Of a stretch of DNA of 42,348 nt, positions 1 through 42,348 are shown piece by piece (within the stretch, counting starts at the first letter, position 1; every line of letters begins with the position of its first letter). Location: NCBI GenBank assembly GCA_014384675.1, contig JACNFK010000030.1, positions 1 to 42,348 of the forward strand, given 5' to 3'. The notes under the pieces were generated by a model, which worked only from the letters and a program-made list of their open reading frames with translations, did no database searches and was not told the DNA's origin. The translations under genes were made by a program, and so were the position numbers. The stretch comes from Candidatus Thiopontia autotrophica. GTDB lineage: Bacteria > Pseudomonadota > Gammaproteobacteria > GCF-002020875.

Positions 1-77
1 TGGCGCGCCCGGAAGGATTCGAACCTCCGACACCTTAGTTCGTAGCCAAGTACTCTATCCAGCTGAGCTACGGGCGC
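1..77 (-). tRNA. tRNA-Arg (anticodon ACG)
   Basis: On the minus strand the sequence folds as a complete tRNA. The 7-bp acceptor stem is GCGCCCG with CGGGCGC, the D arm is GCTC/GAGT, and the anticodon stem is CTTGG/CTAAG with loop CTACGAA, giving anticodon ACG. The T arm has loop TTCGAAT. The discriminator is G, and CCA is encoded at the 3' end, which touches base 1 of the window. The ACG anticodon is expected to be edited to ICG and to read CGU, CGC and CGA. A consensus-like promoter lies just upstream. Confidence 0.97.
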
Positions 78-88
78 ATGAGCGGCGT

Positions 89-116
89 ATTATATAGAGG
101 GAATGAATCTAGTCAA
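89..116 (-). promoter_or_regulatory. sigma-70 promoter of tRNA-Arg
   Basis: Read on the minus strand there is a -35 box TTGACT (111-116), a 16-bp spacer and a perfect -10 box TATAAT (89-94). The -10 box ends 11 bases before the mature tRNA 5' end, and the stretch between is GC-rich (ACGCCGCTC), like the discriminators of stringently controlled stable-RNA promoters. Confidence 0.85.
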
Positions 117-164
117 GCGATTTGACCCGACCGCAATGACGGCCGGGGTTCTGTTGCGGCAAGG

Positions 165-587
165 TTATTCAGTTACAGCTCTTGCCTCTTCACGTTTTTG
201 GGCAGCCGCGGCGCGGCGCTCTTCAACTGCCTTCCGATGTGCTTCATAGCCGGCTGTTGGGTTGTAAGCTGGGGCAGATGCATAGTAGCCATACTGATAA
301 GGATAGGAGTGGGTGTTCCATCCGGTATCACCGTAATAGTCACCTCTCCAGTCACCATCAATATCACTCTTCATATCTGTGTGAGCACGTCCGCTGGCAT
401 TGATGGTCATGCTGAATGAACCATCCATGTCGGTAGATCCGCGTCCGTGACCACGACCCCGACCGTCAGAATAACCGTAACCATCCGTGTTACCCCAACC
501 ACCCCAACTATCATTGTCTCCGCCAAACCAACCAGAAGCGCTGGAGGCAACCAGTGTCAGTACGATGACAGCGATTACTTTTCTCAT
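165..587 (-). CDS. sulfur-globule-like exported Gly/Trp/Tyr-rich protein
   Basis: The product is a 140-residue secreted, low-complexity protein. The start at 587 is chosen because GGAGAAGAG precedes it; an upstream in-frame start at 623 lacks a ribosome binding site. Residues 1-19 form a signal peptide (MRKVIAVIVLTLVASSASG). Then come a WFGGDNDSWGGW motif, a Gly/Arg/Asp-rich segment, a Tyr-rich stretch and a charged Ala/Arg/Glu helix at the C terminus. The N terminus matches the pattern of the protein at 37559-37894, so the two look homologous. Proteins of this composition are annotated as sulfur globule family proteins, which coat periplasmic sulfur granules in sulfur oxidisers. That role is inferred from composition and the signal peptide, not from a catalytic motif. 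Confidence 0.7.
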   Translation of the reverse strand: MRKVIAVIVLTLVASSASGWFGGDNDSWGGWGNTDGYGYSDGRGRGHGRGSTDMDGSFSMTINASGRAHTDMKSDIDGDWRGDYYGDTGWNTHSYPYQYGYYASAPAYNPTAGYEAHRKAVEERRAAAAQKREEARAVTE

Positions 588-756
588 AACTCTTCTCCTA
601 ACCTTGTTGACAAGAAACCACATCTAACGCAACTTGATAATATAAGGTAATACCAATATATCAAATTAGTTTTATTTGTAGCCGGTGGTTAGTGATAAGT
701 TAAAGTAATCAGGGAGCATATTTAGGCTCCCGGCCAGAATGGCTTGTGGTGTTATC

Positions 757-906
757 TCAGTGAGAGTGAGATATGGATCTCTCTTCTGCCCTGTCGATAA
801 GAATATCCTTAATGGCAAGATAGATGCTACGACCCAACCATAGCAGTGAGATGACCCCTATGGAGCCTATGATGACTGCGTCTAAATTGTGTTGAATGAT
901 GCTCAT
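757..906 (-). CDS. putative 49-residue single-span membrane protein
   Basis: This short open frame encodes 49 residues. It starts MSIIQHNLDAVIIG, has one hydrophobic segment at about residues 9-33 (AVIIGSIGVISLLWLG and onward), and ends with an acidic/basic patch and an Ser/His tail (SISHSH). No strong Shine-Dalgarno is visible; GAGA lies about nine bases upstream of the ATG. It fills an otherwise empty gap of 470 bases (588-1057) between the sulfur-globule-like gene and tcdA. A palindrome about 80 bases upstream could control it. No family is recognised. A chance open frame is possible, but the amphipathic layout after the membrane span looks protein-like. Confidence 0.4.
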   Translation of the reverse strand: MSIIQHNLDAVIIGSIGVISLLWLGRSIYLAIKDILIDRAEERSISHSH

Positions 907-987
907 AATATGTCTCGGTAGCTATTTCTATACAGGTAAATCCAGTACCAAAGATATTACAGAGCATCTGGTTGTGAATAAATACGT

Positions 988-1003
988 AAAAATACGTATT
1001 TTT
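988..1003. promoter_or_regulatory. perfect 16-bp palindrome, candidate operator
   Basis: AAAAATACGTATTTTT is a perfect palindrome, and a second AATACGTA copy lies directly before it at 981-988. It sits between tcdA and the 49-residue open frame on the same strand, upstream of the latter. It has no loop, so it is not a good terminator. A dimeric regulator site is the simplest reading, but the protein is unknown. Confidence 0.35.
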
Positions 1004-1057
1004 ATGTGGTTACAGAAACTCTTTTGTTTTAATTGTATACATTAGATACATAACATA

Positions 1058-1837
1058 TCATGCTGATTTATTAAGTATAATGCTAATGGATTTATAACAT
1101 GCAGCCTGTGCGACTGCTGAGGTCACAGCCACACTTGACCCATACCCAAAGGCACAGTCAAGAGATAAACCCGGAACACCAGGTTTGGAGTAAGAGACCT
1201 CCCCTTCCGCCGATGGATAGCGCTGCTGTTCAGTTGAGTAGACACATGGAATACCGAAACTACGGGTGGGGTTTCTTGAAAAGTTGTAGTTTCTACGTAG
1301 TTCTGACCTGACCTTTGCAGCCAGTGGATCATTTGCAGTTTTGGCAAGATCACGTATGGTCACCTTTGTTGGATCAAGCAACCCACCCGCTCCACCGGTT
1401 GTCACGATTTTGATCTTGTTGCGTTTACAGTGGTAGATCATCCTGGCTTTTACATTAATTCCGTCAATGGCATCAATTACGCAGTCATATCCACGCTCCA
1501 GGATATCTCTCATGTTGTCGTGATCAAGATCCTTCTTAACCGCATCACACCAACACTGTGGATTTATCTCCATGATACGTTCACGCATCACCTCAACCTT
1601 TGGGCGATTCAGCGTACTTTCCAGAGTGTGAATCTGACGATTTGAGTTGCTTCTGGCAATTATATCGCCATCTACCAGGGTAATCTTGCCAACTGCAGAG
1701 CGCGCAAGGCTCTCGGCAACCCATGAACCGACCCCACCAATTCCAACCACACAAATATGAGAGGTAGTAAGCTTCTCTAGCCCGCGTTCACCGTATACCC
1801 GCGATAATGCACTAAACCGTTCTGAAAAATGTGACAT
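1058..1837 (-). CDS. tcdA: tRNA threonylcarbamoyladenosine dehydratase TcdA
   Basis: This 259-residue protein belongs to the ThiF/MoeB/E1-like superfamily. TcdA (CsdL/YgdL) uses ATP to cyclise the t6A modification at position 37 of ANN-decoding tRNAs to ct6A. The Rossmann nucleotide loop GIGGVGSWVAESLARS is near residues 32-47, followed by LVDGD, the SNSNRQ arginine motif, and DAIDGINVKARM. These are hallmarks of the adenylating E1-like fold. Length is typical. No zinc-binding CxxC pairs are present, as in TcdA and unlike MoeB. It appears monocistronic and diverges from the three-gene operon at 1934. The start at 1837 gives the family N terminus (FSERFSALSRVYG). Confidence 0.93.
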   Translation of the reverse strand: MSHFSERFSALSRVYGERGLEKLTTSHICVVGIGGVGSWVAESLARSAVGKITLVDGDIIARSNSNRQIHTLESTLNRPKVEVMRERIMEINPQCWCDAVKKDLDHDNMRDILERGYDCVIDAIDGINVKARMIYHCKRNKIKIVTTGGAGGLLDPTKVTIRDLAKTANDPLAAKVRSELRRNYNFSRNPTRSFGIPCVYSTEQQRYPSAEGEVSYSKPGVPGLSLDCAFGYGSSVAVTSAVAQAACYKSISIILNKSA

Positions 1838-1895
1838 ACAACCATGTTTCTGATGATGATCTGAGAGGATACCTGATCTTTCTCTTAAGAGGTGG

Positions 1896-1923
1896 TTTGA
1901 TGACGAGATCTCTCTGGTATAAT
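1896..1923 (+). promoter_or_regulatory. promoter giving a near-leaderless transcript
   Basis: A perfect -10 box TATAAT lies at 1918-1923, with TTTGAT at 1896-1901 as the best -35 box and a 16-bp spacer. The ATG of the next gene is at 1934, only ten bases beyond the -10 box. Transcription starting six or seven bases downstream would leave a leader of only about four bases, and no Shine-Dalgarno is seen. Confidence 0.55.
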
Positions 1924-1933
1924 TTCGCTCAAT

Positions 1934-2194
1934 ATGAGAATTAAATTCAACCGTAACGACAAGGGTGAGCTATCTGATGGCGACATCCTTCAGGACAAAC
2001 ACCCCATCAAGGTGCGGGTAACCGATCTGGATATATCCTTCCTCTCACTGGTGTGGCTAGTAATGAAATTCATGGTTGCATCCATAGTTGCCACAGCCAT
2101 TATCATGGTGATTTTAGTGGTTATTGGAACCGGACTAGATCTGGATTTCCACTCGCTGCAATCATTCCAGTTGATTCAATCAACGGCACCATGA
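1934..2194 (+). CDS. small membrane protein, first gene of an unrecognised three-gene operon
   Basis: This is an 86-residue protein with a charged N-terminal half (MRIKFNRNDKGELSDGD) and a long hydrophobic stretch at about residues 35-68, enough for one or two membrane passes, then a short polar tail. No family is recognised. It is the first gene after a strong promoter and is probably translated from a nearly leaderless mRNA. The stop codon lies four bases before the GTG start of the next gene, so the three genes 1934-4128 form an operon. All three products have an N-proximal membrane segment, which suggests one envelope-associated complex (inference). Confidence 0.7.
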   Translation: MRIKFNRNDKGELSDGDILQDKHPIKVRVTDLDISFLSLVWLVMKFMVASIVATAIIMVILVVIGTGLDLDFHSLQSFQLIQSTAP

Positions 2195-2198
2195 TGTT

Positions 2199-3575
2199 GT
2201 GCTAACACAAAAGCAAAGACTCTACGCTTTTACTACCCTCCTGCTTCTGCTACTGACTGCCATCTTCCTTGGCAGTCTTGTGTTGTCTGCCGTCTCTATT
2301 GCCGGGTTAGTTACGGTCTATTTTTTCGCCCCTAAAAAAGAGGAGACAATAGAGTCGACCAAGCCACCGGACAGAGGGAATTTATCAGAAGAGATGATGG
2401 TAGATATCTCTGAAGATGTCGCGGAGGATGCCGATAAGGATGCCGATGAGGATGCCGATGAGGATACCGACGATGTTACTGACGATACAGTTGAGAACAT
2501 TGCTGAGGAGTCCTCACTTACAGAAGATCCAGAAACCTTTGCTGCTGACGAAGTTGGACAAGAAGATGATGACCGGTGGCTCTCCACCAGAGAGCGGGCA
2601 GATGCTCTGTTTGAGATTTGCAATATCCATGACCGTTTCCGCCTGACCCCAACAGAGCTCCCCATATCTCTGCTGATTGGGCCAGTCGAGCCTGTTGATG
2701 TTGAACATTTAACTGGAGAGCAGCTTGGTGAGGCTATCTCATTCAAGGAGGATATGGATACACTCTCCTCTACTTTTGGGTTTGCCGATCCGCAGATGCT
2801 TTTTGACCACCTTCTATATGGGAGCATCAGCCAAGATCGAGACAGGCGTATTAAAGAGCTGCTCAACAGCATTACCCCAAGAGTCATCGAGAGCAAGTCC
2901 ATTCAGAATAGAGAGACCAGAGAGATAGTCTACAGCTCAATTTTTGATGAACTGGTAGCAGCCGGAGAGTTTCTCCCGTCCGAACGGAATGATGTTGTTG
3001 AGAAGTGGCACCAGGAATTTGTGGATATTCCACCAGGAGACGAGACGGATGAAGACCCAGACAATGGTGATTCTGCTGAAAAGATTGATACCGCGCTGGA
3101 TAGCATCGACAAGAGTATGGCAGGTGATCCTCCCTCCCATACCCCGCAAAAAATAGAGAAGAGGCCTCAAAAAAAGGCTGTTAATCCAAGAGTAAAAAAG
3201 ATAGAGAAGGCTCAAAAACTTGCGAAACGGCACGGCATCACTCTGGAAAATCTGATTCATACAGAAGAGACAAGCGAAGAGGAGAGTGACAGACTGCTGG
3301 ATCTGATTATCTCAGCACGAGGGGATATTGGTGAGGAGTACTCCGGATATACCAATGACAGTGCTGCAGACCTACTGATTGAATCACTGCTCCGAGTCCA
3401 GTTGCAAAACAGGACAGTTGACCTCTACAAGAGCTACCAGCATCTGTCTGATTACGAAACCATAGAGCAGAATGTGATGGACTCTCTGGTTCAGGAGTTT
3501 GGCTCCGTTGTTATTAACAACCACCGCTCCTCTATTGAACAGAACCTGGAGTGGGCAGCCAACGATGACGGTTAG
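2199..3575 (+). CDS. membrane-anchored acidic protein of unknown function
   Basis: This is a 458-residue protein starting at GTG. Two hydrophobic helices occupy about residues 10-45. They are followed by a very acidic linker with DADEDADEDTDD-type repeats (about residues 65-100), and then a largely helical, charged, presumably cytoplasmic domain. That domain has a region rich in RDRRIKELL/REIVYSS motifs and a basic patch near RVKKIEKAQKLAKRHG. No catalytic motif or known family is recognised. The GTG has no clear ribosome binding site and is four bases past the previous stop, so translational coupling is likely. The last 11 bases overlap the next gene. The acidic linker may act as a flexible spacer between the membrane and the C-terminal domain. 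Confidence 0.75.
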   Translation: MLTQKQRLYAFTTLLLLLLTAIFLGSLVLSAVSIAGLVTVYFFAPKKEETIESTKPPDRGNLSEEMMVDISEDVAEDADKDADEDADEDTDDVTDDTVENIAEESSLTEDPETFAADEVGQEDDDRWLSTRERADALFEICNIHDRFRLTPTELPISLLIGPVEPVDVEHLTGEQLGEAISFKEDMDTLSSTFGFADPQMLFDHLLYGSISQDRDRRIKELLNSITPRVIESKSIQNRETREIVYSSIFDELVAAGEFLPSERNDVVEKWHQEFVDIPPGDETDEDPDNGDSAEKIDTALDSIDKSMAGDPPSHTPQKIEKRPQKKAVNPRVKKIEKAQKLAKRHGITLENLIHTEETSEEESDRLLDLIISARGDIGEEYSGYTNDSAADLLIESLLRVQLQNRTVDLYKSYQHLSDYETIEQNVMDSLVQEFGSVVINNHRSSIEQNLEWAANDDG

Positions 3576-4128
3576 AAAAAAAATGGTTACCGCATTGCTG
3601 GTTGGGTCCATTGGCGCAGTTGGTAGTGGCCTCTATTACATCACCTCTCTTCTTGGAGAGGTCGCTCAGCTAAAGGGTTATAAGCAGAGCGCAGAACGAC
3701 TACTTAAAAAAAACAGAAAACTGGAATCAAAACTGGAAAAGAGTCGTGGAGATCTGGATAGAGAGAGAAGACGGTTAGCAACAACAGAAGAGCGACTTAA
3801 TTCCACCAGAAAAGATCTCGACAAGGCACATCACAAGCTTGCGAAGATTGAGGCCGATAAACCGAAGGGAATCAGAAAGATTGCCAAGGGCGCATCAAAA
3901 ATACCGATTGTAGGATCTATCGCTTCGGTAGGCTTGATTGCTGCAGATGCTGCTCAAGCAGCGGAGGAGTGCTACAAGGATCCAGAGCAGTGCAAAAAGG
4001 ACGCCTCCGCATTCTATGAAGAGAGCAAGAAAAGCGCAGACAAGGGCGCCGAGAGCGCCAATGTCTGGATTTCAGAACAGGTGGAAGATGTTAAGAGCTA
4101 CTTCTCTGAAGATGCAGGAGCCAGATAG
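3565..4128 (+). CDS. membrane-anchored coiled-coil protein of unknown function
   Basis: This is a 187-residue protein with an N-terminal membrane helix (MVTALLVGSIGAVGSGLYYI, about residues 7-26). A heptad-like coiled coil rich in Lys/Glu/Arg follows at about 35-100. Then comes a second hydrophobic, small-residue segment (IPIVGSIASVGLIAADAAQAA, about 118-138) and a charged tail with two cysteines (ECYKDPEQCKK). The ATG at 3565 overlaps the upstream gene by 11 bases. A second in-frame ATG at 3583 is also possible. The 3' end overlaps the convergent gene at 4098 by 31 bases. No family is recognised. Coupling to the two upstream membrane proteins suggests a common assembly. Confidence 0.72.
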   Translation: MTVRKKMVTALLVGSIGAVGSGLYYITSLLGEVAQLKGYKQSAERLLKKNRKLESKLEKSRGDLDRERRRLATTEERLNSTRKDLDKAHHKLAKIEADKPKGIRKIAKGASKIPIVGSIASVGLIAADAAQAAEECYKDPEQCKKDASAFYEESKKSADKGAESANVWISEQVEDVKSYFSEDAGAR

Positions 4129-4526
4129 CACTGGCCTGAGAAGGTTGTCTCTTTCTCTTTGTGACCACGAATCCTCAGATATGGTGATGGATCATAATGA
4201 ACAGCACCCATAACTTTTCCGCTTGAGGCTTCAATAGAGCTGGTCTCAATCTTCAGCACATCACCATCCACAATTTTGCGATAACGATAATTTGAATGGG
4301 TAGGAGTGATCTCCCACTCTTCGATAATGCGGTCACTGTTGTAGTAGGTGAGCGCAGTCACGTTCTTGCTGCTCTGGTCTGGAACAGTGACAGTTACATT
4401 GTCAGTATGCGTAACCTCGCCAGTACCCTTGTTGATCTCATCCATACTGCAGATTAGATCGGTTGCCATAGCAGTTGTGCTAAAGGAGCCAATTGTTAAA
4501 ATTAGTACACTAGCTGTTTTTCTCAT
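4098..4526 (-). CDS. exported hypothetical protein
   Basis: This is a 142-residue protein with a clear signal peptide ending SFSTTAMA (residues 1-21). The mature part is beta-rich, with two cysteines (about residues 25 and 134) that could form a disulfide. The start at 4526 has AGGAGAG eight bases upstream; the longer frame to 4652 has no such site. No family is recognised. Threonine/valine-rich strands (VTVTVPDQ) and alternating polar residues suggest a small periplasmic beta-sandwich. Its coding 3' end overlaps the 3' end of the coiled-coil gene on the other strand by 31 bases. Confidence 0.72.
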   Translation of the reverse strand: MRKTASVLILTIGSFSTTAMATDLICSMDEINKGTGEVTHTDNVTVTVPDQSSKNVTALTYYNSDRIIEEWEITPTHSNYRYRKIVDGDVLKIETSSIEASSGKVMGAVHYDPSPYLRIRGHKEKETTFSGQCYLAPASSEK

Positions 4527-4597
4527 TTTTGCTCTCCTGATAAAGTTCATCCTCAACACCTTGAGGATAGTCCACATCCTGCTGTTTTGTCCACATC

Positions 4598-4746
4598 TTA
4601 TAAGCAAATAGAGCAGAGACACCCATCTATCCCCTGCTGCTGATAGATCCACCCAGAGAGCACAGTGCCCACCAATATCCCTCCCGCATTGGCCATGTAG
4701 TAGCAGCCAACATTCATGGCCCCTTGTCGTGATCAGAGAGTGCCAA
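4598..4746 (-). pseudogene. C-terminal fragment of an MFS transporter (ArsJ-like), frameshifted
   Basis: Reading the minus strand from 4746, LALSDHDKG is followed, after a one-base frameshift near 4718-4723, by AMNVGCYYMANAGGILVGTV, then LSGWIYQQQGIDGC, and a TAA stop at 4598. The conserved YYMANAGG-LVGT-LSG-IYQ string is what I recall from the last helices of the ArsJ-like branch of the major facilitator superfamily (organoarsenical exporters). No other part of the transporter is visible, since tcdA-side and operon genes occupy the flanks. It lies just beyond the 3' end of an arsenosugar operon, which supports an ancestral arsenic-related exporter. Assignment to ArsJ rather than another MFS member is from memory and should be searched. 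Confidence 0.6.
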
Positions 4747-4848
4747 AATCATAAAATCTAAACAGAGTCTATCTGTTATATTCCTGTAACCGCCATGAAA
4801 ACGAGTATACTTTGAAGGTCTATCAATAATGACAAGGAGATAACAGGG

Positions 4849-5079
4849 ATGAGTTATACGCAGGAGCTGGTCGACGAACTTAATCTTCTAATGCAATTTG
4901 ACCTGCACTCTACACAAGAGGGAATAAAGATCCACAATAGTGCCGGGGTAGGCATGGTTAAAGCGGCAGAGCGACTTCACAAAAAAGGGATAACCTCACA
5001 GAAGGATGGCGGCTACCTGACGGACTTTGGTATTGAGTGTGCCGAGAGAGCACAGACACTACATGACATGCTCTCCTAG
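4849..5079 (+). CDS. TIGR02647 family protein
   Basis: This 76-residue protein is soluble and mostly helical (MSYTQELVDELNLLMQFDL at the start, HKKGITSQKDGGYLTDFG near the end). The pattern matches the small TIGR02647 family found mainly in gammaproteobacteria and annotated only as conserved or putative DNA-binding. The ATG is preceded by AAGGAGATAACAGGG. The TAG stop shares the palindrome CTAG with the stop codon of the convergent glycosyltransferase gene, so the genes end on top of each other. Its function is unknown. Confidence 0.85.
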   Translation: MSYTQELVDELNLLMQFDLHSTQEGIKIHNSAGVGMVKAAERLHKKGITSQKDGGYLTDFGIECAERAQTLHDMLS

Positions 5080-5720
5080 GAGCACAACCCACAAGGGTTA
5101 CTAACTCCCCACTGGGGTGGTAGCAGCGCAAGATCCTCTTCGATATCGATATCGGACAGTGGAGAGAGCTCAGCCCACTCCAGCCCAGACCTGTCGAGAA
5201 CCATGCGGGTCGCCTCCATCACCTGGTCACTGCCCCACTCTATCCCCCTGAACAGGGTTGGCAGGTGGTCCAGAAAAGCTCGCCTGAGCGCAATCAACAC
5301 ATAACCACCATCCAGCGCAGGAATCACCACCGCCTCTGAGCCCTGCAGTGCGGCATGGACCGCCTGAAACTGCTTGGCATCCAGCTGCGGGCAATCTGTA
5401 CCCACCAGGATAGCCATCTCACTCTCTTTCAGCGTCTGCTCAAATCCATGCAACATCCGCTCACCAATATCCGCCCCCTGTTGTCTGCATATCCCCAGGC
5501 CATGGTCCTGCTGCAGCTGCTGAAAGAGTGGGTGATATGAATCTGGGGCGCAATAGAGGGTAACCGGCCCCACCCCAGATAGCCGCGCCTCTTCGACTAC
5601 ATGGTTGATCATACGCTGCTGTAGTGTGGCTGCCCCCTGCTCACCCAGTGCCGGAATCAGACGGGTTTTTGCGTATCCTGGAACAGGAGCCTTGGCGAAG
5701 ATAAGCAGTGGAGAGCTCAT
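5076..5720 (-). CDS. TIGR04282 family glycosyltransferase (arsenosugar cluster)
   Basis: This 214-residue protein has the nucleotide-sugar-transferase-like fold of the DUF2064/TIGR04282 family. Visible motifs are IFAKAPVPGYAKTRL at the N terminus (residues 6-20), the nucleotide loop LVGTDCPQL, and VIPALDGGYVLIAL. TIGR04282 proteins are known from clusters with ArsM and ArsS and are thought to transfer a sugar to a methylated arsenical. The start at 5720 is chosen because it overlaps the stop of the upstream gene as ATGA and begins the family N terminus; the frame extends to 5999 but that part only shadows the upstream gene. It is the last gene of the arsM operon. Confidence 0.9.
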   Translation of the reverse strand: MSSPLLIFAKAPVPGYAKTRLIPALGEQGAATLQQRMINHVVEEARLSGVGPVTLYCAPDSYHPLFQQLQQDHGLGICRQQGADIGERMLHGFEQTLKESEMAILVGTDCPQLDAKQFQAVHAALQGSEAVVIPALDGGYVLIALRRAFLDHLPTLFRGIEWGSDQVMEATRMVLDRSGLEWAELSPLSDIDIEEDLALLPPQWGVSNPCGLCS

Positions 5721-6397
5721 CGATACATTCTGGCTAGTCGCTGTGGTGAGACTCCCGCCCAGTAGCCAAAACGGAGACCCCACATCAGTAGGATCGTTTT
5801 TATCACCCCTCTCTCCTCCCAGCGTCGGCTGGAGGTCACCACCCTCTGCCGAATGCAGAGTGGGCGTCCCCTCTTTCTCAGCTCTCTGCTGATGGCAACA
5901 TCCTCCATTAACGGAATCTCCGGAAACCCTCCAAGCTCCAGAAACAGGGAGCGCGAAAGAAATATCCCCTGATCCCCGGTAGCGATCCCGCTCCAGCATG
6001 AGCGCAGATTCATCATCATCTCCACTAATCTCAGTAGCATCCTATCTCCGCTCAGGCGCACATTAAAGCGCCCCCATAACTGTTTTTGGAGTGCCTGCAG
6101 TATGGTCTGATCACTCTCCTCCGGTACCTGCGTGTCTGCATGAAGAAACCAGAGCACCTCCGCTCTGGCCAGTTCCGCCCCCCTGTTCATCTGCAGTGCG
6201 CGCCCGACAGAATCCGATTTAACCCAGCGGTCGATATAGGGCAGTGAGAGCTCTCTGGTCTGGTCACTGCTGCCACCATCCACGACAATAATCTCAACTC
6301 CCCGCTCCCGCATCGGTTGCAGTGGCCTGAGTGTTTTCTCAATTACTGTAGCCTCATTCACTACCGGAATGATGATTGAGATTGAAGGTAAGCCCAA
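5717..6397 (-). CDS. TIGR04283 family glycosyltransferase (arsenosugar cluster)
   Basis: This family 2 glycosyltransferase of 226 residues carries the nucleotide-sugar binding pattern ISIIIPVVNEA, VDGGSSDQT and FLHADTQVP. A DQGIFLSR and PLMEDVAIS pair corresponds to the GT-A acceptor and catalytic region. No ATG fits the domain start; a TTG at 6397 preceded by AAGGGTAGGA gives MGLPSISIIIP and the usual family length, four bases after arsS ends. The frame continues upstream to 6535 only as a shadow of arsS. TIGR04283 enzymes occur with arsM/arsS in arsenosugar operons. The exact acceptor is unknown. Translation is coupled to the downstream gene by an ATGA overlap. Confidence 0.87.
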   Translation of the reverse strand: MGLPSISIIIPVVNEATVIEKTLRPLQPMRERGVEIIVVDGGSSDQTRELSLPYIDRWVKSDSVGRALQMNRGAELARAEVLWFLHADTQVPEESDQTILQALQKQLWGRFNVRLSGDRMLLRLVEMMMNLRSCWSGIATGDQGIFLSRSLFLELGGFPEIPLMEDVAISRELRKRGRPLCIRQRVVTSSRRWEERGVIKTILLMWGLRFGYWAGVSPQRLARMYR

Positions 6398-6401
6398 TAT
6401 C

Positions 6402-7370
6402 CTACCCTTGGCTAAGCGCCCCGCCACAACTGGATCCCTGACCAGCAGTACAGCCGTAGCAGTGCCCCGCAACCCGTATGGAGAGCTCTGAGAGATCATC
6501 ATCCAGCAGATCCTCAATATGCATAACCTGCTCATCCCCGCTGCGCAGTGGAAGTTTCAGCATCTGGTTGAAGTCACAATCATAGATCACCCCCTGCCAG
6601 TCAACACTGACGAGTGAACGGCACATCACTGTAGATAGATTCTCATCTCGATGTGCGCTCTGCAGCAGCTCCATATAACCATCAAACTCTCCCTTAGAGA
6701 GGAGTCGGCTGCCAAAACGGTGGATAGGCAGATTGGTGATAGTTAGCAGCTGGTTGAAGATAATCCCATAATTATCATGCAGATGTTTTTTGTAATCCGG
6801 CTCCAGCGCACCCTGTGAAGGTGGAAGGTGTGCCCCCTGCGGGTTGTATACAAGATTCAGGATCTTGCCACCGGCATCGTCACCATACCCCAGTCTATTC
6901 AACCGCTGGAGCCCCCTGATATTTAGATTGAATGTACCCTTGCCTCTCTGTGCATCTACGTTTTCCTCTAGATAACAAGGCATTGAGGCAACTATCTCAA
7001 CTTGATTGTCTGATAAAAACTGAGCCAGTTCATGCTGCTCAGGCTCCTCCAGTATAGTGAGATTACAGCGATCAATCACCCGTATGCCGAGACTGGTTGC
7101 CGCCATAACCAGCTTACGGAACCAGGGATTCATCTCAGGGGCACCGCCTGTGAGGTCAAGAACCTTAACCCCCCCACTCTCCAGCACCTGAATTACCCTG
7201 TCGACTGTATCCCCATCCATCATCTCGGTACGGTTGGGACCGGCATTGACATGGCAGTGGGTACAGCTAAGGTTACAGCGGTAACCCAGGTTAACTTGCA
7301 GGGTCTCTAGTGGACTGCGCTGAATTGGAGGGAAGGGGATCTCCTTCAGATGGGGATAACTATCGAGCAT
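6402..7370 (-). CDS. arsS: arsenosugar biosynthesis radical SAM protein ArsS
   Basis: This 322-residue radical S-adenosylmethionine enzyme has the 4Fe-4S motif CNLSCTHC (Cys32, 36, 39), the LDLTGGAPEMNP SAM-binding segment, and a C-terminal cysteine cluster CYGCTAGQGSSCGG that would hold an auxiliary cluster (DUF3641-type tail). ArsS is proposed to attach the 5'-deoxyadenosyl group of SAM to a methylated arsenical, giving the dimethylarsinoyl-nucleoside precursor of arsenosugars. It starts six bases after arsM ends and is followed after four bases by the TIGR04283 gene. Length and motifs are typical. Confidence 0.93.
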   Translation of the reverse strand: MLDSYPHLKEIPFPPIQRSPLETLQVNLGYRCNLSCTHCHVNAGPNRTEMMDGDTVDRVIQVLESGGVKVLDLTGGAPEMNPWFRKLVMAATSLGIRVIDRCNLTILEEPEQHELAQFLSDNQVEIVASMPCYLEENVDAQRGKGTFNLNIRGLQRLNRLGYGDDAGGKILNLVYNPQGAHLPPSQGALEPDYKKHLHDNYGIIFNQLLTITNLPIHRFGSRLLSKGEFDGYMELLQSAHRDENLSTVMCRSLVSVDWQGVIYDCDFNQMLKLPLRSGDEQVMHIEDLLDDDLSELSIRVAGHCYGCTAGQGSSCGGALSQG

Positions 7371-7376
7371 AATCTA

Positions 7377-8429
7377 TCAGCAACAGCTTCCCTCGGAAGC
7401 ATGCTCTCCACTACCATCTTCATCAAACGGCATAGCGGTACCACAACCATTGAAGATTCCGTAGTGGGTATCCCCGCTGCCAAAAAATTCGAAGTGGTCG
7501 GCAAAGCGGCTATCACGCAGCATTCTCCAACTGTTGCCGCAGACTGGCTCCACCTTGCCCGTCTCGAAACGGTGCCCCTTATCGAGCTCAAACAGATCTG
7601 GATGGTTCTCTACCGTCCCCTTGTAGATAACAGCCTGACCGTAATCCTCACAGCTCCCCTCCAGCTCCGGAATCTTGAAGAGTCGGTAGGTTGCGGAGTA
7701 GAAACGGTGTGTCCCCAGCATCTCCTCAATCTTCGGATTGTCGATAGTTAGTGGGCGATCCTCCACCAGACGCGGATCTGCAAAGCCATTGTTTTTGGCC
7801 AGGGTCAGAAAATCATTCCAGTAAAGGGCCCCACTGAGACACTCCCCATATAGCAGAGGATCCTTTACCAGCTCCTCCGGCACCCTGCGCTCCGAATAGA
7901 CATCAGAAAAGTAGAGCTCACCACCTGGCTTCAGCACCCGCCACGCCTCACGCAACACGGCATCCTTGTCAGGGGAGAGGTTAATGACACAGTTGGAGAC
8001 AATAATATCGAAGCTCTCATCCTCAAGCTCGAGCTCATCCAGTCTCTCGATATACCCTTTGCGGAACTCCACGTTTGGAGTGGAGTAACAGTAGCGGTCG
8101 GCATGCCACTGAATATGGCGCTTAGCCACATCCAGTTGCTCATCAGTCATGTCGACACCCACCACATATCCATCCTCACCGGTAAGGCGCGCCAACAGGT
8201 AACAGTCTCGCCCCGAGCCACTACCGAGATCAAGAATCCTGGCCCCCTCCAGCTGTTGTGGTGCCACCAGACCACAGCCGTAATACTTGGCTGATACCTC
8301 ATCGTGAATATCAGCCATTGCCGCTTTTAGCCATGGTGGCATCGATGCATCTGTACAACAGGCATCAGTCTGTAGATCACTGCTGGTAACCAGAATCTGA
8401 CCGTAATATTTCTTTACCTCATCATGCAT
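7377..8429 (-). CDS. arsM: arsenite methyltransferase ArsM
   Basis: This 350-residue SAM-dependent methyltransferase methylates As(III). The SAM loop [13 protein letters not shown] is at residues 65-77 and acidic VGVDMTD follows. Four cysteines at 24, 52, 147 and 197 show spacings close to the As(III)-binding cysteines of the well-studied algal ArsM (44, 72, 174, 224): 28 and 50 residues for the first and last pairs match exactly. YYGCG around Cys52 is a family signature. A C-terminal domain ends in SCC. It is first in the operon arsM-arsS-two glycosyltransferases. AAGGG lies eleven bases upstream of the ATG. No arsenic regulator gene adjoins it. Confidence 0.94.
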
Positions 8430-8621
8430 AAAAACGTGCCCTTAAATTACGTAACAACCATTTCAGAATAGCCGTTAATCATAAAAGATGCGAGCGATCA
8501 ATACCCCAGAAAAAATGATAAAAATGGTTTTACATGCATAAATCTCATCAATTAAAATGCAATCTCTACTAAACAAAGAAACGACTTAACGATAGAAAAT
8601 ATACCCAAGGAGGGTAACTAA
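8430..8621. promoter_or_regulatory. divergent control region between arsM and the phosphate transport genes
   Basis: This 192-base AT-rich region must hold the promoters of the arsenosugar operon (minus) and of the DUF47-pit pair (plus). A strong ribosome binding site AAGGAGGGTAACTAA precedes the ATG at 8622. I do not see a convincing Pho box or ArsR site. Confidence 0.6.
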
Positions 8622-9296
8622 ATGGGAAACTATTTTTCCGGAATATTTGCACGATCACCGATCAATCCACTACAGACTCACATGGCCAAGGTTCAGGCCT
8701 GTATCTCGGAGCTAGAGGCGCTGTTTGAGGCGGCCATAGAGAGAGATTTTGATAGCGTTGCCGCCACACAAAAGAGAATCTCCGACCTCGAACATGAAGC
8801 TGATGACATGAAAAAAGAGCTCCGTATCCACCTCCCCAAAGGGATGTTTATGCCGGTCTCCAGAGGCGATGTACTGAATGTACTGGCGATGCAGGACCGT
8901 ATTGCCAACCGCTCCAAGGATATTGCAGGAATTATCACCGGACGCAAGATGGAGATCCCCGAAGCTATGGGCCCACTTTTCATTAAGTTCATAAGCCGTA
9001 GTGTTGATGCCTCGGCACAGGCACAGGTCGCAATCAATGAGCTTGACGAACTGGTAGAGACCGGCTTCCGTGGCGGTGAGGTCAGACTGGTGGAGAAGAT
9101 GCTGACTGAGCTGGATGCCATCGAATCAGACACCGACACAATCGAACGTGAGATTCGCGCGATTCTATTTGGCATTGAGAATGAGCTACCGCCTGTGGAG
9201 GTTATGTTCCTCTACCAGCTGATTAACTGGACCGGTGACCTTGGTGACCTTGCTCAGCGAGTCGGTAGTCGTCTGCAACTAATGCTTGCTCGATAA
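8622..9296 (+). CDS. TIGR00153/DUF47 phosphate transport accessory protein
   Basis: This is a 224-residue all-helical PhoU-like protein of the DUF47 (TIGR00153, YkaA) family. Visible features are the SDLEHEADDMKKELRIHLPKG segment, with Glu/Asp pairs typical of metal-binding PhoU-like bundles, and VMFLYQLINWTGDLGDLAQRV at the C terminus. DUF47 proteins are usually encoded directly before PiT-type phosphate transporters and are thought to modulate them. It lies 14 bases before the pit gene with the same orientation and has a strong ribosome binding site. The start is unambiguous. Confidence 0.93.
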   Translation: MGNYFSGIFARSPINPLQTHMAKVQACISELEALFEAAIERDFDSVAATQKRISDLEHEADDMKKELRIHLPKGMFMPVSRGDVLNVLAMQDRIANRSKDIAGIITGRKMEIPEAMGPLFIKFISRSVDASAQAQVAINELDELVETGFRGGEVRLVEKMLTELDAIESDTDTIEREIRAILFGIENELPPVEVMFLYQLINWTGDLGDLAQRVGSRLQLMLAR

Positions 9297-9310
9297 GGGA
9301 GAATGTAATA

Positions 9311-10570
9311 ATGGATTATTCATCAACTTATCTGATTCTGGTTGCCATCTTTGGTCTCTTTATGGCCTGGGGAATTGGTGCCAATGATGTAGCCAATGCA
9401 ATAGGAACCTCTGTTGGATCTCGTGCGCTTACACTTAAACAGGCAGTTGTAGTTGCTGCCATCTTTGAGTTCCTGGGTGCCTACCTTGCAGGTGGTGAGG
9501 TAACCAAAACCATCCGTAAGGGGATCATCGACTCCAATATGCTGCAGAGCATGCCAAATGGGGCAGAGATTCTGATATTCGGGATGCTGGCAGCGCTATT
9601 GGCAGCCGCTATCTGGCTACTGGTTGCCTCATACTTTGGCTGGCCGGTCTCTACTACTCACTCCATTGTAGGTGCCATCGTCGGTTTTGCCGCTGTAGGA
9701 ATCGGTGTAGATGCGGTTCAGTGGAGCAAGGTTGGATCTATTATTATGAGCTGGTTTGGCGCCCCCATGCTGGCCGCATTGCTATCCTTCACCATATTCC
9801 GCTCGGTACAAAAACTGATACTCGATACCGACAAACCTTTTGAGAATGCCAAACGCTTTGTCCCCATGTATATCTTTCTGACTGGATTTGTCATCTCACT
9901 GGTGACCATCGTCAAGGGGCTTAAACATGTAGGACTACACTTCACCACTGGCACCAGTTTTCAGCTCGCAGTGCTGGCTGGGGTTGTGATCATGGCTATA
10001 GGTATCTTCTTTATTCGCAGAATTGAGGTTGATGAGGAGGCTGACAAGGATTTCCACTTTGCCAACGTGGAGAAGGTCTTTGCTGTTCTGATGGTTGTTA
10101 CTGCATCAGCAATGGCATTTGCTCATGGCTCCAACGATGTGGCCAATGCAGTTGGGCCTATTGCTGCAGTGGTTGGCGTGGTTCAGAGTGGAACCATTGA
10201 AACCAAATCAATTATGCCAAGCTGGGTGCTGCTACTTGGTGGTATTGGTATTGTGATTGGACTGCTTACCTATGGTGCCAGGGTTATGGCCACTATAGGA
10301 CAGAAAATTACGGAACTAACCCCCAGTCGCGGGTTTGCTGCCGAGCTTGCCGCAGCCTCTACCGTTGTTATTGCGTCTGGTACTGGCCTCCCGGTATCGA
10401 CCACCCAGACCCTGGTTGGCGCTGTTCTTGGTGTTGGCTTTGCCCGAGGTATTGCTGCACTGGATATGGGCACCATTCGCACCATCTTTATGTCCTGGGT
10501 AGTTACACTCCCAGCCGGGGCGCTCCTCTCTATCCTCTTCTTCTTCTTCCTGAAGGGGGTCTTTCTGTAA
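9311..10570 (+). CDS. PiT family inorganic phosphate transporter
   Basis: This 419-residue multi-span permease has the duplicated PiT signature: GANDVANAIGTSVGSRAL near residues 23-40 and GSNDVANAVGPIAAV near 274-288, plus VSTTHSIVGAI and VSTTQTLVGAV in each half. PiT carriers import phosphate with protons or sodium at low affinity, and bacterial members also admit arsenate. It follows the DUF47 gene and ends in a strong terminator. The divergent position next to arsM could link arsenate entry to arsenic detoxification, which is an inference from context. Confidence 0.94.
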   Translation: MDYSSTYLILVAIFGLFMAWGIGANDVANAIGTSVGSRALTLKQAVVVAAIFEFLGAYLAGGEVTKTIRKGIIDSNMLQSMPNGAEILIFGMLAALLAAAIWLLVASYFGWPVSTTHSIVGAIVGFAAVGIGVDAVQWSKVGSIIMSWFGAPMLAALLSFTIFRSVQKLILDTDKPFENAKRFVPMYIFLTGFVISLVTIVKGLKHVGLHFTTGTSFQLAVLAGVVIMAIGIFFIRRIEVDEEADKDFHFANVEKVFAVLMVVTASAMAFAHGSNDVANAVGPIAAVVGVVQSGTIETKSIMPSWVLLLGGIGIVIGLLTYGARVMATIGQKITELTPSRGFAAELAAASTVVIASGTGLPVSTTQTLVGAVLGVGFARGIAALDMGTIRTIFMSWVVTLPAGALLSILFFFFLKGVFL

Positions 10571-10591
10571 TTGTTAACGTTACTGGATCAC

Positions 10592-10629
10592 AAAAAACCG
10601 CTCCTGGCTTGTGCCGAGAGCGGTTTTTT
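10592..10629 (+). terminator. rho-independent terminator after the phosphate transporter
   Basis: A 12-bp stem (AAAAAACCGCTC at 10592-10603 with GAGCGGTTTTTT at 10618-10629) encloses a 14-base loop and is followed by a further T. A-rich sequence on the left arm makes it bidirectional, so it can also serve the minus-strand operon ending at 10633. Confidence 0.9.
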
Positions 10630-10632
10630 TAT

Positions 10633-10866
10633 TCATACCTTTCCACTCCAGATCCGCACCAAACGGATCAGCAACAGGGTAATCGGGGTGCCGTGAAGGA
10701 GGAGGTCAAAGATATCCAGCGGTTTCACAAGCACTCCGTCCGCCAGCATCTTTAGTTTTTCTACCAGATGTGGTTCAGGGTGAGGAGGGAAAATTGCAGG
10801 CATAACCGCCAGCATCAATGCAATCAACACTAGATGACCTAGTGGTATCTTATCAATCCATTTCAT
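10633..10866 (-). CDS. small integral membrane protein at the end of the multihaem operon
   Basis: This 77-residue protein has two hydrophobic segments (LVLIALMLAVMPAIF at about 12-26 and a C-terminal FDLLLHGTPITLLLIRL at about 53-69), separated by a short polar loop with PHPEPHLVEKLKML. Similar small proteins of about 75 residues occur in gammaproteobacteria, sometimes loosely labelled as transporter-related. I cannot name a function. It is 27 bases after the pentahaem cytochrome gene and immediately before a bidirectional terminator, so it is likely the last cistron. Confidence 0.75.
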   Translation of the reverse strand: MKWIDKIPLGHLVLIALMLAVMPAIFPPHPEPHLVEKLKMLADGVLVKPLDIFDLLLHGTPITLLLIRLVRIWSGKV

Positions 10867-10893
10867 TTTTTATTCGATATATCAATTAGTTAT

Positions 10894-11625
10894 TTATCTA
10901 TATTCCAGTATTTTAGAGCGTATGCGGATGAAGTCACCATCTAGTGCCGGCTGCCCGTGCCACCACTGAAAATCTGGGGAGTGGTGAACAACTCCAAGGC
11001 GGAGATTGTGCCTGTGTCTCTTCACCGAATCTAGTAACTCTTTCTGCTCCTGTTGAGGGAGATCTCCCCCCTTCCACTTGAGAAGCCATTTCGCCTCCAG
11101 CACCTTCATCTCACCCACCTCCTCCATCGCCTCTCCACTGGAGGCCAGGGTCTTCAGGTAACGGGTAGAGTGGCACTTGCCACATATCTTGGGATCACCA
11201 TCAGCCTTGGGTTCCATAGCATGGTCTCCATCCGATAGATGGCAGTAGGCGCATCCCGGGGTACGGACTGAGACCGTGGCAAGCGGTTTGGTGAGATCCC
11301 AGCTGGACTCCTCCAGGGTGAGGATAACGCCATGTTTGGAGGTCTCGTAACTTCTCTGCTCTACACCAGTGTGACACTGGGTACAGCTCTGGTTAGCTCT
11401 GGAGCGAGCCAGGGAATCGCTATGGCTACTCCCATGACAGTCGCTACACCCTACACTGCCCGAGCCATGTCTGCCCTGACGATGAGTATTCACTATCTTT
11501 GCGGAGACCTTATGGTGGCACTCGACGCACTCCTGTTCGCCATATACCTTGTCCAGCAGGAACTCCTCCGACACGGCCTGGGTGGAAGTCCATACCATCC
11601 ACAGAGCAAACCAGAGATATCGCAT
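10894..11625 (-). CDS. periplasmic pentahaem cytochrome c, HAO-like relative
   Basis: This 243-residue exported protein has a signal peptide (residues 1-19) and five CxxCH haem sites at Cys33, 60, 81, 125 and 148. After the fifth site comes a helical, haem-free tail containing HNLRLGVVHHSPDFQWWHG. The motifs SKHGVIL, WDLTKPL and CAYCHLSDGDHAM match segments in the octahaem protein encoded just upstream (SAHGKIY, WDWNQPL, CAYCHMEEGIHSV). I therefore read it as a shortened paralogue that lacks three haems and has kept the tail. It probably passes electrons to or from its octahaem neighbour. Its ATG overlaps the upstream stop by one base (TGATG). Confidence 0.87.
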   Translation of the reverse strand: MRYLWFALWMVWTSTQAVSEEFLLDKVYGEQECVECHHKVSAKIVNTHRQGRHGSGSVGCSDCHGSSHSDSLARSRANQSCTQCHTGVEQRSYETSKHGVILTLEESSWDLTKPLATVSVRTPGCAYCHLSDGDHAMEPKADGDPKICGKCHSTRYLKTLASSGEAMEEVGEMKVLEAKWLLKWKGGDLPQQEQKELLDSVKRHRHNLRLGVVHHSPDFQWWHGQPALDGDFIRIRSKILEYR

Positions 11626-13274
11626 CAGTTATTCTCCCTGTTGTAATCGGTATACCTGCCTTCAAGCCAGAGACCATCATCTTGCGGATGTGCAGCACTC
11701 TCCTCGCTGGCAGACGAGCGTAACTGTTCCGCCCTCTTCTCGATACCATTCAGATCACGCTCCATGGCCTTGTGTGCCTCCTCCACACCCGCCGGATCGC
11801 CATGAGCAGCGGCCTTGTATCCATGCAGATTATCGAAGTACCACATCTCAAAATAGTCACGTTCGATGCCCGAGACATTGTAGAAGGCGGAGGCCTGCCC
11901 CTCAAAAAAACCTATATGTGCCCGTGGCCAGAGCTGGTCCATCTTGTCGAGCGGGTATGGCGGACGCTCACCCGGAGCAGGGGTAATCTTGTCATCGGAA
12001 CGGAGATCTTTCAGCACCCCTTCCGCCCTGTAGAGCATATTCCACGCCTCCTTGCGCTCCTCATCCATCTCTCTCAGCCACTGCCGCGACTCCTCCTCTT
12101 GGTGGCAATCCATGCATAGATTGACCCAGCGCTCTCGCAGAACCTTGTTGCCAGAGGTATTGGGATTAATTTCACGGATACCGAATTTCCAGATCGATTT
12201 ATGGGCAACCGAATGAATACCCTCTTCCATATGGCAGTAAGCACAGGTTGGAGCCTTGTAGTTTCCTTTTTTGAGTGGCTGATTCCAGTCCCAGTCACCA
12301 CCCTCCTCTCTGTAGATCTTGCCATGGGCAGAGGCAAAGTAGGTCTTGTCATCTGGATGAGGGGGGCCTGAGTGGCAGGTAATGCAGGACTCGCTGCGCC
12401 GCGCCTCTGCCGCACTGAAACGGTGACGGGTGTGACAGGAGTCACACTTGGTGGCGACTGAGTGACACTGCAGACAGGAGAGTACCTCCGGTTTTGGCTT
12501 GTCTACAAAGTGTTTGGCATCAACTGCTCGCTCCATGGCCAGGGCGTGGCTGGGGAATCCATATTTTTTCTCATCCTCAACCTGGGTCAGCTGCGTGGTG
12601 TGACAGCCACCACAGGTTGTTGGGTTGGGGAGATGGAGGTTGCCATGATCATCCCCATGACATGCTGGACACCTCACAACCTCCTCCCCATTGGTGGGAG
12701 CAGAGTGTCTACTCTCTCTCCAGTCACGCACAATTCCCGGGGTTATGCTCTGATGACACTGGATGCACTGATCCCCACTGAAAACGGCTTTGATCTTGCT
12801 GTTTGCATTATAGAAGTTTTCCGGATCCCAATACTGCTGCATTGGATCGGGCTCCCACTCATTTGAGTAGAGGCCAATCCCGGTTCCACTACGGCTGCTC
12901 TCCAGCATGGTAAACCCGGAGGGGATGGCAATGGCCACCATGACCACGGCAACGATCACATAACGTGGCACCCCCCTCCAGCGCAGCAACCCGATCAGAA
13001 TCAGTGCCGCAACAAAGGAGATGGCAAACCACGCCCAAGGACCATCAACACCACCTGATTGGGCACCTACTCGAACTGCCTCCTCTACTCCCCCCATCAG
13101 CACCAGATGGTCATCAGTATGGTGGGCCAGCAGAGCCGTTGGGGAAATGAGCAGTGGCAATGATCCAAGTAGGTAGCTACCATTTACCAGTCGTGTCGCA
13201 ACTCTTGGCACTCTCTCAATTACAGGTCGCTCAAGCACACTTCTGTGCCGCTCGTCTGTGGTGCAACTACTCAT
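11625..13274 (-). CDS. membrane-anchored octahaem cytochrome c of the hydroxylamine oxidoreductase (HAO) type
   Basis: This 549-residue protein has eight CxxCH sites at Cys170, 202, 221, 267, 277, 297, 344 and 387. The string CDSCHTRHRFSAAEARRSES followed by CITCH and SAHG is characteristic of HAO-type octahaem cytochromes. Hydrophobic segments at about 33-50, 82-98 and 104-120 precede the haem domain, so the protein is anchored rather than soluble. HAO relatives oxidise hydroxylamine or hydrazine, or reduce nitrite. Which one cannot be told here: whether one of Tyr465, 474 or 479 corresponds to the Tyr that cross-links to the catalytic haem of oxidative HAO needs an alignment. The start overlaps the upstream stop as ATGA, inside a tight operon. 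Confidence 0.88.
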   Translation of the reverse strand: MSSCTTDERHRSVLERPVIERVPRVATRLVNGSYLLGSLPLLISPTALLAHHTDDHLVLMGGVEEAVRVGAQSGGVDGPWAWFAISFVAALILIGLLRWRGVPRYVIVAVVMVAIAIPSGFTMLESSRSGTGIGLYSNEWEPDPMQQYWDPENFYNANSKIKAVFSGDQCIQCHQSITPGIVRDWRESRHSAPTNGEEVVRCPACHGDDHGNLHLPNPTTCGGCHTTQLTQVEDEKKYGFPSHALAMERAVDAKHFVDKPKPEVLSCLQCHSVATKCDSCHTRHRFSAAEARRSESCITCHSGPPHPDDKTYFASAHGKIYREEGGDWDWNQPLKKGNYKAPTCAYCHMEEGIHSVAHKSIWKFGIREINPNTSGNKVLRERWVNLCMDCHQEEESRQWLREMDEERKEAWNMLYRAEGVLKDLRSDDKITPAPGERPPYPLDKMDQLWPRAHIGFFEGQASAFYNVSGIERDYFEMWYFDNLHGYKAAAHGDPAGVEEAHKAMERDLNGIEKRAEQLRSSASEESAAHPQDDGLWLEGRYTDYNRENN

Positions 13275-15613
13275 AACCGCTCCATAATCTCTGCAGCCGC
13301 CCTACGCCCATCTGCAATGGCTGTCACCACCAGATCGGGGCCACGACTGAGGTCTCCGCCCGTAAACACCTTGCTGTTCTCTCTCTGCAGGGTCTCCAGC
13401 CATGGGGCCTTCTCCTTGACCTGACCAAAGGCAAGAATAATGATGTCACACTCCAGCAGCTCCTCAAGTCCGGCAATACCGACACCGGGGTCACCACAAA
13501 GACCATCATCCCTGGTGGAGAGGCTCATCAGTTTTACCCCACTGACCCTGCCATCCTCCCCAACAATCTCGGTCTGCGTCTTGAGGTAGAGAAAGTTCAC
13601 CCCCTCCTGACTGGCCGCCAAAGCCTCCTTGGGGGCGGCACGAATCTCCCCCTCTGCCTTGCGACAGACTACCGTTACCTCAGCTGCCCGCTGACGCACG
13701 GCGCTACGAGCACAATCCATAGCAGTGTCGCCCCCGCCAAGAACCACAACTCGCCGCCCCTCTATCTGCCGGTTATTGGGATTGTCGGAATTCGGATTGG
13801 CATGGCGCAGGTAACTCAGAGAATCAAATACCCCCTCCAGATCATCTCCAGAAATCGGTACCGAGCGTGGTTTCTGTGCCCCGGTTCCGAGGAAGAGAGC
13901 ATCTGCACTCTCTGCCTGAGCCCTGATCTGCTCAGTCGAACAGTGCTCCCCAAGATGGAAGACAACCCCCATCTGCTCCAGCATCTTGCGGCGATGAGTC
14001 AGGATTGACTTCTCCAGCTTGAATGAGGGGACACCGCTCAACAGCAGCCCGCCAATCTCCGACTCCTGATCATAGATCGATACTCCACAACCAGACGCTG
14101 CCAACTGCTCCGCACAGGCCAGGCCAGCCGGACCAGCACCTACAACCGCAACACTCTTGTTACCGAATTTAGTGATCCGGCTTACAGATGGCTTGATGGA
14201 TATGGGGCTCTCCAGCGCCATATCAGATACTGCCCTCTCCAGTGCACCAATGGCCACCGCCCCTTCGGGCTCTGTTGCTAGGGTACATCCTCCCTCACAG
14301 AGGCGATGCTGCGGACAGAGACGGCCACAGATCTCCGGAAATGGATTGGTCTGGTGAATCACTGCCGCCGCCTCCTGAATCCTGCCGGCGGCAGCTAATC
14401 CAAGCCACTCGGGAATTTTGTTGGAGAGTGGACAGCCGTTCCGACACCCCGGAACACCACAATTTAGACAGCGCCCCGCCTGCTCCATAACCCATGAGAT
14501 CTTCTCCTCTGCCTCTTGAGTCGCACCAATCTCATCCCAGTTACCAATACGCTCTGCTGCCGGCAGCAACTCTGGAAGTCTGCGTGGCAGAGGTGGCTGC
14601 GCCGTACGCTTGAGCAGATAATCTGCATCCTGTCTCAGACCGCTACGCAGCAGATTTCTCACATCCCTGAACTCCAGTGCATTGGTTGGGCAGGAGACCA
14701 CACAGCGGCCACACCCCATGCAGTCCTCCAGATCGGTGACCCTCCCCTCCGCCTTGCCCTCCTCCCAGACCCGGATACCCATGTCACAGACCTGCTCACA
14801 ACGCCGGCAGTCATTGCACTGCTCCTGCTCCATCTCTATGCCGTAGAAACCGGCATGGTTAAGTAGTCCGAAGGTTGCGCCGTAGGGGCAGAGGTAACGG
14901 CAGTAGAATCGATTACCCACTGCAGGCATTAGAAAGAAGGTTCCAAAATAGGTAAGTCCAACCATTGCATAGAACATGCCGACAAAGGTTACGGTCCAGG
15001 CAGATGGTGGAAACAGGGTGGCAACCAGTACTCCCATGTAGATTACAAAGAAGAACCACTTGCTGTGACGCAAGCGATGCGCCCACTTGCCACGAATAGT
15101 GCGGTCTCTAAAGGCATAGCCAACAGTCTCACGGACACCTACGCAGGGGCAGCCCCAGCCACAGACCACACGACGACCAAAGAGAAATACCAACCCCAAA
15201 ACCAGGAAGAAGGTTATGGTCCCGGGCACGTGGATACTGGGAAAGATGGGCTGACTCCAGAGATAACCTACATAGGGTTCGAATCTGGGAATTAGCCACG
15301 GGATCAACCACCAGAAAATGGTGACCACAGCCACCAGCACGATCAGCCGTTTTCTAGTGTAGCTATTCTTCTCGGCCCAGATGCGCCACACCCCAAAACC
15401 GAGAATGATGGCGTATTCAGTATAGCGATTTAACCAGATTGGGCTCTCAAACCAGTAAAACCATGATTCATTTAGCCACCCCATCAAGGCCAGGGTGAAG
15501 GCCGCCATTGAGAGCCATTGAAAAAACCTGGGGTAACGGCCAGGCAGGGAGTCCTGTTCAGATACAGGACGTTCTACTGGCTGGTATATGATGGGAAATC
15601 TGTTACTTTCCAT
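13271..15613 (-). CDS. NapH/NosR-like polyferredoxin fused to a GltD-like FAD/NAD(P) oxidoreductase
   Basis: This is one uninterrupted frame of 780 residues. The N-terminal third has about six hydrophobic helices with the NapH/NosR-type motifs CGWGCPC (about 151) and CRYLCP (about 238), then two 4Fe-4S ferredoxin motifs, CNDCRRCEQVCD (about 266) and CMGCGRCVVSCP (about 298). From about residue 370 it is a GltD-type module: cysteine-rich segment CLNCGVPGCRNGCP and CGRLCPQHRLCEGGC, FAD loop GAGPAGLACAEQ, pyridine nucleotide loop LGGGDTAMDCARS, and TGGDLSRGPDLVVTAI at the end. This suggests electron flow between NAD(P)H and a quinone or periplasmic cytochromes (inference). The ATG at 15613 has AGGA upstream; a GTG at 15619 is possible. 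It overlaps its neighbours on both sides. Confidence 0.9.
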   Translation of the reverse strand: MESNRFPIIYQPVERPVSEQDSLPGRYPRFFQWLSMAAFTLALMGWLNESWFYWFESPIWLNRYTEYAIILGFGVWRIWAEKNSYTRKRLIVLVAVVTIFWWLIPWLIPRFEPYVGYLWSQPIFPSIHVPGTITFFLVLGLVFLFGRRVVCGWGCPCVGVRETVGYAFRDRTIRGKWAHRLRHSKWFFFVIYMGVLVATLFPPSAWTVTFVGMFYAMVGLTYFGTFFLMPAVGNRFYCRYLCPYGATFGLLNHAGFYGIEMEQEQCNDCRRCEQVCDMGIRVWEEGKAEGRVTDLEDCMGCGRCVVSCPTNALEFRDVRNLLRSGLRQDADYLLKRTAQPPLPRRLPELLPAAERIGNWDEIGATQEAEEKISWVMEQAGRCLNCGVPGCRNGCPLSNKIPEWLGLAAAGRIQEAAAVIHQTNPFPEICGRLCPQHRLCEGGCTLATEPEGAVAIGALERAVSDMALESPISIKPSVSRITKFGNKSVAVVGAGPAGLACAEQLAASGCGVSIYDQESEIGGLLLSGVPSFKLEKSILTHRRKMLEQMGVVFHLGEHCSTEQIRAQAESADALFLGTGAQKPRSVPISGDDLEGVFDSLSYLRHANPNSDNPNNRQIEGRRVVVLGGGDTAMDCARSAVRQRAAEVTVVCRKAEGEIRAAPKEALAASQEGVNFLYLKTQTEIVGEDGRVSGVKLMSLSTRDDGLCGDPGVGIAGLEELLECDIIILAFGQVKEKAPWLETLQRENSKVFTGGDLSRGPDLVVTAIADGRRAAAEIMERL

Positions 15614-16253
15614 CACCACTATCCTGTCGCATACGTGTCACCACGCGCGGAATGAATGCAACCAGCGCAATCAATGCCAGTGCAATAACCCCATTCTGGA
15701 TCATCGATTCACTCCCCTTCAGCGCCTCTCCTCCAGCATACCCCAGATAGGTGTAGGCAAAACATGCAGGAAGCATAAAGATCCAGCTGGCAACCACGTA
15801 GTGGAGAAACGGGATTTTGGTCAACCCCAATACATAGTTGAGCAGATTGAATGGGAAAAGCGGAACCAGCCTGGTGAAGGCGACAAAACGCCATCCCTCC
15901 TCTTCCACTCCTTCGAGGATTTTTTTCATCTTGCCTGCCGCCTTCTGCTCCACCCAGTCGGAGGCGACATAACGGGATACCAGAAAAGCAAGGGTGGCAC
16001 CGATAGTGGCACCGGTAAGGTTGATCAGTGCACCAAAGATGGGGCCAAAGAGTGCGCCGCCAGCCAGAGTCAAGACTGTGCCCGGCACAAAGAGAACGGT
16101 GGCAACCGCATAGAGTACTATAAAAAATATTGGTGCCCAGAGCCCTGCCTGTTCAATCCAGAGTTCAATCTGCTGCTGGTTGATATCGCCACGCCACTGC
16201 CATGCCATGATCAGTAGTGCGACAAGAGCAATTATTAGCAGAATTTTTTTCAT
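15603..16253 (-). CDS. TVP38/TMEM64 (DedA-superfamily) membrane protein
   Basis: This 216-residue inner-membrane protein has the family pattern VPGTVLTLAGGALFGPIFG (about residues 56-74) and RLVPLFPFNLLNYVLGLT (about 126-143), with re-entrant-type hydrophobic segments and a basic tail. TVP38 proteins are relatives of DedA and of eukaryotic lipid scramblases; bacterial substrates are mostly unknown. It starts 10 bases after the hydroxylase-family gene and its stop overlaps the polyferredoxin gene by 11 bases, so it belongs to the same transcript. Confidence 0.9.
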   Translation of the reverse strand: MKKILLIIALVALLIMAWQWRGDINQQQIELWIEQAGLWAPIFFIVLYAVATVLFVPGTVLTLAGGALFGPIFGALINLTGATIGATLAFLVSRYVASDWVEQKAAGKMKKILEGVEEEGWRFVAFTRLVPLFPFNLLNYVLGLTKIPFLHYVVASWIFMLPACFAYTYLGYAGGEALKGSESMIQNGVIALALIALVAFIPRVVTRMRQDSGDGK

Positions 16254-16263
16254 CTGTTATCCA

Positions 16264-17088
16264 TTACTTTTTTAATGATTCATAAAAAGGCTGGACAAGC
16301 ATCCGATCCAGCCGGTTATCACCAAAGTGGCGAAACTGCGGTAGCCCAATCTCCATCCCCTGATGCCCCTCTTCCGGTTGGGCAATGTAGGTTCCCAGCA
16401 GACGATCCCACCACGGAAGATTAAAACCGAAATTGCTATCCGTCTCTCTACGAATCACAGAGTGGTGAACCCGGTGCATATCGGGGGTAACCACAATCCA
16501 GCGCAACCAGCTATCAATGGATAGCGGCAACCTAACATTGCCATGGTTAAACATTGCGGTGGCGTTCAGCAGCACCTCAAACAGAATAACCGCTACCACA
16601 GGTGCTCCAATTAGCAGGATCACCCCAAACTTGATAACCATCGAGAGGATAATCTCGATTGGATGAAACCGTGCCCCGGTGGTGACATCGTAATCGAGAT
16701 CGGCATGGTGCATACGATGCAACCTCCATAGTAGTGGAACTGCATGAAACAGCCTATGCTGTAGGTATATTGCAAAATCCAGCACCAGAAGCGCCATCAC
16801 AATCTTGGTAACCACACCCAGATCAACCTGATTCATGAGCCCCCAACCCTCATCGGAGACGACCATTGCAAACCCTGCAGCGGCAACAGGAAAGAGCAGG
16901 CGCACCAACACGGTATTGATTGCTACTATCCCCAGATTGCTGCCCCATCGCACCCCACGCCCCATAGAGAGCCTGCGCCGAGGTGCAGCTAGCTCCCATA
17001 GAGCCATAACTGCAAAAATCCCAAGGAAGGCGGAGAGTCTTATAACGCTCTCATTCGCCTGCACCTGAAGAGAAAATATCTCAACCAT
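16264..17088 (-). CDS. sterol desaturase/fatty acid hydroxylase family protein
   Basis: This 274-residue multi-span protein has the di-iron histidine boxes HRLFH, HRMHHADLDYD and MHRVHHS, spaced as in the fatty acid hydroxylase superfamily (about residues 112, 123 and 206). Family members use O2 and a di-iron centre to hydroxylate or desaturate lipids; the substrate here is unknown. It is first in the multihaem operon, with AAGGAGGCTGGG before the ATG. A palindrome in the promoter, facing the divergent ArsR-type gene, suggests redox- or metal-responsive control (inference). Confidence 0.9.
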   Translation of the reverse strand: MVEIFSLQVQANESVIRLSAFLGIFAVMALWELAAPRRRLSMGRGVRWGSNLGIVAINTVLVRLLFPVAAAGFAMVVSDEGWGLMNQVDLGVVTKIVMALLVLDFAIYLQHRLFHAVPLLWRLHRMHHADLDYDVTTGARFHPIEIILSMVIKFGVILLIGAPVVAVILFEVLLNATAMFNHGNVRLPLSIDSWLRWIVVTPDMHRVHHSVIRRETDSNFGFNLPWWDRLLGTYIAQPEEGHQGMEIGLPQFRHFGDNRLDRMLVQPFYESLKK

Positions 17089-17138
17089 CCCAGCCTCCTT
17101 GACAGTTTAAGTGAAGTAATGGAGTATTCATATAAATG

Positions 17139-17154
17139 TGCTCACATATGAGCA
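17139..17154. promoter_or_regulatory. inverted repeat, candidate ArsR-type operator
   Basis: TGCTCA and TGAGCA are separated by CATA (TGCTCACATATGAGCA), a dyad of the size ArsR-type dimers bind. It lies in the 96-base gap between the regulator gene at 17185 and the divergent hydroxylase-family operon, so one site could control both. Confidence 0.6.
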
Positions 17155-17184
17155 GTAACGCATACGATGATTTAACCACAGATT

Positions 17185-17463
17185 ATGGAACAGGTCAAAA
17201 AGCTCTCATCACTTTTCAAGGTACTATCCGAACCCAATCGGTTGCGTATTCTCACCTCATTGGGGCTTGAGTGCAGGCCGGTATCGGCCGTGATTGCAGA
17301 TACCGGATTGAGCCAGACCAACGTCTCCTTTCACCTCAGAAAGCTGAGAGAGATGAATCTGGTGCGTGGTGAAAAGAATGGAAGCTTCGTCTTCTACTGT
17401 ATATCTGACCATGAACTGCTTGATCTGCTGAACCGTTTTCGGGACTGGAGCACAAAGGATTAG
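17185..17463 (+). CDS. ArsR/SmtB family transcriptional regulator
   Basis: This 92-residue winged-helix regulator has an N-terminal helix, LSEPNRLRILTSL, then the recognition helix segment SQTNVSFHLRKLREMNLV and wing GEKNGSFVFYCI. Its only cysteines are in LECRPVS (about residue 31) and FYCIS (about residue 73). This is not the classical ELCVCD arsenic motif, so the ligand is not predicted. A TGCTCA-CATA-TGAGCA dyad 30 bases upstream suggests autoregulation and control of the divergent multihaem operon. The stop overlaps the convergent outer membrane gene in TTAG. Confidence 0.88.
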   Translation: MEQVKKLSSLFKVLSEPNRLRILTSLGLECRPVSAVIADTGLSQTNVSFHLRKLREMNLVRGEKNGSFVFYCISDHELLDLLNRFRDWSTKD

Positions 17464-18965
17464 AAATCACGCCTGATCTCAATAAATAGGCGGTCATTGT
17501 CGCCCCAGTTGGGCGGATACTTTGCTGCGTCATACCAAATACCCCCACCAGTAGCCGACCAATTATCATCCAGATCATACGCGGCCGAGAGTCGTAGATA
17601 ACCACCATCATCCAGGGAGCTGCCATTACGTAACAGCACTCCTTTAAGATGGAGGGTCTCATTGTACATTTCACGACTGTAGGCAAATACACTCTGCCAG
17701 CTATTCTCATCCACATAGTCGGTACCATCGACCAGAGAGCTCTCATAACTGTTGATATGTCGTCTCAACACCTCAAAGGAGAGCGTGGTGTCGGTGATAC
17801 CGCGATACTCTCCACCCAATAAAATATCCAGTCGTGACTTCTCGGCTGCACCTGTATTGAAGTAGCGTAGTCCATCTATCACTGCCACCTCCCCCTTCCA
17901 GAGCCAGCTTCCCTCGGCAATATTAACCGCACCACCTAAATGATTTATCCGAGCATTTCTCATGACCGCTGATAAGCCGGTACCATCCTTATAAGCAGTA
18001 CCATAGTTGAATCTTCCTCCATATAAGGAGAGGTCCCAGCCGCTGAAACGGCCCATGGCTGAGAGAGCATACTCTGCATCATCCAGCCCATCTCCTGGAG
18101 TGTCTGAAGGAACGGCATCACTGTCACATTTTGACTGTGTCGCCACCCCAGCCAGTGAATACTCACTACCGCATGGTGCCGACAGATTAGAACGGTTCTC
18201 TGGAATCAGTAATGCACTCCAGCGCCATAGGCCACTATAATAGTCACTCTTGACCATACCCACGGGACGACGCAGAGTCTCGATATCAACCAACCCAGGC
18301 TCACGCAGATCAATTGGATTGATAATATCGTTGACCCGTAGATAGTCGGATTGTCCCCATACCACAATCTGCCGCCCCACCTTGAGATCCAGGTCAGGGG
18401 TCAGCGACCCACGGATCCAGAGCTCACCAATCTCCTCGTCACTCTCATAGGTATCGAGCACCCCGCTGGTGTACTGGTCGCGTCCATTGATCTCGTAGGC
18501 AAAGTCGTAGCGCAGGAAGCCATCACCATGAAATTTCCAGCCATCACCAATCTCACTCTCTGCCTCAAGCCATAGCTTGGTGGATAGCCTGGTCAGGCGG
18601 TCACTGGTTGGGCTCTCACCAGCTATATTCCAGGAGCTACCGGCAATCCAGTGACCACGAATCCCCATCCCCTGCTCCTCATCCGTCCCGAACAGCCACG
18701 GTCTGGTAACAACTTCCATCTCCTCCTCTAAATCGACCACCTCCTCTCTGCTATCACTCTCAAAGCCATCCAAAACATCATCGATAGAGAGATCAACTCC
18801 CGGGTAAGGCTCATCATCAAACCCTTCGAGAGCCCCTTCAACTGCAAGCTCCCCCTCTTCGCTGACATCAAATCCAGCCAGAGCATCTTCCAGAGAGAGC
18901 TCATCCTCAGCTGCAGTGACTGTTGCTGAAATTAGCAGTAACGCCAGAACAAGACATCTGGACAT
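17460..18965 (-). CDS. DUF1302-like outer membrane beta-barrel protein
   Basis: This 501-residue exported protein has a signal peptide (residues 1-18). An acidic leader of three imperfect repeats follows (LSLEDALAGFD, LAVEGALEGFD and LSIDDVLDGFE, about residues 24-70). The rest is a long beta-barrel of alternating strands ending in FIEIRRDF, with a terminal Phe as in outer membrane proteins. DUF1302 barrels are usually encoded with an RND/MMPL pump and a periplasmic partner, as here. It starts one base into the preceding gene's stop (TAATG). The exported substrate is unknown. Confidence 0.82.
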   Translation of the reverse strand: MSRCLVLALLLISATVTAAEDELSLEDALAGFDVSEEGELAVEGALEGFDDEPYPGVDLSIDDVLDGFESDSREEVVDLEEEMEVVTRPWLFGTDEEQGMGIRGHWIAGSSWNIAGESPTSDRLTRLSTKLWLEAESEIGDGWKFHGDGFLRYDFAYEINGRDQYTSGVLDTYESDEEIGELWIRGSLTPDLDLKVGRQIVVWGQSDYLRVNDIINPIDLREPGLVDIETLRRPVGMVKSDYYSGLWRWSALLIPENRSNLSAPCGSEYSLAGVATQSKCDSDAVPSDTPGDGLDDAEYALSAMGRFSGWDLSLYGGRFNYGTAYKDGTGLSAVMRNARINHLGGAVNIAEGSWLWKGEVAVIDGLRYFNTGAAEKSRLDILLGGEYRGITDTTLSFEVLRRHINSYESSLVDGTDYVDENSWQSVFAYSREMYNETLHLKGVLLRNGSSLDDGGYLRLSAAYDLDDNWSATGGGIWYDAAKYPPNWGDNDRLFIEIRRDF

Positions 18966-19924
18966 TAGTCAGCGCCCTTCTCCAGACGTCGCACACTGAA
19001 TATGCCTTGATCAAGGTCTTGATCATATTTAACACTGGAGTAACTAATGACCGTCTTATGCTGGGTTCTCTTCCCCTGCTTGGTGGTCATAGTTGTCTCC
19101 GTCGGGGTCCAAATACCGTCAATCTGCTCCAGCTTCTTTACATCAAGATAACGAAGTTTTCCCTTCTTCTCCAGCCAGCGTACTGCACGCACCACCACAT
19201 GGTTATCCTTGCGCACAAAGACGACTGATTGCCTGTATCCAGTCTCCTTAATAATCTCTTTGGATTTTGGAACAGATTTAATCTGCCATACGGGATGACC
19301 CTTCACCTCGGTCTCTTTCATCAGGTTAAAGGTATAGTCATCAAGATCCGGATCGGTCATATCCGAGTAGTTGAAGTCCGACCCCATAAAGCTGCCGCTC
19401 TTGTCATCATTGGCGATGCGCTTGGTCTTGCGTAGTGCCGGCAGATAGAGCCACTGATCATCATCCTTGCCCGGCTCATCGTAGTCATAGGTGAGGAATC
19501 CACTGTTTTTTACATCAGAGGGGGAGAGAAAAAAGAGCAGGCTGTAGCTATCCTCACCACGGTCCTGTGACCACTTCTTCAGCTTGCGAACTCGCTCCTT
19601 TCCTCTCTTGTCGATTAGGCGCATCTCCATCTGCATCACTGCATTGTCCCCATCATCACGATCGTTGACAGCCTCCATAATCTCTCGTGCCGTAGGGGTA
19701 GCAAACGCTGCTCCAGCAACCACGGCAAGTAGAAGCAGAGTTCCGAGTCTAGTACCCCGCCCAGTAAATCCCCCATAATTATAACGGCCTAAATCGCCGA
19801 TAACTGCGTTGGGAAAACTTGAAATATACGCATATTCCTGCGTTTTTCCGCCTTGTTCTCGACAATTTATGCTCGCCCTAATTACAGGGCATTTACTGGG
19901 CGGGGTACTAGCTATATTTTTCAT
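18965..19924 (-). CDS. LolA-like periplasmic protein with a MITE-derived 53-residue insertion near its N terminus
   Basis: This 319-residue protein resembles the outer membrane lipoprotein-sorting family partner of RND exporters (TAREIMEAVNDRDDGDNAV, SFMGSDFNYSDM, WLYLPALRKTKRI). The ATG at 19924 overlaps the pump gene as ATGA. After MKNIA the frame runs through a 159-base insertion (53 residues) and resumes at RLGTLLLLAVVAGAAFA, the hydrophobic core of the signal peptide. Removing the insertion restores an ordinary signal peptide, MKNIARLGTLLLLAVV and onward. The hydrophobic core now begins about 60 residues in. Whether export still works is open; the rest of the protein looks intact. Confidence 0.85.
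   Translation of the reverse strand: MKNIASTPPSKCPVIRASINCREQGGKTQEYAYISSFPNAVIGDLGRYNYGGFTGRGTRLGTLLLLAVVAGAAFATPTAREIMEAVNDRDDGDNAVMQMEMRLIDKRGKERVRKLKKWSQDRGEDSYSLLFFLSPSDVKNSGFLTYDYDEPGKDDDQWLYLPALRKTKRIANDDKSGSFMGSDFNYSDMTDPDLDDYTFNLMKETEVKGHPVWQIKSVPKSKEIIKETGYRQSVVFVRKDNHVVVRAVRWLEKKGKLRYLDVKKLEQIDGIWTPTETTMTTKQGKRTQHKTVISYSSVKYDQDLDQGIFSVRRLEKGAD
19753..19907. mobile_element. MITE-like element, 155 bp, with CTAG target duplication
   Basis: Terminal inverted repeats share 17 identical bases, TACCCCGCCCAGTAAAT, then CCC and TAATTA with a few mismatches (about 28 bp of similarity). The element is flanked by CTAG at 19749-19752 and 19908-19911. It encodes no transposase. Insertion plus duplicated target is 159 bases, a multiple of three, and it is free of stops in the frame of the surrounding gene. 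TA rather than CTAG duplication (Tc1/IS630 type) is also possible, as CTAG contains TA. The element is non-autonomous and its transposase is not in this window. Confidence 0.8.
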
Positions 19925-22374
19925 GGTGTTACCCCTTGCTGTGGATTATTGCTCTTGCCGAATATCAGCGTCATCAGTGCGGGAGCAAGCAGTATGTCAG
20001 CCGCTAGCGCCAGGATAATTGCCAGACCGGTAAGTCCACCAAAATTGAATAGATTACTCATCTCGGAACGCATAAAGATAAAGAAGCCCAGACTAAGTAC
20101 AATCGTTGTCACCACCATTGCACGCCCCGAGGTGTGGAGGGTGTGGGTTATAGCCTCTACAGTATCACCACTCTTGCGGTAGTAACGCTGGAAATTGTGC
20201 ATAAAGTGAACCGTGTCATCCACCGCCAACCCCAGTGCAATACTTCCAATCAGCATGGTAAATGCATCCAACGGAAGCCCGGTCAACCCCATAACCCCAA
20301 GCACAATGGTGATCGGCAACAGGTTAGGGATCATGCTGATTAGCCCAAGTCGAAAATGACCAACCAGCAAAATCATCATCAAGGTGATCACAATCGCTGC
20401 GATTGAGTAACTCTTCACCATGCTGGTCATCATTGCATCGAGGGTACGCGCAAAGATCATCATCAGACCAGTTACACTGCTTTTCACACCCTCCCCAAAA
20501 GCCTCGTCCACGCGTTGCTGCACCTCATCCACAAGCTCCGTATAGGCACCAGCATCACGCCATGGAAGCCTTAGAGTGAGTCTGGCAGTTCGCAACTCGC
20601 TATCAACCATCTTCTCCAGATCATCAGATCCACTATTCTCAAACAGCAGCAGCTCCTGTGCCAACAGCCCCCGTTCTGTTGGAACCTTGTAGTGACTACT
20701 TCGATTTTCATTAAGAGCCTGGTTTGTCTCTCGCAGGATATCAACCACCGATATACGTTTACCGCTCCTCAGCTGACTATCTCCCTCGCCCAGGGTATCA
20801 AGGCCATCCTGCAGCCCTGCCAGACTGGCCATTAGCTCTGGATCGTAGAGACCCTCTTGCTCCCCACTATCGACCAATATCTCAACCGAGATAGTTCCAC
20901 CCATATCACGGTCAATATGTTCTGTTGCCTGGCGAATCGGTTGACTCTCCGGGAACCACTTCAGCACATCATGTTTGAACTCCAGCTGGGTAATTCCGGC
21001 GATTGCAACAACAAACAGCAGGGCAGCGGCCAACACCACCTTTGCTGAGTGGTTCGTGGCAACTGCAACAGCGTTGTTTAGCAGATGATCCATCCGGCTA
21101 TTGGTTGTGTTTCCCTCCTCATCGCCCTCACCGTCCTTGATTGACACAGCACGTTGTCGAACTGGAAGAATAGCCAGTAGTAGCGGGAGCATGATAAGTG
21201 AGTAGATCATGGCAAAGAGCACACCAATACCACCAAATATTCCCAGCTCAGCCACTGCACCCAGCTCGGCAGTAGAGAAAGAGAAGAGCCCCGCAGCAGT
21301 TGTCAGGCTGGTCATCACCACCGCTAGCCCGGAGTGACTCAGAGCAAACTTAATCGCCTCACTCTTATCACCATTACGATCATAATGGCGAAAGAAGATG
21401 GAGAGAATATGGACAGAGTCACCAATACCGACTGCAAGAATAAAGGATGGCAGAATCTGGGTTGTAAGCTTGAGTGGCACCCCGGTTGCAGCCATCATGG
21501 CAATGGTTGCCGCAAGAGAGAGGATAACCACAACCAGTGGAACCACTACCCCACTCAGGCGACGAAATAGCAGAAAGAGAAAAATAAAGATGATCGCAAC
21601 CATGGTGAGGGTGAACTGACGCATATCACTCTGCATCGACTTCTTGAGGATCTCCATCACTACAGGTGATCCGGCCACCTCCATAGGGAAATCCTCTCCC
21701 CGGTACTGCTCCACCAGTTTCATTACCGCCTGGACAACAGCACTGTTCTCCTCATCAGTAAGGAAGGTACGTTCAGCAGACTCGGCAATCACATCTGCCT
21801 CATCGAATCCTGCACTCAATTCATCTGTCACCTCCTCCTCAGAGAAAGCCTGGGTCTCAATCACAATGGTAGTTACAGTTCCATCCTCAGAGATCAACAG
21901 GTTTCTGTAGAAGGGGTGGGCCATGGCCGCCTCACGAAGCTGCTCCATCCCCTCCGGGGTATCGGGAAACGCCTCCATCAGATCCTCTACCAGCAGCTCA
22001 TCTTCCTTGCCGATGGTGTAGCGCACATTGACCAGACTGGTTACTTCATCGAGATGAGGAACCTGCTCCTCGAGATCGTTGTGAAACTGCTTCAGTTTCT
22101 GTAGAAATGAGGGGGCAAAGAGATCGGTAGGACGCAGTGAGATAAGCACCACCTCCTCACGGCCAAACTGCTCACGAAAGCGGTTGTAATCGAGCAGAAC
22201 GGGGTCATCAGCACGGAGAAAACCCTCATTTGAGGTATCGATGGTGATCTTTGGCAGATTGGATAGCAGCAGTGCCGTCAATACCAACATGGCAACCAGG
22301 GTCACCCACTTCCAGCGTATCAGTTTGCCGGCAAATGATACGAAGCCACGTTCAACAGCTGCTCTATTCATCAT
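19921..22374 (-). CDS. RND/MMPL family transporter
   Basis: This 817-residue exporter has a tandem layout: one transmembrane helix, a periplasmic loop, then about five helices, repeated. Second-half markers are GSIALGLAVDDTVHFMHNF and MVVTTIVLSLGFFIF; first-half markers are AVGIGDSVHILSIFFRHY and SSLTTAAGLFSFSTAELG. These are the MMPL/SSD-type domains, which export lipids or hydrophobic compounds by proton-motive force. It heads an operon with a LolA-like protein and a DUF1302-like barrel, so a trans-envelope path for a hydrophobic substrate is likely. The cargo is unknown. ATG at 22374 or 22371; no good ribosome binding site is seen. Confidence 0.92.
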   Translation of the reverse strand: MMNRAAVERGFVSFAGKLIRWKWVTLVAMLVLTALLLSNLPKITIDTSNEGFLRADDPVLLDYNRFREQFGREEVVLISLRPTDLFAPSFLQKLKQFHNDLEEQVPHLDEVTSLVNVRYTIGKEDELLVEDLMEAFPDTPEGMEQLREAAMAHPFYRNLLISEDGTVTTIVIETQAFSEEEVTDELSAGFDEADVIAESAERTFLTDEENSAVVQAVMKLVEQYRGEDFPMEVAGSPVVMEILKKSMQSDMRQFTLTMVAIIFIFLFLLFRRLSGVVVPLVVVILSLAATIAMMAATGVPLKLTTQILPSFILAVGIGDSVHILSIFFRHYDRNGDKSEAIKFALSHSGLAVVMTSLTTAAGLFSFSTAELGAVAELGIFGGIGVLFAMIYSLIMLPLLLAILPVRQRAVSIKDGEGDEEGNTTNSRMDHLLNNAVAVATNHSAKVVLAAALLFVVAIAGITQLEFKHDVLKWFPESQPIRQATEHIDRDMGGTISVEILVDSGEQEGLYDPELMASLAGLQDGLDTLGEGDSQLRSGKRISVVDILRETNQALNENRSSHYKVPTERGLLAQELLLFENSGSDDLEKMVDSELRTARLTLRLPWRDAGAYTELVDEVQQRVDEAFGEGVKSSVTGLMMIFARTLDAMMTSMVKSYSIAAIVITLMMILLVGHFRLGLISMIPNLLPITIVLGVMGLTGLPLDAFTMLIGSIALGLAVDDTVHFMHNFQRYYRKSGDTVEAITHTLHTSGRAMVVTTIVLSLGFFIFMRSEMSNLFNFGGLTGLAIILALAADILLAPALMTLIFGKSNNPQQGVTP

Positions 22375-22453
22375 GATGTTCCCAAGGATTTATTGTTATT
22401 TTGGATGATCATAACAGTGAATTGTTTCCGCTGTATTTCTGAAGTTATGGTGT

Positions 22454-24673
22454 CTACAGTAATTCTGTTTTTCTGAGACGCAACGCATTAGTCACCACCG
22501 TTACCGAGCTCATACTCATGGCAGCAGCTGCAACTACCGGGCTCAGCATCACCCCGAAAAGCGGAAACAGCACCCCGGCGGCAACCGGAATACCCAGAGT
22601 GTTGTAGACAAAGGCACCAAACAGATTCTGTTTTATGTTGCGCATCGTGGCTCTGGAGAGGGCGATCGACTCAACCACTCCCTGCAGAGCCCCTTGCATC
22701 AGGGCAATATCTGCTGCCTCAATCGCAATATCGGTTCCGGTTCCAATGGCAATGCCCACATCTGCTTGAGCCAGTGCGGGGGCATCATTAATGCCATCCC
22801 CCACCATCGCTACCCGCTCTCCCTGCTGCTGCAGAAGTTTGATCTGATCAATCTTTGCAGATGGAAGAAGCTCTGCAGCAACCTCATCAACCCCAAGCCC
22901 CAGCTGACTGGCAACTGCCTCTGCGGTAGAGCGGTGGTCACCAGTAAGCATCATTATCCTAATCCCCATCTGACGCAGTTGATCAAGTGACTCCTTCGCA
23001 CCCTCCTTGATCGGGTCTGCAATTGCCAACATTCCGGCAATCTCTCCATCATGTGCCAGATAGATTGGGGTCATCCCCGCTCTGCCCCACTCCAGGCTCT
23101 TCTCTATCCACTTATGTAGATTGACACCGTGCTCCTCCATCATTACACGGTTCCCCAGTAACAGCTTCCTGCCATCGACCTCCCCGCTGACCCCCTGCCC
23201 GGTCTCACTGTGAAAACTGGTTGCACTCTCCGATGAGATGCCACGCTCCTTTGCGGCATCCAGTATTGCCGTGGCCAGTGGATGTTCCGACCCCATCTCC
23301 AGTGAGGCCGCCATCTCCAGCAGCTCATCCTCACTCCTATTAATTGCAGGCAACATGGATACAAGACGCGGATTACCCTCGGTAATGGTGCCGGTCTTGT
23401 CCAGTACAACCGTCGTCACCTCACCAGATTGCTGCAGGGCCTCCCCATTACGAATCAGGATACCCATCCCCGCAGCACGCCCAACCCCAACCATAATGGA
23501 GATTGGAGTGGCCAGACCCAGGGCGCATGGACATGCGATAACCAACACCGTCATTGCTGCAACCATTGCATAACTGAGCTGTGGCTCCGGCCCAAACCAG
23601 AACCAGACAATAAAGCTAAGTGCTGCAACCACCACTACAATAGGTACAAACACAGCTGCAATACGATCCACCAGACGGCCAATCTCAGGCTTGCTGGCCT
23701 GTGCCTTGCGTACCATATCGATAATCTGCGCCAGTACGGTCTCTCTGCCAATATGGGTTGTGCGCATCAGGAATGTGCCGGATCCATTTATGGTGCCACC
23801 AACCACCTCACTCTCGGCCTCTTTGCCAACCGGCATCGGCTCCCCTGTCAACATCGACTCATCAACATGAGAGGAGCCCTCAAGCACCACCCCATCCAGA
23901 GGAATCTTCTCACCGGGCCGTACCCGCAGGGTCTCATCCAGCCCCACCTGTTCCAGAGGGAGATCAATCTCCTCCCCATTACGAATTACCCGTGCAGTTT
24001 TTGGCTGCAGACCAATCAGCTGTCGAATGGCAGCCGAGGTCTTGCCCCGGGCACGGGTCTCCAGTGCCGACCCGAGCGACACCAGGGCAATAATTATGAC
24101 TGCCGCCTCGAAATAGGCGTGTCTGGCAAGTGATGGCACTACATTGGGATAGATCACGATAACAGTTGAGTAGAGCCAGGCGGTACCTGTCCCCATCGCA
24201 ACCAGGGTATCCATGTTTCCACGACGGTTCTTGAGGGTGACCCAGGCCCCACTGAAGAAGTGACCCCCCACAACTATTAACACCAACAGGGTGATCAGGC
24301 TAATACCAAGCCAGACAACCTTCCCCTCTTCAACTGATGGCAGGAATCCTCCCATCCCCAAAATAAAAAGAATCAACCCGATAGCACCTGCAGAGATTGC
24401 CCGCCACCAGAGCCGTCTATACTCCTGTAGCTCGCGGTTCTCCTTCTCCTCCTCATCTGCCAGACTGACCAGCTCTGCCGCATTGAAGCCGGCCCCCTTG
24501 ATCGCCGCAATCAGCTCCTCAACCTCAACCTCTCCCTCAATAATTGCACTGCGTTCACCAAGGTTGACGGAGGCCGCCTTGACCCCCTCAACCTGCTGCA
24601 GTGCATCCTCGACTGCAGAGACACAGCCTGCACAGACCATTCCGGAGATGGAGAGACGTGTTTCGGTACTCAT
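22454..24673 (-). CDS. copA: Cu(I)-translocating P-type ATPase CopA
   Basis: This 739-residue P1B-ATPase has one N-terminal HMA domain with GMVCAGC (Cys14, Cys17), the membrane CPC motif in [10 protein letters not shown], phosphorylation site DKTGTITEG and hinge [22 protein letters not shown] and [15 protein letters not shown] in the last helices match the Cu(I)-specific subgroup. It would export cytoplasmic copper to the periplasm, protecting the cell or supplying cuproproteins. The start overlaps the upstream TlpA gene's stop (ATGA), so it is the last cistron of the cytochrome operon above. Domain order and length are normal. Confidence 0.95.
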
Positions 24674-25173
24674 TTCAGCAGCGGCCTAACAAACCACTCA
24701 AAGTGGCGTTCGGAGAATGAGCCATTCTGGCTCATGGAGACAGTGCCATCCTGGTCTACCACAAACAGATACGGGATCACCCCGGTTTCATTCCCCCAGC
24801 GTTTCATCAGTGTTGGATGCTGTTCAGGGTCGGCAACCAGTACTGGATAGGTGATCTCCAGTGAGCGGGCATAATTTTTTACCTTCTTACCCTCATCAAA
24901 TCCAATCCCGATAATCTGCAACCCCTGGGGGCCATACTCCTCCTGCAACTTGATAAGATGTGGAACCTCATAACGGCATGGTGCACACCAGGTGGCGAAA
25001 AAGTTTACCATCAGCACCTTTCCTCTCCATTCGCTCAGATTTCTCTCATTGTCGGCATTATCCAGCAGCACAAATGGTGGGAGCTCACTCCAGACATTCT
25101 TGCCATCAATCTTCTCTGCCGCTACCGACAGAGAGACTATTGATAACAGCAGTACAGCCCACAATCTTTTCAT
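24670..25173 (-). CDS. TlpA-type periplasmic thioredoxin
   Basis: This 167-residue exported thioredoxin-fold protein has a signal peptide (about residues 1-18) and the redox motif WCAPC in [15 protein letters not shown]. TlpA/ResA-type proteins reduce disulfides on apocytochromes or on copper-delivery proteins in the periplasm. The ATG directly abuts the upstream cytochrome stop (TAGATG) and its stop overlaps copA. In this context it may keep cytochrome or copper-chaperone cysteines reduced (inference). Confidence 0.9.
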
Positions 25174-25617
25174 CTACCCATTTCTCTCTTTCCATATCCC
25201 GTAAACCTTGTCTGACCAGTGCGTCTGTATCCATGCCAGAATAGAATCAATCTCTTCTGCAGACAACACATCCTTAAATGGCGGCATCTGTCCCCCCAAA
25301 GGAACCCCTCCATCCCTTACAGTTTTTTGCAACAAACTCAATGGATGATGCCATGCATGTGCACTACCATCGAGCGGTGGTGGTGGATAATTCCCATTCT
25401 CGTCAGTCTCTCTCCAGTTTGGTATGGATGCAGCTTCTGGCCCATGACAACTGGCACAATGAGTTTGAAATAACGGGCCACCCTCTGCAACCTGCCTCTC
25501 TGTGTACCAACGACCACTGGCACCTGCACCCTTATCCTCAGATAAAAATGGTTGAGCCACAATAAACCCCAAAACGAGAACCAGCACAGAGAGTGCCAAC
25601 AATACTTTTCTATTCAT
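25174..25617 (-). CDS. monohaem cytochrome c
   Basis: This 147-residue protein has an N-terminal membrane anchor or uncleaved signal (about residues 5-22) and one haem site CASCH in FQTHCASCHGPE. PPPPLDGSAHAWHHP and GGQMPPFKDVLSAEEIDSIL follow, the latter supplying the Met axial ligand. It is a class I-type cytochrome. DGSAHAWHH resembles the segment DESAHAWHH in the propeller-cytochrome at 26911, so the two domains are related. It is in the copA operon and probably periplasmic and membrane-tethered. Confidence 0.9.
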   Translation of the reverse strand: MNRKVLLALSVLVLVLGFIVAQPFLSEDKGAGASGRWYTERQVAEGGPLFQTHCASCHGPEAASIPNWRETDENGNYPPPPLDGSAHAWHHPLSLLQKTVRDGGVPLGGQMPPFKDVLSAEEIDSILAWIQTHWSDKVYGIWKERNG

Positions 25618-25642
25618 TTTCAGTTATTCCTACCAATATTTT

Positions 25643-26014
25643 CTAGTATAGATTATTTGTCTGCTGTAGCCATCGTATAAAAGAGATGATTCGGGTTACA
25701 TCTCTCTTTTTTATCCCCTCTACTGGCGGCATATCGCCAAACTTCCAGTGATGGGCTTTAACTCCGCTCATGGCTGCACGGTAGAAGGCGTTGTCACCAT
25801 GATGTGAAGGCTTGTAATAGTTATGTATCAATGGCGGCCCCTGCTCCGTTCCCCGCGCCCACTCTCCGTGACACTGAGAACAGTTCTGTTTGAACTTACC
25901 CATTCCAACTGCCTGCTTGAATGGAACTCTAGTTCCATTATCAGTAGTTGCTGCACTGAGAACAGATGAAATTGTCAATAATATTGCCACTAAAGTCAGC
26001 TGTTTAATCATCAT
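25643..26014 (-). CDS. periplasmic monohaem cytochrome c
   Basis: This 123-residue cytochrome has a signal peptide (residues 1-21) and one haem site CSQCH. The start at 26014 is chosen for its GGGAGGTATTTT leader; the frame extends to 26050 without a ribosome binding site. It is a paralogue of the next protein upstream: both carry GPPL, PSHH, AFY/AFFxA and HHWK(F/Y)GDMP in the same order. Here the Met ligand is in GDMPP. The two genes are about 23 bases apart. Confidence 0.9.
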   Translation of the reverse strand: MMIKQLTLVAILLTISSVLSAATTDNGTRVPFKQAVGMGKFKQNCSQCHGEWARGTEQGPPLIHNYYKPSHHGDNAFYRAAMSGVKAHHWKFGDMPPVEGIKKRDVTRIISFIRWLQQTNNLY

Positions 26015-26036
26015 AAAATACCTCCCTGTTTCTGTT

Positions 26037-26429
26037 TTACTTAATAACACCAGCTTGCTGCTGTTCCTCTCTTACAAATGCCACAATATCTCCCACCTGT
26101 TCAGGAGAGATGCCAGTCAACATCGGCATGTCTCCATATTTCCAGTGGTGCTGCCTTACCCCATTTTTTACTGCGTGGAAGAACGCAAGATCCGCATGAT
26201 GAGAAGGCGCATATGTACGGTCAAGCAGTGGTGGCCCCTCTGGACCACCATTCAATGCTGACCCATGACAGCGCGCACAGACCGCCTGATAACTAGCCTT
26301 ACCATCTACCACACTGGCCTGATAACCAATGGCAGGAAGGAAGTTGCGTGCACGTACTTTTTCTGGATCCAGAAAATCACAGGCCGACAGAAGAATTGCT
26401 GAGAGAAGCAGCACAACAATCTTAACCAT
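26037..26429 (-). CDS. cytochrome c lipoprotein
   Basis: This 130-residue protein has a lipoprotein signal peptide ending in the lipobox LLSAC (Cys17) and a single haem site CARCH in YQAVCARCHGS. The core GGPEGPPLLDRTYAPSHHAD and HHWKYGDMPML matches the neighbouring cytochrome at 25643. The pair probably arose by tandem duplication, with one copy membrane-tethered by a lipid and the other soluble. It is in the copA-linked operon, 19 bases downstream of the DUF4399 gene. Confidence 0.9.
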   Translation of the reverse strand: MVKIVVLLLSAILLSACDFLDPEKVRARNFLPAIGYQASVVDGKASYQAVCARCHGSALNGGPEGPPLLDRTYAPSHHADLAFFHAVKNGVRQHHWKYGDMPMLTGISPEQVGDIVAFVREEQQQAGVIK

Positions 26430-26448
26430 TAATATGAGGTCCTAATGT

Positions 26449-26874
26449 TTACCTTTTCACATAAACCGTAATCTTTTTGGATACCAGGTTCTCAAAATGG
26501 GTATGCTCTTCATCAGCCACAATCAACTGCAAGGTATGCTCACCTGGAGAGAGCTCAAGCGTGGTCTCACGCTCTCCTGCAGAAAATCGCAGATGCTTGT
26601 CTGATTCCATCATCGGCTCATCAAGTGTTGGAATGGCATCCGTATCCACCATCAGATGAAAGTGTCCGCTATTGTGTTTGTCTACGCCAGCCGGTGCAAT
26701 CTTCACCTCAGGAGCTGAAAATATAACCTTGAATGGACTCTCTACCACTGCAAGATTTTGTGGGCTAGCAATGGCCACACGTTCACCACGTTCATAACTG
26801 CCGTGCGCGAGAACTGAACCACTCACCAAAGTCGCTATCATCATTGGTGTAATTACTATTTTTCCATATTTCAT
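26449..26874 (-). CDS. DUF4399 periplasmic protein
   Basis: This 141-residue exported protein has a signal peptide ending LVSGSVLAHG. A beta-rich domain with ESPFKVIFSAPEVKIAPAG, HNSGHFHLMVD and LSPGEHTLQLIVADEEHTHF matches the DUF4399 pattern. Several His/Met residues (HFHLM, HTH) could bind metal, in keeping with the copper context. Function is not established. It sits between two cytochrome genes, all in one direction. Confidence 0.82.
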   Translation of the reverse strand: MKYGKIVITPMMIATLVSGSVLAHGSYERGERVAIASPQNLAVVESPFKVIFSAPEVKIAPAGVDKHNSGHFHLMVDTDAIPTLDEPMMESDKHLRFSAGERETTLELSPGEHTLQLIVADEEHTHFENLVSKKITVYVKR

Positions 26875-26910
26875 TTCTGGTTGATTCCTCTGGTCTGTTA
26901 TTAATTTTAT

Positions 26911-27789
26911 TTACATACATTGCATGTGTCGTGGTCCCTGACAATCTCTAATGCGCTCACCCCACAAACTTTTGATATAGGCAACAAGGTGGCTGGCATC
27001 TGCTTTTGTGACTCCAAGATCTCCCCAGGCAGGCATCCTGCTCTGTCGTGAAGATCCTTCAAGAATGGTTTTCATCAGTGCCTCATCAGTGTGATGCCAG
27101 GCATGTGCAGACTCATCAAGGGGTGGAGCCATCAGGTAGTCACGATTAGTCAGTGCCTCGATGGTATAGGTCTCGCCAATTCCGGCAATACCATGACAGC
27201 TTTGACACTTCTCGTTAAACAACTTTTCACCCCTTCTCTCCACCATGGTTTTGACTTTTGGAAAGCCATCCGCACGAACCCAGCTCTCTCCACCATCATC
27301 AGAGATAATTTGTTTGCCGTATTGGTTACGAGCAACCAATCTATTTATCTCCCCCTCTTCGCTAGAGAGTGAAACAAGAAACTGAGTACCCATTTGATTA
27401 TTTATCAGCGACCACTCGGTCTCATCTCCTCGTATGCTAAACAACCCCTTACCAACCACAAAAGCATAGAGATTCTCATTGTCAAACGTGGTAATCATGG
27501 TTACCGGTAGTGGAAATGGATACGAGCGTTTCCAAAACTTGCCGCCATCCTCACTTACGAAGAGGCCACTCTCAGTTCCTGCATACTGTAGACCTGAAGC
27601 ATGTTTAATAATGGTCTTTTGCTCTGGCAACTGTTCGAAGGAGAACTGTCGCTCCATATCAACTGGTTGTGTATGGTTAGCATAAACCTCATCCCCAGAT
27701 AACAGAGAATATCCAGTCACCCCCGCTATCACGACTACTACCACAGCCAGCACTGTGACCATCCTTGATCTGGACTCCTTTCTATTCAC
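26911..27789 (-). CDS. beta-propeller (BNR-type) protein fused to cytochrome c
   Basis: This 292-residue protein has an N-terminal membrane helix (about residues 11-30). A partial beta-propeller follows with Asp-box/BNR motifs SEDGGKFWKR and SDDGGESWVR, then a C-terminal class I cytochrome c domain with CQSCH, ESAHAWHH and RMPAWGDLG (Met ligand). The tail ends RDCQGPRHMQCM, giving extra cysteines, Met and His that could bind copper. BNR domains of this kind resemble YCF48-like assembly factors. A sensor or docking role for the propeller is an inference. It is probably the first gene of the operon leading to copA. Confidence 0.85.
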   Translation of the reverse strand: MNRKESRSRMVTVLAVVVVVIAGVTGYSLLSGDEVYANHTQPVDMERQFSFEQLPEQKTIIKHASGLQYAGTESGLFVSEDGGKFWKRSYPFPLPVTMITTFDNENLYAFVVGKGLFSIRGDETEWSLINNQMGTQFLVSLSSEEGEINRLVARNQYGKQIISDDGGESWVRADGFPKVKTMVERRGEKLFNEKCQSCHGIAGIGETYTIEALTNRDYLMAPPLDESAHAWHHTDEALMKTILEGSSRQSRMPAWGDLGVTKADASHLVAYIKSLWGERIRDCQGPRHMQCM

Positions 27790-27808
27790 TACTTGTTTCC
27801 TTATTCAA

Positions 27809-27841
27809 AAAAAAATCCTGCAAGAACTCTTAGGCTTGCAG
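27809..27841 (-). terminator. rho-independent terminator after the Met-rich protein gene
   Basis: On the minus strand the stem CTGCAAG/CTTGCAG (27835-27841 with 27818-27824) is followed by G, A and a run of nine T residues. It separates the Met-rich gene at 27861 from the downstream cytochrome operon. Confidence 0.8.
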
Positions 27842-27860
27842 AATTCAGGTTGTTTGACAG

Positions 27861-28238
27861 TTATCGATTACGCTGCAACTCAACAAGCTCCTTGAGTGAT
27901 GCATCTATTCCAGCCAGATGGCCTTCAACTGCCTTCATATGGCTCTGCTTTGACGCCATCATCTGTTGCATCAGCTGAGGGTTCATCATTGAGCTGTGTC
28001 GGTTACCCATCATTCCATATGGATACTGTTGCTGATAACCCATGGGGTTTCTCCACTGCTGCCCACTCATCATCGGCATTTGTTGCCGATTACCCATCAT
28101 TCCCTGCATCATCTGCGGGTTCATCCCCTGCATCATCTGAGGATTTATTGGCACCTGACTCTGCTCACTATCCGCCATAACAGGAACTGAAAACGCCATG
28201 GATGCTAGAGCTGCTATAACCATTTTTGAACTTTTCAT
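27861..28238 (-). CDS. Met-rich periplasmic protein, probable copper binder
   Basis: This 125-residue protein has a signal peptide (residues 1-22, ending PVMA). Its mature part is crowded with Met, Gln and Asn: repeated NPQMMQGM, QQMPMMSGQQW, YPYGMMGNRHSS. A C-terminal charged helix ends in ELVELQRNR. Met-rich clusters of MxxM type bind Cu(I) in periplasmic copper proteins such as CopA/CusB-type domains; here it is a prediction. AAGGAGAAGTATT precedes the ATG. It has its own terminator, and a TGACTC/GAGTCA repeat upstream may regulate it. It is likely a copper-induced gene. Confidence 0.8.
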   Translation of the reverse strand: MKSSKMVIAALASMAFSVPVMADSEQSQVPINPQMMQGMNPQMMQGMMGNRQQMPMMSGQQWRNPMGYQQQYPYGMMGNRHSSMMNPQLMQQMMASKQSHMKAVEGHLAGIDASLKELVELQRNR

Positions 28239-28271
28239 AATACTTCTCCTTGTTTCATGATTAAAATATAG

Positions 28272-28290
28272 TGACTCGTAACGTGAGTCA
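28272..28290. promoter_or_regulatory. inverted repeat upstream of the Met-rich gene
   Basis: TGACTC and GAGTCA are separated by seven bases (GTAACGT), about 34 bases before the ATG at 28238 on the minus strand. It could be a binding site for the copper two-component regulator or another metal-responsive regulator. The regulator has not been identified. Confidence 0.45.
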
Positions 28291-28495
28291 TACGGAACGC
28301 TTTACCCTTAGGGAGGAGTATGAACAGGGCTGGCGGCTCAAACCATTTGATCTTGCAACCCAGAATACTCCCCGAATGTAACTGCAGTTTGTCTCAAAAC
28401 AGCTTTTTTGTAAGCGTATGTAACAATCCGCCACATAATTACAGCCGGTTACAAAACAGCAGAGATTTCTTCAATAACTGCGCTATGATGAGTGC

Positions 28496-28807
28496 ATGAA
28501 GAGCAATCAAAACGCATGGCTGGTAAAGAGGGTGTTCCATGTTGCCTCCTCATCCGGGAGGTTGGAACAGCTTCCAGATGTGCTGGATATTGTCTGGAAC
28601 AGTAGAGGTAACAAGCTCTATCTGACGTATGACATTCGCACCACGGATTACCTGACTGTTCTGAACCATCTCTCTAATGCCGACGTTATAGTACGGCAGA
28701 CCTTCTGGTCCAGATTGCTCGGAAAATTTCATCAATACAGTGACAGGACCGGACGAGAAAATGCATCTGCTCGCCCTGCTCCCTGTTGCAACAAACCACC
28801 TAAATAG
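28496..28807 (+). CDS. small protein, possible HMA-like fold, no CxxC
   Basis: This 103-residue protein starts MKSNQNAWLVKRVFHV. The pattern VFHVASSSGRLEQLPDVLDI and LTYDIRTTDYLTVLNHL suggests a beta-alpha-beta sandwich like heavy-metal-associated or ACT-type domains, but no metal-binding CxxC is in the expected place. The C-terminal tail has the pair CC (PAPCCNKPPK). I do not recognise a family. It lies 11 bases before a SHOCT protein gene and is divergent from the Met-rich copper gene, so a metal-related role is plausible only by context. Confidence 0.55.
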   Translation: MKSNQNAWLVKRVFHVASSSGRLEQLPDVLDIVWNSRGNKLYLTYDIRTTDYLTVLNHLSNADVIVRQTFWSRLLGKFHQYSDRTGRENASARPAPCCNKPPK

Positions 28808-28818
28808 AGGATAGCACC

Positions 28819-29034
28819 ATGATGGATACTTTTATGTCTGGCGGCTTCGGATGGATCTTCTGGATCCTCATCATCGCACTGATCTTCTGGCTGGCCAACA
28901 CACGGGGTCAGGGAGGTGATAGCTCACACACTGCCCAGCAAAAGACGGCTCGAGAGATGCTCGATGAGGAGTATGCACTTGGGAAAATTGATCGGGACAG
29001 CTATCTGCAGAAGAGAGCGGATCTCTCCAGCTAG
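28819..29034 (+). CDS. SHOCT-domain small membrane protein
   Basis: This 71-residue protein has one transmembrane helix (GWIFWILIIALIFWLAN, about residues 11-27) and a C-terminal SHOCT domain, TAREMLDEEYALGKIDRDSY (about 44-63). SHOCT domains are short oligomerisation modules at the ends of many membrane proteins. AGAGGATAGCACC precedes the ATG. Its stop is seven bases from the stop of the convergent NHL gene. Confidence 0.85.
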   Translation: MMDTFMSGGFGWIFWILIIALIFWLANTRGQGGDSSHTAQQKTAREMLDEEYALGKIDRDSYLQKRADLSS

Positions 29035-29040
29035 GACAGC

Positions 29041-30048
29041 TCAGTCGGATTTCTCTCTCCAGACGGTGACCTGATTGGCTGCAAAGTTAGCAACAAACAG
29101 GGTTCCGCTTGCATCCACATCCAGCGCGATTGCGCTGTGAGATGGCTCTTCGGCTGGCAACGTAAAGGACGTGATGAACTTCCCATCCGGGGTAAACTTT
29201 TGCACACGGTTATTGTAGAAATCAGCCACAAAAACATCTCCCTCTGGACCGACCGCGATACTGGTCACCACCGAGAACCAGCCATCCAGTGAGCCATGGA
29301 TATTCATGGCAAAGGGGCCACCCCATTTGCGGATCAGTACCCCCTGAGCGGAAAACTGCTGAATACGATCATTGTAACCATCAGCCACGTAGAGGGTTCC
29401 ATCCTCGCCCGTTGCAACATCGGTGGGATAGCTGAATTCACCCCCCCAGAACCCGCTCTCTCCCGGGGTTCCAATCTGGCTGATAAGTGCCCCCTCGGGG
29501 GTTAGCTCAGCAATCCGATGGTTGTAAAAATCGGCCACAAAGAGGTTCCCCTGTTTAGAGAAGGCAACACCTCCCGGCCCATTCAGCAACATATCTTCAT
29601 CACTGGTCTGAATGGTGCGCAGATACTCCCCTTTCTGACTGTAGACCTGGATCCGCTCATGCCAGTAGTCCGCCACATAGAGCCGGCCATCGTGAAGCTC
29701 CAGATTCATCGGGCGCCCAAGACGCGCTTGCTTCTCTCCACTGTTTCCAAACTCTCTCAGAAAAGCACCCTGGTGGTTGAATACCTGAATTCTCCCATTC
29801 CGGGCATCACTGACAAACACCTCTGACTCACTGACCGCCACCCCGGTCGGCTCATTGAACTCCCCTGCTCCGGTACCGAAACTCCCCCATGCGTGAATCT
29901 GTTGATACTCCGCCGCCATAACTGTGGCAGGGAATGAGATCAGCAAAAGTGCGGTTATTATCCTACCTATATGAATAACTGCAGAGGTGATGGCACTCTT
30001 ACACAGGCAACCGTCTGTGGTCAGGACGGCCACAGTCGAGCGCCACAT
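29041..30048 (-). CDS. NHL-repeat beta-propeller protein, start disturbed by an inserted element
   Basis: The product is a six-bladed NHL propeller with repeats such as GEFNEPTGVAVSESEVFVSD, LNGPGGVAFSKQGNLFVADF and FSYPTDVATGEDGTLYVADG. It is preceded by a hydrophobic segment IITALLLISFPATVMA that acts as an export signal. The nearest ATG in frame (30048, MWRSTVAV) lies inside the MITE-like element at 29981-30094, and the frame stays open to 30210. Without the element no ATG, GTG or TTG precedes the signal segment. An ATA just before ACCGCA, with AGGTAGG upstream, may be a mutated original start. The start given is uncertain. It is last in the copper sensor operon. Confidence 0.75.
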   Translation of the reverse strand: MWRSTVAVLTTDGCLCKSAITSAVIHIGRIITALLLISFPATVMAAEYQQIHAWGSFGTGAGEFNEPTGVAVSESEVFVSDARNGRIQVFNHQGAFLREFGNSGEKQARLGRPMNLELHDGRLYVADYWHERIQVYSQKGEYLRTIQTSDEDMLLNGPGGVAFSKQGNLFVADFYNHRIAELTPEGALISQIGTPGESGFWGGEFSYPTDVATGEDGTLYVADGYNDRIQQFSAQGVLIRKWGGPFAMNIHGSLDGWFSVVTSIAVGPEGDVFVADFYNNRVQKFTPDGKFITSFTLPAEEPSHSAIALDVDASGTLFVANFAANQVTVWREKSD

Positions 30049-30094
30049 GGATGTGCTTGAGTATGTTGCATGGGTAAGAGTGCCATCACCTCTG
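29981..30094. mobile_element. MITE-like element, 114 bp, with 5-bp TAACT duplication
   Basis: Perfect 21-bp terminal inverted repeats begin CAGAGGTGATGGCACTC (29982-30002 and 30074-30094). Similarity continues inward to about 30 bp with two mismatches. TAACT occurs on both sides (29976-29980 and 30095-30099). It encodes no protein of its own. The ends do not resemble those of the element at 19753. It separates the HMA-protein gene from the NHL gene in the same operon and overlaps the N-terminal extension of the latter. Confidence 0.7.
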
Positions 30095-30106
30095 TAACTA
30101 TTGATA

Positions 30107-30415
30107 TTATCGAGCACGCTCAACAACCCCTCGATAGCTGAAGCCGGAATCATCAAAGATCTGTTTGAGCTGATCTTCGGTAAAACGCACCCCCTCTTGG
30201 GTATCCACAATCACCAACCCTCTTTTCAGGTCGATATCAACCCTCTCAACCCCCTCCGTTTTCATGAAGTTCTTCTCTATGCCATAGGCACAGAATGGGC
30301 AGGCCAATCCATCCACCCGCATCTCATATTGCACTCCTGCTGCAAACAGTGAGGTTGCCCAGCCACTCATCAAAAACATTGCGGCTATAACTATTCTCTT
30401 AACTATTCTATTCAT
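30107..30415 (-). CDS. periplasmic HMA-domain protein
   Basis: This 102-residue exported heavy-metal-associated domain protein has a signal peptide (about residues 1-25, ending SLFA). The motif VDGLACPFCAYGIEK has a CxxC pair that would bind Cu(I). ERVDIDLKRGLVIVD and FTEDQLKQIFDDSGF complete the ferredoxin-like fold. It is periplasmic, unlike the cytosolic chaperone at 33446. The start at 30415 has GGAGCAGGATA directly upstream; the frame to 30439 overlaps the preceding gene. It is part of the copper sensor operon. Confidence 0.88.
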   Translation of the reverse strand: MNRIVKRIVIAAMFLMSGWATSLFAAGVQYEMRVDGLACPFCAYGIEKNFMKTEGVERVDIDLKRGLVIVDTQEGVRFTEDQLKQIFDDSGFSYRGVVERAR

Positions 30416-30426
30416 TATCCTGCTCC

Positions 30427-31254
30427 TCATAGATGCCACTCAACCACCAGCTTTGCCCGTAGATCGGACTCCTCCTGAGCCCCATTCAGATCATGCGAAA
30501 TGGGAATCTGCACCCCGGCTTTCACTGCCATATTGCGTTGTGTCCAGAAGATTCCCGGGGAGAGAAACCACTCATCTCCTCCTGTATTGGCAAGCGCTGC
30601 CCCATTCTGCTCATTTCTCTCTGACAGCTCCCCATTGAGCTCCAGCAACCAGACCGTATCCGGCTCACGATAAACAGGCGAGGTTGGACGATAACCACCC
30701 ACCAAATCAACCATCCAGCGCCCCCCCTTGCGCAGCCCTGCCGAATTCTCGCCATTGTGGCGATAACGCAGCGCCCCCCAGCGGTACCATTTGATCCCCT
30801 CATAGCCATAGGAGAGACCTCCAATCCAGTCGGTTGTACCACTTCCCAGCGCGGGACTCTTGCCTCCTTTGGCGCTATCACTCTTTACCTTGAGATGAAC
30901 CGCCGCAGCCTCTTGAAGCCCCAGGCTATCCTCCCGCCAGAATCGATATTTGGTAAAGAGTTTGAGATCACCAGCACCATCAGACTCAGCGCCATCCTCC
31001 TCTTTGGTCACATAGGGGATCTCCGCCCCCACTGCAAGATCTCCGGTTACCCCATAGAGCAGCTCTAACGCACTCTCCAGCTCCTTTTCTGAACCGGCCT
31101 TCTCATAGTGAACCTCGATGGCTGTCTCTACGCCCCCCTTGTAGATGGTGTGAGGACCGATCCCGAAGATGGGGTCATGGGCTAAAGCTGCCATTGGTAA
31201 TATCAACAACAGTAGCAACCTCCAGAGACTGGCCCGCACTTTTCTACTACCCAT
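30427..31254 (-). CDS. outer membrane beta-barrel protein of the copper operon
   Basis: This 275-residue exported protein has a signal peptide ending ALAHD. Its alternating strands with Gly and aromatic residues (LAVGAEIPYVTKE, WIGGLSYGYEG, FLSPGIFWTQRNMAVKAG) end at WHL, as in barrels secreted to the outer membrane. Proteins of this kind, beginning HDPIFGIGPHTIYKGG, are labelled as transporter-like outer membrane proteins, and I recall them near copper genes. The transported substrate is unknown. It is 35 bases after the histidine kinase gene. Confidence 0.75.
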   Translation of the reverse strand: MGSRKVRASLWRLLLLLILPMAALAHDPIFGIGPHTIYKGGVETAIEVHYEKAGSEKELESALELLYGVTGDLAVGAEIPYVTKEEDGAESDGAGDLKLFTKYRFWREDSLGLQEAAAVHLKVKSDSAKGGKSPALGSGTTDWIGGLSYGYEGIKWYRWGALRYRHNGENSAGLRKGGRWMVDLVGGYRPTSPVYREPDTVWLLELNGELSERNEQNGAALANTGGDEWFLSPGIFWTQRNMAVKAGVQIPISHDLNGAQEESDLRAKLVVEWHL

Positions 31255-31289
31255 TGAATACCCCCTGTTTTAGATGACTGTTATCTCCA

Positions 31290-32717
31290 TCACGATCGTG
31301 GAATCTCAAGCTCTGCTGCCACCCCTCCCTCAGGGCGATTCTTAAGAATCAGTTCGCCGCCATGGGCGCGGGCAATATTTCTTGCAATGCTAAGACCTAG
31401 ACCGGTTCCACCTGACTCCCTGCTTCTTGATTTTTCTACCCGATAGAAGGGCTCAAAGACCTTCTCCAACTCTTCTGCAGGAATTGTTGCCCCATCGCTA
31501 TTTACAACAATCAATAATCGATCATCCAATTCATCCAGCTTTACCCAGACCCTCCCACCTCCATGACGGGTTCCATTCTCCAACAGGTTGGTGAGACAAC
31601 GTTTGAGCTGAACCAGTCGGCCACGGATCGGCTCCGTCACCTGCCCCTTGATATCAAATCGAATACCGAGTGGCTCCAGATCCTCCTGCAGACTCTCCAG
31701 CAGTGCCTGCATGTCGATCTGCTGCATCGGCTCTGGGTTCTCTGTTCCCCGCATAAAATCAAGCGTGGAGACCACCATCTCCTCCATGTGATCAAGATCG
31801 GTTTCGATATCAGCACGGATGCGATCATCCTCCAGCATCTCGCTGCGCAGCCGCAGGCGGGTAATGGGTGTCTTTAGGTCGTGAGAGACGGCCGAGAGGA
31901 TCCGTGCCCGATCCCCGATATAGCGACTCAGCCGCTGCTGCATGGTATTGAATGCCTCTGCCGCCTGCCTTACCTCTTTAGGTCCATTGATCTCCAGTGG
32001 AGATCGCCGAATATCCTTGCCCAGCGCCTCAGCCGCATCAGATAACAATGACAGTGGTCTTGTTACCCAACGAACTGCAATCCAGGTCAAAATAAGAACA
32101 GAAAAAAGTAGCAGAGAGAGTGCAACGACCATACGGGTAGGCCATGCAAAAACCTTCTTGGGAATATGGTAGTGGAAGTCGACCCATACCCCATCACTCA
32201 ATCTGACCTGAACATGAAATGATTTAACCTTCTGCTGTTCCATCCCCCACATATTTTGCATTCTCATCCGATGAGACATCATTTCACGCATCCCGGTATG
32301 AGGCCCATTCATATCTTCATATCCAACAGCAACAGGAATTACCGTCTCAACTACCTCAACATGAGCCTCATGTCCTGGAGGTAGACTCTTCTGAAGATAC
32401 TCCTTAAAAAGCAGATATAGCTGTTCATTCTCAACCTCTTTCTGCTTATGAAATTTAATATATTTTGAGGTCAACACCACTTCCAAAGGGAAACCATTTA
32501 GCGCTTCAACCATTTTTTCGCGCTCTATATCAGTCATCGGATCCAGCAACTCCACGATAGAGCCTATTCTCTCTGCACTGCCTGCACCCATGGTCTGGTG
32601 CAATACGGTGTCTCGATCATAAAGATGTACCAGTGCACTGAGCAGCTGCGGCACCATCAGTCCAATCAGCAGAATTGCCAATAGACGACCGTACAAGGAT
32701 TCAGGTATCAATCTCAT
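31290..32717 (-). CDS. sensor histidine kinase, probable copper sensor
   Basis: This 475-residue kinase has two transmembrane helices (about 11-30 and 196-216), a periplasmic sensor loop between them, a HAMP domain, the phospho-acceptor box SHDLKTPITRLR (His279) and an ATPase domain ending GGTGLGLSIARNIARAHGG. The sensor loop carries HTGMREMMSHRMRMQNMWGM (residues 140-159), very rich in Met and His and suited to Cu(I). It begins six bases after the response regulator ends. Gene neighbours (CopZ-like, HMA, CopA) support copper sensing; the ligand is an inference. Confidence 0.9.
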   Translation of the reverse strand: MRLIPESLYGRLLAILLIGLMVPQLLSALVHLYDRDTVLHQTMGAGSAERIGSIVELLDPMTDIEREKMVEALNGFPLEVVLTSKYIKFHKQKEVENEQLYLLFKEYLQKSLPPGHEAHVEVVETVIPVAVGYEDMNGPHTGMREMMSHRMRMQNMWGMEQQKVKSFHVQVRLSDGVWVDFHYHIPKKVFAWPTRMVVALSLLLFSVLILTWIAVRWVTRPLSLLSDAAEALGKDIRRSPLEINGPKEVRQAAEAFNTMQQRLSRYIGDRARILSAVSHDLKTPITRLRLRSEMLEDDRIRADIETDLDHMEEMVVSTLDFMRGTENPEPMQQIDMQALLESLQEDLEPLGIRFDIKGQVTEPIRGRLVQLKRCLTNLLENGTRHGGGRVWVKLDELDDRLLIVVNSDGATIPAEELEKVFEPFYRVEKSRSRESGGTGLGLSIARNIARAHGGELILKNRPEGGVAAELEIPRS

Positions 32718-32723
32718 GGAAAT

Positions 32724-33443
32724 CTACGCAAAAGTTATCTCGGGCACAAAACGGTACCCCTCTCCACGCATGGTATGAATGATTGCCGGCTTTTTGGGGT
32801 CCTCTCTCAATCTTTTCCTGAGACGCCCCACCAGCACATCAATGCTGCGATCAAATGGCTGTGCCTCTCTGCCCTGACTGAACTCCAGCAGCTGGTCCCG
32901 ACTCAAGACTCGTCCAGGATGCTCTATAAAGACCTTCAGCAGACGGAATTCGCCACCACTGAGCGGAACAACAACTCCGTCAGGGGATATCAGGTGGTGT
33001 TGCTGGAGGTTCAGATGCCAGTCAGCAAAAAGAGCCTCTGTCGCCTCATCCTGCAGGGGGGCCTCCGGCAAGCTGGAGCTACGGCGAAGTACACTCTTGA
33101 TCCTGGCCAGCAGCTCCCTGGGGTTGAACGGCTTGGAGATATAGTCATCTGCCCCCATCTCCAGTCCAAGAATTCGGTCAGTCTCCTCCCCCATGGCGGT
33201 CAACATAACCACCGGAATATTTGAGTGGCCACGCAGCTTTCTGAGCAGCTCCAGACCATCATCTCCGGGCATCATGAGGTCCAGAATAATCAGATCAATC
33301 GGGGCCTGTTCAAGAGCAGAGAACATCTCCCTGCCGCCCGCAGCGGTCGAGAGACGATAGCCTGCCCTCTCCAGATACTCTCTAAGCAGACGACGGATCT
33401 CTGGATCATCATCAACAACCAGCAGATGGCCAGATTTTGTCAC
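32724..33443 (-). CDS. OmpR-family response regulator
   Basis: This 239-residue regulator has a receiver domain with acidic pocket DDD (residues 11-13), phosphorylation site Asp55 in LILDLMMPGDDG and Lys in YISKPFNP. A winged-helix DNA-binding domain (FRLLKVFIEHPGRVLSRDQL, IDVLVGRLRKRL, GEGYRFVP) follows. It is paired with the histidine kinase downstream and begins two bases after the copper chaperone gene ends. Confidence 0.95.
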   Translation of the reverse strand: MTKSGHLLVVDDDPEIRRLLREYLERAGYRLSTAAGGREMFSALEQAPIDLIILDLMMPGDDGLELLRKLRGHSNIPVVMLTAMGEETDRILGLEMGADDYISKPFNPRELLARIKSVLRRSSSLPEAPLQDEATEALFADWHLNLQQHHLISPDGVVVPLSGGEFRLLKVFIEHPGRVLSRDQLLEFSQGREAQPFDRSIDVLVGRLRKRLREDPKKPAIIHTMRGEGYRFVPEITFA

Positions 33444-33445
33444 TG

Positions 33446-33640
33446 TTACTGTACGGGATATCCAAGCTCAGCCAGCTTCTCTGTGACTGACTGCATCACA
33501 CCCTCATCCAAACCAAGGGTTACCGTCTTATCTTCTACGTTGACCTTCACATAGTCGACTCCATCCATCTCCGAGAGGCTGGTCTCGATAGTGTTGGCAC
33601 ATCCACCACACATTACATTAGCCACAGTTACTGTCTGCAT
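33446..33640 (-). CDS. copper chaperone, CopZ-like HMA protein
   Basis: This 64-residue single HMA domain has VMCGGCANTI (Cys11, Cys14), with VNVEDKTVTLG in the strand and a C-terminal LAELGYPV helix-turn. There is no signal peptide, so it is cytoplasmic and would pass Cu(I) to CopA. The CGGC form is typical of CopZ-like chaperones. It directly precedes the two-component genes. Confidence 0.9.
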   Translation of the reverse strand: MQTVTVANVMCGGCANTIETSLSEMDGVDYVKVNVEDKTVTLGLDEGVMQSVTEKLAELGYPVQ

Positions 33641-33705
33641 TTTATTATCCTATTTCATTTATATATCAAGTGATTATTTGGTTTATTTAATGTTATTTGC
33701 GCATC

Positions 33706-34131
33706 TTACCTGATGCGATATCCAGCATGGCAAGCGACACACGCTGCGGTTACCTGATTCAATGAATCATAAGCGGCCAGGCGATCTCCCTCTTCGGCAG
33801 TGCGAGCAAATCGGCTTGCGGCCCTGTGCATGCCAGTTCCAATTGCCCCCATCTGCTGCGGCATAAATTTTGCCATATGTCCCGCACCATGCAGACTCAG
33901 TGAACTCATACCCAGGCGCTCCTCTGCAATAGATGAGGCCTTGTCCAGCTCGTCTTTGGAGAGCGCAGTCAAAATCTCATGGATAGCCAACACATGGTCC
34001 CGCATGTTACCCATCATATGCTCCTGCATCATCTCCGGCATCTGCACCATCTCCCTGTTATCAGCCTGGGCGTTACCTGCAATAGTGGCAACGACAACTG
34101 TCGATAACAAAAAAACAACTTTTCTCATCAA
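33706..34131 (-). CDS. cytochrome c'-like periplasmic protein
   Basis: This 141-residue exported protein has a signal peptide (about residues 1-23). A helical body is rich in Met and His (QMPEMMQEHMMGNMRDHVLA), and a single C-terminal haem site CVACHAGYRIR sits where cytochrome c' and c-556-type proteins carry theirs. Bundle cytochromes of this type bind NO or O2 or carry electrons; the Met/His segment suggests copper binding here. It is the first gene of the operon leading to the copper sensor. Confidence 0.8.
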   Translation of the reverse strand: MMRKVVFLLSTVVVATIAGNAQADNREMVQMPEMMQEHMMGNMRDHVLAIHEILTALSKDELDKASSIAEERLGMSSLSLHGAGHMAKFMPQQMGAIGTGMHRAASRFARTAEEGDRLAAYDSLNQVTAACVACHAGYRIR

Positions 34132-34244
34132 AACTCTCCTTTGGACAAAAGATTAACGTTAGTATCTACATGAAACTGTATTAAAGGAAGACACTCTAAC
34201 AGGACATTGGTTCCAATATAACTCAACTCAAGGAGGAGATCAGG

Positions 34245-34712
34245 ATGAATCGAAACATAAAAATTATTGCTGCTATAACACTGTCAGCAACAGTAGCTTT
34301 TGTTGCCTGGATTGGTGCAGGCACAGAGACAGCCACCGCAGCCCCTATTGTCGAAGTTTACAAATCACCCACCTGCGGTTGCTGCAAGGACTGGGTAACT
34401 CATATGCGGGAGAATGGCTTTGAGGTAAATGTTCACAATACCAATGATGTAGCCCCCATTAAAAAAGAGGCTGGAGTCCCTCAACGTCTGAGCAGCTGCC
34501 ACACTGCAATGGTTGATGGATATGTTATTGAAGGCCATGTTCCTGCTGATGATGTAAAACGAATGCTAACCGAACGTCCTGCAATTCTCGGGATCTCTGC
34601 TCCCGGTATGCCGGTTGGATCTCCAGGTATGGAGATGGGCGACAGAAAAGATCCTTATTCAGTTGTGACGTTTGATAATGACGGCAAGGTCACTCTGTTC
34701 AGTCGCCATTAG
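34245..34712 (+). CDS. DUF411 metal-binding exported protein
   Basis: This 155-residue protein has an N-terminal hydrophobic segment (about residues 8-27) and the DUF411 core. VYKSPTCGCCKDWVTHM carries CGCC, LSSCHTAMVDGYVIEGHVP carries another cysteine, and a Met-rich loop APGMPVGSPGMEMGDRKDPY follows. DUF411 proteins are linked to copper and other metals in many genomes. It is divergent from the cytochrome c'/copper-sensor operon. CAAGGAGGAGATCAGG precedes the ATG. Confidence 0.9.
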   Translation: MNRNIKIIAAITLSATVAFVAWIGAGTETATAAPIVEVYKSPTCGCCKDWVTHMRENGFEVNVHNTNDVAPIKKEAGVPQRLSSCHTAMVDGYVIEGHVPADDVKRMLTERPAILGISAPGMPVGSPGMEMGDRKDPYSVVTFDNDGKVTLFSRH

Positions 34713-34736
34713 GGCATATCTGAAAAACCTCCAATA

Positions 34737-35156
34737 TTGACCGATTCGATAACTCTGGGGGGGCTGTTTCTCTCTGCACTGCTCTCTTCCACCCTGTTGC
34801 CAGGTAGCTCAGAGGCTGTTTTGCTTCTGCTCGATCAAAATTCAACCCATACAGATTTCACCCTGTTATGGGTTGCTACTGTCGGCAACACAATTGGCGG
34901 CATCTCTACCTGGGGCATTGGATGGCTTGTCGCAAAAAAGTGGAACTCTGACAGACTGAAGCAGAAGGTTAATCCAAAATCACTCCACTGGATCAAACAG
35001 CATGGGGCACCTGTTCTCCTCCTGTCGTGGCTACCAGTGATTGGTGATGGACTCTGCCTGGCAGCAGGATGGTTTAGGTTGCCTTTTATCTCTGTTGCCA
35101 TCTTTATCGGTATTGGCAAGGCGGCACGTTACGCAATCCTTTTGTGGCTTCTCTAA
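34737..35156 (+). CDS. YqaA-like membrane protein
   Basis: This 139-residue multi-span protein has the pattern SSTLLPGSSEAVLLLL, GNTIGGISTWGIGWLV and WLPVIGDGLCLAAGWFRLP, as in the small YqaA/DedA-related family. Function is unknown. No ATG is available; TTG at 34737 is the best start (MTDSITLGGLF), and there is no clear ribosome binding site. Codons in frame continue back to the previous stop without another good start. It probably shares a transcript with the DUF411 gene. Confidence 0.8.
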   Translation: MTDSITLGGLFLSALLSSTLLPGSSEAVLLLLDQNSTHTDFTLLWVATVGNTIGGISTWGIGWLVAKKWNSDRLKQKVNPKSLHWIKQHGAPVLLLSWLPVIGDGLCLAAGWFRLPFISVAIFIGIGKAARYAILLWLL

Positions 35157-35208
35157 GGAGCTGTCCAGAAATATTTGAAAAACCAGTTCGGACACTACAG
35201 TTTACCCC

Positions 35209-35673
35209 CTATGGAATACGGATAACTGCGGAGACAATCCCAAGAATTTTAACATCCTCATTACGCAGAAATATTGGTGCCATTGTGGAGTTGGCCGGCT
35301 GTAGTCGCACCCCATCTTTCTCTATATATAGTTTTTTCAGGGTTACCTCTTCATTGTTTATCATCGCCACAACCGACTGACCATTGGCTGCGCTCTCCTG
35401 ACGCTCAACTACAATAACATCTCCATCCTGAATATTATCTTCAACCATCGACTCTCCAACCACACGGAGCGCATAGGTATCCTTGCGCACCATATTCTGT
35501 GGTACCGAGATCATCTGCTGGTCTTCTACCGCCTCTATTGGTAGTCCAGCTGTAATCTTTCCCAGTAGTGGAATCTCTACCAGGGGCTCTGCAATAAACT
35601 CTTCCGACTCAAAATTTCCACTCCAGAGAGGACGAGCTCCCTTTGGGGTTAACAGATGCAGACTTGCGCTCAT
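35209..35673 (-). CDS. LexA-like S24 protease without DNA-binding domain
   Basis: This 154-residue protein matches the LexA C-terminal half. It has a self-cleavage site Ala42-Gly43 in KITAGLPIEA, Ser75 in VVGESMVED and Lys113 in VTLKKL, so the Ser/Lys dyad is intact. The winged helix of LexA is missing: only about 30 unrelated residues precede the cleavage region. GAGGAGATTGTT precedes the ATG, so this is a real short gene, not a truncated frame. It lies 263 bases from the intact lexA, in the opposite direction. It could form heterodimers with LexA or act like UmuD, but no umuC is present. Function is an inference. Confidence 0.85.
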   Translation of the reverse strand: MSASLHLLTPKGARPLWSGNFESEEFIAEPLVEIPLLGKITAGLPIEAVEDQQMISVPQNMVRKDTYALRVVGESMVEDNIQDGDVIVVERQESAANGQSVVAMINNEEVTLKKLYIEKDGVRLQPANSTMAPIFLRNEDVKILGIVSAVIRIP

Positions 35674-35703
35674 AACAATCTCCTCTTTGTTGCTTAGAAA
35701 GCT

Positions 35704-35732
35704 CTGATTAAGTCACTTCGTGACCCAATCAG
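35704..35732. repeat. hairpin in the lexA intergenic region
   Basis: CTGATT (35704-35709) and AATCAG (35727-35732) enclose GTCAC-TTC-GTGAC, forming an 11-bp interrupted hairpin. No T-run follows in either direction, so it is not a clear terminator. It is just upstream of the HTH-less LexA-like gene. Confidence 0.5.
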
Positions 35733-35755
35733 ATCTCCTTTACAAGTTATTCTAT

Positions 35756-35810
35756 GGGGGAAGGGTTATGGTTCAGTATGTTACAACAACACCTATAGAG
35801 CCCTTCCCCC
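35756..35810. repeat. inverted repeat in the lexA intergenic region
   Basis: GGGGGAAGGG (35756-35765) pairs perfectly with CCCTTCCCCC (35801-35810) across a 35-base loop, flanked by ATGGGGG and CCCCCAT. It resembles a short dispersed palindromic repeat. Other copies are not seen in this window. Confidence 0.5.
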
Positions 35811-35870
35811 AAACCCCCATCCCATTAAGCTTTTTCAGAGGCTCCCTTACTATTGTTCTTTATTTGTTTT

Positions 35871-35886
35871 CCATGTATACTAACAG
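35871..35886. promoter_or_regulatory. candidate LexA (SOS) box
   Basis: Read on the minus strand it is CTGTTAGTATACATGG, close to the enterobacterial SOS box CTGT-N8-ACAG with mismatches in the second half. It lies 51 bases before the lexA start codon, where autoregulation is expected. Confidence 0.4.
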
Positions 35887-35936
35887 AACATAAAGAGAAC
35901 GCAACTAATAGTTTAGATAAAAAATAGCGGAGAACC

Positions 35937-36557
35937 ATGATGGAACTGCCACCCATTACCAGAAAACAGCGCGAGATCTACGAATACCTGCATGAACATC
36001 AGGATGAATTTCGTGACAATCCTCCCAGTCTGGATCAACTCTGTCACCACCTTGGACTTAAATCCAGAGGGTCACTCCACAAACATATTCACGCACTGAT
36101 TGACGTTAACCTGGTAGAGCCACTTGAGGGTCTTCATAGAGGCATAAGATTGACCCCGCAACAGGATGATCACAGTGAAAATGAGCTTCCATTTGTTGGG
36201 CGTATCGCCGCTGGTCTTCCGATTGAGGCCATTGAGGATGTAGAGAGAATTGAGGTCCCTGAACAGTTGCGCACAGGAAATGAGTGTTTTGTTCTTCAGG
36301 TCAAGGGGGAGTCGATGATTGATGCTGGAATTCTGGAGGGAGACCACGTAATTATCGAAAAACGCAGCAGCGCAAGAAATGGGGATGTTGTTGTTGCACT
36401 AATTGATGGTGAGGAGGCCACACTGAAAACAATCGAACAACACCCAGAACAGGTAATTCTCCATCCAGCCAATTCAACCATGGAACCATTCACCTACCGT
36501 CCAGATCAGGTTGAGATTCAGGGGGTGCTGGTTGGACAGATGCGTAGTTATCTGTGA
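35937..36557 (+). CDS. lexA: LexA repressor
   Basis: This 206-residue SOS repressor has an N-terminal winged helix (TRKQREIYEYLHEHQDEF, LKSRGSLHKHIHALIDVNLV). The cleavage site is Ala92-Gly93 in RIAAGLPIEA, and Ser126 in VKGESMID and Lys164 in EATLKTI form the protease dyad. On RecA activation it would cut itself and release DNA repair genes. ATG at 35937 or 35940 follows GCGGAGAACC. Its C-terminal domain is the nearest relative in this window of the truncated protein encoded at 35209. Confidence 0.95.
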   Translation: MMELPPITRKQREIYEYLHEHQDEFRDNPPSLDQLCHHLGLKSRGSLHKHIHALIDVNLVEPLEGLHRGIRLTPQQDDHSENELPFVGRIAAGLPIEAIEDVERIEVPEQLRTGNECFVLQVKGESMIDAGILEGDHVIIEKRSSARNGDVVVALIDGEEATLKTIEQHPEQVILHPANSTMEPFTYRPDQVEIQGVLVGQMRSYL

Positions 36558-36714
36558 CCTAACAGTAACCAATTTGGGGTATTTTTGACGCAGATCAATC
36601 CAGCAGAAGATATCAATTGTGGATGAGAGGATATACGTGTAAATTGTAAATCACATCATGACTTAGTTTCTGATGTAACTCCTTTGGTAGTGAAAGGTTT
36701 TGCCCTTTCAATTT

Positions 36715-36742
36715 AACCACCCCTCTCGGGGTGGTTTTTTTT
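36715..36742 (+). terminator. rho-independent terminator downstream of lexA
   Basis: AACCACCCC (36715-36723) pairs with GGGGTGGTT (36728-36736) around TCTC and runs into eight T residues. It closes plus-strand transcription before the convergent sulfur-globule-like gene. A second stem, TGAAAGG/CCTTTCA (36691-36710), lies just before it. Confidence 0.85.
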
Positions 36743-36758
36743 ATCCTGATTTAGCTTA

Positions 36759-37376
36759 TCACTCAACTGACTCTGCTGGTGCGCTCTCCTCTGCCCTCTT
36801 TCTTGACGGAAAACGTTCGTCCAAAGATGGTAAATCTTTCAGAGGTGGCAACGGCTTAATATCTTCAAAAGAGTGTCGCTCTGCTGGTCTACCCCCCCAA
36901 CCTTGTGGACCGCCCCATCCCCCCATCGGTGATGAGTTTCCACCCCAAGAAGGCATTCCTCCCCAGTTACCACCGCGATTGCCGCCCCAGGGCATCCCTC
37001 CCCAGTTACCGCCACGATTGCCGCCCCAGGGAACTCCTCCCCAGTTACCACCACGGTTTCCACCCCAGGGCATTCCCCCCCAGTTACCACCGCGATTTCC
37101 GCCTCCCCAAGGGTTCCCCCAACCACTTGGGCCACTGCCCCAGCCCCCAGGACCACCCCATCCACCACCAGGGTTACCCATATTCATATTGTTTGGCATA
37201 CCCCACGAGCTTGGCCCATCCATATTCATACTGCTTGGACCATCTGGCATACCACCCCAATTGTCCCCTTTCATAGGTCCTCTCATATCTCCCATATCAA
37301 ATGCATTCGCGGTAGTAGCAACAAAAGCGACTACTCCAAACAGGGTAACAACAGAGAGTTTCTTTGACTGTTTCAT
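36759..37376 (-). CDS. Gly/Trp-rich repeat protein, sulfur-globule-like
   Basis: This 205-residue exported protein has a signal peptide (residues 1-25, ending TTANA), then a Met/Pro/Gly/Asn-rich segment. Four near-identical 13-residue repeats of the type GGNRGGNWGGMPW follow, encoded by 39-bp units, and a charged C-terminal tail (SFEDIKPLPPLKDLPSLDER) ends it. Composition resembles sulfur globule envelope proteins, which are rich in Gly, Trp, Asn and Tyr. AAGGAG precedes the ATG. Its partner gene at 37559 lies upstream in divergent orientation. Confidence 0.72.
   Translation of the reverse strand: MKQSKKLSVVTLFGVVAFVATTANAFDMGDMRGPMKGDNWGGMPDGPSSMNMDGPSSWGMPNNMNMGNPGGGWGGPGGWGSGPSGWGNPWGGGNRGGNWGGMPWGGNRGGNWGGVPWGGNRGGNWGGMPWGGNRGGNWGGMPSWGGNSSPMGGWGGPQGWGGRPAERHSFEDIKPLPPLKDLPSLDERFPSRKRAEESAPAESVE
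36964..37119. repeat. four tandem 39-bp repeats
   Basis: The anchor CAGTTACC recurs at 36964, 37003, 37042 and 37081, exactly 39 bases apart, with synonymous and a few non-synonymous differences between units. It encodes the 13-residue repeats of the overlying gene and is a likely site of copy-number variation. Confidence 0.9.
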
Positions 37377-37558
37377 AGATATCCAAGCTCCTTAACGGCG
37401 TTATTATTAGATTCAGGCTTCTCAACAAAAGAGAGCACAATAGACAAGCTAACATCTTGTGGATGTCTATTCAAATCCTTTTCAATGAACACTTGACACC
37501 ACTCCCAGATCCCATAAAAATGGGGGTATCTTTTTTGACAATTACCTGGGGGTTCATG

Positions 37559-37894
37559 ATGAAGAAAATTCTACTTTCAACACTTGCTGCAGCATCTATT
37601 GCTATCACATCTACAGCTAGTGCCGGTTGGTTTGGCAGCAACAATGACGGCTGGGGTGGTTATGATGACGATAACGACTGGCCTGAGTGGACTCCAATGT
37701 ACTGGATGGAGGAGATGATGGACGAGTGGGATGATGATGACGACGATGACTACTATCGTTACGGCTACGGCGGCTATGGAAACCCTGGATACGCTCCAGG
37801 ATATGGTGGTTACGGTCCAGCACCTTATGCGCCAGCACCTCGCTACGCTCCACCAGCAGCACCTCGCGCACCAGCACCAGCTGCTCCTGAATAA
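37559..37894 (+). CDS. sulfur-globule-like exported Gly/Tyr/Pro-rich protein
   Basis: This 111-residue protein has a signal peptide (residues 1-21, ending TASA). A WFGSNNDGWGGYDDDNDW segment homologous to the start of the protein at 165-587 follows, then an acidic run (DEWDDDDDDDYYR). The Gly/Tyr/Pro/Ala-rich tail has GYGGYG and APAPRYAPP repeats. The ATG at 37559 is favoured over 37556 because GGGGG lies six bases upstream of it. Sulfur globule family membership is inferred from composition and signal peptide. A strong terminator follows. Confidence 0.7.
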   Translation: MKKILLSTLAAASIAITSTASAGWFGSNNDGWGGYDDDNDWPEWTPMYWMEEMMDEWDDDDDDDYYRYGYGGYGNPGYAPGYGGYGPAPYAPAPRYAPPAAPRAPAPAAPE

Positions 37895-37920
37895 ATAGCG
37901 ACAAAAACTTTATTCAACAA

Positions 37921-37952
37921 AACCGACTGAGTCACTCAGTCGGTTTTTTTGC
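37921..37952 (+). terminator. rho-independent terminator
   Basis: AACCGACTGAG (37921-37931) pairs with CTCAGTCGGTT (37935-37945) around TCA and is followed by a T run. It ends the sulfur-globule-like transcript before rdgC. Confidence 0.92.
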
Positions 37953-37990
37953 GCCTCTCTATTCCCAACCATTACAGGAGATCGCCACCC

Positions 37991-38896
37991 ATGTGGTTTA
38001 AAAATGTCACTCTTTTCCACCTAAGCAATCCATTTAGAGTATCCGTAGAGTCCCTGGAGGAGAAGCTCGCAAAGAAGGTATCACGGGAGTGTGGGGCACT
38101 GGAGATGTCGACATTGGGGTGGGGATCCCCCATACCAGACGGTGATGCATTAACTCTATCTCTTGATGGTGCCATTCTTGTTGCAGCAAAAAAGAGGGAG
38201 AAAATACTCCCTGCTACTGTTGTTCGTGAAGCACTAAATGAGCGAATTCAACAGATTGAGTCAACAGAAGAGCGTGAGGTTAAAAATAGAGAGAAGCAGA
38301 GACTACGTGACGAAATTACTGTGGAGATGCTACCCCGTGCCTTTTCCAGATCTCGTACAACATACGCAATTATCGACCCAGACAATGGTTGGTTGCTGGT
38401 AGATACAGCCAGCCGTTCCCGTGCAGAGGAGCTAACAGTTCTGCTGCGTGAAACCCTGGGGTCTCTGGAGATAACCAACCCCGATACAGAGCTGTCCCCT
38501 GCCGGAGCGATGAGTCAGTGGCTCTTCCATGATACTGCCCCTGCAGGCTTCACCCTGGATGATGAGTGTGAGATTCGTGAAAACGATGAGCATGGAGGAA
38601 TAATCCGCTGTAAAAATATCGATATTACTCAGGGTGCTGTGCGCAAACATCTTGAATCACAGAGTCACGTGGTACGTCTGGCCATGAGTTGGGATGATCG
38701 TGTCTCATTTATTCTGGATCAAGACTTGACCATCAAAAGGATAAGACCACTTGAGCTTATTGATAATATGCGCCAGGAGACCAAGGATGAGGAAGATGCA
38801 GAGCTCTTTTTCCTGGCCGACATGATGTTATTTCATGATGAGATCAGTAATCTGCTGATACGGTTGTTTGAGCTGCTATCTACTGAACAAGCTTAA
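37991..38896 (+). CDS. rdgC: recombination-associated protein RdgC
   Basis: This 301-residue protein matches RdgC in length and in its N terminus [15 protein letters not shown]. RdgC forms a ring around double-stranded DNA and limits RecA-mediated recombination. The start at 37991 is chosen over 37949 because the shorter form begins at the family N terminus and has AGGAG upstream. Its 3' end overlaps the uvrB 3' end by 17 bases on the other strand. Confidence 0.94.
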
Positions 38897-40895
38897 GAAG
38901 TCTGTTATTTAGTCTCTCCACCTGATCGCGCACCGTTGCGGCCTCCTCAAACTCCAGGTTTCTGGCATGTTGATACATCTCTTTCTCAAGTCGGTCGATC
39001 TCTCTCTGTATTAGCTTGGGATCATCTCCACCATAGACTGCGGACTCTTCTGCAACTTTTCTCCCACCTCTCCTGCCCTTGAGGGAGCCTGGTGAGGTCT
39101 CAAGAATATTGGAGACAGCCTTGCGGATGGTTTGAGGCGTAATGTTATGCTCTTCATTATACTGTCGCTGCTTCTGTCGTCTCCTCTCTGTCTCCTCAAT
39201 TGCCCTCTGCATTGACCCTGTCATCTTCTCCCCATAGAGAATTGCCTTGCCATTTATGTTTCTTGCAGCACGGCCAATGGTCTGTATCAGTGATCTGTCG
39301 GAACGGAGAAAACCCTCCTTGTCAGCATCAAGAATAGCTACCAGAGATACCTCTGGCATATCCAACCCCTCACGCAGCAGGTTAATCCCCACCAACACAT
39401 CAAACTCACCAAGTCGCAAGTCACGGATAATCTCGACGCGCTCCACTGTCTCGATATCTGAGTGGAGATACCGTACTGCCACCTGATGTTCCGCAAGATA
39501 ATCTGTCAAATCCTCTGCCATACGCTTGGTCAAAGTAGTTACCAACACTCTCTCACCAACAGCAACACGTTTGCGGATTTCGCTCAAAAGATCATCCACC
39601 TGAGTGGTTGCCGGACGCACCTCAACCTCTGGATCGAGCAGCCCTGTGGGGCGCACCACCTGCTCAACAATATCATCCCCAGCATGCTCCAGCTCGTACT
39701 GCCCCGGGGTTGCCGAGACATGAATAATCTGTGGGGCCAGCAACTCAAACTCATCAAATTTTAGTGGGCGATTATCTAGCGCCGACGGTAGCCGGAACCC
39801 ATGTTCCACCAGAGTCTCTTTTCTTGATCTGTCACCACGGTACATGCCACCAATCTGCGGAATAGTTACATGGCTCTCATCCGCAACCAGCAGGGCGTTA
39901 TCTGGCAGGTAATCCATCAGGGTTGGCGGAGATTCACCCGGATTTCGACCAGACAGATACCTGGAGTAGTTCTCGATACCGGAGCAGTATCCCAGCTCCA
40001 GCATCATCTCAATATCATATTTTACCCGCTGCTCCAGTCTCTGTGCCTCAACCAGCTTGTTAAGGTCACGCAACTGAGCAAGACGCTCTTTTAGCTCTAC
40101 CTTTATCTTTTCAATAGCATCAAGAATTGTTTGACGGGGTGTAACGTAATGGCTCTTTGGATAGATCGTAACTCTTGGTAGTTTATGAAGAACCTCTCCT
40201 GTCAGGGGATCAAAACGTGATATCCCCTCCAGCTCCTCGTCGAACAGCTCCAGCCTTATGGCCTCCCTCTCGGAGTCTGCCGGAAAGATATCAATAATCT
40301 CCCCTCTCACCCTAAAGGTGCCGCGTCGCAATTCGACATCATTACGTGTGTACTGCAACTCAGCAAGACGACGCAGGATAGAGTGGCGATCAACCAGCTC
40401 CCCGCGTGACAGATGGAGCACCATTCCCAGATAGAGTTTTGGATCACCCAGGCCATAAATTGCAGAAACTGTTGCAACTATTATGGAGTCATCTCTCTCC
40501 AGCAGTGACTTGGTGGCAGAGAGGCGCATCTGCTCAATATGCTCATTGATTGATGCATCCTTCTCAATAAAGGTATCAGTGGTCGGAACATAGGCCTCCG
40601 GTTGATAGTAGTCATAATAGGAGACGAAATACTCAACCGAATTGTTGGGGAAAAACTCCTTCATCTCTCCATACAACTGTGCAGCCAGGGTCTTGTTTGG
40701 GGCCATTAAAACGGTTGGGCGCTGTGTCTGCTCAATTACATTGGCAATGGTATATGTCTTGCCTGAACCTGTTACCCCCAATAGAACCTGATGCGCCAAC
40801 CCGTCATTCAGCCCTTCCACCAACGCCTTGATTGCAGCGGGTTGATCACCGGATGGTTTGAATGTGGAGACAAGCTGTAGAGGACGTTCACTCAT
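38880..40895 (-). CDS. uvrB: excinuclease ABC subunit B
   Basis: This 671-residue DNA-repair helicase-like protein has Walker [11 protein letters not shown] near residue 40, the damage-binding beta-hairpin region [12 protein letters not shown] (about 93-104), [19 protein letters not shown] and [16 protein letters not shown]-terminal UVR domain ([20 protein letters not shown]) contacts UvrC. With UvrA and UvrC it carries out nucleotide excision repair. Length is normal and the start is clear. No convincing SOS box is seen upstream. Confidence 0.97.
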
Positions 40896-40994
40896 TGCTT
40901 TATTGTAACTGTGCAGAATAGAGGGCGTTGAAGTATAGTATCGTCCATTAGTTAAACCACCTTTTTTACCAATTTATTTTCTGGAGAATCTGCC

Positions 40995-42194
40995 TTGAGC
41001 TCTCTGCATGACATACCGCTTTCTGATCGAGTACAACGCGTAAAACCATCCCCTACACTTGCTGTTACAGCACTGGCTGCAAGGCTGCGAAGTGAGGGCA
41101 AGGATATTATTGGGCTGGGGGCAGGTGAGCCTGACTTTGACACCCCAGACCATATTAAATCGTCTGCTAAAGATGCAATTACAGATGGCTTTACCAAATA
41201 TACAGCGGTCGATGGCACCCCCTCTCTGAAACAGGCCGTAATCAACAAATTCAAAAGAGAGAATGGCGTTGGGTATGAGATGAATCAGGTTATGGTGAGC
41301 ACTGGAGGCAAACAGGTTTTCTACAATCTATGCCAGGCCCTGCTTAATCCTGGTGATGAGGTAATCATTCCTGCCCCATACTGGGTCTCATATCCAGATA
41401 TAGTGATGCTTGCAGATGCTACTCCTGTAATTGTCTCTGCTGGAATTGAGCAGGAGTTCAAGATTACCCCTGAGCAGCTAGAGGCCGCAATCACCCCGAA
41501 TACCAAACTTTTTGTCCACAACACCCCATCCAACCCAACCAGCGTCATGTATACGGCAGATGAACTGGCTGCACTGGGTGAGGTACTAGAACATCACCCC
41601 CACGTAATTGTTGCGACTGATGACATCTATGAACATATCCTTCTGGGGGATATTCCTTTCAGCAACCTGTTGATGGCAAATCCCAACCTCTATGACCGTA
41701 CAGTCATGATGAACGGGGTCTCCAAAGGGTACTCCATGACTGGATGGAGAATAGGATATGCCGGCGGCCCGCCAAAACTGATTGGTGCAATGAAAAAGGT
41801 TCAGTCACAAAGCACATCAAACCCCACATCAATCGCACAGGTCGCTGCTGAGACCGCCCTGAATGGGGACCGTGAATGTATAGACATCATGAATGAGTCA
41901 TTTCGTGAGCGTAACCACTTTGTGGTCGAGAGCCTGAACAATATTCCTGGCGTCCACTGCCTGCTATCACAAGGAGCCTTCTATGCATTTGCCAATGTAG
42001 AGGGAGTTATTAACCGTATGGATGATATCTCCAACGATACAGAATTATCAGAGATGCTACTGAGTGAGGCCGAGGTTGCTGTTGTGCCTGGCGCAGCATT
42101 TGGTGCCGAGGGATATATCCGGCTCTCATTTGCCACCAGCATGGAAAACCTGAAAACTGCATTAGAGCGTATTACCAACGCCCTTGGTGAATAG
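40995..42194 (+). CDS. class I pyridoxal phosphate aminotransferase (aspartate aminotransferase type)
   Basis: This 399-residue enzyme has GAGEPDFDTPDHI (about 42-54), PYWVSYPD, NTPSNPTSVMY and the PLP lysine Lys244 in NGVSKGYSMTGWRIGY, with Arg in YIRLSFA near the C terminus for substrate carboxylate binding. It would transfer amino groups between aspartate or related amino acids and 2-oxoglutarate. No ATG fits, so TTG at 40995 with GGAG ten bases upstream is the start. It is divergent from uvrB. Confidence 0.93.
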   Translation: MSSLHDIPLSDRVQRVKPSPTLAVTALAARLRSEGKDIIGLGAGEPDFDTPDHIKSSAKDAITDGFTKYTAVDGTPSLKQAVINKFKRENGVGYEMNQVMVSTGGKQVFYNLCQALLNPGDEVIIPAPYWVSYPDIVMLADATPVIVSAGIEQEFKITPEQLEAAITPNTKLFVHNTPSNPTSVMYTADELAALGEVLEHHPHVIVATDDIYEHILLGDIPFSNLLMANPNLYDRTVMMNGVSKGYSMTGWRIGYAGGPPKLIGAMKKVQSQSTSNPTSIAQVAAETALNGDRECIDIMNESFRERNHFVVESLNNIPGVHCLLSQGAFYAFANVEGVINRMDDISNDTELSEMLLSEAEVAVVPGAAFGAEGYIRLSFATSMENLKTALERITNALGE

Positions 42195-42224
42195 TAAAAA
42201 ACGGACTAAATCCAACAGTTTCTG

Positions 42225-42253
42225 TTGACCAAATCGAGCGGTAAATGTACCAT
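42225..42253 (+). promoter_or_regulatory. promoter of tRNA-Asn
   Basis: A -35 box TTGACC (42225-42230), 17-bp spacer and -10 box TACCAT (42248-42253) lie 12 bases before the tRNA. A GC-rich discriminator (CTGCGCC) follows the -10 box. Confidence 0.75.
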
Positions 42254-42265
42254 CTGCGCCACTAT

Positions 42266-42341
42266 TCCCCTGTAGCTCAGTTGGTAGAGCAAAGGACTGT
42301 TAATCCTTGGGTCACAAGTTCGAGTCTTGTCGGGGGAGCCA
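42266..42341 (+). tRNA. tRNA-Asn (anticodon GTT)
   Basis: A complete tRNA: acceptor stem TCCCCTG with CGGGGGA, D arm GCTC/GAGC, anticodon stem AAGGA/TCCTT with loop CTGTTAA (anticodon GTT), T arm ACAAG/CTTGT with loop TTCGAGT, discriminator G and encoded CCA. It ends seven bases before the window end. Confidence 0.97.
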
Positions 42342-42348
42342 TATAAAA

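Follow-up and report, generated by a model that had tools for sequence, protein, structure and literature searches.

An operon pairing a NapH–GltD fusion with an HAO-family octahaem cytochrome of altered active site

Introduction

What does an octahaem cytochrome of the hydroxylamine oxidoreductase (HAO) family do when its gene adjoins one for a membrane ferredoxin fused to an NAD(P)H oxidoreductase? The question is raised by a gene cluster of Candidatus Thiopontia autotrophica, on contig JACNFK010000030.1, which is part of a 1.58 Mb genome that is 98.6% complete. The window analysed here is the whole stretch of 42,348 nucleotides. An initial annotation had described six overlapping or nearly touching genes at positions 10633–17088, knew of no described complex joining HAO-type haems to NAD(P)H chemistry by such a fusion, and proposed that a membrane complex moves electrons between NAD(P)H or quinone and periplasmic nitrogen chemistry.

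Results

Organisation of the operon

All six open reading frames of 10633–17088 are confirmed, every one on the minus strand, and they are as tightly packed as the initial annotation held, with successive gaps of +10, −17, −4, −1 and +27 bases. The first gene (16264–17088) encodes a 274-residue membrane protein of the fatty-acid-hydroxylase family (Pfam FA_hydroxylase, 2.6e-29), and the second (15603–16253) a 216-residue VTT/TVP38 membrane protein (VTT_dom, 8e-29). The third (13271–15619, GTG start) is a single 782-residue frame in which a NapH-like membrane ferredoxin (14615–15619; Pfam/NCBIfam families Fer4_5/Fer4_7) is fused to a GltD-type FAD/NAD(P)H oxidoreductase (13274–14584; Fer4_20/Pyr_redox_2). 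Two cytochromes follow, both matching Multi-haem_cyto: a membrane-anchored octahaem protein of the HAO family (11625–13274; 549 residues, eight CXXCH motifs) and a pentahaem relative (10894–11625; 243 residues, five CXXCH motifs).

The sixth frame (10633–10866) encodes a 77-residue membrane protein, which the initial annotation had counted as an operon member. Its homologues directly adjoin the octahaem operon in only one other locus (L057); elsewhere they lie beyond the regulator or further downstream, away from the octahaem gene. The protein is therefore probably incidental and outside the system. A promoter and terminator scan of the locus gave nothing clearly useful.

The pentahaem protein has three haem sites fewer than HAO, apparently including the catalytic one, and tblastn detects a homologue at 79 of the 80 named loci, clustering at 66. 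Upstream, a divergently transcribed gene (17185–17463, plus strand) encodes a 92-residue ArsR/SmtB-type regulator (HTH_metalloreg, 71.9 bits). Where 8 kb or more of upstream sequence is available (38 octahaem loci), the recurring neighbours are NapH-like (37), ArsR (33), FA_hydroxylase (30), VTT (27), DsrE (19) and TauE (6) proteins. The regulator is mostly divergent and is an ArsR–rhodanese fusion of about 228 residues in most relatives; the one in the window has no rhodanese domain. VTT relatives are mostly 320–390 residues long, and those of two loci (L070 and L132) carry a C-terminal rhodanese domain that the window protein does not have. Sulfur-relay genes (rhodanese, DsrE, TauE) thus stand near the operons of relatives; neither these nor the ArsR regulator, nor the N-terminal fusion of the octahaem protein and the GltD-less form described below, figured in the initial annotation. 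We inspected the recurring neighbour clusters by eye, and part of them also by profile scan, and recognised neither a conserved nitrogen-cycle gene nor a conserved partner reductase near the octahaem gene.

The NapH–GltD fusion is real and widespread

Among 95 related genomes, five further assemblies carry the full-length fusion in a single frame, adjoined in each case by an octahaem sequence, which is frameshifted in one of them (G039). A scan for the octahaem protein with one genome per species returned 243 relatives; at 53 of the best 80 of these, all named loci, NapH and GltD share one frame next to the octahaem gene. The two sets overlap in some genomes, and the count of 54 on the tree is these 53 plus the window. 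An assembly artefact is excluded by the recurrence of the single frame in both sets. At 14 loci, from Magnetococcales, Alphaproteobacteria and Nitrospinota, the NapH-like protein occurs without GltD, and these loci cluster together on the octahaem tree (support 100/99). The others among the best 80 run into a contig end, are split, or are ambiguous in fusion state.

Gene order is kept in beta- and gammaproteobacterial sulfur oxidisers. Named hosts include Thiodiazotropha, tubeworm symbionts, Thiohalobacter, Thiogranum, Thiobacillus and Sulfuritalea, and the closest relative among the best 80 is L057, a marine metagenome-assembled genome labelled Methylophaga sp. (90% identical). Recurrence of the fusion outside this assembly, adjacency of the homologous genes elsewhere and membership of the octahaem protein in the HAO family, on which the initial annotation had staked its case, are thus all observed, and the NapH–GltD/octahaem operon is both real and widespread.

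The GltD-type domain is joined to the C-terminal, ferredoxin end of the NapH-like protein, and all cofactor-binding residues are present (two 4Fe-4S sites, FAD and NAD(P)H). In 20 aligned fusions, the cysteines of both CXXXCP motifs (C153–C157 and C240–C244) and of both 4Fe-4S motifs (C268/271/274/278 and C300/303/306/310) of the NapH-like half, which also has transmembrane helices, are invariant. The GltD-like half, which matches the glutamate synthase small chain in the PDB at 7.5e-119 and Nfn by structure, has equally invariant cluster cysteines (384, 387, 392, 396, 431, 435, 441 and 445) as well as invariant residues in its FAD (GxGPAG) and NAD(P)H (GGGDxAxDCAR..R) Rossmann motifs. Its likeness to GltD hints at NADPH, in preference to NADH, as the substrate. 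Only the GltD half is confidently placed in the AlphaFold model of the fusion, built from a shallow alignment and with no haems (mean pLDDT 64).

The fusion falls below the cut-offs of named models. We call its first half only NapH-like, because it scores 82 bits against a cut-off of 213 for TIGR02163 though the motifs are kept. The second half reaches 399.7 bits of the 483 set for the GltD model TIGR01318, with every residue that binds the clusters, FAD or NAD(P)H conserved, and the AegA and YgfT models give 362 and 318 bits against cut-offs of 1003 and 1154.

An HAO-family cytochrome with two altered active-site positions

Profile and structure comparisons agree that the octahaem protein is a member of the HAO family, as first annotated. 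A profile of six octahaem members matches Kuenenia HAO (KsHAO) at 2e-84, hydrazine dehydrogenase (HDH) at 3e-75 and Nitrosomonas europaea HAO (NeHAO) at 3e-59 in the PDB. With the AlphaFold model as query, the top ten Foldseek matches are all HAO or HDH; this model (mean pLDDT 62, shallow alignment, no haems) is too weak for active-site geometry. On the tree, 81 octahaem members form one branch separate from eight reference octahaem proteins (support 96/93, with long reference branches).

The catalytic-haem CXXCH (C277–H281; 12432–12446), which aligns with the CDNCH of NeHAO, and the active-site histidine are invariant in the family. All eight references have an Asp–His pair in the active site; by alignment its place is taken in the window by Pro305–His306 (12357–12362), and across the family proline replaces the aspartate in 81 of 81 members while the histidine is kept in all 81. 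The eighth residue after the histidine of YKxxAH is a tyrosine in KsHAO, HDH (Y462) and two gammaproteobacterial HAOs, the residue established as the haem cross-linking tyrosine of HAO and HDH; the position was read in these four proteins, the alignments being without the NeHAO C-terminus. None of the 81 octahaem members has a tyrosine there, nor at any of positions +4 to +13. The hydrazine dehydrogenase model NF052343 gives 186 bits against a cut-off of 900.

On these two positions the protein is not a true HAO or HDH, and a bona fide HAO is ruled out. Since both the cross-link tyrosine and the active-site aspartate are missing across the family, hydroxylamine or hydrazine oxidation of the HAO type, which the initial annotation had entertained pending an alignment of the tyrosine, is unsupported. 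The family-wide change from aspartate to proline may reflect a new substrate.

The first ~100 residues of the window protein (12975–13274) match a small membrane protein (AHHTxDH...RWW, ~70 residues) that relatives encode as a separate gene. It is fused to the octahaem N-terminus in the window and in L057; in most relatives, the gene between the NapH–GltD fusion and the octahaem protein encodes either this small protein or, in its place, a mono- or dihaem c protein that has a membrane helix.

Genomes with the octahaem gene are enriched in haem-d1 genes

Our main sample sets 42 octahaem-positive genomes, 36 of them named positives picked for carrying the gene, against 38 octahaem-negative gammaproteobacteria. 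Haem-d1 genes (for proteins of NirS, NirF or NirN type) are found in 37 of the 42 and in 8 of the 38 (p = 1e-9; this and the following statistics ignore phylogeny). The association recurs in an even class sample of 275 genomes that has a few genomes in common with the first, where 7 of 9 octahaem-positive genomes carry haem-d1 genes compared with 45 of 266 others (p = 1.6e-4). Stratified by dsrA, it holds both in genomes with the gene (32/36 vs 7/13, p = 0.014) and in those without (5/6 vs 1/25, p = 2e-4).

The sulfur-oxidation genes dsrA (36/42 vs 13/38) and soxB (29/42 vs 16/38) are also enriched, but within nirS-positive genomes dsrA shows no association (32/37 vs 7/8), and the octahaem gene therefore does not simply mark sulfur oxidisers. 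Among nirS-negative genomes, dsrA is more frequent in those with the octahaem gene (4/5 vs 6/30, p = 0.017). No link is seen in the main sample with NarG (9/42 vs 8/38) or with NirK above its cut-off (0/42 vs 3/38); NrfA is absent from all 80 genomes, octahaem-positive and octahaem-negative alike, which makes that comparison uninformative. Four octahaem-positive genomes with an intact octahaem gene have no haem-d1 match. In the single-contig genome G039, which has no haem-d1 gene, the octahaem gene is broken in three frames, possibly by sequencing error, and the fusion is intact; this case fits the haem-d1 association.

Discussion

We propose that the operon encodes a membrane-bound system, driven by NAD(P)H and/or quinol, for the reduction of periplasmic nitrogen oxides, with NO as the first candidate substrate and nitrite or hydroxylamine after it; we judge this proposal to be evenly poised between right and wrong. 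Building on the anatomy and conservation documented above from sequence, we infer the direction, the substrate and the formation of a complex, gene order being our sole ground for assuming that the products interact physically. Electrons from NAD(P)H would reach the NapH-like protein by way of FAD and four 4Fe-4S clusters, in this presumed order and direction. Quinol may also feed the NapH-like protein, and would be its likeliest donor in the lineages without GltD. From there the pentahaem protein, together with the mono- or dihaem c protein where one is present, would carry electrons to the octahaem protein. The latter would act as a reductase, because it does not have the tyrosine cross-link of oxidative HAOs. 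Its substrate would most likely belong to the nitrogen oxides of denitrification, and sulfur oxidisers that generate NO with cytochrome cd1 could use the system for detoxification or as an electron sink. The link to periplasmic nitrogen chemistry first suggested for this locus thus survives in a plausible electron path and a strong nirS-type (haem d1) association, and loses its HAO-type oxidation.

Counting against nitrogen oxides are the missing conserved nitrogen-cycle neighbour, the conserved extras that are found instead (ArsR–rhodanese, VTT–rhodanese, DsrE and TauE), the four genomes with an intact octahaem gene and no haem-d1 match, and the dsrA enrichment among nirS-negative genomes. 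A more specific and speculative version, which we consider rather improbable, is that of a distinct HAO-fold subfamily, with Pro–His for Asp–His and no cross-link, that would reduce NO, HNO or mixed sulfur–nitrogen species arising where denitrification and sulfide come together. Cytosolic NAD(P)H would drive it directly by way of the NapH–GltD wire, and an ArsR–rhodanese persulfide sensor would act as its switch.

The same neighbours favour a sulfur-compound reductase or persulfide-handling system, in which the HAO fold would be turned to sulfite, polysulfide or mixed sulfur–nitrogen species under rhodanese-type ArsR control. The overall dsrA enrichment and the invariant proline also fit this alternative, and the Thioalkalivibrio octahaem nitrite reductase likewise turns sulfite into sulfide (PMC8840924). 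We nevertheless hold it to be unlikely: dsrA is unlinked within nirS-positive genomes, nirS is linked in both dsrA strata, and nitrogen compounds are the substrates of the closest relatives whose structure and activity have been characterised.

The flow of electrons could also run the other way, from NO, hydroxylamine or some other reduced compound, oxidised by the octahaem protein, to the fusion, which would deliver them to quinone or, powered by proton motive force, to the NADP+ used in CO2 fixation. Autotrophic sulfur oxidisers need NAD(P)H, and many hosts are of this kind; the HAO-family ancestry of the protein and the occurrence of GltD-type domains in bifurcating Nfn enzymes point the same way. 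The characterised oxidative HAO and HDH proteins, however, retain both the tyrosine and the aspartate that are absent here, and the lineages with NapH alone have no NAD(P) domain, so oxidation strikes us as distinctly unlikely. Still less probable, in our estimate, is that both cytochromes are non-catalytic conduits to another periplasmic or outer-membrane reductase. Loss of the active-site aspartate from every octahaem member and the apparent loss of the catalytic haem site from the pentahaem protein would suit such a role, but the catalytic-haem CXXCH and active-site histidine are invariant in the octahaem family, and no conserved gene for a partner reductase was recognised among the recurring neighbour clusters.

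If the proposed nitrogen-oxide reductase system is correct, sulfur oxidisers with nirS-type genes, including tubeworm and lucinid symbionts, would possess a conserved path by which cytosolic NAD(P)H supplies electrons to multihaem chemistry in the periplasm.

Comparison with known systems

Each half of the fusion has familiar relatives. The NapH quinol dehydrogenase ferredoxin subunit shares the membrane helices, the CXXXCP motifs and the two 4Fe-4S motifs, but here the protein is fused to GltD and its partner is the octahaem protein rather than NapC/NapA. To GltD, the Nfn large subunit and AegA the second half corresponds over the whole length of the GltD domain, cofactor residues included, and AegA and YgfT are precedents for ferredoxin–GltD proteins; here, in contrast, the other half is a membrane NapH-like protein, and the cut-off of every named model is missed.

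Reductive members of the HAO family have been described or proposed. HAOr (kustc0458; PDB 6h5l) is described as having no cross-link and reduces nitrite to NO (PMC12485887). Like the octahaem protein here, kustc0458/kustc0457 belongs to the HAO family and is without the cross-link tyrosine; 6h5l differs in having tryptophan at the tyrosine site and in keeping the Asp–His pair, and the present family forms a separate branch (support 96/93, with long reference branches). We know of no NapH–GltD partner of HAOr. An HAO-group octahaem protein of orange Beggiatoa, another sulfur oxidiser, is reported to convert nitrite to ammonia in vitro (PMC6052272, citing MacGregor 2013), a likeness by description rather than by sequence; BOGUAY_2386 is a different octahaem protein, of the tetrathionate-reductase branch (PMC6449678). 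In the reverse-HURM pathway of Nautilia profundicola, an HAO-type protein is proposed to act reductively in nitrate ammonification (PMC3701875); the organism is a different one, and the putative donor here is the NapH–GltD fusion. In agreement with the initial annotation, we found no paper in the open-access literature searched that links an HAO-type octahaem protein to a NapH–GltD fusion, and an HAO-family variant with this one-piece donor is apparently undescribed so far.

N. europaea HAO, Kuenenia HAO and HDH share with the present protein eight CXXCH motifs in the same order, the fold class and the active-site histidine. The present family is set apart from them by the missing tyrosine, the proline for aspartate, the membrane anchor and the NapH–GltD partner. 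Its genes are easily misannotated as hydroxylamine oxidoreductase or hydrazine dehydrogenase; the two residue changes offer a simple test against inferring nitrification or anammox from such genes, and make the protein a natural active-site variant of the HAO family, useful for probing the roles of the aspartate and the tyrosine.

Features of the window and its own genome

The window contains an arsenosugar-type gene cluster on the minus strand (5076-8429), which encodes glycosyltransferases of TIGR04282 and TIGR04283, an ArsM-like methyltransferase, and an ArsS that scores 449 bits against TIGR04167. Markers of this cluster type are present at 12 of the 41 octahaem loci with sufficient downstream flank. 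The window's fusion of a NapH-like membrane ferredoxin to a GltD-type oxidoreductase (13274-15619, minus strand) lacks approximately 16 residues near residue 745. The other 19 aligned fusions all have this stretch, which immediately precedes the FAD domain's TGGD motif.

The window's own genome (G000) encodes a second octahaem protein on contig C34 (L056:6232-7653, minus strand), a distant relative that retains the Asp-His pair and is adjoined by genes resembling NapG/NapH-type ferredoxins. The dsrA gene of this genome was found only as fragments on several contigs (C5, C13, and C14) and was therefore scored as present; the fragmentation likely reflects assembly breaks at repeats.

Multihaem genes in related genomes

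In the one-contig genome G039, the octahaem gene is disrupted over three frames (L051:9522-11139) and the adjoining fusion is intact; the breakage may represent either real decay or a sequencing error. Genome G088 holds a different multihaem cluster (L053:5912-9900), in which genes for octahaem, 4-haem, 7-haem membrane, and 5-haem proteins are followed by a gene resembling an ammonium transporter.

Two further octahaems, at L054:7251-9077 (minus strand) and L055:6188-8113 (plus strand), carry the cross-link Tyr motif as TYTxGW. Their hosts are gammaproteobacteria with NirS-type genes, and N. europaea HAO clusters with both proteins.
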